From Rubrobacter tropicus (GTDB lineage Bacteria; Actinomycetota; Rubrobacteria; Rubrobacterales; Rubrobacteraceae): a DNA stretch of 64,000 nucleotides. Location of the stretch: NCBI RefSeq assembly GCF_011492945.1, contig NZ_CP045119.1, positions 2,852,001 to 2,916,000 of the forward strand, read 5' to 3'. The notes beneath the pieces were generated by a model. It did no database searches, had not been told where the DNA came from, and worked only from the letters and a program-made list of their open reading frames with translations. The position numbers were made by a program, and so were the translations under genes. Below are positions 1 through 64,000 of the stretch, piece by piece (positions within the stretch are counted from its first letter, which is position 1; the number at the start of each line of letters is the position of its first letter).

Positions 1-81
1 CCAAGTAGTTACAAAATGATTGGAGCCAAACGGATATCTTATCACGCTGATGCGGCCTCTCACACCGCGAATCCGGCCTTT

Positions 82-864
82 CTACCCGCCAGACCCCCCG
101 TTTTCGGTCAACACCCAGGGGCCGTTCTCCGTCACGGCGATGGTGTGCTCGAAGTGGGCCGAGAGCGAGCGGTCGGCGGTGTAGATCGACCACCTGTCGC
201 CCTCGTCGAGGTCTATCGCGTAGTCGCCGAGCGTGATCATGGGCTCTATAGCGAACGTCATGCCTGGCTGGAGCCTGACCCCCGTCCCCTTCTCACCGTA
301 GTTCGGTATCTGCGGGTCCTCGTGCATGTCCCGTCCGACCCCGTGCGAAACCAGGTCGCGGACCACCCCGTAGCCCCGCGCCTCGGCGACGGACTGTATC
401 GCGTGCCCGACGTCCCCGAGCCTGTTACCGGCCCGCATCTGCTCGGTCGCGGCCGCCAGGCACTCTTGCGTGACCTCCAGCAGCCCGCGCGTCTCCTCGG
501 GCACCTCGCCGACGGCGACCGTGGTGGCCGAGTCGGTGACGAAGCCCTTGTAGCGGACGCCGACGTCGATGGAGAGTATGTCGCCCTCTTCCAGGCGGTA
601 GGAGCCGGGGATGCCGTGGACGATCATGGCGTTCGGGGAGGCGCAGATGGAGCCTGGAAAGTCGGGAGCTCCGGGACCGCCCGGGTAGCCCTTGAACTCG
701 GGGGTGCCGCCGTGGGAGCGGATAAAGTCCTCGGCCATCCTGTCGAGGTCGCCGGTCGTAACGCCTGGTCGGGCGTTCTCGGCGAGCATCTTCAGGCAGG
801 CGGCCGTGATCCTGCCGCCCTCCTCCATGGCCATAAGCTCCGTCTTGCTCTTGCGGACGATCAA
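82..864 (-). CDS. map: type I methionine aminopeptidase
   Basis: Removes the initiator methionine from nascent proteins; a soluble metalloprotease of the pita-bread fold. The 260-residue protein has the type I pattern: VIVHGIPG near residue 82, the metal ligands in LSIDVGVRYKG and TTVAVGE, the SHGVGRDMHE block and AIEPMITLG near the C terminus. The start is a TTG at 864 that overlaps the adk stop (TTGA), which suggests translational coupling. An internal ATG (LMAMEE) would cut the conserved N terminus. It is the last gene of the S10/spc superoperon in this window; infA and rpmJ, which often follow, lie outside. Confidence 0.96.
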   Translation of the reverse strand: MIVRKSKTELMAMEEGGRITAACLKMLAENARPGVTTGDLDRMAEDFIRSHGGTPEFKGYPGGPGAPDFPGSICASPNAMIVHGIPGSYRLEEGDILSIDVGVRYKGFVTDSATTVAVGEVPEETRGLLEVTQECLAAATEQMRAGNRLGDVGHAIQSVAEARGYGVVRDLVSHGVGRDMHEDPQIPNYGEKGTGVRLQPGMTFAIEPMITLGDYAIDLDEGDRWSIYTADRSLSAHFEHTIAVTENGPWVLTENGGSGG

Positions 865-1499
865 GCCCGCCCCTCGCCGACGGCCGCCAGGATCTCCTCC
901 GTTACCTCGTCGATGGACTGCCTCGCGTCGACGGTGGTGAGCAGGCCCCGCTCGGCGTAGTAGTCCTTCAGCGGCTCCGTCTGCTCGTGGTAGATGTCCA
1001 GGCGTCGCCGGATCGCCTCTTCGGTGTCGTCCTTGCGCTGCACGAACGGCCCCGGATCTTCGTCGCTGTTCTCCGGCGGCGGGTCGTGCTCGACGTGGTA
1101 GACCCGGCCCGTCGCGTCGCTCGTCCGGCGGCCCGAGAGCCTCTGGACGAGATCGTCGTCCGGGGCTTCCAGGGCGACGGCCGCGTCCAGCTCGATGCCG
1201 AGGTCCTTGAGGGCGTCGTCCAGGGCTTTGGCCTGGGCCTCGTTGCGGGGGAAGCCGTCGAGCAGCCAGGCGTCCGCGTCGTCCAGGTACGGCTTCGCCA
1301 TCTCGACGATGATCTCGTCGGGGACCAGCTCGCCGCGGTCGTTGAAGTCCTGCACCTTCTGGCCGAGCTCCGAGCCCGACTTTATCTCGGCCCGGACGAT
1401 GTCCCCGGTGGAGATGTGCTTGGCCCCGGTTCTCTGAGAGAGGCGTTGCGCCTGCGTGCCCTTACCGGCCCCCTGGGGGCCCAAAAGAATGATCTTCAT
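861..1499 (-). CDS. adk: adenylate kinase
   Basis: Converts ATP + AMP to 2 ADP in the cytoplasm. The 212 residues start at MKIILLGPQGAGKGTQ, which contains the P-loop GPQGAGKGT. The AMP-binding part STGDIVRAE and the LLDGFPRN motif follow. The LID (about residues 125-160) carries no Cys4 zinc site, so this is the non-zinc form. I place the start at the ATG 1499 because the longer frame upstream is secY in another frame. The ATG overlaps the secY stop by 4 bases, and the adk stop overlaps the map start in the same way. Confidence 0.96.
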   Translation of the reverse strand: MKIILLGPQGAGKGTQAQRLSQRTGAKHISTGDIVRAEIKSGSELGQKVQDFNDRGELVPDEIIVEMAKPYLDDADAWLLDGFPRNEAQAKALDDALKDLGIELDAAVALEAPDDDLVQRLSGRRTSDATGRVYHVEHDPPPENSDEDPGPFVQRKDDTEEAIRRRLDIYHEQTEPLKDYYAERGLLTTVDARQSIDEVTEEILAAVGEGRA

Positions 1500-2779
1500 C
1501 GTTTCTTCAAGAACCCTTCGTAGTTGCGCATCATGAGCTGGCTTTCGAGCTGGCGGACCGTGTCCAGCGAGACGCCGACCACGATCAGCATCGAGGTGCC
1601 GCCGAGCAGGATAGTCTGCCCGAGGCCCAGAAGCGGCGAGATGATGTACGGAACGATCGCCACCAGCGCCAGGAAGACCGCCCCGAAGAGCGTGATCCTG
1701 GTAAGCACGTTGTTCAGGTAAAGCGCCGTCTGCTGCCCCGGCCTGATGCCCGGCACGTACCCGCCGCTCTTCTTCAGGTTGTCCGCGTGCTCGACGGGGT
1801 TGAACTGGACCGCCGTGTAGAAGTACGTGAACATGATGATCAAGAGCGCGTACAGGAAGAGGTACGGTGCCCCGTCCGTGTCGAAGAAGCCCGCGAGCCG
1901 GCTCAGGAACGAGTCCGGGTTGCCGCCGCCTGCGAACTCGGCCAGGATCACGGGGAACAGGAGCAGCGAGGAGGCGAAGATGATCGGGATGACCCCCGCC
2001 ATGTTCACCTTCAGGGGCAGGTACGTCGTCCCGCCCTGGCTCATCCTGCGCCCGACCTGCCGCTTGGCGTAGGTGATGGGTATTCTCCGCTGCCCCTCGT
2101 TCACGAACACGATGGCGGCGATGATCATGACCGCCAGCAAGGCGAGGATCACCATCACCAGGATGCTGCCGTTCTCTATGAGAGACCGGATCGCGAAGGG
2201 AGCCTGCGAAAGGATCGACGCGGTGATTATCAGGGAGATCCCGTTTCCGAGGCCCCGCTGGCTTATGAGCTCGCCCATCCACATGGTGAGCATCACGCCC
2301 GTCGTCAGGGTGAAGATGACGACGACGAGATCCAGGACGCCGGCCCCCGCGAGCGCGCTCCCGCCGGCGGGAGCCCTGAAATAGAAGACCATGGCGGTCG
2401 ATTGGATCAGGGCGAGCGCCAGCGTAAAGTAACGGGTGTACTGCGTGATCTTCTGCTGCCCGGCCTCGCCCTCCTTGGAAAGCTCCTGCAACCGCGGGAT
2501 CGCCACCGTCATCAGCTGCATGACGATGGCCGCGGTGATGTACGGCATGATACCGAGCGAGAAGATCGCGAAGTTGTTGAAGGCCCCGCCGGTGAAGGCC
2601 CCGAAGAGCCCCGCCACGGCGCTGTTGCCCCCGGGTCCCGCCCCGCTCAACACCGTCGGGTCGATCCCGGGCAGGGGTATGTACGCGCCGAGCCTGTAGA
2701 GGGCCAGGATCATGGCCGTGAACAGGAGCCTCTGGCGAAGCTCCGGGACTTTCCAGGCGTTGGCAAGGGATCCCAACAT
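1496..2779 (-). CDS. secY: protein translocase subunit SecY
   Basis: Central channel of the Sec translocon in the plasma membrane. The protein has 427 residues with about ten hydrophobic segments. Family landmarks are the N-terminal LYRLGAYIPLPGID, the plug region after TM1 and the GNGISLIITASI stretch. The cytosolic loop with RRMSQGGTTYLPLKVN matches the ribosome/SecA-binding loop region. The gene lies between rplO and adk as in most bacteria; its partner secE is in the same window at 26.9 kb. Confidence 0.96.
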   Translation of the reverse strand: MLGSLANAWKVPELRQRLLFTAMILALYRLGAYIPLPGIDPTVLSGAGPGGNSAVAGLFGAFTGGAFNNFAIFSLGIMPYITAAIVMQLMTVAIPRLQELSKEGEAGQQKITQYTRYFTLALALIQSTAMVFYFRAPAGGSALAGAGVLDLVVVIFTLTTGVMLTMWMGELISQRGLGNGISLIITASILSQAPFAIRSLIENGSILVMVILALLAVMIIAAIVFVNEGQRRIPITYAKRQVGRRMSQGGTTYLPLKVNMAGVIPIIFASSLLLFPVILAEFAGGGNPDSFLSRLAGFFDTDGAPYLFLYALLIIMFTYFYTAVQFNPVEHADNLKKSGGYVPGIRPGQQTALYLNNVLTRITLFGAVFLALVAIVPYIISPLLGLGQTILLGGTSMLIVVGVSLDTVRQLESQLMMRNYEGFLKKR

Positions 2780-2780
2780 C

Positions 2781-3242
2781 TTAGCGCTCCAGTACCTCGA
2801 CGCTTCCGCCGCCAGCCTCTATCTTGCCCTTCGCCGTCTCGGAGAAGGCGTGGGCCCTGACCGTGACGGCCCGCCCGATCTCGCCGTTGCCGAGGATCTT
2901 GACGAGCTTGGCCTTCTTCCTGACGAGCCCGGCGGCCCGCAGCTCGTCCGGCCCTATCGTATCACCGGAGACCCCCTCGAGGTCCGAGATGTTGACCGGC
3001 GCGTAGTTGACCGGGCGGGCGACCGTGTGCCGTCCCCTGGCCTCGCCCTTGAGGCGCGGCAGGCGCCGCTGCAGCGGCATCTGGCCGCCCTCGTAGGCGG
3101 CGTGGGTGGAGGCGCCGGAGCGGGAGCCCGCGCCCTTGTGGCCGCGGCCGCTGGTCTTGCCGTGCCCCGAGCCCGTGCCGCGCCCGACGCGCTTGCGTCC
3201 GCGCGTAGAACCGGGGGCCGGGGAGATGTCGTTGAGCCTCAT
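2781..3242 (-). CDS. rplO: 50S ribosomal protein L15
   Basis: Late-assembly protein of the large subunit. The 153 residues open with [37 protein letters not shown], the typical Gly/Arg-rich extension that threads into 23S rRNA, followed by the [15 protein letters not shown] block. The start ATG overlaps the last base of rpmD; secY starts 2 bases after the stop. Confidence 0.96.
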
Positions 3243-3427
3243 TATTCGTCCACCTCCTCGACGTGGACCAGGTGGCGCACCTTGTGGAGCATGCCCCTGA
3301 TCTGGGGCGTGTCCCCGTGGACGCGCGAGTGCCTGATCCGCTTCAGGCCCAGGGCCTTGACCGTACGCTTCTGGTCGCCCTTCTGACCGATAACGCTCTT
3401 CATCTGTGTAACCTTCAGGGGGCTCAT
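3242..3427 (-). CDS. rpmD: 50S ribosomal protein L30
   Basis: Small L30 protein of 61 residues ([16 protein letters not shown]..., with [20 protein letters not shown]), the normal bacterial length. It overlaps the end of rpsE by 4 bases and touches rplO, in the usual spc-operon position. Confidence 0.95.
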
Positions 3428-4059
3428 GACGTGATCTTCACCCCCCGCGCCTGCTCGATGTCGGCCTTGGTGCGGAGCCTCTGAAGCCCCTCGACCGTGG
3501 CCTGGACAAGGTTCACGGAAGTCGTAGAACCGAGCGCCTTCGTCAAGACGTCCTTGATCCCGGCGAGCTCCAAGACCGCCCGAACCCCGCCGCCCGCGAT
3601 AACCCCCGTACCCTCGGAGGCCGGCTTGAGCAGCACGTCCGAACTCTCGAACTTGCCGATGACCTCGTGCGGGATGGTGGTGTTGCGCATGGCCACCTGG
3701 AACATGTTCCGCTTGGCGCGCTCCTGTCCCTTCTGGATGGCGGCCGGCACGGTGTTGGCCTTGCCGAGCCCGGCGCCTACCCTCCCCTTGCCGTCGCCTA
3801 CGACGACGAGCGCGCTGAAGTTGAAGCGCCTGCCGCCCTTGACGACCTTGGCGACGCGACGGATCTCGACGACCCTGTCCTGGAACTCGCTGTCGCGCTG
3901 CCCACGCCCGCCACGGCCTCCGCCGCCACGGTTGTCCCTGCCGCCACGGCCGCCGGGGCCGCCACCGCGGCCGCCCTGGCCGCCGGGACCAGCCGGGCCG
4001 CCGCCACGACCGGGTCCACCCGGCGCGCCGCCCCTGTTATTTCCTCTGCCTCGACCCAA
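3424..4059 (-). CDS. rpsE: 30S ribosomal protein S5 with RGG-rich N-terminal extension
   Basis: S5 contributes to decoding accuracy and mRNA unwinding on the small subunit. The core begins around residue 57 ([34 protein letters not shown]) and is canonical through [22 protein letters not shown]. The first 55 residues are unusual. They are almost entirely Gly, Arg, Pro and Asn in GGRGG/RGG-type runs with no acidic residue until the core approaches. The family usually has only a short tail here. The extension is in frame, has no internal start with a clear ribosome site and is strongly basic, so it may add RNA contacts. That role is inferred. Confidence 0.95.
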
Positions 4060-4072
4060 AACTTCCTCCTGG

Positions 4073-4423
4073 TTAGAGCTTTAGTCCGGCCTCGCGGGCG
4101 CCCTCAGCGAGCGCCGCGACGCGGCCGTGGTACTTGTTCCCGCCCCGGTCGAAGACCGCCACCTCGATGCCGGCCTCTTTGGCCTTCCTCGCGATGAGCT
4201 CCCCGACCTTGCGGGCCGCGTCCGTGCGGTTCTCGGCCTCCCCCACCTCGCGGGAGTCGGCCGCGGCAAGCGTGCGGGCCGCGTCGTCGTCGATGAGCTG
4301 GGCGTAGATGTTCACGTTCGAGCGGTACACCGAGAGGCGCGGGCGGTTCGCGGTGCCGGCGAGCTTGCGCCGGACGCGCTTGCGCCGCTTCTCCCTGTGG
4401 GCCCGCTTCTGAAGAACTGCCAT
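4073..4423 (-). CDS. rplR: 50S ribosomal protein L18
   Basis: Binds 5S rRNA on the central protuberance. The 116 residues show [34 protein letters not shown] and the C-terminal [26 protein letters not shown], both standard. The position between rplF and rpsE is the usual one. Confidence 0.95.
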
Positions 4424-4441
4424 TGCTTCCTCCTAGCTTCG

Positions 4442-4975
4442 CTAGCCGGCCTTGCCGACCTTGCGGCGGACCTGCTCGTCGCTGTAGCGGATGCCCTTGC
4501 CCTTGTACGGCTCGGGCGGGCGAACCTTCCGGATCTCCGCCGCCATCTGGCCTACCTGCTGCTTGTCGTTTCCGCGCACGATGATCGTCGTGGCGTTCGG
4601 CACCTCGAACTCGATGCCCTCCCGCGGCGCGATGGCGACGGGGTGCGAATACCCGACCTGCAGGTTCACGTCGCGCCCCTGCAAGGCGGCCCTGTAACCG
4701 ACGCCGGCGATGTTCAGGGTCCTGGTGAACCCGTCCGTCACGCCCGTTACGGCGTTGTGGAGCAGGGAGCGGGTAAGCCCGTGCATCGCCCTGTCCGGCG
4801 GCGCGTCGGAGTTTCGCTGGACGACGAGGTTGCCGTCCTCCTGCTCGACCCTGACGCCGCGACCGATCGGCACGGTCAGCTCGCCCCTCGGGCCCGTGAC
4901 CTTTATGCTCCGGTCAGAGAGCTCGACGTTGACGCCGTTCGGGACCTCTACGGGTGCCCTACCGATTCTCGACAT
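4442..4975 (-). CDS. rplF: 50S ribosomal protein L6
   Basis: Large-subunit protein near the factor-binding site. It has 177 residues: MSRIGRAPVEVPNGVNVEL at the N terminus, two related alpha/beta domains and the C-terminal signature PEPYKGKGIRYSDEQVRRKVGKAG. Length and order in the operon are normal. Confidence 0.96.
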   Translation of the reverse strand: MSRIGRAPVEVPNGVNVELSDRSIKVTGPRGELTVPIGRGVRVEQEDGNLVVQRNSDAPPDRAMHGLTRSLLHNAVTGVTDGFTRTLNIAGVGYRAALQGRDVNLQVGYSHPVAIAPREGIEFEVPNATTIIVRGNDKQQVGQMAAEIRKVRPPEPYKGKGIRYSDEQVRRKVGKAG

Positions 4976-4989
4976 CTCTTACGACCTCC

Positions 4990-5388
4990 CTAGTAGACGA
5001 AGCACAGGACTTCGCCGCCGATGCCCTGGCGCCTGGCCTGGTGGTCCGTCAGGACGCCCTGCGAGGTCGAGAGGATCGCCACTCCGAGCCCGTCGAGCAC
5101 GCGGGGTATGTTCGTCTGCTTGCGGTAAACCCGGCGGCCGGGACGGCTCATGCGCCTGAGCCCCGTTATGCCGCGACGGCCGTCGGGGCCGTACTTCAGG
5201 CTAATGACGAGGCGCTTGTCCACGCCGGCGCCCTGCTCGGAGACCTCCTGCACGTAGCCCTCCTGCTGGAGGATGCGCGCTATCTCCGCCTTCATCTTCG
5301 AGTGCGGGATCCTCACCACTTCCTGCTTCGCCATGTGGGCGTTGCGGATGCGGGTAAGGAAATCCGCTATCGGATCCGTAACCGTCAT
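4990..5388 (-). CDS. rpsH: 30S ribosomal protein S8
   Basis: Primary 16S rRNA-binding protein of the small subunit; in other bacteria it represses the spc operon. The 132 residues begin [22 protein letters not shown] and end in [27 protein letters not shown], the conserved RNA-binding C terminus. It lies 14 bases upstream of rplF. Confidence 0.96.
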
Positions 5389-5392
5389 CTTG

Positions 5393-5578
5393 CTACCAAC
5401 TCGCTTTCGTTACGCCCGGGATCTTGCCCTCGTGCGCCAGCTCGCGCAGGCAGATCCTGCACAGCCCGAACTTCCTGTAGTAACCGTGCGCCCGGCCGCA
5501 GCGCTGGCACCGGTTGTACTCCCTTACCTTGAACTTCTGCGGCTTCTGCTGCTTGGCCAGCAACGCTTTCCTCGTCAT
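5393..5578 (-). CDS. rpsN: 30S ribosomal protein S14, zinc-binding short type
   Basis: The 61-residue protein is the short S14 (type Z) with four zinc cysteines, C-x2-C at CQRC and C-x2-C at CRIC. This is the ancestral zinc form rather than the long zinc-free C- form that many actinobacteria keep as a second gene. Only the zinc form is visible in this window. It sits between rplE and rpsH as expected. Confidence 0.95.
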
Positions 5579-5580
5579 CT

Positions 5581-6123
5581 CTAACTCTCCCTGAAGGGCA
5601 TACCTAAGAGCCGCAAAAGCTCCCGAGCCTCTTCGTCGCTCTCGGTCGTCGTCACCACCGCGACGTCAAGGCCCCGCGTGGCGTCTATGGCGTCGTAGCT
5701 GATCTCGGGGAAAATGACCTGCTCCCGAAGACCTATGGCGTAATTGCCCCGCCCGTCGAAGCTGTTGGGGTTGATCCCCCGAAAGTCCCTCACCCGCGGC
5801 AAGGCCACGGAGATGAACCTGTCGAGGAACTCCCACATCCGCTCGTTGCGAAGCGTTACCCGAGCACCCACCGGCATCCCCTCGCGGATCTTGAACCCGG
5901 CGATGCTCTTGCGGGCCCGCCTGAGCTGGGGCTTCTGGCCGGTGATCTTCGCCAGATCCTCCATCGCGCCGTCCATCGCGCGGCTGTTGACCACGGCCTC
6001 GCCGACGCCCATGTTGACGACGATCTTCTCGAGGCCCGGGATCCTCATGGGGTTCTCGATCTCGAACCGCTCCTTGAGGGCCGGGGCGATCTCTTCCCTG
6101 TACTTGTCTTTTAGCCTAGCCAT
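5581..6123 (-). CDS. rplE: 50S ribosomal protein L5
   Basis: 5S rRNA-binding protein of the central protuberance, 180 residues. I chose the ATG at 6123 ([20 protein letters not shown]). An extra 14 codons upstream are open but read through rplX in another frame. The signature [12 protein letters not shown] and the C-terminal [27 protein letters not shown] are clear. It overlaps the end of rplX by 8 bases. Confidence 0.95.
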
Positions 6124-6433
6124 CGATGTCCCTCCCGGTCTTCCTGGCGACCCGGATCTTCTCACCCGAGTCCGTGAACCGGTAACCGACCTTCGTCGGC
6201 TCCCCGCTTCCGGGGTCGACCAGCATCACGTTCGAGATGTCTATCGGGGCGTCGAAGGTGAAGAGCCCCTGCTGGTTGTTCTGGCTCGGCCTCGCGTGGC
6301 GCGTGCGCTCGTTGACGCCCTCGACGACGAGGCGGTTCTTCTTCGGTTGAACCTCTTTTACCTCGCCGCGCTTGCCTTTCTCCTTGCCGGAGATCACGAC
6401 GACCGTGTCCCCGCGCTTTATCTTGAGACCCAT
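6116..6433 (-). CDS. rplX: 50S ribosomal protein L24
   Basis: Assembly-initiator protein of the large subunit with a KOW motif: [21 protein letters not shown] at residues 4-24. Total length is 105 residues, which is normal. It lies between rplN and rplE and overlaps rplE by 8 bases. Confidence 0.95.
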
Positions 6434-6436
6434 AAG

Positions 6437-6805
6437 CTAGAGCACCTCCGGGGCCAGCGAGATGATCCTCGTGTAGCCCTTCTCTCTGAGCTCGCGCGCC
6501 ACCGGCCCGAAGATGCGGGTCCCCCTCGGGGCCCCGTCCTGGTTGATGATGACGCCGGCGTTTTCGCCGAAGCGGATGTACGAGCCGTCGTCCCGGCGCG
6601 TCTCCTTCTTCGTTCGCACCACCACGGCCCGCACGACCTCGCCCTTCTTGACGGCACCCCCTGGCGTGGCCTCCTTGACCGTCGCCACGATGACGTCGCC
6701 GACCCCGGCATTCCTTCTTTTACTGCCGCCGAGAACCCGGATCGTCAGAATACTCCTGGCGCCCGTGTTGTCCGCGACCCTCAGTCTGGATTCTTGCTGG
6801 ATCAC
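6437..6805 (-). CDS. rplN: 50S ribosomal protein L14
   Basis: The 122-residue L14 begins [31 protein letters not shown] and contains [11 protein letters not shown], both family signatures. It sits on the subunit interface. The start overlaps the last base of rpsQ. Confidence 0.96.
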
Positions 6806-7254
6806 TACTCGGCCCTCGAAACGATGTTTGCCAGCCGCCAGCGCTTGCGCGCAGAGATCGGGCGGGTCTCGATGATCCTGACCGTGTCCCCGATGCGGGC
6901 CTCGTTGCCCTCGTCGTGCACCATGAACTTCTTGGAGCGGCGCACGCGCTTCTTGTACTTCGGATGGCGCACCAGCGCCTCCACCGCGACCGTAACGGTC
7001 TTCTCCGGGGCGTCGGAAACGACCAGGCCGACCCGTTCCTTGCGGCGGTTGCGCTCGGTGTCGTGCTGGATCTGGCCCTCGTCCTGGTCGAGCGCCGGGC
7101 CCTTGGCCGGACCGAGGTCCAGGCCGGCCTCTACGGCCTCGCCGCTCTCGGCGCCCTCTATCAGGTCCTGCGGCGTCTCGGGAGGCCGCTCTTCGGTTGC
7201 GCCCTCCGGGGTACCCTCGGGCGCCCCGTTCTGGTTTTTCTCTTCCTCAGTCAC
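6805..7254 (-). CDS. rpsQ: 30S ribosomal protein S17 with long acidic N-terminal extension
   Basis: S17 is a primary 16S rRNA binder, normally about 80-90 residues. Here the core starts near residue 70 ([45 protein letters not shown]) and ends [12 protein letters not shown]. The first 65 or so residues are a low-complexity, Glu/Asp/Gly/Pro-rich tail ([29 protein letters not shown]). No better start with a clear Shine-Dalgarno is visible closer to the core, and the ATG at 7254 overlaps rpmC by one base, which supports the long form. The tail may be unstructured; its role is unknown. Confidence 0.93.
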
Positions 7255-7451
7255 TATCCGTTCTCCTGCTGTTTCTGGTTCAGGACGGTGAGTATCCGGG
7301 CTATGTTCTTGCGGACCTCTTTGATCTGTCCCGTGTTCTCCAACTGCCCGGTGGCGTGCTGGAAGCGCAGGTTGAAGAGCTCGCGCCGCGTCTCGGCGAG
7401 GCGGTTCTCAAGCTGCGTTACGTCCAGCTCGCGCACTTCCGCGACCTTCAT
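7254..7451 (-). CDS. rpmC: 50S ribosomal protein L29
   Basis: The 65-residue helical hairpin protein near the peptide exit tunnel: MKVAEVRELDVTQLENRLAETRRELFNLRFQHATGQLENTGQIKEVRKNIARILTVLNQ is a full L29. It starts directly after rplP and overlaps rpsQ by one base. Confidence 0.95.
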   Translation of the reverse strand: MKVAEVRELDVTQLENRLAETRRELFNLRFQHATGQLENTGQIKEVRKNIARILTVLNQKQQENG

Positions 7452-7868
7452 CTACTGTCCACCCCCCCGCGCCAGGAAGCGGGTTTTTATGGGGAGCTTC
7501 TGGGCGGCGAGGCTCATGGCCTCCCGCGCGAGCTCCTCGTTCACGCCGCTCATCTCGAACATCACGCGCCCCGGCTTGACCACGGCGACGTAGCCCTCGG
7601 GAGAGCCCTTGCCCGAGCCCATGCGGGTCTCGGCGGCCTTCTTGGTGAAGGGCTTGTGGGGGAAGATGTTGATCCAGACCTTCCCTCCGCGCTTGATCTT
7701 CCTGGTCATCGCGATACGGGCCGCCTCTATCTGGCGGTTGCTGATCCAGGCCGGCTCCAGCGCCTGCAGCCCATACTCGCCGAACTGCACGTCGGTGCCG
7801 CCCTTGGCCTGGCCCCGCATCCTGCCCCTGTGGGGCTTCCTGTACTTGAGCTTCTTCGGTACTAGCAT
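7452..7868 (-). CDS. rplP: 50S ribosomal protein L16
   Basis: Large-subunit protein near the A site and 5S rRNA. It has 138 residues and begins [42 protein letters not shown]. The [19 protein letters not shown]-like block ([22 protein letters not shown]) is present. Confidence 0.96.
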
Positions 7869-7874
7869 CGCCCT

Positions 7875-8543
7875 CTACCGCCTGATCGCTTCTGGCTGCT
7901 CGTCGTGAACGCCGTGGTTGATCCAGACCTTTACCCCGATCTGGCCCATCTGCGTCTTCGCCTCGCGGAACCCGTAATCTATGTCCGCATCCAAAGTATG
8001 GAGCGGTACCCGGCCCTCGGAGATGGTCTCGGAACGGCTCATCTCGATACCGCCCAAACGACCGCCGCACTGGATCCTGGCCCCCTCTGCCCCACTCCGC
8101 ATGGAACTCGTCAGGGCCCGCTTCATGGTCCGCCGGAACGCGGCCCGGCTCACGAGTTGCTCCGCGATGGACTCCGCAACGAGCGCGGCGTTGAGCTCGG
8201 GCCGCGGGACCTCGCGCACGTTGACCTGGACCTTCTTCTTGGTGAGGCGCTCCAACTCGTTGCGCAGGGCGTCCACTTCGCTGCCGCCCTTGCCGATAAC
8301 GATGCCGGGGCGGGCGGTGTGGATGTCCACCGCGACCTCGCCCTGCTCGGCGGCCTTGCGGATCTTGACGTCCGCTATGCCGGCCCGCGTGAGCTTCTTC
8401 TCGATGTGCTCCCGGATCTTGAGGTCCTCGCCGAGCAACGCGGCGTAATCCCTGTCCGAGTACCAGCTGCTCTTGAAATCTACCTTCTCGCCCTTGCGCT
8501 TGACGCCGAGGCGGAAGCCCTCTGGATGTACTTTCTGACCCAT
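7875..8543 (-). CDS. rpsC: 30S ribosomal protein S3
   Basis: Small-subunit protein at the mRNA entry channel. I place the start at the ATG 8543 ([23 protein letters not shown]), giving 222 residues; 19 more open codons upstream belong to rplV sequence. The KH domain is seen at [29 protein letters not shown], and the C-terminal domain includes [20 protein letters not shown]. The C-terminal tail is short and ends just after GVKVWINHG. Confidence 0.95.
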
Positions 8544-8544
8544 A

Positions 8545-8913
8545 CTACTCCTCGTCCTCGCTTCCGGGCGTGCCCACCGTGACTCCGGCGGGGACACCAA
8601 GCACGACGCTTATGTGGCTGGTGCGCTTGCGGATCATGGTCGCCCGCCCCATGGCGCGGGCCCTGTACCTCTTGATGGTCGGCCCCTCGTCCACCCTGAC
8701 GTCCCGCACGAACAGGTCGTCTATGGCGACGTCGTCGTTGTGCTCCGCGTTCGCGGCGGCGCTCTTTATGACGTCGCCGACGATGCCGGCGGCCCGCTTG
8801 TTGGTGAACTGCAGGGTGGTGACGGCCTCGGGGACACTCTTGCCCCTGACCTCGTCGGCCACCAGCCGCGCCTTGCGCGGGGCTATGCGGACGAACTTCG
8901 CGACGGCCTTCAT
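8545..8913 (-). CDS. rplV: 50S ribosomal protein L22
   Basis: Lines the peptide exit tunnel. The 122 residues from [27 protein letters not shown] include the tunnel beta-hairpin ([32 protein letters not shown]). The start was set at the ATG 8913, which overlaps rpsS by 4 bases. A short acidic tail (GTPGSEDEE) extends past the usual end. Confidence 0.95.
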
Positions 8914-9191
8914 CGGCGCCTCGCGGTCCGGTCGCTCTTGAGGTGGGTGCGGAAGGTCCGCGTCGGGGCGAACTCGCCGAGCTTGTGGCCCACCATCGAC
9001 TCCGTGCAGTAGACGGGCACGTGCTTGCGCCCGTCGTGGACGGCGATGGTGTGGCCGACGAACTCGGGGTAGACCACAGACGCCCGGCTCCACGTCTTGA
9101 GCATCCGCTTTTCGTTGTTCTCGTTCATGCGGAGGATGCGCTCCATCAGGCGCTCCTCTACGAACGGCTCTTTTTTCGATGAGCGCGTCAC
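8910..9191 (-). CDS. rpsS: 30S ribosomal protein S19
   Basis: Head protein of the small subunit, 93 residues: [17 protein letters not shown], the [24 protein letters not shown] block and the [15 protein letters not shown] signature. It begins one base before the rplB stop region and overlaps rplV by 4 bases. Confidence 0.96.
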
Positions 9192-10031
9192 CTAGCGCCT
9201 CCTTCCTTTCCTGCGCCGGCGCACGATCATGGCGTCCGAACGCTTGTGCTTCTTGCGGGTCGGCGACCCCTGGGTGATCTTGCCCCAAGGCGTGACGGGC
9301 GCACGACCCGGCGTGCTCTTGCCCTCGCCACCACCATGAGGGTGGTCGACCGGGTTCATGACCGTACCACGCACCGTGGGACGGATCCCGAGGTGGCGCT
9401 TCCGGCCGGCCTTGCCCCACCGGACATTCTGGTGCGACTGGTTCCCGACGACCCCGACGGTCGCCCGGCACTCGGAGCGGACCCTGCGGCGCTCGCCGCT
9501 AGGCAGCCTGAGCGTAACCAGGCTCCCCTCGCGCGCCGTGAGCTGGGCGCTCGTCCCGGCGCTGCGGGCCATCTGGGCCCCGCGGCCAGGCTCTAGCTCG
9601 ACCGCGTGGACCACGGTGCCGACCGGGATCCTGTTCAGCGGCAGCGTGTTCCCGACGTCCACCTCTGCGTCGGGGCCGCTCATCACGAGCGAGCCGACGG
9701 TCAGGTTCCTCGGGGCGAGGATGTAGCGCTTCTCGCCGTCGTGGTAGTGGAGCAAGGCTATGTTGGCCGAGCGGTTCGGGTCGTACTCGATGGCGGCGAC
9801 CGTCGCCGGCACGCCGTCCTTGCGCCGCTTGAAATCTATGAGGCGGTAGCGCCGCTTGTGGCCGCCGCCGATGTGGCGGGTCGTTATGCGGCCCTTGTTG
9901 TTCCGGCCGCCGGTCTTGTGCAGCTTGGTAGTAAGCTTCTTCTCCGGCTTGTCTCTGGTAACCGAGTCGCGCGTGAGGACCGAGGAGTTCCTGCGGCCAG
10001 CGCTCGTCGGCTTGTAACGTCTCGCAGGCAT
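9192..10031 (-). CDS. rplB: 50S ribosomal protein L2
   Basis: Required for subunit joining and peptidyl transfer. The 279 residues contain the RNA-binding domain [37 protein letters not shown] and the C-terminal [27 protein letters not shown] with the conserved histidine of the peptidyl-transferase region. Length is normal. Confidence 0.97.
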
Positions 10032-10032
10032 C

Positions 10033-10320
10033 CTAGACTCCCTCGAACAGCTCTATGCTCTCGCCCGGCGCCAGCTTCACGACGGCCTTCTTCCACACGG
10101 CCGTCCGGCCCCTGGTGAGGCCCTGACGCTTGGGCTTGCTCTTGACGTTCACCGTGTTGACCCTCGCGACGCTGACGTCGAAGGCCCCCTCCACGGCGCG
10201 TTTGATCTGGTTCTTGTTCGCCCGCCGGTCTACCTGGAAGGTGTACTGCCCCTCCGTCTCGATGAGGTTGTAGCTCCTCTCCGAGATGACCGGACGGATG
10301 ATTACCTGATGCGGATCCAT
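10033..10320 (-). CDS. rplW: 50S ribosomal protein L23
   Basis: Exit-site protein that docks trigger factor and SRP. The 95 residues show [64 protein letters not shown], which is canonical. It overlaps rplD by one base. Confidence 0.95.
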
Positions 10321-10955
10321 TACCCTTCCTCCCGGTTCCCGGCGAGCTTGGAGTACGCCGCCCGCGAGAAAACGACCTCGCGCGCCCTCAAGAGCTCGTA
10401 GACCCCGTACTCGCGCGGCCCTGTGACCGTGACTTTCGGCAGGTTCCTGAAAGAGAGCGCCGCGTTCGCGTCGTCCTCCGTAAGAACCACCAGCACCGGC
10501 CCCTGGACCCCCATGTTCCCGAGCAGCTCTTTGGCCTGCTTGGTGGAGGGCTTCTCGAAGGCGAGCGAGTCGACTACGTAGACCTCGCCGTCGGCGGCCT
10601 TGGCGGAGAGCGCGCCGTCGAAGGCGGCCCTCGCTTCCTTGCGGTTTATGCGCTTGCCGTAGCGGGCCGGCTTGGTCTTGGGGCCGCCCCAGGTGCCGCC
10701 GCCGTAGCGGGTCGGGGACTGGGCGTCGCCCGCCCGGGCGCGGCCCGTGCCCTTCTGCCGGTACAGCTTCGCGCCCGAGCCCCGGACGTCGCTGCGGCCC
10801 TTGGTGTGGGCCGTGTACGCGCGCCGGTTGTCGAGCTCGGCGACGACGGCCCTGTGGATCACGTGCTCGTTCGGCTCCGTGCCGAAGCGCGGGCCTTCGA
10901 GGTCCAGCGAGGACTTGTTGCCGCTGCGGGCGTCGAAGAGGTGCGCCTGCGCCAT
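10320..10955 (-). CDS. rplD: 50S ribosomal protein L4
   Basis: Early-assembly protein whose loop reaches the exit tunnel. The loop is seen as RGSGAKLYRQKGTGRARAGDAQSPTRYGGGTWGGPKTKPARYGKRINRKE. I chose the ATG at 10955 (MAQAHLFDARSGNKSSLDL, 211 residues). A GTG at 10964 adds three residues and overlaps the rplC stop, and a GGCGG-type ribosome site lies nearer to that GTG, so the longer form is possible. Confidence 0.94.
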   Translation of the reverse strand: MAQAHLFDARSGNKSSLDLEGPRFGTEPNEHVIHRAVVAELDNRRAYTAHTKGRSDVRGSGAKLYRQKGTGRARAGDAQSPTRYGGGTWGGPKTKPARYGKRINRKEARAAFDGALSAKAADGEVYVVDSLAFEKPSTKQAKELLGNMGVQGPVLVVLTEDDANAALSFRNLPKVTVTGPREYGVYELLRAREVVFSRAAYSKLAGNREEG

Positions 10956-10956
10956 C

Positions 10957-11574
10957 CTACTCACCCGCCTTTCTGATCTTCACAACGGCGTTCCTGCCGC
11001 CCGGGACGCCGCCCCGGACCCACAGCTCGCCCTTCTCGGCGTCGACCGCGACGACCTCGAGGTTGCGCACGGTCGCCGTCTTGTTGCCCATCTGCCCGGG
11101 CATCTTCTGGCCCTTGAAGATACGGGCCGGGTCGGCCGAAGCACCCGCCGAACCGGGGGCCCGCACGTTGTGCGAGCCGTGGCTCACCGGGCCACGACCG
11201 AAGCCGTGGCGCTTGACGGTGCCCTGGAAGCCCTTTCCCTTGGAGGTGGAGCTAACGTGGACCCTGTCACCGACCTCGAAGACGTCGGCGCCGATGGTGC
11301 CGCCGACCTCGCCCGAAACGCCGCGAAGCTCCTTGAGGTGCCTGCGGGGCGGGGCGTCGACCTTGGCGAAGGTGCCCGAGTGGGCCCTGTTCGTGCGGCT
11401 CGACTTCGCGGTGCCGAAGCCGACCTGAACGGCCTCGTAGCCGTCTTCGTCAGGGGTGCGGACCGCGGTCACCAGGTTCGGCTCGACCTCGATCACGGTT
11501 ACGCCGACCAGCGTGCCGTCGTCCTGGAAGGCCCGGGTCATCTGTTTCTTCTTTCCGAAAACTGCCGTAGCCAT
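10957..11574 (-). CDS. rplC: 50S ribosomal protein L3
   Basis: Binds near the 3' end of 23S rRNA. The 205 residues open [34 protein letters not shown]. The conserved [40 protein letters not shown] with the methylatable Gln region ([22 protein letters not shown]) is intact. Confidence 0.96.
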
Positions 11575-11578
11575 AACT

Positions 11579-11890
11579 CTAGGTCGCCTTGATCTCGATA
11601 TTCACGCCGGACGGCAGGTCCAGCCGCTGCAACGAGTCGACCGTGCGCGGCGTGGGCTGCTGGATGTCTATGAGGCGCTTGTGGGTGTGCAACTGGAAGT
11701 GCTCGCGGGAGTCCTTGTCCTTGAAGGGACCACGGATCACCGTGTAGCGGCTCTTCTTCGTCGGCAGCGGGACGGGGCCGAAGACAAAGGCCCCCGTCCG
11801 CTCCGCCGTCTCGACTATCGACTTCGCGGTCTTGTCTATAACCTCGTGGTCGTAAGCCTTGAGCTTTATCCTGATCTTCGATACGGCCAT
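11579..11890 (-). CDS. rpsJ: 30S ribosomal protein S10
   Basis: Small-subunit head protein that also binds NusB in antitermination. It has 103 residues: [72 protein letters not shown] is a standard S10. It is the first gene of the S10 block but sits only 1 base after the tuf copy, so the str and S10 blocks probably form one transcript. Confidence 0.96.
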
Positions 11891-11891
11891 G

Positions 11892-13093
<1,202 letters not shown>

Positions 13094-13135
13094 CGGGTTC
13101 TCCTCTCCTGTTTCTATTAACGCCGGAGGGGGGCT

Positions 13136-15286
13136 CTAGCCCCTCTCGGCGATCTCCTGCGCGATGCTCTTCGGCACCTCGTCGTAGTGGTCGAACTGCA
13201 TGGTGAACGTGGCGCGCCCTTGAGTCTTGGAGCGGACGGTGGTCGCGTAACCGAACATCTCGGAGAGCGGCACCATAGCCCGGATGACCTGCCCGCCGCC
13301 GCGGGAGTCCATGCCCTGAATCTGTCCCCGGCGGCTGCTCAGGTCGCCCATGACGTCGCCCATGAACTCCTCGGGCATGACGACCTCGACGTCCATTATC
13401 GGCTCCAGCAGAACCGGGTTGGCCCTCTTGAGCGCCTCCTGCGCGGCCATCGAACCCGCGATCTGGAACGCCATCTCGGAGGAGTCCACGTCGTGGAAAG
13501 AACCGTCGACGAGCTCGACCCTGATGTCGACGACCGGGAACCCGGCCACGACACCGGAATCCATGGCGCCCTTGATGCCCTTATCCACGCTCGGGATGTA
13601 CTCGCGGGGGATCACACCGCCGACGATCTTGTTCTCGAACTCGTAGCCCTGCTCCTCGTTGTGCTCCATGTTGATGACCGCGTGGCCGTACTGGCCGCGA
13701 CCACCGGTCTGGCGCACGAAGCGGCCCTCGATGCCCTCGACGCGCTTGCGGATGGTCTCCCTGTAGGCGACCTGCGGGCGGCCGATGTTGGCGTCCACCC
13801 TGAACTCGCGAAGCAACCTGTCGACGATGATCTCCAGGTGCAGCTCGCCCATGCCCGCGATAACGGTCTGGCCCGTCTCCTCGTCGCTGCGCACGGAGAA
13901 CGTCGGGTCCTCCTCGGCGAGACGCTGGAGGGCGACGGTAAGCTTCTCCTGGTCGGCCTTCGTCTTCGGCTCGATGGCCTGGTCGATGACCGGCTCCGGG
14001 AAGATCATCTCCTCGAGCACGATCTGCTCGGAGTCGTCGGCCGCAACGAGCGTGTCGCCCGTCCCGGAGTTCGAGAGCCCGATGGCGGCCACCAGCTCAC
14101 CCGCGTAAACCTCGTCGCGCTGCTCGCGGCTGTTCGCGTGTAGCTGCAAGAGACGTCCCACCCGCTCGCGGCGCCCCTTGGTCGTGTTCATGACGTAGGA
14201 ACCGGCCTTGAGCGTACCGGAGTAGACCCTCATGTACGTCAGCTTGCCGACGTGCGGGTCGCTCTGCACCTTGAAGACGAGCGCGGAGAGCGGGCCGTTC
14301 TCGTCGGCCTCGCGGGTGACGGGCTCGCCTTCGAGCGTCTTGCCCTCGACGGGCGGCACGTCGAGCGGGCTCGGCAGGTAGTCCACCACACCGTCGAGCA
14401 GCGGCTGGACGCCCTTGTTCTTGAAGGCCGAACCGACGAAGACGGGGGTCATCTGGTTCGCGAGGGTGGCCTTGCGGATGGCGGCGCGGATCTGCTCCAC
14501 GTCCATCTCCTCACCCTCCAGGTACATCATCATCAACTCTTCGTCCTGGTCGGCGACGGCCTCGAGCAGCTTCTCCCGGTACTCGTCGGCGAGACCCTGA
14601 ATGTCCTCGGGGATGTCCGTCACTTCCCAGGTCGCGCCCAGGTCGTCCGTGTAGACGATGGCACGCATCTCGACGAGGTCGACGATGCCCTGGAACTCGC
14701 TCTCGGCCCCTATCGGCAACTGGACCGGCACGGCGTTGGCGTTCAAACGATCGACCATGGTCCCAACGGCCTTGTAGAAGTCGGCCCCGATGCGGTCCAT
14801 CTTGTTGACGAACGCTATTCGGGGAACCCCGTACTTGTCCGCCTGGCGCCACACCGTCTCCGACTGCGGCTCCACACCGGCGACAGAGTCGAACAGCGCT
14901 ATCGAACCGTCGAGCACGCGCAGGCTCCGCTCCACCTCTACGGTGAAGTCCACGTGCCCGGGCGTGTCTATGATGTTGATGCGGTGCTGCTCGGGGATGC
15001 GGCTATGGACGCCCTCGTGCTCGCCCTTGCCGTTCTTGCCCGAGCCCTCGGTGCCGCCCCAGAAGACCGTGGTCGCGGCGGAGGTGATCGTGATGCCGCG
15101 CTCGCGCTCCTGGGCCATCCAGTCCATAACGGCGTTGCCGTCGTGGACCTCGCCCAGTTTGTGGGTAAGGCCCGTGTAGAGCAGGATGCGCTCGGTGGTC
15201 GTCGTCTTGCCGGCATCGATGTGGGCCATGATGCCGATATTTCTCACTCGCCTTAGCGGCGTCTTTTTAGGAACTTGTACAGCCAT
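13136..15286 (-). CDS. fusA: elongation factor G
   Basis: Translocase GTPase of protein synthesis. The 716 residues have the P-loop [15 protein letters not shown], the effector [29 protein letters not shown] and NKMDRIGAD in domain I. The domain IV block [23 protein letters not shown] and the [25 protein letters not shown] terminus are present. Length is somewhat above the 690-700 norm because of a short insert after the G2 region ([24 protein letters not shown], residues about 72-95). Confidence 0.97.
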
Positions 15287-15297
15287 CTTCTACCTCG

Positions 15298-15768
15298 CTA
15301 CCACCTGTAGTGTGCGAACGCCCGGTTGGCCTCTGCCATCCGGTGGGTGTCCTCTTTACGCTTCACGCTGGAGCCGATGTTGTCCTTGGCGTCCAGGATC
15401 TCCCCGGCCAGCCTCCGGCCCATCGTCTTCTCGCGGCGCGCCCGGGCGAACCCGACCATCCAGCGCAGCGCCAGCGTGTTCGCCCTGCGCGGAACCACCT
15501 CGACCGGCACCTGGTAGGTAGCGCCACCGACGCGGCGGCTCTTGACCTCGATGCGCGGACGGATGTTGTCCAGGGCGTTGTTCAGGACCGTCACAGGGCT
15601 CGTGCCGGTGCGCTCCTCGATGTACGAGAGGGCGTCGTAGACGATCTTCTCGGACGTGCTCTTCTTGCCGTCCAGCATTATCTTGTTGATCAACTGCTGG
15701 ACCGTCACGCTCCCGTAGACGGGATCTCCGGTTATCTTTTTCTTCGGCGGCGCTGCTCTCCTGGGCAT
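15298..15768 (-). CDS. rpsG: 30S ribosomal protein S7
   Basis: Nucleates assembly of the 30S head. The 156 residues start [47 protein letters not shown] and include the [14 protein letters not shown] signature. It lies between rpsL and fusA as in the str operon. Confidence 0.96.
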
Positions 15769-15776
15769 CTCTCCTC

Positions 15777-16145
15777 CTACCCCTTCTTCGTTCCGTACTT
15801 GGAGCGCCCCTGCTTGCGGTTGTTGACCCCGAGCGTGTCGAGCGCGCCGCGCACGATCTTGTAGCGCACGCCGGGCAGGTCCTTCACCCGGCCGCCGCGC
15901 ACCAGCACCACGGAGTGCTCCTGCAGGTTGTGCCCCTCGCCCGGCACGTAGGCGGTAACCTCGTGCCCGTTCTTGAGCCTGACGCGGGCGATCTTACGCA
16001 GCGCCGAGTTCGGCTTCTTGGGCGTGGTCGTCGAGACGCGGGTGCAGACCCCCGCCTGCTGTGGCGCCCCCTGCAGCGCGGGCGTCGCCGTCTTCTGTGT
16101 CTGTCGCTCGCGCTCGTGGCGCACGAGTTGGTTGGTCGTCGGCAT
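15777..16145 (-). CDS. rpsL: 30S ribosomal protein S12
   Basis: Decoding-site protein and streptomycin target. The 122 residues contain [14 protein letters not shown] and [16 protein letters not shown], so the two lysines (K43 and K88 in E. coli numbering) are of the streptomycin-sensitive type. It is the first gene of the str operon, with a strong promoter about 105 bases upstream. Confidence 0.96.
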
Positions 16146-16250
16146 GGCCGCGCCTCTCTCTCTGCTTGAAAAGGGGGCTTCTACAACGTCACAAATCGCG
16201 GTACAAGAACAGGGTTACCCGAAAGCAACAGTTCGTAACCGCGATGCATG

Positions 16251-16279
16251 ATTTTAGGCGCAGAGCCCAGCTATGTCAA
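16251..16279 (-). promoter_or_regulatory. sigma-70-type promoter of the str/S10 superoperon
   Basis: On the minus strand TTGACA (16274-16279) and TAAAAT (16251-16256) are separated by 17 bases, a near-consensus promoter. It lies upstream of rpsL with a leader of about 100 bases. It probably drives the whole rpsL-to-map block. This is read from the sequence; no start site is measured. Confidence 0.8.
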
Positions 16280-16293
16280 GCTGGGCTGGCTGC

Positions 16294-16328
16294 CAGCTTT
16301 CAGCTTTCAGCCGTCAGCTTTCTGCTCC
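16294..16328. repeat. degenerate 7-bp tandem repeat array (plus-oriented CAGCNNN)
   Basis: Five 7-base units in a row: CAGCTTT, CAGCTTT, CAGCCGT, CAGCTTT, CTGCTCC. An array in the opposite orientation lies at 16435-16469, so the two form an inverted pair around the rpoC/rpsL boundary. The same arrangement recurs at about 23.9, 50.3 and 52.4 kb. Confidence 0.8.
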
Positions 16329-16405
16329 ACTCATGGCCTCTCCAGACGTCTGGACTTTTCCACGCTACAGGTCGCGCGCAGAACCCGCGCTGACCGCATC
16401 CCTAA

Positions 16406-16452
16406 CAAAAAAGCGGTCAACCCCCAGCCCAAAAAGCTGAAGGCTGACCGCT
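16406..16452 (-). terminator. rpoC: probable rho-independent terminator of the rpoBC transcript
   Basis: On the minus strand, after the rpoC stop, AGCGGTCA (16445-16452) pairs with TGACCGCT (16412-16419) and is followed by six Ts (16406-16411). The upper part of the hairpin is made from the heptad repeat array, so the repeat contributes the stem. The loop is long (about 25 bases). Confidence 0.6.
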
Positions 16453-16464
16453 GATAGCTGATAG

Positions 16465-16469
<5 letters not shown>
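16435..16469. repeat. inverted partner of the 7-bp repeat array
   Basis: Units AGCTGAA, GGCTGAC, CGCTGAT, AGCTGAT, AGCTATG in tandem, the reverse orientation of the array at 16294-16328. The last unit runs over the rpoC stop codon at 16465. Confidence 0.75.
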
Positions 16470-20349
<3,880 letters not shown>

Positions 20350-20352
20350 GCT

Positions 20353-23727
<3,375 letters not shown>

Positions 23728-23780
23728 ATTAACTCTCCTCCGCAAGGATTGTTGAAAAAAGGCCGAGCACGCAAACGAGT

Positions 23781-23809
23781 ATGTTACCCCCCGAAGGGGG
23801 CATAGTCAA
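23781..23809 (-). promoter_or_regulatory. rpoB: rpoBC promoter with hairpin spacer
   Basis: On the minus strand TTGACT (23804-23809) and TAACAT (23781-23786) are 17 bases apart. The spacer itself is a small palindrome, CCCCC-TTCG-GGGGG. It would allow rpoBC transcription separate from rplJL. The distance to the rpoB start is about 50 bases. Confidence 0.65.
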
Positions 23810-23891
23810 GACGATTTCTGAAAAGTATGTCGCTAGCCTTTCACCAACGGACGCAGTGTAGCACAACCGCACGGGGTCATGCCACAAACAG

Positions 23892-23926
23892 AGCTTTCAG
23901 CGGTCAGCTATCAGCTTTCAGCTCCT
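23892..23926. repeat. 7-bp tandem repeat array
   Basis: Units AGCTTTC, AGCGGTC, AGCTATC, AGCTTTC, AGCTCCT. It faces an inverted array at 24033-24074 with the rplL terminator between the two. The 340-base gap between rpoB and rplL holds only these arrays, the terminator and the rpoB promoter; no gene was seen. Confidence 0.8.
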
Positions 23927-23983
23927 GGTTCCGTCCACCCCGCGACCCCGCGAAGACCACGATGCTCAGGTAAGCAATCGCTA

Positions 23984-24020
23984 CAAAAAGAGGCGGCGCC
24001 CCCTCGCGGGGGCGCCGCCT
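23984..24020 (-). terminator. rplL: rho-independent terminator after rplL
   Basis: Perfect 13-base stem (GGCGGCGCCCCC type, 23991-24020) with a TCGC-like loop, followed on the minus strand by CTTTTTG. It lies 65 bases beyond the rplL stop and should end or attenuate the rplJL transcript before rpoB. Confidence 0.85.
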
Positions 24021-24032
24021 ACGCCGGTCTCC

Positions 24033-24074
24033 AGCTGACCGCTGAGAGCTGATAGCTAACAGCGTAGAGCTGAA
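24033..24074. repeat. inverted partner 7-bp repeat array, six units
   Basis: AGCTGAC, CGCTGAG, AGCTGAT, AGCTAAC, AGCGTAG, AGCTGAA in tandem between the rplL stop and its terminator; opposite orientation to 23892-23926. Confidence 0.75.
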
Positions 24075-24085
24075 GTAGGCAGAGC

Positions 24086-24466
24086 CTACTTCAGCTCTAC
24101 CGTACCGCCGGCCTCTTCGATCTGGGTCTTGAGGGCCTCGGCGTCCTCCTTGGAGATCGCCTCCTTGACGGGGTTCGGGGCCTCGTCGACGAGGGCCTTG
24201 GCCTCCTTCAGGCCCAGGCCGGTGGCCGCGCGGACTACCTTGATGACCTGGATCTTCTTCTCGCCGGCGCCCGTGAGCACGACGTCGAACTCGGTCTGCT
24301 CCTCCTCGGCGGCCGCGCCATCGGCGGCGGCGCCGGCGGCGGGGGCCGCGGCGACGGCCGTGGCGGAGACGCCGAAGCGCTCCTCGAGGGCCTTTACGAG
24401 CTCGGAGAGCTCGAGAACGGTCATGTTCTCGATAGACTCCATCAGTTCCTGCTGGTTTACCGCCAT
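24086..24466 (-). CDS. rplL: 50S ribosomal protein L7/L12
   Basis: Stalk protein that recruits translation GTPases. It has 126 residues: N-terminal dimer helix [26 protein letters not shown], an Ala/Gly hinge ([18 protein letters not shown]) and the C-terminal domain [67 protein letters not shown]. Normal in all parts. Confidence 0.97.
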
Positions 24467-24491
24467 TTCAAATCCTCCTGGACTCGACTTT

Positions 24492-25019
24492 TTACGACTG
24501 TTCCGCGTTCTGCTTCTGCTCGGCGATCTGGCCGAGCGCCACCACGAGACCCTGAACGGTGTTGTTCAAGACCGTCACCAGGCCCGTGAGCGGCGACGAG
24601 ATGCCGCCGACGACCTGGGCTATGAGCTGCTCCCTGGCCGGCAGCTTGGACAACGCCACCACGTCCGCCTCGTCCAGCACGCGCCCGCCTTCGAGCAGGC
24701 CGCCCTTGAGGGCGAACGTCTCGACCTGGTCGGCGAACTCGGCCATGAGCTTCGCGCTCGCGACCGGGTCCTCCGAGAACGCCAGCGCGGTCGGACCGGT
24801 CAGGAACTCTTCGAGACCCTCGACGCCCGCCTCGTCGGCCGCGCGCTTGGTAAGGGTGTTCTTGGCGACGACGAACTCGACCCCCGACTCGCGGCTGCGA
24901 CGCCTAAGGTCCGTGGTGCGGGCGACGTCCATGCCCTGGTAGTCCACCAGGACCGCCGAGCCCGCCCGCAGCTTGCCCGCGAGGCGCTCGATCACCTGCG
25001 CTTTCTCTTCCCTCTTCAC
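24492..25019 (-). CDS. rplJ: 50S ribosomal protein L10
   Basis: Base of the L12 stalk, 175 residues with a GTG start at 25019 behind an AGAGGAG ribosome site. RNA-binding part [51 protein letters not shown] is clear; the C-terminal helix that holds L12 dimers ends [12 protein letters not shown]. In other bacteria L10 represses its own operon through the mRNA leader. Confidence 0.95.
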
Positions 25020-25197
25020 CTCGACTCCTCTGCAATAGAAAACCCCGGGGCCGCAGAGGCGCCCGGGGTTCTGAGAAGAATCCGTAAGGTGCTTTCCGCG
25101 ACCTCGGCCGGAAGATTAAGTCCTGGGCGCTAGCCCCGGACCCCGGCTGTCTGTGGTCTGCTGTGGACTATAGCTCCGCTATCGTCCGCGCGAGATC
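25020..25197 (-). promoter_or_regulatory. rplJL leader with terminator-like hairpin (probable L10 leader)
   Basis: The 178 bases between rplA and rplJ are gene-free. Directly upstream of the rplJ ribosome site the minus strand reads AACCCCGGG ... CCCGGGGTTTTCT (25038-25073), a strong stem followed by a short T run, which looks like an attenuator. Further upstream are GC-rich stems in the position of the L10-binding leader known from other bacteria. That regulatory role is inferred from position. Confidence 0.55.
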
Positions 25198-25887
25198 TTA
25201 CTCCCTCTCGACCGCCGGGTCAACCTTGACCGAAGGACCCATCGTGGTCGTGAGGGTGACGGTCTTGAAGTACCGGCCCTTGACCGGCGCCGGCCTCGCC
25301 CGCTGCAGCTCCTCGCGCAGGGCGAAGTAGTTCTGGACCAGGCTGTCCTCGTCGAAGGACTTCTTGCCGATGATGCCGTGGATGATGCCGTAGCGGTCGA
25401 CGCGGTACTCGATCTTGCCGCGCTTGATCTCCTCGACGGCCCTACCGACGTCCATCGTGACGGTCCCGCTCTTAGGGTTCGGCATGAGCCCCCGCGGACC
25501 GAGCACCGGACCTAGCTGGCCGACGGACCGCATCTGGTCCGGCGTGGCGACCGCCACGTCGAAGTCCATGAAGCCCTGCTCGCGGATGCGGGAGGCGAGG
25601 TCGTCGGAGCCGACGACGTCGGCGCCAGCCTCCTCGGCCTCGCGGGCCTTCTCGCCCTCGGCGAAGACGGCGACGCGGCGGGTCTTGCCCGTGCCGTTCG
25701 GGAGCATCAGGGTGCCGCGAACCATCTGGTCGGCGCGGCGCGGGTCCACGTTCAGGTGGACGTGGGCCTCGACGCTCTCGTCGAACTTGGCGCCGTCGAG
25801 GCTCTTGAGAAGCTCGATCGCCTCGCGCGGGGCGTAGTAGCGCTCCGGGTCTATCTTTGCCTTCTGTTCCAAAAGTCGTCTACCCAT
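25198..25887 (-). CDS. rplA: 50S ribosomal protein L1
   Basis: Protein of the mobile L1 stalk; in other bacteria a repressor of the L11 operon. The start is ATG 25887 ([27 protein letters not shown]), 229 residues; 32 further open codons upstream lie inside rplK. The signatures [32 protein letters not shown] and [36 protein letters not shown] are intact. It overlaps rplK by 8 bases. Confidence 0.95.
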
Positions 25888-26317
25888 TGACCGTAATCCC
25901 CATGCTCCGGGCCGTACCCTCGACGATCTTCGACGCGCCTTCCACGTCGGCGGCGTTGAGGTCAGGCATCTTGGTCCTGGCAATCTCCTCGACCTGCGCG
26001 CGGCTCACGGTGCCGACCTTCGAGCGGTTCGGCTCGCCGCTGCCCTTGTCTACGCCGGCGGCCTGGCGGAGCAGGTACGCCGCGGGGGAGGTCTTGGTGA
26101 CGAACGTGAACGAGCGGTCCTCGTAGACCGTGATCTCGACCGGCACCACCTGGCCCATCCGGTCGCGCGTGGCGTCGTTGAACTGCCGCACGAACTCCCC
26201 GATGTTGACCTGCGCCTGGCCGAGCGCAGGACCCACCGGCGGGGCCGGGTTGGCCTGACCGCCCGTGATCTGCAACTTCAATTTGCGCGCTACGCGGCGC
26301 CCGCGTCCTCTGCCCAT
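25880..26317 (-). CDS. rplK: 50S ribosomal protein L11
   Basis: Binds the GTPase-associated centre of 23S rRNA and is needed for RelA activation and thiostrepton action. The 145 residues include [40 protein letters not shown] with the flexible proline helix, and [25 protein letters not shown] at the end. A basic [12 protein letters not shown] head precedes the usual start, slightly longer than the norm. Confidence 0.96.
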
Positions 26318-26336
26318 AAGATTCCTCTCGTTCGTT

Positions 26337-26873
26337 TTAGAGCTTGGCTACCTGGCTGAAAGACAGCTCAACCGGCGTCTCCCGCCCGAAGATGGAGACC
26401 AGCACCTTCAGCCGCGACTGGTCCACGTTGATGTCCGAGATCGACCCGGTGAAGTCCGAGAGCGGCCCGCCGATCACCTTGACGGTCTCCCCGACGGTGT
26501 AGTCAACCGTCGTCTTGACCTTCTCGCGCTGCTCGGCGGCGGCCTCGTTCGGGTGGAGCAGCCGCTCTACCTCGGCGCGGGAGAGCGCAAGGGGTTTGTC
26601 CCCGGCGCCGACGATCTGGGTCACGCCCGGCGTTTGGCGGACGAGGCTCCAGGAGCTGTCGTTCATGTCCATGTTCACCAGGACGTAGCCGGGGAACTGG
26701 CGCTGGACCGTCGGGACCTTCTTGCCGTCTTTGATCTCGATGACGTTCTCGGTCGGGATGGAGATCTCGCCGAAGTGCCGGTTGAGGCCCATCGACTCGA
26801 TGCGACGCTCCAGCGTCGTTCGGACCTTGTTCTCATGGCCCGAGTATGTGTTGACGACGTACCACTTCTTCAA
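26337..26873 (-). CDS. nusG: transcription termination/antitermination factor NusG
   Basis: Couples RNA polymerase to ribosome and Rho. It has 178 residues. NGN domain: [43 protein letters not shown]. The KOW domain is [52 protein letters not shown]. No actinobacterial long acidic N-terminal tail is present, so the protein resembles the Firmicutes form in length. Confidence 0.96.
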
Positions 26874-26892
26874 GGGAATAGACTCCTAGACT

Positions 26893-27156
26893 TTACGTGA
26901 AGATCAAACGCGCTAGCCTGCCGAAAAGAAAGTCCCAGACGGCGACGTAAGCGGCGAGCGTCAGCACGATGATGAGCACGACCGCCGTGCTCTGGCGCAA
27001 CTGCTCCCGGTTCGGCCAGCTCACCCGCCGGAGCTCGCCCCGCACGTCGCGCGCGAACTTCCTCGGACCGGCCAGGAACCCACCGCTCTTCTGCTGTTGT
27101 TGCGCCTTCCCGCCGCCCTTGCCGGACGGCGCCTGGGCGCCCCGCTTCTTACCCAC
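26893..27156 (-). CDS. secE: preprotein translocase subunit SecE
   Basis: Essential clamp subunit of the Sec channel. The 87 residues hold one transmembrane segment (STAVVLIIVLTLAAYVAVWDFLFGRLA, about 55-82) after the conserved amphipathic helix FARDVRGELRRVSWPNREQL. The N terminus is basic and low in complexity (GKGGGKAQQQQKSGG). It lies directly upstream of nusG. Confidence 0.94.
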   Translation of the reverse strand: MGKKRGAQAPSGKGGGKAQQQQKSGGFLAGPRKFARDVRGELRRVSWPNREQLRQSTAVVLIIVLTLAAYVAVWDFLFGRLARLIFT

Positions 27157-27186
27157 TAGTTCCTCGCATGGCTTCGCCTCTCGGAG

Positions 27187-27259
27187 CAGGGCAGGAGGGA
27201 CTCGAACCCACGACCTGCGGTTTTGGAGACCGCTGCTCTTCCAACTGAGCTACTGCCCT
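27187..27259 (-). tRNA. tRNA-Trp (anticodon CCA)
   Basis: Cloverleaf on the minus strand: acceptor AGGGCAG/CTGCCCT, D arm AGCTC, anticodon stem GCGGT-CTCCAAA-ACCGC with CCA, T arm GGGTTCGAGTCCC. The 3' CCA is not encoded. It lies between rpmG and secE and is probably cotranscribed with them. Confidence 0.93.
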
Positions 27260-27272
27260 CTATCAGAACGTC

Positions 27273-27422
27273 CTACCGGGTCTCCCGGTGCGCCGTGTGC
27301 TGCCGGCACCACGGACAATACTTCTGCAACTGGATGCGATCCGGGGTGTTGCGCCGGTTCTTGCGGCTACTGTAGTTCCGACGCTTGCACTCGTCGCAAG
27401 CCAGCGTTACCAATTGTCGCAC
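27273..27422 (-). CDS. rpmG: 50S ribosomal protein L33, zinc-binding
   Basis: A 49-residue protein, [49 protein letters not shown], read on the minus strand from a GTG at 27422. GGAGG precedes the start by 6 bases. The two C-x2-C pairs (CDEC, CPWC) mark the zinc form of L33. Order rpmG - tRNA-Trp - secE - nusG is the widespread bacterial arrangement. Confidence 0.93.
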
Positions 27423-27441
27423 AATAGTCCTCCAAATCACA

Positions 27442-27463
27442 GGGGCGGCACCATTGCCGCCCC
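27442..27463 (-). other. intercistronic hairpin between tuf and rpmG
   Basis: GGGGCGGCA and TGCCGCCCC form a 9-bp stem with a 4-base loop. There is no T run after it on either strand, so it is more likely an RNA processing or stability element than a terminator. Confidence 0.5.
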
Positions 27464-27484
27464 CGCCAAACCTACGTTATACCG

Positions 27485-28687
<1,203 letters not shown>

Positions 28688-28730
28688 CCGTGATCCTTTC
28701 TCGTTACCACAACTCTGGGGACAAAAATAG

Positions 28731-28804
28731 TAGCGGCGGCAGGACTCGAACCTGCGACACGCGGATTATGATTCCGCTGCTCTAACCGACTGAGCTACGC
28801 CGCC
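28731..28804 (-). tRNA. tRNA-Met (elongator type, anticodon CAT)
   Basis: Acceptor GGCGGCG with CGCCGCT (terminal G-U), anticodon arm GCGGA-ATCATAA-TCCGC, T arm GCAGGTTCGAGTCCTGC. It lacks the three G-C pairs of the initiator. A lysidine-type tRNA-Ile2 with the same CAT anticodon cannot be excluded by eye. Confidence 0.88.
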
Positions 28805-28842
28805 ACGCCTATGTCGCGGACCGGGCCGAAACCCTATCCAAG

Positions 28843-28914
28843 AGCCCCCGAGCGGACTTGAACCGCTGACCCCCTCCTTACCATGGAGGTGCTCTACCAC
28901 TGAGCTACAGGGGC
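28843..28914 (-). tRNA. tRNA-Thr (anticodon GGT)
   Basis: Acceptor GCCCCTG/CGGGGGC (one U-G pair), anticodon arm CCTCC-ATGGTAA-GGAGG, T arm AGCGGTTCAAGTCCGCT, discriminator U, no encoded CCA. Confidence 0.92.
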
Positions 28915-28926
28915 GTATCCTTCTGG

Positions 28927-29008
<82 letters not shown>

Positions 29009-29100
29009 GGCCACGCCTCGCAACACCCTCGTGCGGAGCGCCCGAATATGGTAGCAAACGCAAGGTACTTTTCAACAAGCCACGGCACCACCAAAAACAG

Positions 29101-29172
29101 AGCCCGGGAAGGGAATCGAACCCCCGACCGGCCGCTTACAAGGCGGCTGCTCTACCTCTGAGCTACCCGGGC
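29101..29172 (-). tRNA. tRNA-Thr (anticodon TGT)
   Basis: Acceptor GCCCGGG/CCCGGGC, anticodon arm GCCGC-CTTGTAA-GCGGC, T arm GGGGGTTCGATTCCCTT with two G-U pairs. First gene of the tRNA-tuf cluster; a TACAAT -10-like hexamer lies upstream on the minus strand at 29300-29305, with no good -35. Confidence 0.92.
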
Positions 29173-29212
29173 GCCTCGCCGCAGGCGACGCGCCGCACGC
29201 TTCGCCCTTCGG

Positions 29213-29389
29213 GCTTCGCTTGTCAGCACGCTCCGGCCCTCGCTTTCAGCTAAAAGCCTTCTGAGGCCAACTCGCTGACTCGTACCATGCGCCTCGGAGA
29301 TTGTAACAGCGCAAACCCCACGCCGACATCGCTATTGTTCTTTGCTGAAAGCCGGAGGTCGAAGACCGGAGCGTGCTGACAAGCGAAGC
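29213..29389. repeat. inverted intergenic repeat pair, 24-bp arms
   Basis: The 24 bases at 29213-29236 (containing TTGTCAGCACGCTCCGG) are the exact reverse complement of 29366-29389. Around both arms are GCTTTCAGC/GCTGAAAGC elements and short hairpins. The -10-like site of the tRNA operon lies between the arms. The 29173-29424 gap holds no gene. Related pieces occur at 44.4-44.7 kb. Confidence 0.8.
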
Positions 29390-29424
29390 GCCGGGCTGAG
29401 AGCGGAGGCGACAGCCGGAGCGTG

Positions 29425-29916
29425 CTACGTCCCTCGCCTGCGTATCTCTTCTAACTTTCGGATGGTCTCGGGCGACAGCCTGTCTGCAACACGGGACTTC
29501 CGCGGGACGTTGGGGTTCCGTGTTATTGCGGGGAGCTCGTCGAGGAGGTTGGCGAACTCGTGGGGGTGGCGCGGGTGGACCCGCGGGCGAGTGCTGTGCG
29601 TTGGAGGGCGAAGTCGGCCGTGTAGACGGTGGCGGAATCTTCCAGTCTCGAGAGGAGGCGCTCTATTTCGTCGTCGGCGGACTGGCCGGGGCGCTGTAGA
29701 CGATGCGGACGGCGCCGCCGGCGAGGGATTCTTCTTTGCGGGGGTCGGGGCGCGGTGGGCGTCGAAGACGACGATGATGGCGCGGCCGATCCAGCCCGCC
29801 GCTTTCAGGGCGTCGGTTATGAGGAGTTCGCGGGCGGCGTCGAAGGTTTCGGCGTCGCGGTAGCGGTCCAGGGCGCCTATGACGTTGTAGGCGTCCAGGA
29901 TGAGGTACGACGGCAC
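29425..29916 (-). pseudogene. NYN-domain RNase (Rae1/YacP family), multiply frameshifted
   Basis: Rae1 cleaves mRNA on the ribosome in Bacillus; it belongs to the NYN/PIN-like nucleases. The first 55 residues match (SYLILDAYNVIGALDRYRD, IIVVFDAHR with the acidic residues). The frame then changes: DPRKEESLAGGAVRIVYSAP reads in a second frame, GQSADDEIERLLSRLEDSATVYTADFALQRTALARG in a third, and the first resumes with HPHEFANLLDELPA to the end. Each change fits the loss of one C in a C run (about 29755-29760, 29685-29695, 29560-29580). No stop arises, so a 163-residue frame stays open. Decay or assembly error are both possible. The place after rlmB is that of rae1 in Bacillus. Confidence 0.75.
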
Positions 29917-29917
29917 G

Positions 29918-30613
29918 CTACCCCCTCTGCCTGCGCGCCTCGTACGCCAGCACGGCCGCGGCCACGGAGACGTTCAGGGACGAGACGGCGCCCAGCATCG
30001 GTACGGACACTGTCCCGTCGCACGCCTCGCGTACCAGCCGCCTCACGCCCTTGCCCTCGCTGCCCAGAACGAAGGCCACGGGCCCGTCCAGGTCGAGCTT
30101 CGCGTAGTCCGTCCCCCCGGCTTCCGCGGCGTAGACCCAGACGTTCGCCGCCTTCATCTCGTCGACCGCCCGCTTCAGGTTCGTCACCCTGGCGACGCGG
30201 ACGTGTTCGCTGGCGCCGGCGCTCGCCTTGACGGCCGCCGCCGTCACCCCGACGGCCTTGTCCTTCGGGATCACGACCCCGCTCGCCCCCGCCCCGTCCG
30301 CGGCCCGCAACACCGCCCCGAGGTTGCGCGGGTCCGTCACGCCGTCAAGAACCAGGATCAAAGGCTCGGGGATGGCCAGGATCTCCTCCAGGCCGGAGTA
30401 CGGATAGGATTCCACCCGCGCCACGACGCCCTGGTGGACCCCGCCCCGCGCCAAATCCTCCACCCTGTCCCGAAGAACTTTCTTGACGGGCACGCCGCCG
30501 GCCGCCGCCCGGACTTCCCCGTTGCCCGAAGAATCGAGGACTTCCAGGACCTTCCGCCGACGGCTCTTCAGCGCCTCGACGACGGGACGGATGCCGTAGA
30601 TGGTCTCGGGCAT
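29918..30613 (-). CDS. rlmB: 23S rRNA 2'-O-methyltransferase, TrmH/SpoU family
   Basis: SPOUT-class RNA methyltransferase; the family member next to cysS methylates G2251 of 23S rRNA. The protein has 231 residues. N-terminal substrate-binding domain: MPETIYGIRPVVEALKSRRRKVLEV. The knotted domain has motif 1 (LVLDGVTDPRNLGAVLRAADGAGASGVV), motif 2 (FVLGSEGKGVRRLVREACDG) and motif 3 (VPMLGAVSSLNVSVAAAVLAYEARRQ). It lies 3 bases after cysS. Confidence 0.92.
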   Translation of the reverse strand: MPETIYGIRPVVEALKSRRRKVLEVLDSSGNGEVRAAAGGVPVKKVLRDRVEDLARGGVHQGVVARVESYPYSGLEEILAIPEPLILVLDGVTDPRNLGAVLRAADGAGASGVVIPKDKAVGVTAAAVKASAGASEHVRVARVTNLKRAVDEMKAANVWVYAAEAGGTDYAKLDLDGPVAFVLGSEGKGVRRLVREACDGTVSVPMLGAVSSLNVSVAAAVLAYEARRQRG

Positions 30614-30616
30614 GGA

Positions 30617-32032
30617 CTACCGGCGGCTCAGGATGGGACCATCCGGGGTGTCCTCGACGGCCCATCCGGCCTCCGCGAGCTCCTCGCGCAGCCGGTCCGC
30701 CGTGGCCCAGTCCTTCGCCCGCCGGGCCAACTCCCTGTTGGCGGCCAGGCCGAGGACCTCTTCGCCCGGCTCCTCCGTATACCGGACGCGCACGCCGCCC
30801 ACCTCCACGGCAAGCTCCCGCGCGAGGTCGAACCCGAAGACGGTCATGACCTCCTCTATCGCCCCCGCAAGCGACCCGAACTCGCCCGCGGACTCGGGTC
30901 GGTCGGAGATCTCGCGCGCCGCCCGGTTGGCCGCCTCGAAGAGCGTCGCCACTACCTCGGGCGTGTTGAAATCGTCCCGCATCGCCTCGTCGAACCGCCC
31001 GCGAAGTCCGGCCGCGAGTTCGTCGGAGAGTTCGGAGGACGTATCCGGGTCCGAGATCTGGCGGTAGAGGCGGAGCAACCGTTCGTAGGAGCGGCGTTTC
31101 TCTTCCAGGATCTCCGCTGAATACTCGATTGGCTGCGAGTAGTGGCTCTGGAGCAGCCACATCCTGACGGCGTTGCGTCCGTGGAGTTTCACGGCACGCT
31201 GGACGTCGAGCACGTTGCCGACGGACTTCGCCATCTTGTCCGTCCCCCCGAAGGTCACCATCCCGTGGTGCGCCCAGGCTCGGACGAACGTGTGCTCCGG
31301 GTGGGCCGCGGCGCTCTGGGCGAGCTCGTTCTCGTGGTGCGGGAACCGGATGTCCGTGCCGCCACCGTGGATGTCCGCGCCTTCCGGCAGGTGCTTTTCG
31401 ACCATCGCCGAGCACTCGATGTGCCAACCGGGACGGCCCCGCCCCCACGGGCTCTCCCATTCGGGCTCGCCCGGTTTGGAGGCTTTCCAGAGCGCGAAGT
31501 CTAGCGGGCTCCGCTTGTCGTCCGTCTGGCCTTTCTCCGTCTCTCGCATCTCCCTCGGGTTCTGGTGGCTCAAGGAGCCGTAGCCCGGAAAGCTCTCGAC
31601 CGAGTAGTAGACGTCGCCGTTGCCCGGGGCGTAGGCGTGGCCCTTCTCGACGAGTTCCTCTATCAGGGAGATCATCTCGGGTATATGCTGCGTCGCCCGC
31701 GGCTCTACGTCAGGCAGACCTATGCCGAGCATCTCCAGCCGCCCGTGGAACGAGTCCGTGTAGCGGTCGACGACCTCCTGCCAGGAGGCGCCCTCGGCGT
31801 TGGCCTTGGCAATGATCTTGTCCTCGATGTCCGTGATGTTCTGGACGAACGTCACGTCGTAATCCCGGCTCCTCAGGTACCGGACCACCACGTCCCAGAA
31901 CAAAGGGGCCCGCGCGTTCCCTATGTGGATGTGGTCGTAGACCGTGGGACCACAGACGTACAGGCCGACCTTCCCGTCCCGCCCGACCTCGACCATCCCG
32001 CCGCTCAAGCTGTCCCGCACGAATACGCTCAT
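30617..32032 (-). CDS. cysS: cysteinyl-tRNA synthetase
   Basis: Class I aminoacyl-tRNA synthetase with a catalytic zinc, 471 residues. CGPTVYDHIHIGNAR contains the first zinc Cys and the HIGH motif. The ECSAMVEKHLP and GGTDIRFPHHENELAQS blocks supply the remaining ligands, and the KMSKS loop appears as KMAKSVGN. The C-terminal anticodon-binding part is complete (LREELAEAGWAVEDTPDGP). The KMAKS variant is the only departure seen. Confidence 0.95.
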   Translation of the reverse strand: MSVFVRDSLSGGMVEVGRDGKVGLYVCGPTVYDHIHIGNARAPLFWDVVVRYLRSRDYDVTFVQNITDIEDKIIAKANAEGASWQEVVDRYTDSFHGRLEMLGIGLPDVEPRATQHIPEMISLIEELVEKGHAYAPGNGDVYYSVESFPGYGSLSHQNPREMRETEKGQTDDKRSPLDFALWKASKPGEPEWESPWGRGRPGWHIECSAMVEKHLPEGADIHGGGTDIRFPHHENELAQSAAAHPEHTFVRAWAHHGMVTFGGTDKMAKSVGNVLDVQRAVKLHGRNAVRMWLLQSHYSQPIEYSAEILEEKRRSYERLLRLYRQISDPDTSSELSDELAAGLRGRFDEAMRDDFNTPEVVATLFEAANRAAREISDRPESAGEFGSLAGAIEEVMTVFGFDLARELAVEVGGVRVRYTEEPGEEVLGLAANRELARRAKDWATADRLREELAEAGWAVEDTPDGPILSRR

Positions 32033-32160
32033 GGCCTTAGTCTAGCCTGTCTACGAGACTCTATCCGGCGGAGACCCGACCGCACGTCGCTTCGATCTTC
32101 CAAAACGGAACGCCGGAGAAGGAGTGCGCCCAGATAGTCCCCGAGATCTTTGTGCCAAAC

Positions 32161-33474
32161 TCAGTCGAACTCCTCGGCGGACGGTTTGCTCCGAACTCCA
32201 TCCTTTGCATACTTGATCCGCTTTCGAGCTTCTTTGGTACCGAGCACTGCGAGCACCAGCCCCATCTCAGGCCCCCTGTTCTTGCCCGTGAGGGCCAGGC
32301 GTAGCGGGTGCAACAGGTCACGGATCTTCATGCTCCGCTCCTTTGCCCAGGCGCGCAGTTCCTGGACAATATCCCTTGCTTCGCTCACGTCCGAGAGGGA
32401 TCGGCATTCGAGCATCGTCGCCGTGTGGGCAAAGACCTCCGTGGCGGAGTCCGGCAGTTCTTCCAGGAAAGTCGCGGGGTCTATTGGAGCCATGATCTCG
32501 TCCAGCAGACGGGGGGCGTCGGAGAGCACGCGGGCCTCCTCCCGGATCACCTCCAGAGCCGCCGCCTCCCGCCCCTCCGGCAACGGACCGTCTAAGAACG
32601 GCTCGACGCGCCGGCGAAGTTCGTCTGGCGACAACCTTCTGATGTGCCTGGCGTCGAAGAAGAGCAGGCGGTCGATGTCGAAGGTGGACGGGCTCGCGCC
32701 GAGACGCGAAGGGTCCCACTCACGAACCAGTTCGTCCAGGTCGGCGAAGTCTTCTTTGCCCGCCGGGTGGGTCCAGCCGAGGAGCGCGAGGTGGTTGATG
32801 AGGGCTTCCGGCAAGTAACCTTCCTGCCGGTAGTCGGCGACGCTGGCGGCGCCGTGGCGTTTGGAGAGCTTCTTGCCGTCGGGGCCGAGGATGACGCCGA
32901 GGTGGACGAAGCCCGGCTCCGCGAGGCCGAGCGCCCGGTACAGGAGGACTTGGCGGCCGGTGTTCGGGAGGTGCTCCTCGCCCCGGATGACGTGCGAGAT
33001 GTTCATGTTCGCGTCGTCTACCACCGCGGCGAAGTTGTAGGAAGGGGTGCCGTCGGACTTCCGGATCACGAAGTCCTCCACCCGGCTGAACGGGACCTCG
33101 CCACGCAAGGCGTCACGAAACGTCCCGCTCCTGTCAGGCGGACGGAAGTAGAGCGCCCGCCGGCCGTCCTGGTCCGCGCTCTCGTAGGTCAGGCCCGCTT
33201 GCGTTAGGTTCTCAATCCCCTCTTCGTACGACTCCCCGCGTTCGCTCTGGCGGTACGGACCTTCGTCGAAGGAGAGGCCTAGCCATTCGAGGTCTTCGAG
33301 AAGCGCGGCCTCGAAATCGCGCGTGCTCCGGGACCGGTCCGTGTCCTCGATGCGGAGGAGGAGCCCGCCGCCGTGGTACTTCGCGAAGAGGAAGTTGAAG
33401 AGGGCCGTACGGGCGCCGCCGAGGTGGAGCATCCCAGTCGGGCTCGGGGCGAAGCGCGTCTTCGGCTCCGCCAT
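32161..33474 (-). CDS. gltX: glutamyl-tRNA synthetase
   Basis: Class I synthetase, 437 residues, somewhat shorter than the usual 465-490. RFAPSPTGMLHLGGARTALFNFLFAK holds the HIGH-like motif, and KKLSKRHGAASVADYRQEGYLPEALINHL the KMSKS-like loop. ILRIEDTDRSRS-type (LLRIEDTDRSRSTRD) binding residues are present. A companion Gln-tRNA amidotransferase was not seen in the window. The gap to cysS (32033-32160) shows no gene. Confidence 0.94.
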   Translation of the reverse strand: MAEPKTRFAPSPTGMLHLGGARTALFNFLFAKYHGGGLLLRIEDTDRSRSTRDFEAALLEDLEWLGLSFDEGPYRQSERGESYEEGIENLTQAGLTYESADQDGRRALYFRPPDRSGTFRDALRGEVPFSRVEDFVIRKSDGTPSYNFAAVVDDANMNISHVIRGEEHLPNTGRQVLLYRALGLAEPGFVHLGVILGPDGKKLSKRHGAASVADYRQEGYLPEALINHLALLGWTHPAGKEDFADLDELVREWDPSRLGASPSTFDIDRLLFFDARHIRRLSPDELRRRVEPFLDGPLPEGREAAALEVIREEARVLSDAPRLLDEIMAPIDPATFLEELPDSATEVFAHTATMLECRSLSDVSEARDIVQELRAWAKERSMKIRDLLHPLRLALTGKNRGPEMGLVLAVLGTKEARKRIKYAKDGVRSKPSAEEFD

Positions 33475-33478
33475 CGGC

Positions 33479-33958
33479 CTAACGCTCCTGCAGGAGGCAG
33501 ACGGCCTGGGCGGCGATCCCCTCCCCCCTGCCGGTGAAGCCGAGCCGCTCCGTCGTGGTGCCGCGCACGCTGACCCGCGAGAAGTCTACTTCCAGGGCGC
33601 CGGCGAGGTTCTTACGCATGGCGTCGCGGTGGTCCCGGATCTTGGGCCGCTCGCACATCACGACGGCGTCCACGTTGGCGACCTCCCACGAGCCGCCGAC
33701 GATGCGGCGAACCTCGCGCAGAAGCCCGATAGAGTCAGCGTCTCTCCACCGGGCATCCGTGTCCGGGAAGTAGTGGCCGATGTCTTCGAGGCCGGCGGCC
33801 CCCAGCAGCGCGTCGGTGACGGCGTGGGCGAGAACGTCCGCGTCGGAGTGGCCGAGGAGCCCCCGGTCGAACGGGATGTCCACGCCGCCGAGGACGAGCT
33901 TCCTGCCGTCCTCCGCCGCCGCGAACGCGTGGACGTCAACGCCGAGCCCAACCCGCAT
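33479..33958 (-). CDS. ispF: 2-C-methyl-D-erythritol 2,4-cyclodiphosphate synthase
   Basis: Fifth step of the MEP isoprenoid pathway; a zinc trimer. The 159 residues contain RVGLGVDVHAF and LGGVDIPFDRGLLGHSDADVLAHAVTDALLGAAGLEDIGHYFPDTDARW, including the metal-binding D-x-H and the conserved His. It starts one base inside the ispD stop (TGATG arrangement). Confidence 0.96.
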   Translation of the reverse strand: MRVGLGVDVHAFAAAEDGRKLVLGGVDIPFDRGLLGHSDADVLAHAVTDALLGAAGLEDIGHYFPDTDARWRDADSIGLLREVRRIVGGSWEVANVDAVVMCERPKIRDHRDAMRKNLAGALEVDFSRVSVRGTTTERLGFTGRGEGIAAQAVCLLQER

Positions 33959-34686
33959 CAGGTAGACGCTCCTGGTCGTGGGTCCCCTTCGCGCGCGGCG
34001 AGTATCGCCTCGGCGAGCACAAGATCTTCGGGCGAGGTCAGCTTTATGTTCGTTTTGTCGCCCTCGATCAAGAGCACCCGCCCCCCGTTCCGCTCGACGA
34101 GTGAGGCGTCGTCGGTTGCCGCGCCGAGGTACTCGTCGGGCGCCTCGTGGAGCCGCCGCAACAGACCGAGACGGAACGCCTGCGGGGTCTGGACGGCCCG
34201 GAGCTCCGTCCGGTCGAGCGTCTTCACGACCTCGCCGCCCCGCGCGACTTTTATGGTGTCCGAGACGGGGGTCGCAGGCACGACGCCGTCGGGATGGTCT
34301 TCGGCCGTCGCGGCCCCCACGATACGGTCTATGAGGTCAGGGGTGACGAGGCAGCGCGAGCCGTCGTGCACGAGGACGACGGTCTCGGGGTCCTCCTCGC
34401 AGAGTAAGAGCCCGCTCTTGGTGGACAACTGCCGGAAGGGACCCGGCTCGGCGCAACCGACGTACTTCGAGATGCCGGCCTCCTTCGCGAGCGACTCGAC
34501 GCGGGGCCGGTCGCCGACGGCGTAGACCCTGCCGACCGAGTCCGCCTCCTCGAAGGCCCGAAGCGTGTGGTAGAGCGCTGGCCTACCGCGGAGGGTCAGG
34601 AACTGTTTGGGTCGGCCCATGCGGGTGCCGAGCCCGCCGGCCAGCACGAGCGCTACAGCGGGAGGGTTCGCCATGGCGTTCGCCAA
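33958..34686 (-). CDS. ispD: 2-C-methyl-D-erythritol 4-phosphate cytidylyltransferase
   Basis: Third step of the MEP pathway (MEP + CTP to CDP-ME). The 242 residues show the nucleotide site ALVLAGGLGTRMGRPKQFLTLRGRPALYHTLRAF and the VLVHDGSRCLVTPDLIDRI and TPQAFRLGLL motifs. The start is uncertain: TTG at 34686 follows GAGGA by 9 bases, while ATG at 34674 (MANPPAVALV) fits the family length better. The next gene downstream is ispF. Confidence 0.94.
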   Translation of the reverse strand: MANAMANPPAVALVLAGGLGTRMGRPKQFLTLRGRPALYHTLRAFEEADSVGRVYAVGDRPRVESLAKEAGISKYVGCAEPGPFRQLSTKSGLLLCEEDPETVVLVHDGSRCLVTPDLIDRIVGAATAEDHPDGVVPATPVSDTIKVARGGEVVKTLDRTELRAVQTPQAFRLGLLRRLHEAPDEYLGAATDDASLVERNGGRVLLIEGDKTNIKLTSPEDLVLAEAILAAREGDPRPGAST

Positions 34687-34708
34687 CGCGCGGGGTCCTC
34701 GGAATTCG

Positions 34709-35794
34709 TCACATAACCTCGCCCGAGGTCTCCAAACTCCGCTGGCGTTCGAGGCCGCGCTGGATGGCGCGGGCGCGGGCCTGGCCGACGCCCTCGACCT
34801 CGTCGAGCTCCGCCTCGCTCGCTTCCAGAAGGTCCTTCAGGGAGCCGAACTCCCGGATCAGGCTCTCGGCCACCCGCCGCGGCAGACGCGGCACCCTCTC
34901 CAGCTGGCGGTAGCCCCGGGGTTTCAGGAAGAAGTCCTCCGTCCGGCCGACCGAATCGTAGCCGAGGGCGCGCGTGATCTCCTCGGCCTCCGAGAGCTGC
35001 TCGGGGGAGAAGTTCCTCAACCGCGTTCGGACCTCCCCGCAATCCACGCCTTCGGCGGCGTAGTCCCGGATCAGGGCATCGTACTGCTCCGGCACGTCGT
35101 GGAAGGCCTGCTCCAGCTGCATCTCGACCAGACGCCCCTCGCTCCCGAGCTCCCGCACGTAGGCCTCGACCTCCTCGGCTATCCGCACGGAATACTCGAA
35201 GTTGCCGATCGCCCCGACGACTTCCCGCAACGTGACGGCGCCGTCGTACTCGTGGACGGTCAGGGCGCGGGCCTCCTCGCGCAGCCTCCTCGTGAACTTC
35301 TCCAGGGTCGCTATCGCGGAGTTCGCCTTGGAGAGCACGACGCCGATGTCTTCCAGGACGAGCGGCCCGAAGTCGCCCTGGTACAGGCTCACGACGCGCC
35401 GCCGCTCGGAGACGACTATGACGAGGTCCCCGCTCTGCTGGGCCGTTCGGTGGCCCGCGAGGTGGCGCATCCCGGTCTCGTGAGACTCCAGGGTCGGGTC
35501 CGGGCTGAGCTGGACGTTGGCGTAGTGGATCACCGAGACGTTCGGCGAGAGGACTATGGCCCCGTCCATCTTCGCGAGCTCGTAGAGCCGCATCGGCGCG
35601 AAGTCCAGCCCGAGCTTCATCCCGCCCGAGATGATGCCGAGGTTTTCGAGCTTCTCGGGCCTGGAGACGACGATGAGCGCGCCGTTGTGAGCCCGGATCA
35701 CGTTCTCTATGGCCTCCCTGAGGTCCGTTCCGGGGGCCACGAGCCTGAGCGCGCCGACCAGTTCGTCCGGCATCGTTCTGCGGGACGGGCTCAC
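34709..35794 (-). CDS. disA: diadenylate cyclase / DNA integrity scanning protein DisA
   Basis: Makes c-di-AMP and binds branched DNA as an octamer. The 361 residues have the DAC domain (about 10-145) with DGA at 77-79, a helical spine, and a C-terminal HhH DNA-binding domain (LLEASEAELDEVEGVGQARARAIQRGL). Where other DisA proteins have the RHR motif, this one reads GMRHLAGHRTA, that is RHL at 110-112 with no change in spacing. The GTG start at 35794 overlaps the radA stop by 4 bases; ATG 35773 is an alternative. Confidence 0.93.
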   Translation of the reverse strand: MSPSRRTMPDELVGALRLVAPGTDLREAIENVIRAHNGALIVVSRPEKLENLGIISGGMKLGLDFAPMRLYELAKMDGAIVLSPNVSVIHYANVQLSPDPTLESHETGMRHLAGHRTAQQSGDLVIVVSERRRVVSLYQGDFGPLVLEDIGVVLSKANSAIATLEKFTRRLREEARALTVHEYDGAVTLREVVGAIGNFEYSVRIAEEVEAYVRELGSEGRLVEMQLEQAFHDVPEQYDALIRDYAAEGVDCGEVRTRLRNFSPEQLSEAEEITRALGYDSVGRTEDFFLKPRGYRQLERVPRLPRRVAESLIREFGSLKDLLEASEAELDEVEGVGQARARAIQRGLERQRSLETSGEVM

Positions 35795-37173
35795 AGTAGC
35801 GCCACCGCCACGGCCTCCTCGAGCGTACTGACCTCGATCACGCTCGCGTCCTTCCTGGTTCTTGCATCAAACCCCTCGTCCGACGTTCCTTCGGGCCTGA
35901 TTATACGCCCATACCCCATCTTCAAGACTTCCCCCGTACGCCGCGGCGCCCCGGAGACGAACCTCACGTCCCCGGTCAACCCGACCTCCCCGAAGCAGGC
36001 CGTCCCTTTTCCGACGGGCTTGTCCCGCAGCGCGGAGGCTATCGCGAGCGCCACCCCGAGGTCGGCCGCCGGCTCCTCGACCCGCACCCCGCCCGTCACG
36101 TTGACGTAGACGTCCTGGTCGGCCAGCGAGAGGCCGGCGCGCCGCGCCAGCACCGCGCAGAGCATGTTCACCCGGCCCGTATCGACGCCGTTGGCGATCC
36201 TGCGCGGGTTCGCGAGCGGGCTGGGTGCTACCAGGCTCTCTATCTCGACCAGCATCGGCCGCGTCCCCTCCAGCAAACACACCGTCGCCACCCCCGAGGG
36301 CATCTTCTCCTCCCTCTTGGAGAGGAAGAAAGCCGACGGGTCCTCGACCTCGACCATCCCCCGGCCCGTCATCTCGAAGACCCCGATCTCGTTGGTCGAA
36401 CCGAACCGGTTCTTCAAGGCCCGCAAAACCCGGAAAGACTGGAACCTGTCCCCCTCGAACTGGAGGACCGTGTCGACCATGTGCTCCAAAACCCGCGGCC
36501 CCGCGATGGACCCGTCCTTCGTGACGTGGCCCACCAGGACCACGGCTATCCCCTCGCTCTTTGCCAGCCGCATCAGCCTGGCCGCGCACTCGCGCACCTG
36601 CCCGACCCCTCCCGGGGCACCGGAGAGTTCGGGCGAGTAGAGCGTCTGGATCGAATCGACGACGACGACGGTCGGGCGCTCCTCCAGTATGGTCGCCTCG
36701 ATGACGTCCACGTCCGTCTCCGAGAGCACGCTGAAACCCGCGCCCTGCACCCCGAGCCGCTTCGCGGAGAGCGCCACCTGCCGCGGCGACTCCTCGCCGG
36801 AGACCATCAGGCAGCCCTCGCCGAGGTGGCCCATCACCTGCAACAGCAGCGTGCTCTTGCCGACGCCGGGCTCCCCGCCGACGAGGACCATAGAGCCCGG
36901 GACTATGCCGCCGCCGAGTACCCGGTCGAGTTCCGCGACGCTCGTGCCGATCCGGCCTCCGTCGGCGGCTGCCTCGACCTGATCCAACCTCAGCGTCCTG
37001 CCTGCCGCCCCCGTCTTCTTCCTCGTCGCCCGCTCCGCGAAGCCGACCACCTTCTTCGCCTCGCGCGCCTCCTCGACGAACGTACTCCACTCCCCGCAAT
37101 CGGGACAGCGCCCGAGCCACTTCGGAGCCTGGTGCCCGCAGTTCGAGCAAACGTAAAGCGTCTTTGTAGCCAT
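35791..37173 (-). CDS. radA: DNA repair protein RadA (Sms)
   Basis: Branch-migration helicase of recombination. The 460 residues from ATG 37173 hold a zinc finger (CSNCGHQAPKWLGRCPDCGEW) and a RecA-like core with Walker A GGEPGVGKSTLLLQ. The RadA-specific KNRFGSTNEIGVFEM motif and a C-terminal Lon-like domain (CLLEGTRPMLVEIESLV, DVYVNVTGGVRVEEPAADLGVALAIASA) follow. Eighteen upstream codons are open, but a TACAAT -10-like site sits inside them, 6 bases before this ATG. Confidence 0.95.
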   Translation of the reverse strand: MATKTLYVCSNCGHQAPKWLGRCPDCGEWSTFVEEAREAKKVVGFAERATRKKTGAAGRTLRLDQVEAAADGGRIGTSVAELDRVLGGGIVPGSMVLVGGEPGVGKSTLLLQVMGHLGEGCLMVSGEESPRQVALSAKRLGVQGAGFSVLSETDVDVIEATILEERPTVVVVDSIQTLYSPELSGAPGGVGQVRECAARLMRLAKSEGIAVVLVGHVTKDGSIAGPRVLEHMVDTVLQFEGDRFQSFRVLRALKNRFGSTNEIGVFEMTGRGMVEVEDPSAFFLSKREEKMPSGVATVCLLEGTRPMLVEIESLVAPSPLANPRRIANGVDTGRVNMLCAVLARRAGLSLADQDVYVNVTGGVRVEEPAADLGVALAIASALRDKPVGKGTACFGEVGLTGDVRFVSGAPRRTGEVLKMGYGRIIRPEGTSDEGFDARTRKDASVIEVSTLEEAVAVALL

Positions 37174-37248
37174 GACCTGATTGTACGGGATAGGACCTTG
37201 CAGGACGGCGCCTTGTTTGACGTTCACTCCCGTCGCTACAATGGCTTC

Positions 37249-37893
37249 ATGCTTGGCGGAATCGCAAGGTCGAGGGCGTTGGGCCGCGTCGTTTTAACGG
37301 TCGCGACGATCCTGCCGGCCGTGTCCGCCTGCGGCGCCGGGGGAGGCTTCGACGACGCCGATCCCCGTTACGCCAGCGAGCGCGAGAGGCTGCTGGCGAC
37401 CTGCCCGGCCAGAGCGCAGGCTTTCTTCGCCTGGCAACAAGAGTTGGCGGAGGGAAAGGGACTCGAAAGGCCCGTCGACGAGAACGATCTCGTACTGGAT
37501 CCCACCGCGAACCTCGCGCAGAATCACCTGCTGACGCTGCCGGACGATCAGCGCGGCGGAGTCGTAATAGACAGCGTCCGGGACCGTGTGATCGTCCAGG
37601 TGACGCGCGGCGAGGACGAGGTGCTGGCCGATCTGCGCGAGAAAATCGAAGATCCCGAGACCGTTGCGGTCGAGACCGTCCGCTGGTCGGAGGGCGATCT
37701 GTCGTCGTTCGCGCGCCGGATAGAGGACATACCCGGCTCGGATTCTTGGGGCTATGGGTTCGGCAACGCGAACGGGAGGATCGAGGTAGACGTTCCCGGC
37801 GACGCTAACGAGGCCCGCCGCAAGATCGCCGGTGTCATCGACCCGTGCGCCTTCACGGTCAGGGGAAACGCGCCCCCCATGCGACCAGAATAA
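37249..37893 (+). CDS. putative lipoprotein, function unknown
   Basis: The 214-residue protein starts MLGGIARSRALGRVVLTVATILPAVSACGAGGG, a signal peptide with a lipobox-like VSAC, so a lipid-anchored exported protein is likely. The mature part has RYASERERLLATCPARAQAFFAWQQELAEG and an alpha/beta-looking region, but I recognise no family. The ATG lies 6 bases after a TACAAT hexamer (37237-37242), which suggests a leaderless or very short-leader transcript. It is divergent from radA. Confidence 0.75.
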   Translation: MLGGIARSRALGRVVLTVATILPAVSACGAGGGFDDADPRYASERERLLATCPARAQAFFAWQQELAEGKGLERPVDENDLVLDPTANLAQNHLLTLPDDQRGGVVIDSVRDRVIVQVTRGEDEVLADLREKIEDPETVAVETVRWSEGDLSSFARRIEDIPGSDSWGYGFGNANGRIEVDVPGDANEARRKIAGVIDPCAFTVRGNAPPMRPE

Positions 37894-37995
37894 TCCTGGC
37901 GTGGACATTCACATCCGTCTCCAGGACGTTCCGCGGGCAGCAACCCCGAGGGTGTCCTAGACTGTCGGGGTTCGAGACGGATCTTGCGAGGGGAA

Positions 37996-39381
37996 ATGGC
38001 CGGAAGAGGAAGCCCCGTTTACTGCGCGCAGTGTGGAAGCATCGTCGATGCCGCGGACAAGTTCTGCGGGGCATGTGGCGCCAGGGTATCCCCTTCGGCG
38101 CAAGATGCGGTTCCAACGCACGAGACGCAAGCCCGGGCCTATGCCCCGCCGCCCACCTCGAACCGTAGCAACAGTCGGGCGCTGCCCCTGGTTCTGGGCC
38201 TCTCGGCCGTCCTGATCGTGCTGGCCGGCGTAGGCGCCATAGTGGGCTTCGCCCTCGTCGGCGGCGACGATACAAAGGCCCCGCAAGCCTCGGCCAACGA
38301 ACCGGCACCCGCGAAAGACCCGGAGCCGGCAAGTGAGGAGGCCGGTGGCAACACCGAAGCCTCCCAACCTTCGACCGAGCAGGATCTCGGCATCGGCGAC
38401 TCCATCGAGGCCGAGGGCGTAGAGGCGACCTTGAACGGGGTGCGTATCCTGCCGACCACGGACCTAGACCAGCCCATCGAGAACCCGGACAATCGCTTTC
38501 TCGCCGCGGACCTCACCTTCGAGAACGTCTCGGATGAGGCCGTCTCCGTATCGAGCCTGCTGGAGTTCGTGCTCAAGAACGAGGAGGGCTATTCCGCCTC
38601 CCAGACCGTCCACACCCAGCAAAAGGGGCTGGCCGAAGGCGAGATAGCCCCGGACGAGAAGGCGAGCGGCGAGATCGTCTACGAGGTACCACCCGAATCC
38701 AGGGGCCTCCAACTGGACTACAAACCGTTCGCCAGCGGCGGCACCTACACCTGGACCATCGGCGACGCGCAGGGCATAGCCACCGCGCCCCAACCCGAAG
38801 AAGCCACGTCACCTACCCCCGAACCCACGACGGCCGCCTCGCCAGCCTCCGAAACCGAAGTCGCCGGGGCGGCCGAGGACTACTACCAGGCCGTCGATCG
38901 CGAGGACTGGGCCTACACTTACGCCAACCTCGACGCCGCCACCAGGGCGCTCTACCCGGAGGACGAGTGGTACCTCAAGAACCAGTACTTCGCCGACACC
39001 GAGGGCCTGAAGCTGTCCACCATAGACGTCGTAGTAGAGAACTCCACCTCGGACCCCGAGGTCGGCGTCACCGTCTACAGGACCTTCAAGGACGGCACCT
39101 CCATAAACCGCTACACCCTCTTCGTCCAGGAGGACGGCGCCTGGAAGCACCGCTTCACCGAAGAAGAGAACGCCATCTTCGAGCCGGGCGTCCCCTACGA
39201 AGAGTTCGTCGCGGGGAGCAGCGCCTCGGCAACAGCCGATTCCTCCGCCTCGGCAGCCGCGGACGGCGACATCAACTGCGACGAGGTAAGCCAGGCGCAG
39301 GCTCAGGCGATCCTGGAGAGCGACGGCAGCGACCCGAACGACCTCGACGGCGACGACAACGGCACGGCCTGCGACGGTTAG
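37996..39381 (+). CDS. zinc-ribbon membrane protein with DUF4352-like, NTF2-like and Excalibur domains
   Basis: From ATG 37996 (GAGGGG 4 bases upstream) 461 residues. Order: cytoplasmic zinc ribbon (YCAQCG...FCGACG, about 8-28); one transmembrane segment (LPLVLGLSAVLIVLAGVGAIVGFALV, about 62-88); a Pro/Glu/Ala linker; a DUF4352-like beta domain (IGDSIEAEGVEATLNGVRIL ... FLAADLTFENVSDEAVSVSSLLEFVLKNEEG). Then come a second linker, an NTF2-like part (DYYQAVDREDWAYTYANLD) and an Excalibur motif (DPNDLDGDDNGTACDG), a probable calcium site. This suggests a cell-envelope sensor or scaffold; function is not known. Confidence 0.8.
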   Translation: MAGRGSPVYCAQCGSIVDAADKFCGACGARVSPSAQDAVPTHETQARAYAPPPTSNRSNSRALPLVLGLSAVLIVLAGVGAIVGFALVGGDDTKAPQASANEPAPAKDPEPASEEAGGNTEASQPSTEQDLGIGDSIEAEGVEATLNGVRILPTTDLDQPIENPDNRFLAADLTFENVSDEAVSVSSLLEFVLKNEEGYSASQTVHTQQKGLAEGEIAPDEKASGEIVYEVPPESRGLQLDYKPFASGGTYTWTIGDAQGIATAPQPEEATSPTPEPTTAASPASETEVAGAAEDYYQAVDREDWAYTYANLDAATRALYPEDEWYLKNQYFADTEGLKLSTIDVVVENSTSDPEVGVTVYRTFKDGTSINRYTLFVQEDGAWKHRFTEEENAIFEPGVPYEEFVAGSSASATADSSASAAADGDINCDEVSQAQAQAILESDGSDPNDLDGDDNGTACDG

Positions 39382-39427
39382 GGCTGACGATAGAAGCCAC
39401 CGCGCCGCGTTGGCAAAGCACGCGAAA

Positions 39428-39460
39428 GGGGGCGGGGGCGCTTATCGCGCCCCCGCCCCC
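39428..39460. terminator. bidirectional terminator-like hairpin
   Basis: Perfect 14-bp stem of G5CG5CGC type with a 5-base TTATC loop between the convergent genes at 37996 and clpC. On the minus strand TTTCG follows; on the plus strand no immediate T run. It probably serves mainly clpC. Confidence 0.75.
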
Positions 39461-39483
39461 GGATACTTCGGTTTCGGTTTTCC

Positions 39484-42003
39484 TTACTCGGACTCGACCT
39501 TGACGATCTCCTTGGGCTGGCTGACCTTGATGTCCACTATCGACTCGTCCTCGGAGATGTCGTCTGAAGACTTGTCGTTCGGCTCGATGGTCACCTTGGA
39601 GCCGTTGGGGATCTCGCCCTTGAGGATCATCTCGCTCATGGGGTCTTCGATCATGCGCTGCAGCACGCGGCGCAAAGGCCTCGCCCCGAACGCCGGGTCG
39701 TAGCCCTCCTCGGCGAGCTTGTCCAGGGCCTCGGTCGTGAACTCGACCGTGACCTCGCGCTCGGCGAGCTGCTTGCGGAAGCGCTTGACCTGGACCTCGA
39801 TGATCTCGCGCATCTGCGCCCGCTCCAGCTTGTGGAAGACGATGATCTCGTCGATCCTGTTCAGGAGCTCGGGACGGAAGATCTTGCGCAACTCGCTCGT
39901 TACGCGGCCCTTCATCTCCTTGTAGGAGAGCCCCTCTTCGCCCCCGCCGAAGCCCAGGGACTGAGTCTTGTTGATCGTCTGGGCCCCGACGTTGGAGGTC
40001 ATGATGATCACGACGTTCTTGAAGTCGACGGTGCGCCCTTGGGCGTCGGTGAGCTGCCCGTCCTCGAGGATCTGCAACATGATGTTGAAGACGTCCGGGT
40101 GGGCCTTCTCGATCTCGTCGAAGAGAACGACGCTGTACGGACGGCGCCTGACCTTCTCGGTGAGCTGCCCGCCCTCGTCGTAGCCGACGTATCCGGGCGG
40201 CGAGCCGACCAGACGCGAGACCGTGTGGCGCTCCATGTACTCGGACATGTCGAGCCGGATCATTGACTCCTGGTCGCCGAAGAGGTACTCGGCCAGCGTC
40301 CTCGCGAGCTCCGTCTTACCGACGCCCGTGGGGCCGAGGAAGACGAACGAGCCGGAGGGCCGGTTCGGGTCCTTGATGCCGGCGAAGGTGCGGCGAATAG
40401 AGCGGGAGACGGCCTTGATGGCCTCGTTCTGCCCGACCACGCGGCCGTGCAGCGCATCCTCCATCTGCAAGAGCCTCGCGGACTCCTCCTCGGTCATCTT
40501 CTTGACCGGGATGCCCGTCCACATAGAGACGATCTCCGCGATCTCGTTCTCGCCGATGGAGACCCGCTTCTCCTCGACCTTGCCCTCGCGCCAGGCCTTC
40601 TCGAGCTCTCTACGCTGGGCGACGAGCTTGCGCTCCGAATCGCGGAAGCGGGCGGCCTTCTCGAACTCCTGGCCGTCGATAGCCGCTTCCTTCTCCGTGC
40701 GGACCTGGGTGAGCTCCTCGTCGATCTCGCGGTAGTAAGGCGGCGAAGACATGGTCTTGATCCTCATCTTGGAGGCCGCCTCGTCGACGAGGTCTATTGC
40801 CTTGTCGGGCAGGAACCTGTCGGCGATGTACCGGTCACCGAGCTGCGAGGCGGCCTTCAAGGCCTCGTCTGTGATGTCGATGTTGTGGTGGTCCTCGTAC
40901 TTCTCGCGCAGGCCCTTGAGGATGAGCTCCGTCTCCTCGACGGACGGCTCGCCGACCTGGATGGTCTGGAAGCGACGCTCCAGCGCCTTGTCCTTCTCGA
41001 CGTACTTGCGGTACTCGTCGATGGTCGTGGCACCTATAACCTGGATCTCACCCCGGGCGAGAGCCGGCTTCAGGATGGAAGCGGCGTCGATCGCGCCCTC
41101 GGCCGCACCCGCCCCGACGAGGTTATGGATCTCGTCGATGAACAGGATGATGTCGCCGTGGTCGGTGATCTCCTTCATTATCTTCTTGAGCCGCTCCTCG
41201 AACTCACCCCTGTACTTGGAGCCCGCGACCAGCGCCCCGAGGTCGAGCGTGTAGACCTCTTTGTTGGCGAGGATGTCCGGGACCCTATCCTCGGCTATCT
41301 CCTCGGCAAGCCCCTCGACGATGGCGGTCTTGCCGACGCCGGGCTCGCCGATGATGACGGGGTTGTTCTTGGTGCGGCGGACGAGGATCTGCATGATGCG
41401 CGCGATCTCGTCGTTCCGCCCGATTACCGGGTCGAGCTTCTCCTCCTCGGCGTAGGCCGTGAGGTTCCGCCCGTACTGGTCGAGCTGGCGGGTCTTGGGC
41501 CGCTTGGCCTCCACCCCGCCGCGGCCACCGGCCGCCTCGCCAGCGCCGCCGCCCCGGCTCCTGCCGCGACCACCGCCGAGACGCCGGACGACCTCGCGCC
41601 TGACCTTGTCCGGGTCGACGTCGAGGTTCGAGAGCACGCGCGCCGCCACACCCTCGGACTCGCGCACCAGGCCAAGCAGGATGTGCTCGGTGCCTATGTA
41701 GTTGTGGCCGAGCTGCAGCGCCTCGCGCAAAGCCAGCTCGAGCACCTTTTTGGAGCGCGGGGTGAAGGGCGCCTGGGCCCCTGTCCCCTCTTCACCGTAG
41801 CCGACTATGCTCTCGACCTGCTCGCGCACCTCGTCGAGGGTGACGTTCAGAGAGGAGAGCGCCTGGGCGGCCACGCCCTCGTCCTCGCGAAGGAGGCCGA
41901 GGAGCAGGTGCTCGGTGCCTATGTAGTTGTGGTTGAAATGACGGGCCTCGTCCTGCGCGAGCACCACGACCTTGCGGGCCCGCTCCGTGAATCGTTCGAA
42001 CAT
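39484..42003 (-). CDS. clpC: ATP-dependent Clp protease ATP-binding subunit ClpC
   Basis: Hsp100 unfoldase that feeds ClpP. The 839 residues have a double Clp_N domain (1-143), a Gly/Arg-rich linker ([21 protein letters not shown]), D1 with Walker [14 protein letters not shown] and a UVR-type coiled middle domain ([39 protein letters not shown]). D2 carries [20 protein letters not shown], and the C terminus is acidic. The ribosome site GGAGGAGG precedes the ATG. No ctsR or mcsAB lies beside it, unlike Firmicutes. Confidence 0.96.
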
Positions 42004-42381
42004 CAGCGGGATCCTCCTCCGCTCCGAGGGATCTTCACGGCGTAGGGAATACGAACGGTCTGCTCTTGTATACGACTGTCTGAGATTTCCAGATTACACA
42101 TCTCTAAAATTTGCCTTTCGAAAATGACGTTCTCCTCTTGCCGGCCTCCGCCCCTAGAGTATACAGGCGATACCCCCGGAAATTCTGGAGCCGGGCCCAC
42201 TTTACGCTCTGAGCGCTATCCCTTGTGTCGTACGAAACTCGACCATCCTTCCATCGCGCTGCAAAGAGGTTACTCTGGCCTCCCTCGTCCTTCGGTGTCC
42301 CGACTCACACGGAGGCCTCGAGGTTTTCAGGCTCTAAGGCTTTGAGGGTTTGGGGATCGGACCCCGTCCCGGCAAGCACCC
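42004..42381. other. intergenic region upstream of clpC
   Basis: 378 bases with no convincing gene. A TATACT -10-like hexamer lies on the minus strand near 42160 with a weak -35; the clpC leader would be about 150 bases. I see no clear CtsR, HAIR or ClgR-type operator. The part next to lysS has short GGCTTTGAGGGTTTGG-like repeats but no terminator. Confidence 0.4.
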
Positions 42382-43848
42382 CTAAGAACCTAAGAACCTC
42401 CGATGCACCTCCTCGGGCGGCAAGCCCGCTATAAACGGCCCGGCCTTCGGCCCGCTGGTCTTGCCGAGCAGCGTCTTGTAGACGGCGGCGAAGGCCCGCT
42501 TGGGCTTCAGGCCGCGTCCGACGGCGGTTGAGTAGAGAAGGTCCTGCACCTCGTCCCCGCCCATCTCCGGCCCGAGGCTCGCGGCGACGGCGCCGAGGTA
42601 CTCGCGCTGCTCCGCGTCGAGCCCGGCCGCGAACTCGCGCGACTCCTCCGGCTCTAAAAGCCCGATCCTCATGGATTCGGGCGCCCAGTCGCGCGCCCAG
42701 TTGCGGGCGTAGTAGAGGTCCTGCGCGAGCTGCTCGGGGTCCCCGGCCGCCCCTTCGTAGCCCCCGCGCCGGAGCATCGTGGCCGCCGCTTCGACGTCCT
42801 CTCCTACCGTCTGGGCGACGAGCGCGAGGTGGTTGAAAGGGACCTCGCTCCCCCCCGTCTCCTCGTTGAACTCGTCCATGAAGCGGGGAAAGCCTTCCCA
42901 GAGGTCCAGCTCGATGGCGCGGGCCGGGTCGCGGCCCAGGAAGAGGCGCCGCAGAGCGTCGGGCGGCATGATCTTCAGCAGGTCCTTCGGCAGGAGCACT
43001 ATGCCCTTGGAGCTGCTCATCGCGCCCTGGCCCTTTATGTAGTTCCACTCGTACTCGAAGCGGCCGGGGATCGGGTAATGGAAGACCTCGCGGCTCATCC
43101 TGTCCGCCGTGTCGGTCGAGCCCCCGCGGCTGGTGTGGTCCTTGCCGAAAGGCTCGAACGTGACGCCGAGCGCCTTCCACCGCGCCGCGAGCTCGACCCG
43201 CCAGCCGAGCTTGCCCTCCCCTTTCGAGTAGTCGGCGGTCTCCTCGAAACCGTCCTCGTCAACGAAGACGACGCAGTGCTCCTCGGGCAGGTGCTCCAGA
43301 ACGCGGGCGCCGGTCAACTTTCCGGAGGTCCTGCGCGGCAGGTACGGTGACCAGTGTCCGGGCATCTCGCGCCCGCTTGCCTCCTGAAGGATGCCGCGCA
43401 ACCGCTCCGTGTGCTCGATCGCCTCGCGCGTGACGTCCGTGTAGACGCCGTCCTCGTACAGCTCGTGCGAGCGGAGGACCTCTATGTCCATGCCCATCTC
43501 GTGAAGCGCCTCCTCGAACGGGACGAGGAAGTGGTCGGAGTAGGACGCGTGGCAGCCCTCCGGGTCCGGGACGCGCGAGAGGCTGTGGCCGAAATACTCC
43601 TCGTAGCTCTCCGGAACCCCGGGGGCCACCTTGCGCAAGGGGTCTATGGTGTCCGCGTGGAAGACGAAGCGGACCTCTTCGCCCCTGTTCCTGAGGGCGT
43701 TCGCCACGGCTTCGGCGACCAGGACCTCGCGCAGGTTGTGGATGTGGCCGGAGGGGCTTATGCCGGTGACGACCACGTGAGGGCCGCCGCCCAGCCTGTC
43801 GGCCACCCTCTCGGCCCATGAGGGTACGGGGATGCCGGTGTCGCCCAT
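42382..43848 (-). CDS. lysS: lysyl-tRNA synthetase, class I
   Basis: Charges tRNA-Lys by the class I (archaeal-type) enzyme, not the class II LysRS usual in bacteria. The 488 residues show the HIGH-like VTGISPSGHIHNLREVLVAEAVANAL, the GKDHTSRGGSTDTADRM block and the KMSKS-like YIKGQGAMSSSKGIVLLPKDLL, diagnostic of LysRS-I. The start is set at ATG 43848, with GGAG 6 bases upstream; a GTG at 43860 would add four residues. It sits in the position where Bacillus carries the unrelated class II lysS. Confidence 0.92.
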   Translation of the reverse strand: MGDTGIPVPSWAERVADRLGGGPHVVVTGISPSGHIHNLREVLVAEAVANALRNRGEEVRFVFHADTIDPLRKVAPGVPESYEEYFGHSLSRVPDPEGCHASYSDHFLVPFEEALHEMGMDIEVLRSHELYEDGVYTDVTREAIEHTERLRGILQEASGREMPGHWSPYLPRRTSGKLTGARVLEHLPEEHCVVFVDEDGFEETADYSKGEGKLGWRVELAARWKALGVTFEPFGKDHTSRGGSTDTADRMSREVFHYPIPGRFEYEWNYIKGQGAMSSSKGIVLLPKDLLKIMPPDALRRLFLGRDPARAIELDLWEGFPRFMDEFNEETGGSEVPFNHLALVAQTVGEDVEAAATMLRRGGYEGAAGDPEQLAQDLYYARNWARDWAPESMRIGLLEPEESREFAAGLDAEQREYLGAVAASLGPEMGGDEVQDLLYSTAVGRGLKPKRAFAAVYKTLLGKTSGPKAGPFIAGLPPEEVHRRFLGS

Positions 43849-43906
43849 ACGTCGCTCCACTAGGGGTAGTTTACGGAAAACTCGGGGAACTTCGAGGCCG
43901 GAGGTG

Positions 43907-44392
43907 TTAGCTCGCCGCCTCGACGTTGACGATCTCGTACTCCGTCGCGCCGCGCGGGGTCGAGACCGTTACCTTCTCGCCCACCTTGCGCTTGAGCACC
44001 GCGCGGCCGACGGGCGAGGCGTGGGAGAGCTTGCCGCTCCCCGGATCGGACTCGTTCGCGCCCACGATCTGGAAGGTCCGCTCCTGACCGCCGTCGACGC
44101 CCCGCAACGTGACCCGCGTCCCGAGGTCGACCGAGCTGGCGTCGGCCTGGGAAGGGTCCACGACCTTCGCGTTTCGGACGCGGCGTTGGATCTCGCTGAT
44201 CCTACGCTCCAGAAGCCCCTGCTCGGCCTTCGCATCGTCGTACTCGGAGTTCTCCGAGATGTCCCCAAACTCCCGCGCCTGCCGGATGCGGTCGGCAACC
44301 TCCTTGCGACGGACGTCCATGAGGTAAGAGAGCTCCTTCTGAAGCTTCTCCAGCCCCTCGGGGGTAACGAGTTCTTGGTTTCTGTCGGTCAT
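43907..44392 (-). CDS. greA: transcription elongation factor GreA
   Basis: Rescues backtracked RNA polymerase. The 161 residues have an N-terminal coiled coil with the tip acidic residues (EFGDISENSEYDDAKAEQGLLERRI) and the FKBP-like C-terminal domain (VGANESDPGSGKLSHASPVGRAVLKRKVGEKVTVSTPRGATEYEIV). Length is normal. Confidence 0.94.
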   Translation of the reverse strand: MTDRNQELVTPEGLEKLQKELSYLMDVRRKEVADRIRQAREFGDISENSEYDDAKAEQGLLERRISEIQRRVRNAKVVDPSQADASSVDLGTRVTLRGVDGGQERTFQIVGANESDPGSGKLSHASPVGRAVLKRKVGEKVTVSTPRGATEYEIVNVEAAS

Positions 44393-44740
44393 GAGCCGCG
44401 AGATTATACGGGCGGGTCAGAAAGCTGTCAATGCGAAACGCTGCGCGTTTCGGCACGCTGCCTTTGGCAGCTTTCAGCACGCTACGCCCTATGGGCTCCG
44501 CTTTCGGCACGCGTCGGCCTGCTCCGCAGTCCTCGCTCTCAGCCCGTCAGCTTCTTGCTGCGTAAGGCCAGACCGGGCCGCGCATGACGAAGCGGTTCGG
44601 GTGTCGGGAGGCGTAACGTGTACAGACGACTCGCTGAAAGTCCCCGAAGGGGACGTGCTGAAAGCGAAAGCCGAAGGCTGGAGCGGGCTGACAAGGCGCG
44701 ACAGCGCCGGGCTGATAAGCCGCCGTAGGCGACGTGCTCT
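44393..44740. repeat. intergenic mosaic repeat block between greA and coaX
   Basis: About 350 bases without a gene. It is filled with GCTTTCAGC/AGCACGCT and GCTGAAAGC/GGCTGACAAG elements separated by short palindromes such as GCTGCC-TTT-GGCAGC and TCCCCGAAGGGGA. The left and right halves are in opposite orientation. The composition matches the inverted pair at 29.2-29.4 kb, so this is the same dispersed family. Confidence 0.7.
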
Positions 44741-45505
44741 CTACGAGTTTATCTCGTAGAGAACGCGGAGTCCCTTCAGCGTGAGATCCGGGTCGAAGGT
44801 CTGTATCTCCTCGCAGTACGGGACCACGACGCCGGCCGGGCCGCCGGTGGCTATTACGTGTGGGTTATCGGAGTTCATCTCTTCGCGGCTGCGCCGGATC
44901 AGGGCGTCCAGGGCGCCGGCGTAGCCGTAGATGAAGCCGCTCCGCAGGGAGTCGGGTGTGTTGGTGGCAATGACCCTTCGCGGCGCCTCTTCGAGGTCCA
45001 CGCTCGGGAGCTTGGCCGTCCTGGCGACGAGGGCTTCGAGGGCGACGTTCAGGCCAGTAAGGATGGCGCCGCCGAGGTAGTTGCTCTCGGCGTCTACCGC
45101 CTCGACGGTGGTGGCCGTCCCGATGTCCACGATGATCGCCGGGAAACCGTAATGTTTGCCCGTCGCCACGGCATTCACTATCCTGTCGGCGCCCACCGCC
45201 CCGGGATCGTCGTAGCGGTTCGTGAGGCCGGTCTTCATCCCGGCCGTGACGCCGTAGAAGGGCACGTCGAAGACCTTGGATGCCAGGTCCTTGTAGGAGC
45301 GGGTGAGGGCCGGCACGACGCTCGAGACGATCATGGCGTGTACCTGTCCGAGCCTGAGCCCCTGCATCTCCAGCAAGCCCGCGAAGACGACGGCGAGCTC
45401 GTCCGCGGTCCTGTGCTCCTCGGTGGAGACGCGCCACTGCCCGCGCGTCTCCTCACCATCAAAAAGCCCGAGTACCGTCTGCGTGTTCCCGATGTCGACC
45501 GCCAT
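44741..45505 (-). CDS. coaX: type III pantothenate kinase
   Basis: First step of coenzyme A synthesis; an ASKHA-fold kinase. The 254 residues from ATG 45505 (MAVDIGNTQTVLGLF; a GTG two codons upstream is also possible) contain the phosphate motif DIGNTQT. GAVGADRIVNAVA and IVDIGTATTVEAVD also identify CoaX. The neighbours match the Bacillus ftsH-coaX-fol region. Confidence 0.94.
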   Translation of the reverse strand: MAVDIGNTQTVLGLFDGEETRGQWRVSTEEHRTADELAVVFAGLLEMQGLRLGQVHAMIVSSVVPALTRSYKDLASKVFDVPFYGVTAGMKTGLTNRYDDPGAVGADRIVNAVATGKHYGFPAIIVDIGTATTVEAVDAESNYLGGAILTGLNVALEALVARTAKLPSVDLEEAPRRVIATNTPDSLRSGFIYGYAGALDALIRRSREEMNSDNPHVIATGGPAGVVVPYCEEIQTFDPDLTLKGLRVLYEINS

Positions 45506-45512
45506 TAACACC

Positions 45513-46001
45513 CTACACGCCCTTCCCGAACTCCCGTATGCCCGTCAAATCAGCGGAGGCCAGCAAGTCTCCGACCGCGCCACGGCCAGGAATATACAGA
45601 TCCGGGTCGAGGTCCGCGAGGCCAACGAGGTTGAAGGCGCGCGGGATCCCCCGGTGCGGCACCCCGAAATCCGGTTCATCTATTTCCTCATTCCCGAACA
45701 GCAACACGTCTACGTCCACCGTCCGCGGGGCCTTCTCGCCTTTCCGTTCCCGGCCCAGCGCCGCCTCGACGCCCTGGCAGAAGCGCAGGAGCTCGACGGC
45801 AGAAACCCCGCACTCCAGATCGACGACGCGGTTCAGGTAGTCGGGCTGGTCTCCGTCCACCTCGACGGGCGCCGTCTCGTAGACCTTCGACACGCCGCGA
45901 ACCTCCATAGAAGGTCCGCGTCCGAGGGCATCGACGGCCGCCCGCAGGTACGCCATCCTGTCGCCGAGGTTGCTGCCGAGGCTCAGGAAGGCACGGGTCA
46001 C
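45513..46001 (-). CDS. folK: 6-hydroxymethyl-7,8-dihydropterin pyrophosphokinase
   Basis: Folate pathway step before FolP. It has 162 residues: TRAFLSLGSNLGDRMAYLRAAVDALG, YETAPVEVDGDQPDYLNRVVDLE, TVDVDVLLFGNEEIDEPDFGVPHRGIPRAFNL. Pterin and ATP motifs are intact. The GTG start overlaps the upstream fusion gene by 4 bases, the coupling seen for folB-folK elsewhere. Confidence 0.95.
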   Translation of the reverse strand: MTRAFLSLGSNLGDRMAYLRAAVDALGRGPSMEVRGVSKVYETAPVEVDGDQPDYLNRVVDLECGVSAVELLRFCQGVEAALGRERKGEKAPRTVDVDVLLFGNEEIDEPDFGVPHRGIPRAFNLVGLADLDPDLYIPGRGAVGDLLASADLTGIREFGKGV

Positions 46002-47359
46002 CTGCGGAACGTGGTGGAGACGGAGAAGGTGGAAGCGGGTGGGTTCGCCGGTTCCGGAGCACCGGAGATGGTGACGCCGAGCTCCAGCATCGCGGGGAAC
46101 GATCCCATCAACCGCTCGCCCAGCGCCATTGCCGCGGCCTCCAGGCTTCGGGCTTCGGTCTCGAGGAGTTCGTCCCGGATCATGTCCGCGACGTCCCCCA
46201 ATTCTACGCTGGTCGACCCGACCGCGAACTCCGGTGAGACCCGGTAAGAGTAGTCTGCATCGGCGCTTACGGTCAGCGGGCGCGGGAGGTTCAACTCCGC
46301 CCTGATCCCCTCCACCTTCCCCCGGAACAGCTTCCAGCCTGCTTCCTCCGTGCTCCGCCCGACTTGGTCTAGCGAATCGTACTCGACTCCGCTGCCAGCA
46401 AGCCTGCGCATGACCTCGCGGCGAACGACATCGGGGTCCACGTCCAGGTTCAGGAGCACGCGGGCGGCGACACCCTCGGACTCGCGCACCAACCCGAGCA
46501 GGACGTGCTCGGTGCTGACGTAGTCGTGGCCGAGCTGCGCGGCCTCCCTGAGCGCGATCCGCAAGACCTTGTTGACGCGGGGCGTGAAGGGCGCCTGGGC
46601 GCCTGTCATCTCTTCGCCGTAGCCGACGATGCTCTCGACCTGCTCGCGCGCCTCGTCCAGGTGTACCCCGAGCGCCTCCAGAACCTCGGCGGCTATGCCG
46701 TCTTCTTCGCGGATCAGGCCCAGCAGGATATGTTCGGTGCCTATGTAGTTGTGGTTGAAGTGACGGGCCTCGTCCTGCGCGAGCACCACGACCTTGCGGG
46801 CCCGCTCCGTGAACTTTTCGAACGATGCCCGGTCCTCTTCCCGCGGATAGCGGCCGAACGACCTCTGGAGCGCCCCCCGCGCCCAGCCTAGCGGGGATGG
46901 AGTCGCCCGTGACCGAAAGCGGGTCCCTCCGCCCATCCTGCGCAGAGTCTCTCCACGAATCTTTTCCGGCTCGATGCCGAGGTTGGAGAGCGCTGTCGTG
47001 GAGACACCCCCGCCTTCGGCCAGCAACCCGAGCAGGATATGCTCGGTGCCTATGTAGTTGTGCCCGAGACGAAGCGACTCTCCGAGAGAGAGTTCCAGAA
47101 CGTCCTTGGAGCCCTGCGTAAACGGCGCCTGGGAGCCGGTTTCCTCGTCACCGAACCCTACGATGTTCTCTACCTGCTCACGAACTCCATCGAGGGTGGC
47201 GCCACAGGCACGCAGAGCTTGGGCCGCCACGCCTTCCTCCTCGCGGATCAGACCCATCAGCAGATGTTCCGTGCCTATGTAATCGTGCCTGAGACGCGCG
47301 GCCTCGTCCTGGGCAAGCACGACCACCTTCCGGGCCCGTTCGGTGAACCGCTCGAACAT
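45998..47359 (-). CDS. four-repeat Clp_N protein fused to a degenerate FolB-like domain
   Basis: 453 residues. Residues 1-143 and 180-323 are each a double Clp_N domain. The second is close to the ClpC N domain at 39.5-42.0 kb ([28 protein letters not shown] shared). There is no AAA+ module. Residues 344-453 resemble dihydroneopterin aldolase: VEGIRAELN aligns with HGV..EEN, SVELGDVADMI with tVdYgeVa..v, RSLEAAAMALGERLMGSFP with lLE.lAeria..l...fp. The catalytic Tyr becomes Leu387 and the Lys becomes Ser432, while the pterin-anchoring Glu is kept (E407). The gene occupies the folB slot between folP and folK and overlaps folK by 4 bases. FolB activity is doubtful; a pterin-sensing Clp adaptor is a guess. 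Confidence 0.8.
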   Translation of the reverse strand: MFERFTERARKVVVLAQDEAARLRHDYIGTEHLLMGLIREEEGVAAQALRACGATLDGVREQVENIVGFGDEETGSQAPFTQGSKDVLELSLGESLRLGHNYIGTEHILLGLLAEGGGVSTTALSNLGIEPEKIRGETLRRMGGGTRFRSRATPSPLGWARGALQRSFGRYPREEDRASFEKFTERARKVVVLAQDEARHFNHNYIGTEHILLGLIREEDGIAAEVLEALGVHLDEAREQVESIVGYGEEMTGAQAPFTPRVNKVLRIALREAAQLGHDYVSTEHVLLGLVRESEGVAARVLLNLDVDPDVVRREVMRRLAGSGVEYDSLDQVGRSTEEAGWKLFRGKVEGIRAELNLPRPLTVSADADYSYRVSPEFAVGSTSVELGDVADMIRDELLETEARSLEAAAMALGERLMGSFPAMLELGVTISGAPEPANPPASTFSVSTTFRR

Positions 47360-47430
47360 CCTGGCTTATCCTCCTTCTCATCCCCGATGAGCGGGTCCAG
47401 TCTACCCCCTCAAAGGACGCTACGAAGGTT

Positions 47431-48288
47431 TCAAACCCTCCAGACGGCCTCCGCGACGGCGAGCGCCTCCCGGTTTGCCCTGACGTCGTGGACGCGAAAG
47501 AGGGTGGCGCCTCTCTCGTAGCCGAGAACGGTGGTCGCCACCGTGCCGAAGACCCGGTCCTTCGCCTCCTCTGTGCCCGTGATCCTGCCGAGGAACCTCT
47601 TGCGCGAAGCGCCCAAAAGAACGGGGAATCCGAGGCCAACTATGGCTTCGAGGTTACGGAGGAGCGCGAGGTTGTGCTCCAGGGTCTTTCCGAACCCTAT
47701 GCCGGGATCGAGTGCTACGTTCTCGGCGTCCACGCCGGCCGCGATGGCGTGGTCGGCCCGCCGCGCCAGGAAGTCTCGCACCTCGCGCACCACGTCGTCG
47801 TAGCGGGGTTCTTTTTGCATGGTCTTCGGTTCGCCGAGCATGTGCATCAGGATGAGGGGACAACCGGCGTCCGCGACGAGCGCGGCCATGCGCCGATCAC
47901 CCCGCAGCGCGGTCACGTCGTTGACGATTCGCGCCCCCGCTTCGAGGGCGGCTTCGGCGGTGGAAGCGCGGTAGGTGTCCACGGAGACGCCGGCATCGGG
48001 ATGGGCTTGGAGGATCGCCCGGATCACGGGGACTACCCTGCGAAGCTCTTCTTCTTCGGTAACGGGGTCTGAGCCGGGCCTGGTGGATTCGCCGCCGATG
48101 TCTATGGCGTCGGCGCCTTCTTCGAGCATGCCCGCGGCGTGGCGTGCGGCGGCCTCCGGGTCGAGGAAGTCGCCGCCGTCCGAAAAGGAGTCGGGGGTTA
48201 CGTTCAGGATGCCGAAAAGGGCGGGGCCGGGACCCTGCAGCGGGTTCCCGGCCCTCGCCCCTCGGCGCGTCGCCCGTTCGCGGGACAC
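47431..48288 (-). CDS. folP: dihydropteroate synthase
   Basis: Joins p-aminobenzoate to the pterin; target of sulfonamides. The 285 residues have FGILNVTPDSFSDGGDFLDPEAAARHAAGMLEEGADAIDIGGESTRPGSDPV, the VSVDTYRA loop, and LDPGIGFGKTLEHNLALL with GASRKRFLG. The TIM-barrel motifs are complete. The start may be one of several in the basic head (SRERATRRGARAG). It follows ftsH by one base. Confidence 0.95.
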   Translation of the reverse strand: MSRERATRRGARAGNPLQGPGPALFGILNVTPDSFSDGGDFLDPEAAARHAAGMLEEGADAIDIGGESTRPGSDPVTEEEELRRVVPVIRAILQAHPDAGVSVDTYRASTAEAALEAGARIVNDVTALRGDRRMAALVADAGCPLILMHMLGEPKTMQKEPRYDDVVREVRDFLARRADHAIAAGVDAENVALDPGIGFGKTLEHNLALLRNLEAIVGLGFPVLLGASRKRFLGRITGTEEAKDRVFGTVATTVLGYERGATLFRVHDVRANREALAVAEAVWRV

Positions 48289-48289
48289 G

Positions 48290-50200
<1,911 letters not shown>

Positions 50201-50239
50201 AACCTCTTTACCTTCCCTGAATGCGTTTAGGACAGGCGG

Positions 50240-50273
50240 ATTATACTACCTGCCGGCTTACAGGGACCCTGTA
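50240..50273 (-). promoter_or_regulatory. ftsH: ftsH promoter with overlapping palindrome
   Basis: A perfect TATAAT -10 (50240-50245, minus strand) lies about 40 bases before the ftsH start. The -35 zone (50263-50268) is GGTCCC, far from consensus, but is centred in the inverted repeat TACAGGGACCCTGTA (50259-50273). This suggests an operator or an activator site in place of a good -35. Confidence 0.55.
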
Positions 50274-50288
50274 CGTTCACAAAGGCAT

Positions 50289-50416
50289 CAGGTTTCAGGC
50301 CGCAGGCTTCAGGTTACAGGCTTTGGGCATCAGGGGTGCTTTTCGGGCCGGGGTTCGCGATCGAAGATCTGAGGCCTGACAGCCTCCGAAGGAGGCGACC
50401 CGAAGCCTGAAGCCTC
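50289..50416. repeat. 7-bp tandem repeat, CAGGNNN variant, inverted pair
   Basis: 50289-50337 has seven consecutive heptads: CAGGTTT, CAGGCCG, CAGGCTT, CAGGTTA, CAGGCTT, TGGGCAT, CAGGGGT. 50370-50416 carries the reverse orientation (GAGGCCTGACAG ... AAGCCTGAAGCCTC). The arrays fill the hpt-ftsH gap and differ from the CAGCTTT type at the fourth base. Confidence 0.75.
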
Positions 50417-50964
50417 TAGGACGCGAAGACTTCCTCTTTCAAGATACAGATATCCGGGAGGTTGCGGTAGGCGCCGGCGAAGTCGAGGCCGTAGCCGACC
50501 ACGAATTCGTCGGGGACCTCGAAGCCGAGGTACTTGACGTCGAGGTCGACCTTGCGGCGGGAAGGTTTGGTGAGCAGGGCGCAGATCTCTAAAGAGGCTG
50601 GTTTTCTGGCCTTAAGGGAACGCATGAGGTAAGAGAGGGTGAGGCCGGTGTCGATGATGTCTTCGACCACGAGGACGTGGCGGCCCGTCACGTCTTCTTC
50701 GAGGTCCTTGAGGATCCGGACCACGCCGCTGGAAGAGGTGCCGGAGCCGTAGGAGCTTATGTCCATGAAGTCGAGCTCGCACGGCAAATCGATGTTGCGC
50801 ATGAGGTCGCTCATGACCACGACGGCGCCGCGCAGGACGCCGACGAGCAGCGGCCTCTCGCCCTCGTAGTCCTCCGTGATCCGGGCGCCCAACTCGCGCA
50901 CTTTGGCCTGCACCTCGGAGGAGGGGATCAAGACTTCCTTCACGTCTGGCATCATGCTGGACAT
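50416..50964 (-). CDS. hpt: hypoxanthine phosphoribosyltransferase
   Basis: Purine salvage. The 182 residues from ATG 50964 (MSSMMPDVKEVLIPSSEV) include LVGVLRGAVVVMSDLMR, MDISSYGSG and the PRPP loop VLVVEDIIDTGLTLSYL, then the C-terminal DFVVGYGLDFAGAYRNLPDI-type block. It begins inside the last codons of tilS, the same order (tilS-hpt-ftsH) as in Bacillus. Confidence 0.94.
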   Translation of the reverse strand: MSSMMPDVKEVLIPSSEVQAKVRELGARITEDYEGERPLLVGVLRGAVVVMSDLMRNIDLPCELDFMDISSYGSGTSSSGVVRILKDLEEDVTGRHVLVVEDIIDTGLTLSYLMRSLKARKPASLEICALLTKPSRRKVDLDVKYLGFEVPDEFVVGYGLDFAGAYRNLPDICILKEEVFAS

Positions 50965-52301
50965 GTCCACGGGCTCTTCGCCACCTCCACTTTGAGTATC
51001 CGTCCTGTCTGCGTCTTTACACCGAACCCCTCGCCGAGCTCGCCGAAGGGGACCCAGGCCACCTCGCCCAGCCGGTCGACCACCACCGGCGTCCGGCGCC
51101 TCACGTCTTTGGGCACCTTCCTGTCCATCATCGCCCGCAGCACCTTCTTCGTCCCGCCGAGGCCCAACGGCCGGATCATATCCCCCTCCCGCACCGCCCG
51201 CACGCGGTAAGGCCCCAGGGAAGCGTCGAGGTAGGCCACCCCGGGCCGCGCGGCGTCCCCCGCGTCGAACCGGGCGACTTCTTCCGCATGGATCTCCCAC
51301 CCCCCCAACGAGGTCTCCCCCTCATCCAGCACCTGCTCTCCGGCCAGCGGTTCGGCCCGCAAGTAGAAGGAGATCTCACCGTCCCCGCGCGCGGCGGCGA
51401 CGACCCCGCCGGGCAGATCGAGCAAACGGGTACCGGAACCGGTCTCCCGGAGCGCGAGAACAGCCTCGACGTGCCGGAACTCGGGCGGCGGCGCGCCGGG
51501 AAGCACCTTCGAGTAGGCGGCGCGCACGGCGTGGCGCCTTAGGGCCGGCGGGAGCCCCTGAAGAGCCCCACGGGCCAGGACGGCCTCACCCCCCCTCTCC
51601 TCGACCGCGGCGGCGGCGAGCCCCTCCAGAGCCGCGAGGTCTTCGCGAACCGTGGAGGCGGCCCGGGCCAGGTTCCGGGCCGCGCCGGGATGCAGCTTCT
51701 CCAGGACGGGCAACACTTCCAGGCGGACGCGATTGCGGGCGTACTTGGCCGAAAGGTTCGTGGAATCCGTGCGGTAGGGCTGGTCGAGTTCGGCGAGGTA
51801 GCGGAGGACCTCCTGGCGCGTGCGTTCGATCAGGGGGCGCACTATGCCGCCGCGCACGGGAGGGATGCCGGCGAGGCCGCGCATCCCGGTCCCGCGCGCG
51901 AGGTTCAGGATGACGGTCTCGGCTACGTCGTCCGCGGTGTGCCCGGTCGCCACGACCCGCAGCCCGAACCGGGCCGCGACCTCCCGCGCGAGCCTGTACC
52001 TCTCGTCGCGCGCCCGCTCTTGCAGGTTGGACGTCCCCGAAAGGTCGATTTCGGCGATCTCACAGCGAACCCCGAGCCCGTCGCACAGCCGGCGCACGAA
52101 CCCGGCATCCCGCCCGGACTCCCCCCCGCGCAGCCCGTGATCGACGTGGAGCACCGCCGGCTCCCCGCCGAGGGCGACAACCGCCCTCAGAAGAGCAACG
52201 GAGTCCGGGCCGCCGGAGACGAGGACGAGCGGCCGTCCCAGGTCCATGCCGTGGCGCTCCGCCGTCAGCCGCACACCGCCCACGAAGTCGTCCGATGCCA
52301 T
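50952..52301 (-). CDS. tilS: tRNA(Ile)-lysidine synthetase
   Basis: Modifies C34 of tRNA-Ile2 (CAT) to lysidine. The 449 residues have the PP-loop LVLVSGGPDSVALLRAV, VLHVDHGLRGGESGRD and the GHTADDVAETVILNLARGTGMRGLAGI block, then the TilS C-terminal domain with REGDMIRPLGLGGTKKVLRAMMDRKVPKDVRRRTPVVVD. It overlaps hpt by 13 bases. Confidence 0.94.
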   Translation of the reverse strand: MASDDFVGGVRLTAERHGMDLGRPLVLVSGGPDSVALLRAVVALGGEPAVLHVDHGLRGGESGRDAGFVRRLCDGLGVRCEIAEIDLSGTSNLQERARDERYRLAREVAARFGLRVVATGHTADDVAETVILNLARGTGMRGLAGIPPVRGGIVRPLIERTRQEVLRYLAELDQPYRTDSTNLSAKYARNRVRLEVLPVLEKLHPGAARNLARAASTVREDLAALEGLAAAAVEERGGEAVLARGALQGLPPALRRHAVRAAYSKVLPGAPPPEFRHVEAVLALRETGSGTRLLDLPGGVVAAARGDGEISFYLRAEPLAGEQVLDEGETSLGGWEIHAEEVARFDAGDAARPGVAYLDASLGPYRVRAVREGDMIRPLGLGGTKKVLRAMMDRKVPKDVRRRTPVVVDRLGEVAWVPFGELGEGFGVKTQTGRILKVEVAKSPWTCPA

Positions 52302-52324
52302 GGGTGCAGTTTATAGGAAGCTGT

Positions 52325-52491
52325 CAGCCGTCAGCTTTCGGCCGTCAGCCGGTCGTTTCGGGGCGATGGACCGCGCGGACTACGTTTCTCGTGGGGTTCC
52401 TGAAAAACGGAGCGCCGCCGGGGCGGTTTACCCCCGGCGGCGCTCCGTCAACGGAAAGCTAAAAGCTGACAGCTGATGGCTGACAGCGCGG
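52325..52491. repeat. inverted pair of 7-bp repeat arrays flanking a terminator
   Basis: 52325-52352: CAGCCGT, CAGCTTT, CGGCCGT, CAGCCGG. 52457-52491: AGCTAAA, AGCTGAC, AGCTGAT, GGCTGAC, AGCGCGG in the reverse sense. The terminator of the Gls24 gene sits between them. Confidence 0.78.
52403..52448 (-). terminator. rho-independent terminator after the Gls24-family gene
   Basis: A 16-17-bp near-perfect stem (ACGGAGCGCCGCCGGGG against CCCCCGGCGGCGCTCCGT, 52407-52448, loop CGGTTTA) is followed on the minus strand by TTTTT. Confidence 0.88.
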
Positions 52492-52507
52492 TTCGCGAAG
52501 CGAACCG

Positions 52508-52966
52508 CTAGGCGCGCTGCTCCTGACGCCGGGCCATCTCCTCGGTCTGCTCCTGCTCCCCGAGCCTCGGGCGTTCCTCGGGCACCTGCACGTCGTTGAC
52601 GACGATGTTCACCTCGGTCACGCGCAGGCCCACGAGGCTCTCGACCTTGTTGATGACGTTGCGGCGCGCGGCCTCCGTCAGTTGCGGGATCGACTGCCCG
52701 TACTCGATGGCCATGGTCAGGTCGATGGCCGCCTCTTCCTGGCCGACCTCCACGGAGACGCCCTTAGAGGCGTTGCCGCCGGGGGCGCTGCCGGTCACGC
52801 TCGACAGGAAGCTGCCGACGGCCGCGCTGGCCCCGCCGCCCATCTGTACCTTCTCGATCTCCTGCGCCGCGATACCCGCGATCTGGGCGACCACCGCGTC
52901 GCTTATGTTGGTAACGCCCTTGTCGGTCTTCAACGGGCTCGAACCCTGGCTGCTCGTCTCGGTCAT
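52508..52966 (-). CDS. Asp23/Gls24 family envelope stress response protein
   Basis: The 152 residues from ATG 52966 (AAAGGA 6 bases upstream) show the Asp23 core: GVTNISDAVVAQIAGIAAQEIEKVQMGG and KGVSVEVGQEEAAIDLTMAIEYGQSIPQLTEAARRNVINKVESLVGLRVTEVNIVVNDVQVPEE. In Staphylococcus, Asp23 is a cell-envelope protein and a standard sigma-B reporter. Here a sigma-B-like promoter lies upstream. The C terminus is Gln/Glu/Arg-rich. Confidence 0.9.
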   Translation of the reverse strand: MTETSSQGSSPLKTDKGVTNISDAVVAQIAGIAAQEIEKVQMGGGASAAVGSFLSSVTGSAPGGNASKGVSVEVGQEEAAIDLTMAIEYGQSIPQLTEAARRNVINKVESLVGLRVTEVNIVVNDVQVPEERPRLGEQEQTEEMARRQEQRA

Positions 52967-53022
52967 GCTCTGTCCTTTCCCACTCTCGTCCAAAAATCTT
53001 TGCACACGATTACCAGAACTGA

Positions 53023-53048
53023 CTACCCTACCCCCTGCCTTCTTAAAC
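53023..53048 (-). promoter_or_regulatory. sigma-B-like promoter of the Asp23/Gls24 gene
   Basis: On the minus strand GTTTAA (53043-53048) and GGGTAG (53023-53028) are 14 bases apart, close to the general-stress sigma-B consensus GTTTAA-N12-14-GGGTAT. The leader to the ATG would be about 50 bases. Confidence 0.6.
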
Positions 53049-53178
53049 TAGAAAAACGACCCGAGCCATCGACGCAAACGTCCCCGCCAATCCCGTCGAC
53101 GCCGACCACCCGTGGCGTCGGGCGAACGATCCCGCTAGATTGGACGGGAGAAGGTCCACACCACCGGAAGGGGAACGC

Positions 53179-54246
53179 ATGACCACTGAGGGCCTGATCG
53201 AAGGGGTACGTTCGACGACCGTGCGGACCTCGAGGTTGGCCACGCACCTCCTCCACAGCGGCCCGGAAGACGGCGTCCCCGTTCTCTTCGTCCACGGCAA
53301 CGCCTCGAGCGGGCGGTTCTTCGAGGAGACGCTGGCGGCGCTGCCCGGTTACAGAGGTCTCGCCCCCGACCTGCGCGGTTTCGGCGCCTCCGAGACGAAG
53401 CCGCTCGACGCCACCCGTGGGGTCGCCGACTTCTCGGACGACCTTTTCGCGCTCGTGGAGTCACTCGGCCTCGAACGTCCGGTCCACCTGGTCGGGTGGT
53501 CGGCGGGCGGGACGGTCGCGATGCAGTACGCGATCGACCGTCCCGAAGCTATCGCCTCGCTCGCCCTCGTCAACCCCATGAGCCCCTACGGTTTCGGCGG
53601 CACCAAAGACGCGGCCGGGACGCCCTGCTGGCCCGACTTCGCCGGGTCGGGCGGCGGCACCGCCAACCCCGAGTTCGTCGGCCGACTCGCCGCCAGGGAC
53701 CGGACCGAGACCGACCCTAACTCCCCGAGAAACGTCATGAACAACTTCTACTTCGCCCCACCCTTCAAAGCCCCGCCGGAGCGCGAGGAGATCCTGCTCT
53801 CCTCCGTCCTCTCCACGGCGACCGGCGACGACAACTACCCGGGCGACATGACGACCTCGGAGAACTGGCCCGGCGTGGCCCCCGGCGAGAGGGGCATGAA
53901 CAACGCCATCTCACCGAAGTACTGCGACGTCTCCGGCTTCGCCCGAATAGAACCGAAGCCGCCCGTGATCTGGGTCCGGGGTTCAGCGGACGCGATAGTC
54001 TCCGACGCCTCCCTTTTGGATTTCGGCACCCTGGGCAGGATGGAGGCCGTGCCGGGCTGGCCCGGCGAGGAGGCCTTCCCCCCTCAGCCGATGCTCTCCC
54101 AGACGCGGGCCGTGCTGGACGAGTACGCCGCGGCCGGCGGGTCCTACCGAGAAGAGGTCCTTGAGGGCTGCGGCCACACCCCGCACGTCGAGCGCCCGGA
54201 GGAGTTCCGCGAGTTCTTGATCGACTTTATCGACGGCGCGAGGTGA
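53179..54246 (+). CDS. alpha/beta hydrolase
   Basis: From ATG 53179, with GGAAGGGG just upstream, 355 residues. FVHGNASSGRFFEETLAALPGYRGLAPDLRGFGAS gives the oxyanion loop, and LVGWSAGGTVAMQYAIDRPEAIASLALVNPM the nucleophile elbow (G-W-S-A-G). The acid is probably in WVRGSADAIVSD and the histidine in GCGHTPHVERP. A longer cap region (about 135-240) has DNYPGDMTTSENWPGV. The substrate cannot be inferred. It is the last host gene before the integrated element. Confidence 0.85.
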   Translation: MTTEGLIEGVRSTTVRTSRLATHLLHSGPEDGVPVLFVHGNASSGRFFEETLAALPGYRGLAPDLRGFGASETKPLDATRGVADFSDDLFALVESLGLERPVHLVGWSAGGTVAMQYAIDRPEAIASLALVNPMSPYGFGGTKDAAGTPCWPDFAGSGGGTANPEFVGRLAARDRTETDPNSPRNVMNNFYFAPPFKAPPEREEILLSSVLSTATGDDNYPGDMTTSENWPGVAPGERGMNNAISPKYCDVSGFARIEPKPPVIWVRGSADAIVSDASLLDFGTLGRMEAVPGWPGEEAFPPQPMLSQTRAVLDEYAAAGGSYREEVLEGCGHTPHVERPEEFREFLIDFIDGAR

Positions 54247-54260
54247 TCCGGGGCGCGCAG

Positions 54261-54293
54261 AAAAAGAAGAGGCCCGGCGTTTGCCGGACCTCT
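54261..54293 (-). terminator. terminator of the left initiator tRNA copy
   Basis: AGAGG-CCCGGC and GCCGG-ACCTCT (54268-54293) form a hairpin right behind the tRNA 3' end, followed on the minus strand by TTCTTTTT. This marks the left tRNA copy as carrying the native 3' flank. It may also end the hydrolase transcript. Confidence 0.75.
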
Positions 54294-54374
<81 letters not shown>

Positions 54375-54412
54375 CAGCATAATCGCGGATGTGAGCAACC
54401 CGAGTTAGAGGG

Positions 54413-54435
54413 TTTGACGACACTCTCTGACGACA
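54413..54435. promoter_or_regulatory. left integrase arm-type sites
   Basis: Two TGACGACA direct repeats (54415-54422, 54428-54435; the first as TTTGACGACA) 13 bases apart, between attL and the integrase. The same octamer occurs three times by attR. TTGACG...TAAGCC with a 16-base spacer also overlaps here and may be the integrase promoter. Confidence 0.65.
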
Positions 54436-54477
54436 TAAGCCGCTGATACGGACCCCCGACACCGAAAGCGGGGGCAG

Positions 54478-55578
54478 ATGGGTAAGGGCATCAAGCGCCG
54501 TAAGGATGGGCGCTACGAGGCGAAATACAGCGTAGAGACGGACACCGGGACCAAACGCCGGAGCATCTACGGGAAGAGCCGCGAAGAGGTAGCGGTTAAG
54601 CTGGCGAAGGCGATTGAGGACGCGAAGGACCAAACGCCGAAGGTCAAGCCAACGGAACTCACCATCAAGGAATTCTTGGAAGGATTGCACGACCAGACGG
54701 TAAGGCACGCGGTCAAGCGTAGAACATACGAAAGCTACCGCTGCATCGTCGGTCGTCATATCGTGCCAGCTATCGGCAACGTCAAGCTACGCGAACTCAG
54801 CACTAGGAACGTGCAAGACTTCTACGGCGCATTGCTCAATAGAGGTCTATCCGCAAAGACGGTTACGAACGTACACACACTGTTGAGGCGTGCTTTGAAG
54901 CAAGCGATAGATTGGGAACTGATTACCCGTAACGCTTGCGAGGGTGTTAGCTTGCCGCGTCGGGAGTCGCCGGAAGTGAACCCGCTTAACCGTCAACAGG
55001 CTAAGGCTTTACTAGAAGCGTCCAAGTCGGATAGGCTCCACGCCCTCTACGTGTTGGCGATAAGTACCGGGATGCGTCAAGGGGAATTGCTAGGGCTTTA
55101 CTGGTCCGACATAGACCTAGATAACCGGATGGTTAGGGTTAGGCGTGCTTTGGTTACGGGGTACGGTCAAACCTACGAGTCCACCAAGACCAAGCGGAGC
55201 CGTAGAAGCATCGCCTTGACCACGATAGCAACCGAAGCCTTGATAGCTCACAAGGACCGTATGAGCGATGAGGGACACTCTGTAGAAGGCGATTCACCCG
55301 TATTCGTGAACAAGGTTGGTCGCCACCTTCACCCTAAGAACTTCATGGACAGGAGTTTCAAACCCAACCTGCGTAAAGCCCGCATACCCGACACCACTTT
55401 TCATGCCGCTACTCGTCATACGGCAGCTAGTCTCATGCTCACCAAAGGCGTGCATCCGAAGGTCGTACAAGAGATGCTAGGTCATGCCACAATCACCATA
55501 ACGCTAGACACTTACTCTCACCTGCTAGATGGTATGGGCGGAACCGGAGCTACGGCGATGGACGATGCTCTAAGTTAG
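54478..55578 (+). CDS. int: tyrosine recombinase / integrase
   Basis: Inserts and excises the element at the tRNA. The 366 residues have an N-terminal arm-binding part (about 1-55), a core-binding SAM-like domain (about 60-155) and the catalytic domain with R200 (STGMRQGELLGL), the basic strand (STKTKRSRRSI), R313 in FHAATRHTAAS, H336 (EMLGHATI) and Y346 (LDTYSHL). His309 and Arg313 are separated by three residues instead of the usual two. CCCCCG/CGGGGG pair across the ribosome site just before the ATG. It lies next to attL. Confidence 0.93.
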   Translation: MGKGIKRRKDGRYEAKYSVETDTGTKRRSIYGKSREEVAVKLAKAIEDAKDQTPKVKPTELTIKEFLEGLHDQTVRHAVKRRTYESYRCIVGRHIVPAIGNVKLRELSTRNVQDFYGALLNRGLSAKTVTNVHTLLRRALKQAIDWELITRNACEGVSLPRRESPEVNPLNRQQAKALLEASKSDRLHALYVLAISTGMRQGELLGLYWSDIDLDNRMVRVRRALVTGYGQTYESTKTKRSRRSIALTTIATEALIAHKDRMSDEGHSVEGDSPVFVNKVGRHLHPKNFMDRSFKPNLRKARIPDTTFHAATRHTAASLMLTKGVHPKVVQEMLGHATITITLDTYSHLLDGMGGTGATAMDDALS

Positions 55579-55729
55579 CCTCAGACGAGCCACAATGCCA
55601 CGTAAGCTATTGCGAGGGCTATCCGGTATGGATGGCCCTCTTTCTCTATCAGACACCACCACGACACAGATTTAACGCTGAATCGGCGTATATTCTCCGA
55701 TGTTACTAGCTCGAACAAGAAGAATTGTA

Positions 55730-55758
55730 TTGACTTCGGCATTGTCCATCTGTATACT
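55730..55758 (+). promoter_or_regulatory. sigma-70-type promoter of the element's main operon
   Basis: TTGACT (55730-55735), 17-base spacer, TATACT (55753-55758). It points toward the HTH genes at 55957 and 56196, with a leader of about 190 bases that contains the GTTACA repeats. Confidence 0.75.
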
Positions 55759-55839
55759 GATTATGTAAGGTATTGCACTTCCAGACCATCGGCACGCGGA
55801 TTAGTACGTCTGATGCTCGGTTTATCAATAATCGCAATC

Positions 55840-55867
55840 GTTACAAAACCGTTACATGATTGTTACA
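55840..55867. promoter_or_regulatory. three GTTACA repeats at 11-base steps
   Basis: GTTACA starts at 55840, 55851 and 55862, exactly one helical turn apart, so a protein could bind all three on one DNA face. Position after the promoter and before the HTH genes suggests an operator or an iteron set. Confidence 0.6.
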
Positions 55868-55956
55868 AGGACGCAATGAATAACCCCTGCCATTCCGTTT
55901 CTAAGATATTGAGAGAGCAAACAGAAAGTCAATCCACAGAAAGGCGGTGAAAGCGA

Positions 55957-56154
55957 ATGGGCTACGTGAACATGCCCGAAGCGATGTATAGCGTGAAGCA
56001 ATGCGCGGCCATACTGAAAATCAGTCGTCAGGCTTTGTACCAAGGCATCAAGGCGGGTCGGGTGAACGCAAGTGTTGACGAGGTTAACCAACTGCGAATC
56101 TCAGTACCGGAGACGTACCGATTGCTAATGAATGGCTTTGGACAGAAGGACTGA
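55957..56154 (+). CDS. small HTH protein, excisionase-like
   Basis: The 65 residues MYSVKQCAAILKISRQALYQGIKAGRVNASVDEVNQLRISVPETYRLLMNG have a winged-HTH/MerR-like fold pattern (VKQCAAILKISRQALYQGIKAGRV) as in excisionases. The N terminus may start at the second Met (55972). It is the first gene of the plus-strand operon and could be Xis or a repressor. Confidence 0.7.
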   Translation: MGYVNMPEAMYSVKQCAAILKISRQALYQGIKAGRVNASVDEVNQLRISVPETYRLLMNGFGQKD

Positions 56155-56195
56155 ACGCTAAGCACATACAGCACACACGATAGGAGAGATTAGAT

Positions 56196-56408
56196 ATGAC
56201 GAAGATGATGAACCTCATAGACGTAAGGAACATGCTCGGGCTAGGCACCAATCAGGTCATACGTCTGGTGCAAAGCGGCGAACTTCGCTGCTATAGGTAC
56301 TCGGGAACCGGAGTCCTCAACAAGAACGAAGTTACGGTAGATACACACGGACTCAGGTTCAGGGAATCCGATGTTGAAGAACTGCTAGAAGCAAGCCTTA
56401 TCCGCTAA
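56196..56408 (+). CDS. small HTH protein, second excisionase-like gene
   Basis: The 70 residues MNLIDVRNMLGLGTNQVIRLVQSGELRCYRYSGTGVLNKNEVTVDTHGLRFRESDVEELLEASLIR follow the HTH_17/Xis pattern (helix-turn-helix, then a wing, then FRESDVEELL). AGGAGA precedes the ATG. Not clearly related to the gene before it. Confidence 0.7.
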   Translation: MTKMMNLIDVRNMLGLGTNQVIRLVQSGELRCYRYSGTGVLNKNEVTVDTHGLRFRESDVEELLEASLIR

Positions 56409-56430
56409 CACACGACAGGAGACACAGAAC

Positions 56431-58077
56431 ATGAATACAATGCTAGACCCACGTATTGACGTGCCACAAGACGAAGATAAGCAAGACCTCAGAGAGTTTC
56501 CGACAGAAGTATTCCCGACGACTGTAGCTAGATTCATAAGCGAAGCCGCAGCATCAACGGTAGTGCCGCCAGAGATGGTAGGCGTACCGCTCTTGGTAGG
56601 TTTTGCGAGTGCCATAGGAGCGAGCAGGGTTATTGAGGTACACGAAGATTGGCACGAACCATCAACGCTCTATGCCGCCGTGATAGGCGACCCAGGAGTT
56701 AAGAAGTCTCCCGCAACCAATAAGGCTTTCCGGTTCGTTGAGGACCAGCAGAAGGAACTACGGAAGGCGTACCGATACGAACGTAAGAAGTACGAGAGCG
56801 ACACCAGCGACACCAGCGACGCCAATTCTAAAGAGGAACCGAAGCTAGAGAGGGTATTGGTTGACGATACCACCGTAGAAGGTCTGGCTATGGTTCTGGA
56901 CGAGAACAGGCGTGGCGTGCTCGTACATCGTGATGAACTTAGCGCGTGGATTAGGAGCATGGACCAGTACAAGACAGGTAAAGGCTCAGACCGCCAATTC
57001 TGGCTATCTGCATGGACCAACAAATACCATTCCGTTGATAGGAAGGGTCAGAAGGAACCTATCATGTTGGATAGGCCATGCGTATCTGTATACGGTGGCA
57101 TCCAACCAGAGGTACTACACGAAGTCAGGAACGGTAGAGAGGATGGTTTGCTAGATAGGTTCATCTTCACGTATCCCGAGAAGATGCGCAGCAGGTGGAC
57201 GGAAGAGAGGATTTCGGACCAGTCAAAAGAAGCTGTTAGGGAAGTATACGATACTCTACGAGGTCTGGAACTGAACGAGGATGGTCAGATACCAGTCAAG
57301 TTTGATGCCGATGCCAAGCACCTTTACGTACAACTCTACGACCAGCATCAAGAAGAGATGGAAGTACCCGGATTTCCTACTCGTCTCGTTGGTCCGTGGT
57401 CAAAGCTAGAAGGCTACCTAGCACGTCTAACACTGGTGCTTAGTTTGGTCCGTTCTTCCCACGATGGTACGCCGGAGAGAATAGAGATTGGCGATGTACT
57501 GAAAGCTAATGTGCTACTGGATTACTTCAAGGACCAGACCCGTAAGGTTTATGGTGAGATGTTTGAGCAAGACCCGATGGACCAGCTTGCTATAGACGTG
57601 GTGAAATTCGTTGATGCTGTTGGTGGTCGCATCAAGGAAGAACCCACGTTCATATTCCAAGTGCTAAAGAGCGACTATAAACCAGAACGCTCAGATGAAC
57701 TCACCAAGAAATTGAAGAAGATAGCCAAGCGCGTACCCGACCTTGAGGTAGACCACGGAACCACGGCCAATACTGGTGGTAGGCGTTGGCTTTCCATAAC
57801 TCTGAAAAATGGCGTCGCTGCCGTCGCTGCCGTCGCTGGTGAGCCTCTGACGAGGGCAGAAGCCAGCAAGGGGGCAGATTTGACACAAGGCACGAAGCTA
57901 GCCATTCCAGACGGCAGCCAGTCAAAGGAATACGTGGTGGAACTCGGTACGCGGCTGATTCTCTATGCGCTCGACAGACAGACGCACGATTGGCAGTGTC
58001 ATACCGAGGCCGTGAAGATTATGGAAAGACGTTACGACGAAGCAGAGAAGCAACGAAACGGCGAAGTGCCATTCTAG
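56431..58077 (+). CDS. DUF3987 family primase/helicase-like protein
   Basis: The 548 residues match the DUF3987 pattern (YfjI-like, found in phages and satellites). FPTTVARFISEAAASTVVPPEMVGVPLLVGFASAIG is followed by a P-loop-like IGDPGVKKSPATNK (86-98), a Walker-B-like VLVHRDELSAWIRSM (163-177) and GGIQPEVLHEVRNGREDGLLDRFIFTYPE. It probably acts in element replication; this is inferred from the family. A DTSDTSDANS insert and a VAAVAAVAG microrepeat (GTCGCTGCC units near 57815-57840) are low-complexity stretches. Confidence 0.82.
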   Translation: MNTMLDPRIDVPQDEDKQDLREFPTEVFPTTVARFISEAAASTVVPPEMVGVPLLVGFASAIGASRVIEVHEDWHEPSTLYAAVIGDPGVKKSPATNKAFRFVEDQQKELRKAYRYERKKYESDTSDTSDANSKEEPKLERVLVDDTTVEGLAMVLDENRRGVLVHRDELSAWIRSMDQYKTGKGSDRQFWLSAWTNKYHSVDRKGQKEPIMLDRPCVSVYGGIQPEVLHEVRNGREDGLLDRFIFTYPEKMRSRWTEERISDQSKEAVREVYDTLRGLELNEDGQIPVKFDADAKHLYVQLYDQHQEEMEVPGFPTRLVGPWSKLEGYLARLTLVLSLVRSSHDGTPERIEIGDVLKANVLLDYFKDQTRKVYGEMFEQDPMDQLAIDVVKFVDAVGGRIKEEPTFIFQVLKSDYKPERSDELTKKLKKIAKRVPDLEVDHGTTANTGGRRWLSITLKNGVAAVAAVAGEPLTRAEASKGADLTQGTKLAIPDGSQSKEYVVELGTRLILYALDRQTHDWQCHTEAVKIMERRYDEAEKQRNGEVPF

Positions 58078-58372
58078 GTTAGACAACTTCATATAGAGTC
58101 GTTTGGCGCTGCTGCTGGCGCTGGTCTTAGCTTTGGTGTAAGTACCGCCGTTAAACGGCGGGGCATACATGAGAGTGGTACGGCTCATTCCGGCTCTACT
58201 CTGTTAGCGGGTTGGCAGAGTACGAGGGTTGACGCGGTTTTTGCGGTCTTGATAGGTCGCCGCAATATTCATCTCCTTCTTCCGCTATGGAACCTTTCCG
58301 AAGCCGCAACCCGCTTATTCAGATGTATACGCAGGATTCAGCGTTAAATCACGATTGATTGGAGACTTTGAA
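58078..58372. other. intergenic region inside the element
   Basis: 295 bases with no gene seen. CCGCCGT-TAA-ACGGCGG (58145-58161) is a strong small hairpin without a T run, just after the DUF3987 gene. GCGCTGCTGCTGGCGCTGG is a short triplet-like repeat. A GGAGA ribosome site precedes the next ATG. Confidence 0.5.
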
Positions 58373-58570
58373 ATGACCGAGAAACTACACGGCAGTTACG
58401 AGAAAGCTATAGCCGAATTGAAAGACGTGGCAGATGGTGGAGCGAGGAAGAGAGCGGAAGAGAAGAATGCGATTAACCACCTCTTGAGCTTGAATGGCAC
58501 TAAGCCAAGGGCCGAACCCGAGACTACCAACCCGCTAGTAAACATGGTGCTACGTCAGGTTAGGAGATAG
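58373..58570 (+). CDS. small hypothetical protein
   Basis: The 65 residues MTEKLHGSYEKAIAELKDVADGGARKRAEEKNAINHLLSLNGTKPRAEPETTNPLVNMVLRQVRR look helical and highly charged. ATG 58373 has GGAGA upstream; six open codons before it lack a ribosome site. It ends 5 bases before the coiled-coil gene. No family recognised. Confidence 0.6.
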   Translation: MTEKLHGSYEKAIAELKDVADGGARKRAEEKNAINHLLSLNGTKPRAEPETTNPLVNMVLRQVRR

Positions 58571-58575
58571 ACGAT

Positions 58576-59400
58576 ATGGAACAACAGAAACAGTTGTCAT
58601 TGCGAGACTTCTACGACTCGTACCAGTACAACAAAACCACGTTGGATAAGGCTTTGACGAAGCTCGAAGAAGAAGCGGCAGACATCAACGCTCAGCTAGA
58701 GCAGCGGATGGCCGCACAGAGCCGTATAGCGACCGCTCAGAGAGAAATTTCTAGTTTGAAAGGCGAGAAATCAGACCTCTTCCTTGAGTGGCAACAGGCG
58801 GAGTTTGACGACTCGCAGGAAGTAAAGAAGGAGCTCAAGAACAAACGCCGGCAGATTGATGAACGCATCTCGGAACTGGAAGAGAATATACGTGAAGAAC
58901 GTTCCTCAATGCCAGCCGTTGACAAGACCCACGCTGCTAACTTGGCGGTACGGAAGGATATGCTCAAGCCTCTTAACGTGGGGGCTTTCATGGAGAAGTT
59001 GAAAGCGATGTTGGACACCGATGCTAACGATTTGAACGCGAGAATCCGAGCCATCAGTGTTCCATCCTCTGCGTATAAATCCGACGAGTACGAGGCTATC
59101 CGAGCAGGCAAGGATATGAGCTACGCGATGCAGCTATCGCAGCATAAGCGTCTAGCGGCCAAAGAAGCCGAGAAGCGTAAGAAGATGCGGCCAGTATCAA
59201 GCACAGATGAAATGCACAACATTATGAGCGGCAGACGCAAGCCTAACGATGACCGCATGAGCGTAACCAGCAAGGGCGAGAAGGTGAAAGGCTATTCGGA
59301 ACGTCGGGTAAGCAACGACGAAGGCGACCGCAGCCATGTTCTTAGCGGTGATGAAGTTAGAGCGGCATTGGCAGAGAAGCAGGCGAAAAAAGCTAGTTGA
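58576..59400 (+). CDS. coiled-coil protein, function unknown
   Basis: 274 residues. Residues about 20-115 are a long heptad-rich helix (LDKALTKLEEEAADINAQLEQRMAAQSRIATAQREISSLKGEKSDLFLEW ... RRQIDERISELEENIREERS). A smaller helical part follows, then a polar tail with SKGEKVKGYSERRVSNDEGDRSHVLSGDEVRAALAEKQAKKAS. This resembles phage scaffold or tail-tape-like helices only in composition. It is the gene before the iteron/hairpin region. Confidence 0.65.
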   Translation: MEQQKQLSLRDFYDSYQYNKTTLDKALTKLEEEAADINAQLEQRMAAQSRIATAQREISSLKGEKSDLFLEWQQAEFDDSQEVKKELKNKRRQIDERISELEENIREERSSMPAVDKTHAANLAVRKDMLKPLNVGAFMEKLKAMLDTDANDLNARIRAISVPSSAYKSDEYEAIRAGKDMSYAMQLSQHKRLAAKEAEKRKKMRPVSSTDEMHNIMSGRRKPNDDRMSVTSKGEKVKGYSERRVSNDEGDRSHVLSGDEVRAALAEKQAKKAS

Positions 59401-59404
59401 AGTA

Positions 59405-59501
59405 GGAAACCAAGCATGGGATAGGAAACCGCACTTATCCGCATTCCCATGCGTGGTTTCCCGGTTTTGGTTTCCACCGTATTTATTAGTTTTGGTTTCC
59501 A
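59405..59501. promoter_or_regulatory. iteron and hairpin region, candidate origin or packaging site
   Basis: GGAAACC occurs at 59405 and 59424, and its complement GGTTTCC at 59455, 59469 and 59494. 59405-59421 and 59445-59461 form a 17-bp inverted repeat with one mismatch. TTTTGGTTTCCA is present twice (59465-59476, 59490-59501), 25 bases apart. It lies between the coiled-coil gene and the HTH gene. Confidence 0.6.
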
Positions 59502-59539
59502 ACAGGCGAGTTTTGGACGCCACAAAGAAGGGATTAAAA

Positions 59540-60115
59540 ATGGGCGAGATTGACAAAAGAAAGAGAACGGAAGAGGAGAGATTGGAACTAGCTAACCAAG
59601 TGTTGGCGTTGAAAGAGGCGGGTTGGACTAGACGAGAGATTACCAAGGAACTGAAAATCTCTTCCAAGAGCATCCAACCGCTCTACGATTTGGCTATCGC
59701 CAACATACCCATTCCCGACAAGGAGACGGTACAGAGGGAGAACATCGTACAGATTCGCGCCAAGATGGACGAGGTTAACAGGCGTCTTGCTGACCCCGAC
59801 CTACCCATCACGGCCACCAACGTACCGAACCTCATACATCAGTGGACGAAACTAAGAACCGAACTCAACAAGGTTCTGGAAGTGGGAGTAAAGACGAAGG
59901 TTGACATCGGCATTGACGGTACGTTGTTCGACATCATCAAGAACAATCCGGCCTACTACGAGGGCGTTACCGACGAGATACACGCGGAGAACGACCAGCG
60001 AAAGAGGACGGCGCAAGAACTCGACGTAGAAGAGGACGTACTAGAGTTTGACGAGTCGGATGGCGTTTACAAACTGCCCTCAGAAATCGAGGATGACGCT
60101 AAGGGCGAGTCCTAG
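59540..60115 (+). CDS. HTH protein resembling a small terminase subunit
   Basis: 191 residues from ATG 59540 (GAAGGGATTAAAA upstream). The longer open frame back to 59336 runs through the iteron region and the previous gene, so I reject it. N-terminal HTH: EERLELANQVLALKEAGWTRREITKELKISSKSIQPLYDLAIANI (about 10-55). A helical middle (QIRAKMDEVNRRLADPDLPITATNVPNLIHQWTKLRTELNKVLEVGVKTKVDIG) and an acidic tail follow. Layout resembles phage small-terminase-like proteins. That assignment is weak. Confidence 0.6.
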   Translation: MGEIDKRKRTEEERLELANQVLALKEAGWTRREITKELKISSKSIQPLYDLAIANIPIPDKETVQRENIVQIRAKMDEVNRRLADPDLPITATNVPNLIHQWTKLRTELNKVLEVGVKTKVDIGIDGTLFDIIKNNPAYYEGVTDEIHAENDQRKRTAQELDVEEDVLEFDESDGVYKLPSEIEDDAKGES

Positions 60116-60209
60116 CAAATTTTCTGGCATCGCGTTCATCACCCCCCATACAAGGTTAGGAGTCCCTTGGGCTTTTTGAAAGGGTGGGTGGGTCATGCGA
60201 GGGGAGAGG

Positions 60210-60452
60210 ATGGATAACATGCAAGATTGGATTGGCGATACCGTGGCGGTGATGGTGGATACAGACCCGAAGCCTTGGAACGCGGAGTTGCAGGGCTACG
60301 ACCGTTACGGAATAGTGGTCCGTGTAAGCAACAAGACCAAGGCGAGAGTGGAAGAGTTTAAGGGTTTGGAAGAAGCGTCCGACATACGGATGTGGATACC
60401 TTTTACCCGACTAAGGCTATTGGTTAATAAGCGGTTCAAAGGGATAAGCTGA
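60210..60452 (+). CDS. small protein with Sm-like pattern
   Basis: The 80 residues include DWIGDTVAVMVDTDPKPWNAELQGYDRYGIVVRVS ... MWIPFTRLRLLVNKR, which follows the beta-strand pattern of Sm/Hfq-like folds (strand, then G-x-L-x-G-x-D-x-x-G-hydrophobic). GAGGGGAGAGG precedes the ATG at 60210; starts at 60195 and 60219 are possible. Confidence 0.6.
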   Translation: MDNMQDWIGDTVAVMVDTDPKPWNAELQGYDRYGIVVRVSNKTKARVEEFKGLEEASDIRMWIPFTRLRLLVNKRFKGIS

Positions 60453-60518
60453 TTATACACAGACCTATACTGTTCTAAGTATATATCTGATACCCACGAC
60501 ACTAGCGAAAGGATAGAG

Positions 60519-60671
60519 ATGATGGACGAATACGTTAAGCAGATGATTAGCGATTGTGAATGCACGATAGGTCGAGATGGTGTGATGCTCACATACGATA
60601 CTCACACCATCACTATCCCTTGGTCAAGGATAGAAGTGAGCAAAGAAGATGTGATGAGAGCAGCCGCATAG
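60519..60671 (+). CDS. small hypothetical protein, 50 residues
   Basis: Reads MMDEYVKQMISDCECTIGRDGVMLTYDTHTITIPWSRIEVSKEDVMRAAA from ATG 60519 with AAAGGATAGAG just upstream. Alternating hydrophobic residues suggest a small beta protein. No family recognised; support is the ribosome site, coding-like composition and position. Confidence 0.5.
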   Translation: MMDEYVKQMISDCECTIGRDGVMLTYDTHTITIPWSRIEVSKEDVMRAAA

Positions 60672-60920
60672 ATTATACGTGGACGTATACCATGCTGCGT
60701 ATACATCCTATGTATAGTCCATACCCTGCATAGCCCCACTCGCATAGCCTATGGTCCTCACCTACCAGTAGATGTTACTCGTACATAGATACAGTAGCGT
60801 ACATCTACCCGTACTTCTCTACTGATTAGGACTGGATGAGACTGGCCTTTTGTTTTCAGCTACCTACACCGTTCGGACCAATTTACCCGCAGCACGTTTA
60901 ACGTCCTCAGTCGTAACGGT
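60672..60920. other. AT-rich non-coding stretch
   Basis: About 250 bases with repeated GTATAC and CATAG elements and an inverted repeat GTAGATGT/ACATCTAC (60768-60775, 60801-60808, 25 bases apart). No gene seen; possibly regulatory. Confidence 0.45.
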
Positions 60921-61115
60921 ATGGTCCATGATGTGAAGGCCCATACGCACACCGCGACCTGTACCCACACGCCCACGCTGGTAATAGTCCAGCATACTGA
61001 CCACGGTTGCAGGATACGGTGCCTGATGTGTGGCACCGTAGGCCCAGAGCGAGATAACGCAGGCGAGGCGTTCACGGCCTTGAAACAACAACGTCTCACG
61101 CAACCGACCCGATAA
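60921..61115 (+). CDS. Lar-like zinc-finger protein (possible anti-restriction)
   Basis: The 64 residues end GCRIRCLMCGTVGPERDNAGEAFTALKQQRL, which fits the second half of Lar restriction-alleviation proteins (V-x-C-x2-C-G-x-x-G-P ... EAIxAWN). The usual first CPFCG knuckle is replaced by a His-rich run, HTHTATCTHTP. Ribosome site is weak. A minus-strand frame over the same bases is less convincing. Confidence 0.45.
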   Translation: MVHDVKAHTHTATCTHTPTLVIVQHTDHGCRIRCLMCGTVGPERDNAGEAFTALKQQRLTQPTR

Positions 61116-61164
61116 CGTACACATTTTGATGTACCACGCTACACACTTCGGCTAGAATGCGTGC

Positions 61165-61353
61165 GTGGATTGGGAGAAGATACAGGAGCAACGGGAGATA
61201 GACTACCTGCACCGGGAAGCCGTGCGTAAGACGTATACCTTGATTGACGAGGCAACGGAGCGCGTGCAATCTTCCGAAGCGATGGACAACGAAGCCAGAT
61301 GGTTAGTTGAGCGCAACCGCTACAACGGAAAAAGACCACCAACCCGAATCTAG
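61165..61353 (+). CDS. small charged protein, probably leaderless
   Basis: The 62 residues MDWEKIQEQREIDYLHREAVRKTYTLIDEATERVQSSEAMDNEARWLVERNRYNGKRPP start at GTG 61165, 6 bases after a TAGAAT -10 hexamer (61153-61158), with no ribosome site, as for leaderless actinobacterial mRNAs. Helical; function unknown. Confidence 0.55.
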   Translation: MDWEKIQEQREIDYLHREAVRKTYTLIDEATERVQSSEAMDNEARWLVERNRYNGKRPPTRI

Positions 61354-61371
61354 GCTGATGGTCTTTATGGT

Positions 61372-61614
61372 CTAGCTTTTGGCGTTGAATATCACGGCAC
61401 TAAAGATGTGCTTACAAGTGTCTCGCCTGCGCCGCCAATCCTTACAAGTGCAAGTGTCGCGGTCTAAATCCACCACGTACACCGTCTTACCCTTACTGGA
61501 CTCTACCAAGTAGAGCGGTCCATCCCGGAGAACTTTTCCGAGGTTATGGAGTATCCAACCCCTTTCGACCCTTTGGACCAATCCACGCTCTACGGTATCC
61601 TTTTCCTTGAGCAC
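61372..61614 (-). CDS. SWIM zinc-finger protein
   Basis: The only minus-strand gene of the element. The 80 residues end YLVESSKGKTVYVVDLDRDTCTCKDWRRRRDTCKHIFSAVIFNAKS, a SWIM motif C-x-C-xn-C-x-H (CTC...CKH). GTG start at 61614 with AGGAGA 7 bases upstream. The leader contains a CTCCCG/CGGGAG hairpin (61642-61670). Transcribed from a promoter that overlaps the one of the HTH gene on its right. Confidence 0.72.
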   Translation of the reverse strand: MLKEKDTVERGLVQRVERGWILHNLGKVLRDGPLYLVESSKGKTVYVVDLDRDTCTCKDWRRRRDTCKHIFSAVIFNAKS

Positions 61615-61733
61615 GCTGGTATCTCCTTCCGTGCTCCACGGCTCCCGGAGTGTTAGCGCACTCGCGGGAGTCTCTTTCCTTCTACGTCCTAATTGTCAAA
61701 GTCCATCCGGCTTGCTCTCGCTGCCGTACAGGT

Positions 61734-61780
61734 ATTTTACCAAACAATCCTTGGTAGTGTCAAGGATTCTGTGGTAAGAT
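61734..61780. promoter_or_regulatory. overlapping divergent promoters on a nested palindrome
   Basis: Minus: TTGACA (61758-61763), 18 bases, TAAAAT (61734-61739) toward the SWIM gene. Plus: TTGGTA (61751-61756), 18 bases, TAAGAT (61775-61780) toward the HTH gene. Nested inverted repeats TTACCA/TGGTAA (61737-61777) and AATCCTT/AAGGATT (61746-61768) share one centre. Confidence 0.75.
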
Positions 61781-61787
61781 TCTCCGC

Positions 61788-61991
61788 ATGGAACGGATAC
61801 CGGACAAATTCAGGGTCTTGGGCATTCAGGAACTAGCAGACGAACTCGGTTATAAGCGCACCACGGTATACGCGCATCTCACTAGGGAACTGTGGCACAA
61901 GATACCCCAACCGAGTCTCAGGATTAGTTGCGGTCCAGTCTGGTATTCGGGCGATATTGACGAGTGGAAGGAGAAAATACGGAAGAGTTGA
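61788..61991 (+). CDS. AlpA/Xis-type HTH regulator
   Basis: The 67 residues MERIPDKFRVLGIQELADELGYKRTTVYAHLTRELWHKIPQPSLRISCGPVWYSGDIDEWKEKIRKS show an HTH_17-type fold: LGIQELADELGYKRTTVYAHL, then a wing (PVWYSGDIDEW). The ATG follows the TAAGAT -10 by 7 bases, so the mRNA is probably leaderless. The stop codon lies inside the first right-hand arm site. It could be Xis or the regulator of the palindrome. Confidence 0.7.
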   Translation: MERIPDKFRVLGIQELADELGYKRTTVYAHLTRELWHKIPQPSLRISCGPVWYSGDIDEWKEKIRKS

Positions 61992-62028
61992 CGACAGCTT
62001 TGACGACAAACCTAGCGGATTGACGACA
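61988..62028. promoter_or_regulatory. right integrase arm-type sites
   Basis: Three TGACGACA direct repeats (61989-61996, 62001-62008, 62021-62028), each preceded by T, 60-100 bases from attR. They match the two repeats beside attL. Confidence 0.65.
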
Positions 62029-62087
62029 GGCACAAGGAAACCACGGTAAGAGGATGGTAAGGGAATACGGGTCCGACAGCGCCAAAG

Positions 62088-62168
<81 letters not shown>

Positions 62169-62176
62169 TGGAGAAA

Positions 62177-62204
62177 AGTGTACCACTGCCGGGAGGTTTG
62201 TAAA
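62177..62204 (-). promoter_or_regulatory. promoter of the initiator tRNA
   Basis: Minus strand TTTACA (62199-62204) and TACACT (62177-62182), 16-base spacer, about 12 bases before the tRNA 5' end. Confidence 0.7.
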
Positions 62205-62234
62205 GTGGCTTTCGGGCGTGGTACGGTGGCCGTC

Positions 62235-62627
62235 ATGACCTACCTCTTGCTCTTCGTTTTTATTGGGATCGGGGCCGTCGTCGCCCTCGTCGCGGCGCTT
62301 GCGGCGCTCGGGGCTTACCTGAGGTTTCGGCGGGCCAGGATCGAACTGCAGGACCGCCTCGCTACGGAGGTGGAGAGCCTCTCCCGGCGTACGGGCGAAC
62401 TGGAGCGGGGCCTGGCGGCGTTGCAGGAACGTTCTGCCCGGCTCCCGATCAGCATCTCCGGCTTGCAGCAGAACCTCTCGACCCTGCAGGTCCTTACCGG
62501 CGCCCTCGCCGCCTCGCTGCGCCAGGCGCAGGCGGTCCTCTCCTACAGCGCGCTCAAGACCCTCAGCGGGAGCCACCTCGGCAAGCTACTCCGGGTTCCC
62601 CCAAAAACCGGCGGGCGCCCCTCGTGA
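62235..62627 (+). CDS. membrane-anchored coiled-coil protein, function unknown
   Basis: From ATG 62235, 130 residues. One N-terminal transmembrane segment (TYLLLFVFIGIGAVVALVAALAALGAYLRF) is followed by a helix with heptads (IELQDRLATEVESLSRRTGELERGLAALQERSARL) and a short tail. The topology suggests an inner-face anchor. GTG 62226 is an alternative start. It overlaps the next gene by 4 bases. Confidence 0.7.
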   Translation: MTYLLLFVFIGIGAVVALVAALAALGAYLRFRRARIELQDRLATEVESLSRRTGELERGLAALQERSARLPISISGLQQNLSTLQVLTGALAASLRQAQAVLSYSALKTLSGSHLGKLLRVPPKTGGRPS

Positions 62628-62803
62628 AGCGGCCTGAGGCGGAAGCCCGGCAGGCAGGTATGGGCGCCGGGCGAAATCCGACGGCCGAAGAACGCAAGGT
62701 TCTCGTGGAGCGGTGCGAGGCGTGCGGGACGGAGATGTACGGGCTGCACTGCAAGCTCGTGTGCCCCAACTGCGGCTACAAGCGAGACTGTTCGGACCCG
62801 TAG
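62624..62803 (+). CDS. small zinc-ribbon protein
   Basis: The 59 residues from GTG 62624 (GTGA overlap with the gene before) end in VLVERCEACGTEMYGLHCKLVCPNCGYKRDCSDP. Two C-x2-C knuckles (CEAC, CPNC) plus further Cys make a metal-binding ribbon. Too short for a catalytic enzyme; probably a partner of the membrane protein upstream. Confidence 0.75.
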   Translation: MKRPEAEARQAGMGAGRNPTAEERKVLVERCEACGTEMYGLHCKLVCPNCGYKRDCSDP

Positions 62804-62838
62804 AGCTTTCAGCCGTCGGCTTTCAGCGGTCAGCTCTT
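62804..62838. repeat. single 7-bp repeat array
   Basis: AGCTTTC, AGCCGTC, GGCTTTC, AGCGGTC, AGCTCTT directly after the zinc-ribbon stop. No inverted partner was seen nearby, unlike the other loci. Confidence 0.7.
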
Positions 62839-62897
62839 GTCGTCACCGACGGCCGAAGGGACGGGGCGACCGCGCCGCGAACGACAACGGCAGCGCC

Positions 62898-63347
62898 TTA
62901 GCCGGCTGCGGACATCAGCGCCCTTTCGCACCAGCCGCGGACCTCGGCGTTGACGGGCATCGCGTCCCAGTCTTCGGGTGCGTACCAGCCGACCTTGTCG
63001 GCCAGGAACTCTTCGCGGATGTCCGTGGGGCCGGTCGGGCGTGCGAAGTAGATCAGGTCGATGTGCTGGTGCCCTGGCCCGATGTCCTCCAGCTGCACCC
63101 CGGCCGGACGGCGCAGCTGTACCGGGTCCTCGACGTCCTCCCGCCTGTCCCCCACGAGCTCAACCTCGACGCCGGTCTCTTCGCGCACCTCGCGCACGGC
63201 GGCCTCGTCGGGCAGCTCGTCCCGCTCGATGTGCCCGCCGGGCGGCAGCCACATGCCGAGCTTGCGGTGGTGGTGAAGCAAGACCTTGCCGTCTCGGACG
63301 ACGAAGACCGCCACCGTGAAATGCCTGCCGCTGTTTTGCCACTCCAT
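62898..63347 (-). CDS. Nudix hydrolase
   Basis: The 149 residues have a complete Nudix box, GGHIERDELPDEAAVREVREETGVEVEL (G-x5-E-x7-REVxEExG), near residues 37-62, after VAVFVVRDGKVLLHHHRKLGMWLPP. Substrate cannot be told; the short C-terminal part resembles MutT/ADP-ribose types. The genes on both sides point the other way. Confidence 0.88.
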   Translation of the reverse strand: MEWQNSGRHFTVAVFVVRDGKVLLHHHRKLGMWLPPGGHIERDELPDEAAVREVREETGVEVELVGDRREDVEDPVQLRRPAGVQLEDIGPGHQHIDLIYFARPTGPTDIREEFLADKVGWYAPEDWDAMPVNAEVRGWCERALMSAAG

Positions 63348-63455
63348 GCCCGCAATCTACACCAGCAGGACCGCCACGCCCGGTAGGCCCCATCACACGC
63401 AGCGGCAATCTTTTCGGTTAACGTTGAGAGAGATGTACGTCAGAGGAGGTCGAGG

Positions 63456-64000
63456 TTGCCTGAGTTGCCGGGGGGCGCTTTCCGGCGCACGGACGAGACG
63501 CCGGACGAAGAGTTCTACAGGACGCCCCGGCTCGTCACCCACATAGACGACCGGGCCATAGCCGCCGTCACGCAGCTCTACAGGGAGTACTTCCCGCCAG
63601 GCGGGGAGATACTCGACCTGATGAGCAGTTGGATCAGCCACCTGCCGCCGGAGGTCGAGTACGGGCGCGTGATCGGCCTCGGCATGAACGAGACGGAGTT
63701 GCGCCGCAACGAGCGCCTCGCCTCCTACGTCGTCCAGAACCTGAACGAGAACCCACGGCTTCCCTTCGGAGACGACGAGTTCGACGGGTGCGGCATCTGC
63801 GTCTCCGTCGACTACCTGACGCGTCCCGTCGAGGTGTTGCGCGAGGTCGGTAGGGTGCTGAAGCCGGGCTCTCCGTTGATCATAACGTTCTCGAACCGCT
63901 GTTTCCCGACGAAGGCGGTCGCCGTCTGGCACCAGCTCGACGACCGGGGTCACATGAGGCTTGTCGAGGACTACCTCCGCGAAGCGGGTAACTGGGATGG
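63456..64000 (+). CDS. SAM-dependent methyltransferase, 3' end outside the window
   Basis: Read from TTG 63456, with AGGAGG 6 bases upstream; the frame is still open at the window end after about 181 codons. It contains FYRTPRLVTHIDDRAIAAVTQLYREYFPPGGEILDLMSSWISHLP (SAM motif I region), VIGLGMNETELRRNERL and FDGCGICVSVDYLTRPVEVLREVGRVLKPGSPLIITFSNRCFP. This matches class I methyltransferases of the methyltransf_11 kind. Substrate unknown. Confidence 0.78.
   Translation, partial: MPELPGGAFRRTDETPDEEFYRTPRLVTHIDDRAIAAVTQLYREYFPPGGEILDLMSSWISHLPPEVEYGRVIGLGMNETELRRNERLASYVVQNLNENPRLPFGDDEFDGCGICVSVDYLTRPVEVLREVGRVLKPGSPLIITFSNRCFPTKAVAVWHQLDDRGHMRLVEDYLREAGNWD

Follow-up and report, generated by a model that had tools for sequence, protein, structure and literature searches.

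What is a protein with ClpC-type receptor domains doing in the slot of a folate operon that classically holds folB, the gene for dihydroneopterin aldolase? The window analysed here, a stretch of 64,000 nucleotides from Rubrobacter tropicus, carries such a gene between folP and folK, and we call it gene X (Table 1). The initial annotation had described its product as four Clp_N repeats without an AAA+ module, joined to a degenerate FolB domain, and had inferred either a pterin-responsive adaptor or decoy for ClpC, or a FolB recruited to new chemistry.

Table 1. Gene X, its parts and its neighbours in the window.
Feature	Position	Strand	Basis
Gene X: four Clp_N repeats and degenerate FolB (T-fold), 453 aa	45998..47359	-	ORF call, Pfam, relative G003:C48:6312-7649
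First Clp_N double domain, residues 1-146	46922..47359	-	PF02861; pLDDT about 90; pArg-pocket Glu in both TEH motifs
Low-confidence linker, residues 147-178	46826..46921	-	pLDDT <50 for residues 145-176
Second Clp_N double domain, residues 179-326	46382..46825	-	Pfam; 79% identity to own-genome ClpC N-domain; PDB ClpC1 N-domain 3wdb, E 9.1e-52
Degenerate FolB domain (T-fold), residues 343-453	46001..46333	-	Slot-FolB HMM, E 1.3e-9; DHNA fold match, Z 15.1; tree
Leu387 at the catalytic Tyr54 position (His in the other five degenerate relatives)	46199..46201	-	Alignment
Glu407, equivalent of the pterin-anchoring Glu74, kept in all slot proteins	46139..46141	-	Alignment
Gly433 at the catalytic Lys100 position (Arg or Asp in relatives)	46061..46063	-	Alignment
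Ribosome-binding site AGGAGG, 10 bases ahead of the X start codon (ATG)	47370..47375	-	Sequence
folP (dihydropteroate synthase), upstream of X	47431..48288	-	Pterin_bind, E 5.6e-88
folK, downstream of X, 4-base overlap (GTGA)	45513..46001	-	HPPK, E 2.5e-29
clpC, same gene cluster; likely Clp_N donor family, presumed functional partner	39484..42003	-	Pfam; Clp_N tree

Architecture and position of gene X

The reading frame of X (45998-47359, minus strand) is uninterrupted over its 453 residues. Pfam finds four Clp_N stretches in it (E 3.8e-70) and no AAA+ family, which sets X apart from the ClpC/Hsp100 unfoldases and bears out the motorless four-repeat build proposed earlier; the gene order folP-X-folK and the GTGA overlap with folK had likewise been read correctly. 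On the same strand the genes follow one another as tilS, hpt, ftsH, folP, X, folK, coaX, class I lysS and clpC. The class I lysyl-tRNA synthetase gene (window 42382-43860, minus strand) keeps its position between coaX and clpC across the family, and a 251-residue ORF without Pfam match lies on the opposite strand between lysS and coaX (window 43832-44587, plus strand). Defence-system models gave no match.

The full-length model of X (pLDDT 81) consists of two Clp_N double domains, disordered linkers and a T-fold, with a pTM of 0.42, so that the placement of the domains relative to one another is not fixed by the model. A frameshift or a merger of two genes, which had been named as a finding that would overturn the first description, is ruled out: the protein of a relative (G003:C48:6312-7649) has the same four-repeat build and matches X along its whole length at 56% identity.

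Origin of the C-terminal domain

General family models place the C-terminal domain below their thresholds. Pfam FolB (PF02152) reaches 16.4 bits over residues 355-447 (E 0.013; cut-off 31.8 bits), and TIGR00525 gives 13.7 bits, below its cut-off of 72.15 bits. An HMM built from the seven intact FolBs that occupy the same operon slot in relatives, searched against 2764 sequences, matches the window domain with 35.7 bits (E 1.3e-9) and finds all six degenerate domains, and the first matches of no known kinship appear at E 1.7 or worse. The AlphaFold2 model of the degenerate domain, for which the six degenerate domains were the only input, has a mean pLDDT of 78 and the T-fold order E-E-H-H-E-E. 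Solved DHNAs rank first in the Foldseek search with this model (E 1.8e-6), and a DHNA is also the top match of VIA-align, with Z 15.1 and an rmsd of 2.9 A over 107 residues; the other structures in the fold search are uricase, GTP cyclohydrolase and QueF-like. Additionally, two weak FolB-model matches of about 300 residues (L177:1892-2788 and L179:2009-2902) are uricases (PF01014), a cross-match within the T-fold.

The slot-FolB HMM and the fold searches rule out a chance match to FolB. Residues 343-453 of X have the T-fold and share common descent with FolB, from which they descend. The degenerate C-terminal FolB domain of the initial annotation is thereby established, as is the T-fold that it expected from structure prediction, with DHNAs as the best PDB matches. 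X shares with FolB (PF02152, TIGR00525) the fold and the operon slot, and direct descent is shown by the tree and by intact intermediates; it differs in scoring below the family cut-offs, in having lost the Glu22 loop, Tyr54 and Lys100, and in having acquired Clp_N repeats.

Lost and kept catalytic residues

The catalytic and substrate residues named for the FolBs of S. aureus and M. tuberculosis are Glu22, Tyr54, Glu74 and Lys100 (PMC11328599), and all four are present in the intact slot FolBs. The Glu22 loop (L1) is absent in five of the six readable degenerate domains, G003 retaining an altered part of it; Tyr54 has become His in five of them and Leu in the window protein, and Lys100 is replaced by Arg, Asp or Gly. 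Asp53 is only partly kept in the dead clade, as we call these degenerate FolBs, and Glu74 is kept in all six. X itself therefore retains only Glu74 of the four. The loss of its Glu22 loop is an addition to the initial annotation, which did not mention the loop. The pterin-binding Glu given there is indeed present (Glu407), and so is the Leu in place of the catalytic Tyr; the Ser given in place of Lys has to be corrected, since Lys100 aligns with Gly433 beside a Ser, an assignment made by alignment with relatives in a gapped region. Judged from these residues, aldolase activity of the dead FolBs, X included, is very unlikely.

Among the 43 positions that are invariant in intact slot FolBs, 11 have changed in all six dead FolBs and seven are kept in all six; Glu74 is one of these seven, and the other six, framework positions, are equally retained. 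New residues at four positions (a Gly, His54, Ser72 and Ala75) are common to five of the six dead FolBs, at a mean identity of 33%.

The folate slot across the Rubrobacteraceae

The folP-folK locus was compared in about 30 Rubrobacteraceae genomes (the window genome is G000), and the slot was found in four states. It holds a stand-alone intact FolB in G022 and G046, and one Clp_N pair fused to an intact FolB with all catalytic residues in G010, G018, G049 and G062. A Clp_N pair is joined to a degenerate FolB in G002, G014, G042, G007 and G020 (frame-broken in G020), and two Clp_N pairs in G003 and the window protein; G001 was put into this dead-slot group by its likeness to G003, its truncated contig showing the first Clp_N alone. 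Finally, the slot is empty in 15 genomes, the sister genome G004 included, so that gene X is dispensable. The gap between folP and folK is -4 to 97 bp in the empty slots, which have clean junctions, compared with about 850-900 bp where a fusion is present. G050 and G061 belong with the second of these states, but stops or frame changes interrupt their Clp_N part; in G050 (L168:2721-3600) it contains a stop and continues in another frame, and the FolB ORF is intact with its own ATG, which reflects either real decay or an assembly error. Outside the Rubrobacteraceae, among the matches listed from 396 evenly drawn genomes of the phylum (mostly ClpC), none covers both halves of the fusion. Judged by its relatives, X is thus not a one-off, and stands at one extreme of a family in which some other Clp_N-FolB fusions look active.

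The FolB tree unites all slot proteins, whether intact or dead (100/100), and sets apart from them the second FolBs found elsewhere in these genomes (99/98); the dead FolBs cluster within the slot clade (86/91). In the Clp_N tree the domains of X are nested in the clade of Rubrobacteraceae ClpC N-domains (98/98), with the finer branching unresolved, and the donor was therefore probably the clpC gene of the same cluster. The six-gene species tree places an intact fusion in the deepest lineage of the family (G018), and on it the slot must have become empty six times or more. This is most simply read as a fusion early in the family that was lost repeatedly afterwards; horizontal exchange may also have taken part, because the genus whose slots are intact branches from within the dead-slot lineages. 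A history in which a ClpC N-domain was fused to the N-terminus of FolB and catalysis was lost later is well supported. The FolB domain of the window protein is the most degraded: it has a long branch, position 54 is further changed to Leu, and its divergence from most relatives is nearly equal at the three codon positions.

X is not the sole FolB of its genome. The search for another folB that the initial annotation had suggested finds a canonical one at C1:1159053-1159391 (116.8 bits), with intact motifs and outside any folate cluster. Of the eight dead-slot genomes, seven have such a second canonical FolB, among them that of the window; none was detected in G007, whose assembly is split into 640 contigs and contains a run of N at the slot. 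Nor was a second FolB detected in five genomes whose slot FolB is intact (G010, G022, G046, G049 and G050). A rule that the slot stays intact only where no second FolB exists nevertheless fails in G018 and G062, where both are intact, and also in G061, where a second FolB accompanies a slot FolB carrying a stop.

Selection and the phosphoarginine pocket

Pairwise codon models give an omega of 0.108 for the four-repeat Clp_N part between the window genome and G003 (LRT 152). For the dead FolBs, omega is 0.138 between G002 and G042 (LRT 47.6) and 0.212 between G014 and G042 (LRT 22.4), and omega=1 is rejected in both; the closest testable pairs in the dead clade are under purifying selection. 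For the FolB part of the window protein dS is saturated, and a rough estimate of about 0.24 is obtained with the dS of 2.34 from the Clp_N part and a dN of 0.57; because of this saturation, omega alone is compatible with neutral decay of this domain.

The phosphoarginine (pArg) pockets of ClpC are marked by E32 and E106 in B. subtilis (PMC12583610), and the Clp_N double domains of X carry the corresponding Glu32 and Glu106. Counted over sites 1 and 2, the dead clade has the pocket Glu at all 18 sites seen, and the genus whose slot FolB is live has it at 6 of 10 (Fisher p 0.010, without correction for kinship); the residues at G020 site 1 and in G050 were taken from the sequence by eye. The two halves of the protein have opposite fates: Clp_N tends to erode beside a live enzyme half and is kept beside a dead one.

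Discussion

The reading that we favour, at somewhat less than an even chance and by analogy with ClpC2, is that X is a FolB out of enzymatic service that has become a scaffold carrying ClpC-type receptor domains, and that it acts as a decoy or receptor. In lineages that have another, canonical FolB, catalytic residues of the slot FolB were lost and the protein was retained, under selection as measured on close relatives, for another job, one that its Clp_N domains would perform. Like ClpC, but without a motor, these would bind clients that are unfolded or tagged with phosphoarginine, adaptors, or peptides directed at ClpC, and X would then either compete with ClpC, as a decoy, sponge or holdase, or keep clients ready for it. 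The dead T-fold would most likely be the scaffold of an oligomer. Since FolB enzymes assemble into tetramers or octamers (PMC11328599), a particle of the window protein could display eight or more Clp_N double domains, and the doubling of the Clp_N pair would mean higher valency. The L1 loop, which becomes ordered in MtFolB on octamer formation, is deleted in X, and the oligomer may therefore differ.

The closest analogue that has been tested is ClpC2 of mycobacteria (Rv2667; PDB 8AD9, 8ADA), an orphan Clp_N double domain which also lacks AAA+ and is joined to a domain foreign to ClpC, and which sequesters the ClpC1 ligand cyclomarin A (PMC10030653). As far as can be read from the sequence, both key Phe positions of the cyclomarin A site are kept in both Clp_N pairs of X. 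The extra domain of ClpC2, an N-terminal four-helix bundle, dimerises the protein, and ClpC2 represses its own gene; X, in contrast, begins directly with Clp_N, ends in a FolB-derived T-fold, carries one or two Clp_N pairs across the family and is encoded in a folate operon. The N-terminal domain of ClpC itself (ClpC, ClpC1; PDB 5HBN, 6PBQ) is up to 79% identical to the Clp_N pairs of X when taken from the ClpC of the same genome, and has the same pArg-pocket Glu, but X has no AAA+ rings and hence would not unfold proteins. Actinobacterial ClpC1 binds pArg although mycobacteria have no known McsB homologue (PMC9604228). Two family models for this arginine kinase gave no match here, nor in any control genome, and so carry no weight.

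Other orphan Clp_N proteins occur in the family apart from the slot gene. ClpC2-like proteins with about 60 foreign N-terminal residues before a Clp_N pair are encoded in G008, G048 and G061 (L223:1600-2283, minus strand; L227:520-1236, plus strand; L228:1236-1841, plus strand). Further orphan double-domain proteins of 170-190 residues (L224:1571-2131, L225:1482-2060, L226:1514-2032) are found in G004 (two) and G013 (one), genomes from which the slot gene is gone; one of the G004 copies is without the pArg-pocket Glu, and the neighbours of these genes have no telling Pfam match.

One could argue that X is a mere relic, a fusion left without purpose after the second FolB took over, its gene decaying and being deleted lineage by lineage, with the window copy at a late stage. 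The repeated emptying of the slot (six changes or more), with clean folP-folK junctions, fits such decay, as do the broken Clp_N parts of G050 and G061 and the window FolB domain with its long branch, its Leu at position 54 and its near-equal codon-position divergence. However, the frame of X is open over 1.36 kb behind a strong ribosome-binding site, the omega values are low in the Clp_N part (0.108) and in the dead FolB pairs (0.14-0.21), the dead clade shares new residues, and the Clp_N repeats have expanded from two to four in G000 and G003; we regard decay as unlikely, if still to be reckoned with. A new enzyme, in which a pocket with His54 and Glu74 runs another reaction and Clp_N only regulates enzyme stability via ClpCP, would account for the His54 and the Ala75/Ser72 newly common to five dead FolBs, and T-fold enzymes are chemically diverse, as the uricase, GTP cyclohydrolase and QueF-like matches illustrate. 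Yet the window protein has Leu at position 54, no genomic partner enzyme was seen and Clp_N is the better conserved half, which makes this explanation highly improbable.

It is rather improbable, too, that X is a pterin-responsive ClpC adaptor, whose FolB domain binds a pterin or guanine-like ligand at the subunit interface and so sets the oligomer state and, with it, the display of Clp_N. The folate operon context, the Glu74 equivalent kept in every slot protein and the change of MtFolB from tetramer to octamer upon ligand binding (PMC11328599) agree with this idea; the pterin-contacting L1 with Glu22, Tyr54 and Lys100, however, are lost in the dead clade, Asp53 is kept in part, and Glu74, as one of seven intact-invariant positions retained in all six, may have been kept for structural reasons. 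Pterin sensing by X is thus weakly supported, and of the interpretation in the initial annotation it is the part that finds no support beyond one residue, Glu74. The fusion, the slot and the loss of catalytic residues hold, and its decoy or adaptor idea suits the Clp_N part, which derives from the ClpC N-domain of the family and has the pArg-pocket Glu at every site. A wider version, with the dead FolB as a ligand-gated oligomerisation switch (for a pterin or another small molecule, through Glu74 and mostly also His54) that sets the number of ClpC-type receptor domains displayed and ties folate or purine status to ClpC-dependent proteolysis, seems to us decidedly unlikely. An accessory role like that of ClpT, in which ClpP or ClpC would be bound by the orphan Clp_N pairs as an aid to protease assembly, with the T-fold as a spacer, would be in keeping with clpC lying in the same cluster. 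ClpT1 and ClpT2 of chloroplasts (PDB 4y0b, 4y0c) are orphan double Clp_N proteins without AAA+ as well, described as attaching to the Clp protease (PMC4243950), but these plastid proteins have no T-fold, and X matches ClpC N-domains (E 9e-52) far better than it does ClpT (E 8e-10 and 1e-8) and has pocket residues of the client-binding N-domain type. Such a role is therefore quite unlikely.

The absence of any described protein of this build, as stated by the initial annotation, is borne out in the open-access literature, in which we found no Clp_N-FolB protein. Orphan Clp_N proteins as such are already known (ClpC2, ClpT); what is new is a decoy-type domain on a retired metabolic enzyme, with the intermediates preserved. 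The family thus offers a traceable case of a metabolic enzyme acquiring a protease receptor domain from its own gene cluster, with lineages frozen at successive stages: the enzyme alone, the enzyme with a receptor, the receptor on a dead enzyme, and loss of the gene. Should X be a decoy or sponge, as we favour, Clp-buffering proteins would arise repeatedly in actinobacteria on unrelated scaffolds, which would have a bearing on Clp-directed antibiotics and on engineered degradation.

Follow-up and report, generated by a model that had tools for sequence, protein, structure and literature searches.

Between two same-strand genes of Rubrobacter tropicus, within a stretch of 64,000 nucleotides of DNA (hereafter the window), lies a gap of 139 bp that carries short repeated boxes in both orientations. 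What these boxes are for is the question raised by this locus; a preliminary description of the DNA proposed an origin or a packaging site. The two genes are referred to below by their start positions, 58576 and 59540, and the features discussed are listed in Table 1.

Table 1. Features of the element, of the box-containing gap and of the related prophages (window coordinates unless a locus is named).
Feature	Position	Strand	Details
Attachment-site repeat, left copy	54294-54374		tRNA-Met 54297-54371, - strand (ARAGORN); exact right copy at 62088-62168, with tRNA-Met 62091-62165, - strand
Tyrosine integrase, 366 aa	54478-55578	+	Phage_integrase 1.1e-26; phrog_1 6e-67
Small HTH protein, AlpA/excisionase-like	55957-56154	+	HTH_17 6e-5 (below Pfam cut-off); phrog_2907 excisionase 0.0027
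Second small HTH protein, excisionase-like	56196-56408	+	HTH_17 3.1e-6; TIGR01764 1.8e-4 (below cut-off)
DUF3987 replication helicase, 548 aa	56431-58077	+	PF13148 5.7e-62; phrog_2373 DNA helicase 5.3e-41
Iteron array in DUF3987 gene	56797-56823	+	AGCGACACC, AGCGACACC, AGCGACGCC
Inverted partner array	57811-57837	-	three GTCGCT units, 9-bp spacing
Helical/coiled-coil protein, 274 aa	58576-59400	+	AlphaFold2 pLDDT 72.7, mostly helical
Inverted repeat, arms	59405-59421 / 59445-59461		17 nt, 16/17 matches (94% complementary), 23 nt apart
Inverted repeat, whole	59405-59461		contains GGAAACC 59405 and 59424, GGTTTCC 59455
Two exact GTTTTGGTTTCCA direct repeats	59464-59501	+	13 bp; boxes GGTTTCC 59469 and 59494
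Small-terminase-like protein, 191 aa	59540-60115	+	HTH residues 11-54, helical hairpin 61-116
Shared prophage motif	L044 9110-9150; L087 3606-3770; L088 6760-6930	- (L087, L088)	

Boxes and inverted repeat in the gap

The 58576 gene ends with a stop codon at 59400 and the boxes begin right after it; the 59540 gene starts 39 bp 3′ of the last one. Five exact GGTTTCC/GGAAACC boxes are arranged in the order - - + + +, with GGAAACC at 59405 and 59424, and GGTTTCC at 59455, 59469 and 59494. A large inverted repeat takes in the first three, the box at 59424 sitting in the hairpin loop and the arm match extending past the boxes, while the last two belong to exact copies of GTTTTGGTTTCCA (59464-59476 and 59489-59501, 25 nt apart). 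A second inverted pair, 59402-59413 / 59492-59503, provides an alternative hairpin. The boxes, the inverted repeat and the direct-repeat copies of the preliminary description are thus all present as claimed; its term “iterons” is only loosely right, the spacing being irregular (19, 31, 14, 25).

The box cluster and the inverted repeat are real and beyond chance. In 200 dinucleotide shuffles of the element, the best heptamer count per 97 bp was two in 159 cases and three in the other 41, the maximum. Searched for 17-nt inverted repeats with a loop of 3-60, 10 shuffles of the element gave at best 12-14 matches, as against 16 at the site. TTGGTTTCC occurs three times in the 64-kb window for an expected 0.16, a count reached by none of 100 shuffles. 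The predicted RNA fold of the 59405-59501 segment beats 200 out of 200 shuffles (z -3.4) and the DNA fold likewise beats all 200 (z -3.8). Heptamer clusters with at least five copies number seven in 270,429 bases (the window plus 14 loci), and two of these, the present site included, run in both orientations. The site DNA has no match in the phage sequences searched, and the TTGGTTTCC pair was found in no second genome among the 39 of the family.

The boxes are spread over all three reading frames and point in both directions, and so do not constitute a peptide repeat. An open frame that starts with an ATG at 59336 and shares the frame of the 59540 gene spans the gap; the frames of the boxes and a ribosome-site-like AAGAAGG preceding the ATG at 59540 speak against the gap being coding. 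A reading of the hairpin as a transcription terminator was rejected, as it has no T run and a terminator scan lists none there.

The surrounding element

The gap lies in an element of about 7.8 kb with a GC content near 50% (mostly 43-60%), as opposed to 63-70% outside, bounded on both sides by an exact 81-bp repeat with tRNA-Met. Along one strand are found, in order, the integrase (beside the attachment repeat), two HTH genes, the DUF3987 gene, a short ORF, and the gene for the 274-aa protein. Then come the boxes, followed by the 59540 gene and an 85-aa ORF. To the right of these lie a SWIM zinc-finger ORF, on the opposite strand, and one more HTH gene. The element thus encodes at least three small HTH proteins besides the 59540 protein. 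The DUF3987 protein is 548 aa long, most of its relatives having 700-950 aa, and the 58576 protein could be assigned to no family at a convincing level in Pfam and PHROG profile searches. Relatives of the DUF3987 protein occur in 16 of the 39 family genomes. Among 14 regions compared, the 59540 protein has a relative only in prophage locus L044, a region chosen for its TerS, and the 58576 protein has none. Neither the DUF3987 nor the 58576 protein has relatives in the viral contig collection.

No phage capsid, tail or lysis gene was recognised among the 10 likely element genes scanned. Neither the element nor, with three models (phrog_979, PF03354, phrog_2), the host genome yielded a large terminase, so no resident helper phage is recognised. 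A conjugative element was considered and discarded, as the 10 proteins scanned include no FtsK-like transfer protein. The order integrase, regulator, replication gene and terS-like gene agrees with that outlined for phage-inducible chromosomal islands (PICIs) in PMC6092414. This layout is that of a phage satellite, with a predicted dependence on a helper. We call the element PICI-like rather than a PICI because its iterons lie inside the DUF3987 gene and not directly 3′ of it, the segment 58078-58372 containing no heptamer more than twice.

Other repeats were noted in the element. A perfect 16-bp inverted repeat, GATTTAACGCTGAATC (55669-55684 and 58335-58350), flanks the HTH-HTH-DUF3987 block. 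Beside its 58335 copy, in the stretch 58322-58337, lies TGCGTATACATC, which recurs at 60696, in the stretch 60692-60707; these repeats are possibly a shared operator or a recombination accessory site. Three GTTACA-type repeats about 12 nt apart (55838-55870), upstream of the first small HTH gene, are possibly the operator of that gene.

The 59540 protein and regions upstream of terS

In a search of 296 genomes of the phylum (E < 0.001, the host's own genome included), the 59540 protein matched only its own genome and one other, G109 (E 6.9e-5). The G109 relative (L044:9232-9738) lies directly upstream of, and overlaps, the large terminase gene terL of a prophage (phrog_979 5.3e-64), the position of a small terminase gene (terS); the 59540 gene itself has no adjoining terL. 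The two proteins share 29/90 identities in BLASTP over the HTH and the first helix, and hhalign relates them with a P value of 5.5e-5 (probability 66%). A second prophage of G109 (L087) encodes in the same place a 151-aa HTH protein, 29% identical to the L044 protein in a MAFFT alignment.

The AlphaFold2 model of the 59540 protein (pLDDT 62) contains an HTH and a helical hairpin, followed by a low-confidence C-terminus. An HTH plus a helical hairpin is the TerS plan as outlined in PMC9611059. Among the 50 entries listed by VIA-align, most cover one half of the model and four align over at least 100 residues. Three of the four are small terminases (6ejq, Z 6.8, rmsd 3.3; 4xvn, Z 6.6, rmsd 3.9; 6v1i, Z 6.1, rmsd 4.2), with Z values that the tool rates as middling; the fourth is ParB (1zx4, rmsd 14.2). 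The comparison bears on the listed families. Foldseek alone gave no PDB match with E < 0.3 for this model. The first 18 matches in a structural search of a viral library include three named TerS and are mostly unnamed or HTH proteins.

Profile searches gave phrog_645 (“Rnase E”, 8.8e-8) as the best PHROG, a TerS PHROG at 0.042, and no Pfam or NCBIfam TerS match. Phrog_645 was discarded as a marker, since as a general HTH it matches 38 of the 39 family genomes. No relatives of the 59540 protein were found in the collections of viral contigs, phages, plasmids and genome contigs, and the L044 protein gave only a chance match among phages. A two-row profile run over 396 phylum genomes matched in five, with weak HTH matches in three, and comparison of the prophage TerS pair with the psiM2 TerS by hhalign revealed no relation. 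We consider the 59540 protein to be TerS-like on the strength of one relative beside terL and of the predicted model, and to that extent uphold the terminase-like gene that the preliminary description placed beside the site.

Are clusters of boxes usual upstream of terS? In nine comparison regions no heptamer occurs more than three times, and six of the nine have at most two copies; multi-box sites are therefore not a general rule. Three copies are found in lambda, sk1 and psiM2 and fewer in HK97, N15, phi80, PSA, phiC31 and L044, the HK97, N15 and PSA regions being shorter than 100 bp (their records open at, or close to, a terminus of the phage DNA) and that of phiC31 lying upstream of the first gene, which is not annotated as terS. 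With 250 bp taken upstream, the maxima are three in L087 and two each in L088, L102 and L044.

The three family prophages L044, L087 and L088 share a motif, GGCCGGGCGGCG..CCTCCTTTCCCTCTC, upstream of terS. Its score was equalled in none of 500 shuffles for two of the prophage pairs and in 2 of 500 for the third, making it a candidate conserved cos element of these prophages. The window gap does not match this motif: of 500 shuffles each, 121 reach its score for L044, 449 for L087 and 137 for L088. A separate resemblance between the gap and the region upstream of the L044 terS (CATGCGTG) was dropped, 517 of 1000 shuffles being as good (121 of 500 under another scoring).

The box pair was found in 12 stretches of the viral contigs, most of them inside ORFs and none directly before a recognised terS. 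Those in L123 and L127 are peptide repeats, and L117, L119, L125 and L128 represent one phage type. In L118, the boxes lie some 370 bp downstream of a gpA-type terL.

Candidate functions and comparison with known systems

The site is real and beyond chance, and its anatomy makes it most likely a TerS-dependent packaging site of a PICI-like satellite. This proposal of a packaging-initiation site of the 7.8-kb element, with a cos/pac-type TerS-binding region resembling cosB in layout, strikes us as evenly balanced between right and wrong. What leads us to a packaging signal is the lambda design, the plans of PICIs, the gene order of a distant element from an Ammonifex metagenome-assembled genome (L102, see below) and the TerS-like neighbour. 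Five repeated boxes beyond chance adjoin a TerS-like gene, if the assignment of the latter holds. No cosN or other cleavage site was recognised, and none of the short inverted repeats nearby stands out.

Upon infection by a helper phage, the element would excise at the 81-bp tRNA-Met repeats and replicate with its own DUF3987 helicase, as the protein families suggest. The TerS-like protein, encoded right after the site, would then bind the five boxes through its N-terminal HTH and recruit the large terminase of the helper, leading to cutting of the element DNA and its packing into helper capsids. The helper's large terminase is invoked because no terL was found in the element.

The boxes could instead form an operator, bound by the 59540 HTH protein or by the small HTH proteins of the element, that controls the packaging gene and later genes. 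Boxes in inverted arrangement that end 39 bp short of the start codon of an HTH gene and overlap nothing else fit an operator well, and the element encodes at least three other small HTH proteins; moreover, TerS function and autoregulation can coexist. Against this, a scan for promoters of the sigma-70-like type lists none between 59400 and 59540, the 59540 gene is one more in a series of co-oriented genes, and five irregularly spaced boxes over 96 bp are much for an operator. We judge this reading unlikely.

The other function named in the preliminary description, a replication origin, is weakened by the present data, while the packaging alternative gains from the TerS-like neighbour and from a position like that of lambda cosB. 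At an origin the boxes would be iterons for an initiator and the hairpin or an AT-rich spacer the site of melting or of DUF3987 helicase assembly. The split of the boxes, two on one strand against three on the opposite one, does resemble an origin arrangement, and viral contig L126 has similar boxes within the replication O gene of a phage, which favours origins. The strongest single point for this reading is that locus L033 has a heptamer cluster in the same order, - - + + +, in the 3′ part of its DUF3987 gene. However, the 59431-59454 spacer between the two sets of boxes is not AT-rich, and the DUF3987 gene of the window has paired inverted 9-bp arrays of its own. Furthermore, section 6 of PMC6092414 places the origins of Gram-positive and Gram-negative PICIs immediately 3′ of the replication gene, whereas the site lies 1.3 kb further on, behind two genes. 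An origin at this position thus seems quite improbable.

The arrays in the DUF3987 genes consist of 8-9-bp units, different from gene to gene, inside or at the end of the gene; those of the window fall at codons 123-131 and 461-469, flanking most of the DUF3987 match (131-375). A strict test, requiring that a hexamer occur three times within 36 nt and its reverse complement three times elsewhere in the gene plus 100 bp, was passed by 6 of 14 DUF3987 genes (the window, L032, L034, L035, L041 and L043) and by 0 of 38 control ORFs (the remaining ORFs with 450 aa or more in 17 loci, the window among them). A relaxed test gave 7/14 and 1/38. Both tests were devised once the arrays were known, and related loci are not independent. 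If the 100-bp flanks are left out, only the window gene and L035 retain a strict pair. None of 100 synonymous-codon shuffles of the window gene recreated the strict pair. L033, L037 and L038 differ, with an inverted set of adjacent units close to the 3′ end of the DUF3987 gene. We conclude that the element more probably replicates from an origin within or close to the DUF3987 gene than from 59405-59501. A literature search combining DUF3987, iterons and replication origins turned up no mention of DUF3987 among the matches listed. If the interpretation is true, paired inverted iterons would make the origin of a widespread, little-studied class of DUF3987 replicons testable. Separately, L032 contains nine exact CAGAGGC copies with 12-bp spacing (9944-10046), about 0.9 kb beyond the 3′ end of its DUF3987 gene.

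Finally, an RNA element, with translation of the 59540 gene governed by the transcript hairpin and by its other pairings (box 1 to box 3 or to box 5), is very improbable: the RNA fold is strong and the second inverted pair would supply the alternative hairpin, but any inverted DNA boxes fold likewise, the stem ends about 63 nt before AAGAAGG, Rfam at gathering thresholds finds only tRNAs in the whole window, and there are no relatives for covariation.

Returning to the packaging site, such signals are seldom recognisable from sequence, and a multi-box site next to its own TerS would be a test object for the reading of DNA by TerS. If the assignment is true, the pair is compact and cloneable, and none of its kind is described in the literature searched. 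A broader proposal, rather doubtful as a whole, is that the satellite, which belongs to a little-studied lineage, carries its own complete specificity module (a TerS unlike the curated families plus a five-box, cosB-like site) that redirects the helper's large terminase. This would be packaging piracy that arose separately from Rpp and SaPI TerS, and the element would replicate from an origin made of two inverted iteron arrays, one on each side of the helicase domain, within the DUF3987 gene. No such element turned up in the literature searched on phage satellites in Rubrobacter, on DUF3987 satellites with a terminase and on PICIs of Actinomycetota; a paper found there describes Streptomyces satellite phages.

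PICIs and SaPIs, in the accounts cited here, are like the element small and inserted at tRNA genes, and carry on one strand an integrase, an AlpA-like HTH, a replication gene and a terS-like gene. The cos site lies beside rpp in the E. coli members (PMC9026076), and Gram-positive ones may carry a terS of their own (PMC6092414). The present element differs in size (7.8 kb rather than about 15 kb) and in its DUF3987 helicase. It also has five boxes, whereas E. coli PICI cosB, as treated in PMC9026076, is without repeated R sequences and N15 likewise without repeats.

The L102 element of Ammonifex (1546-11179) comprises an integrase beside tRNA-Lys, HTH genes, a primase, DUF3987, TerS and a minor head protein, and is a candidate phage satellite. 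It shares with the present element a related integrase by a tRNA gene and the succession HTH, HTH, DUF3987, then terS. It differs in that its TerS is of another family (phrog_4044 1e-29) and in having a separate primase and a minor head protein; no such box cluster occurs in the gap before its terS. At the protein level, the TerS of Thermus phages G20c and P74-26 align with the 59540 model through HTH and hairpin together over 100-107 residues, with 14-15% identity and weak Z values. These Thermus phages package by headful.

The closest parallel in layout is lambda cosB, outlined in PMC9026076 as R3-I1-R2-R1 with R2 reversed, bound by TerS and situated just upstream of the terS gene. In the lambda record, GTTTCC occurs at +54, -114 and +156, the latter two covered by an inverted repeat, and the start of nu1 (terS) is at 191. 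Short boxes in both orientations, one inverted pair and a position directly upstream of the terS start are thus common to both sites, which were set side by side for the layout of boxes and terS. The site differs from cosB in having five boxes instead of three, in another order, with no cosN or IHF site recognised. The GTTTCC core of cosB is also contained in GGTTTCC, most likely by coincidence, and the likeness between the two sites is best read as one of layout, not of descent.
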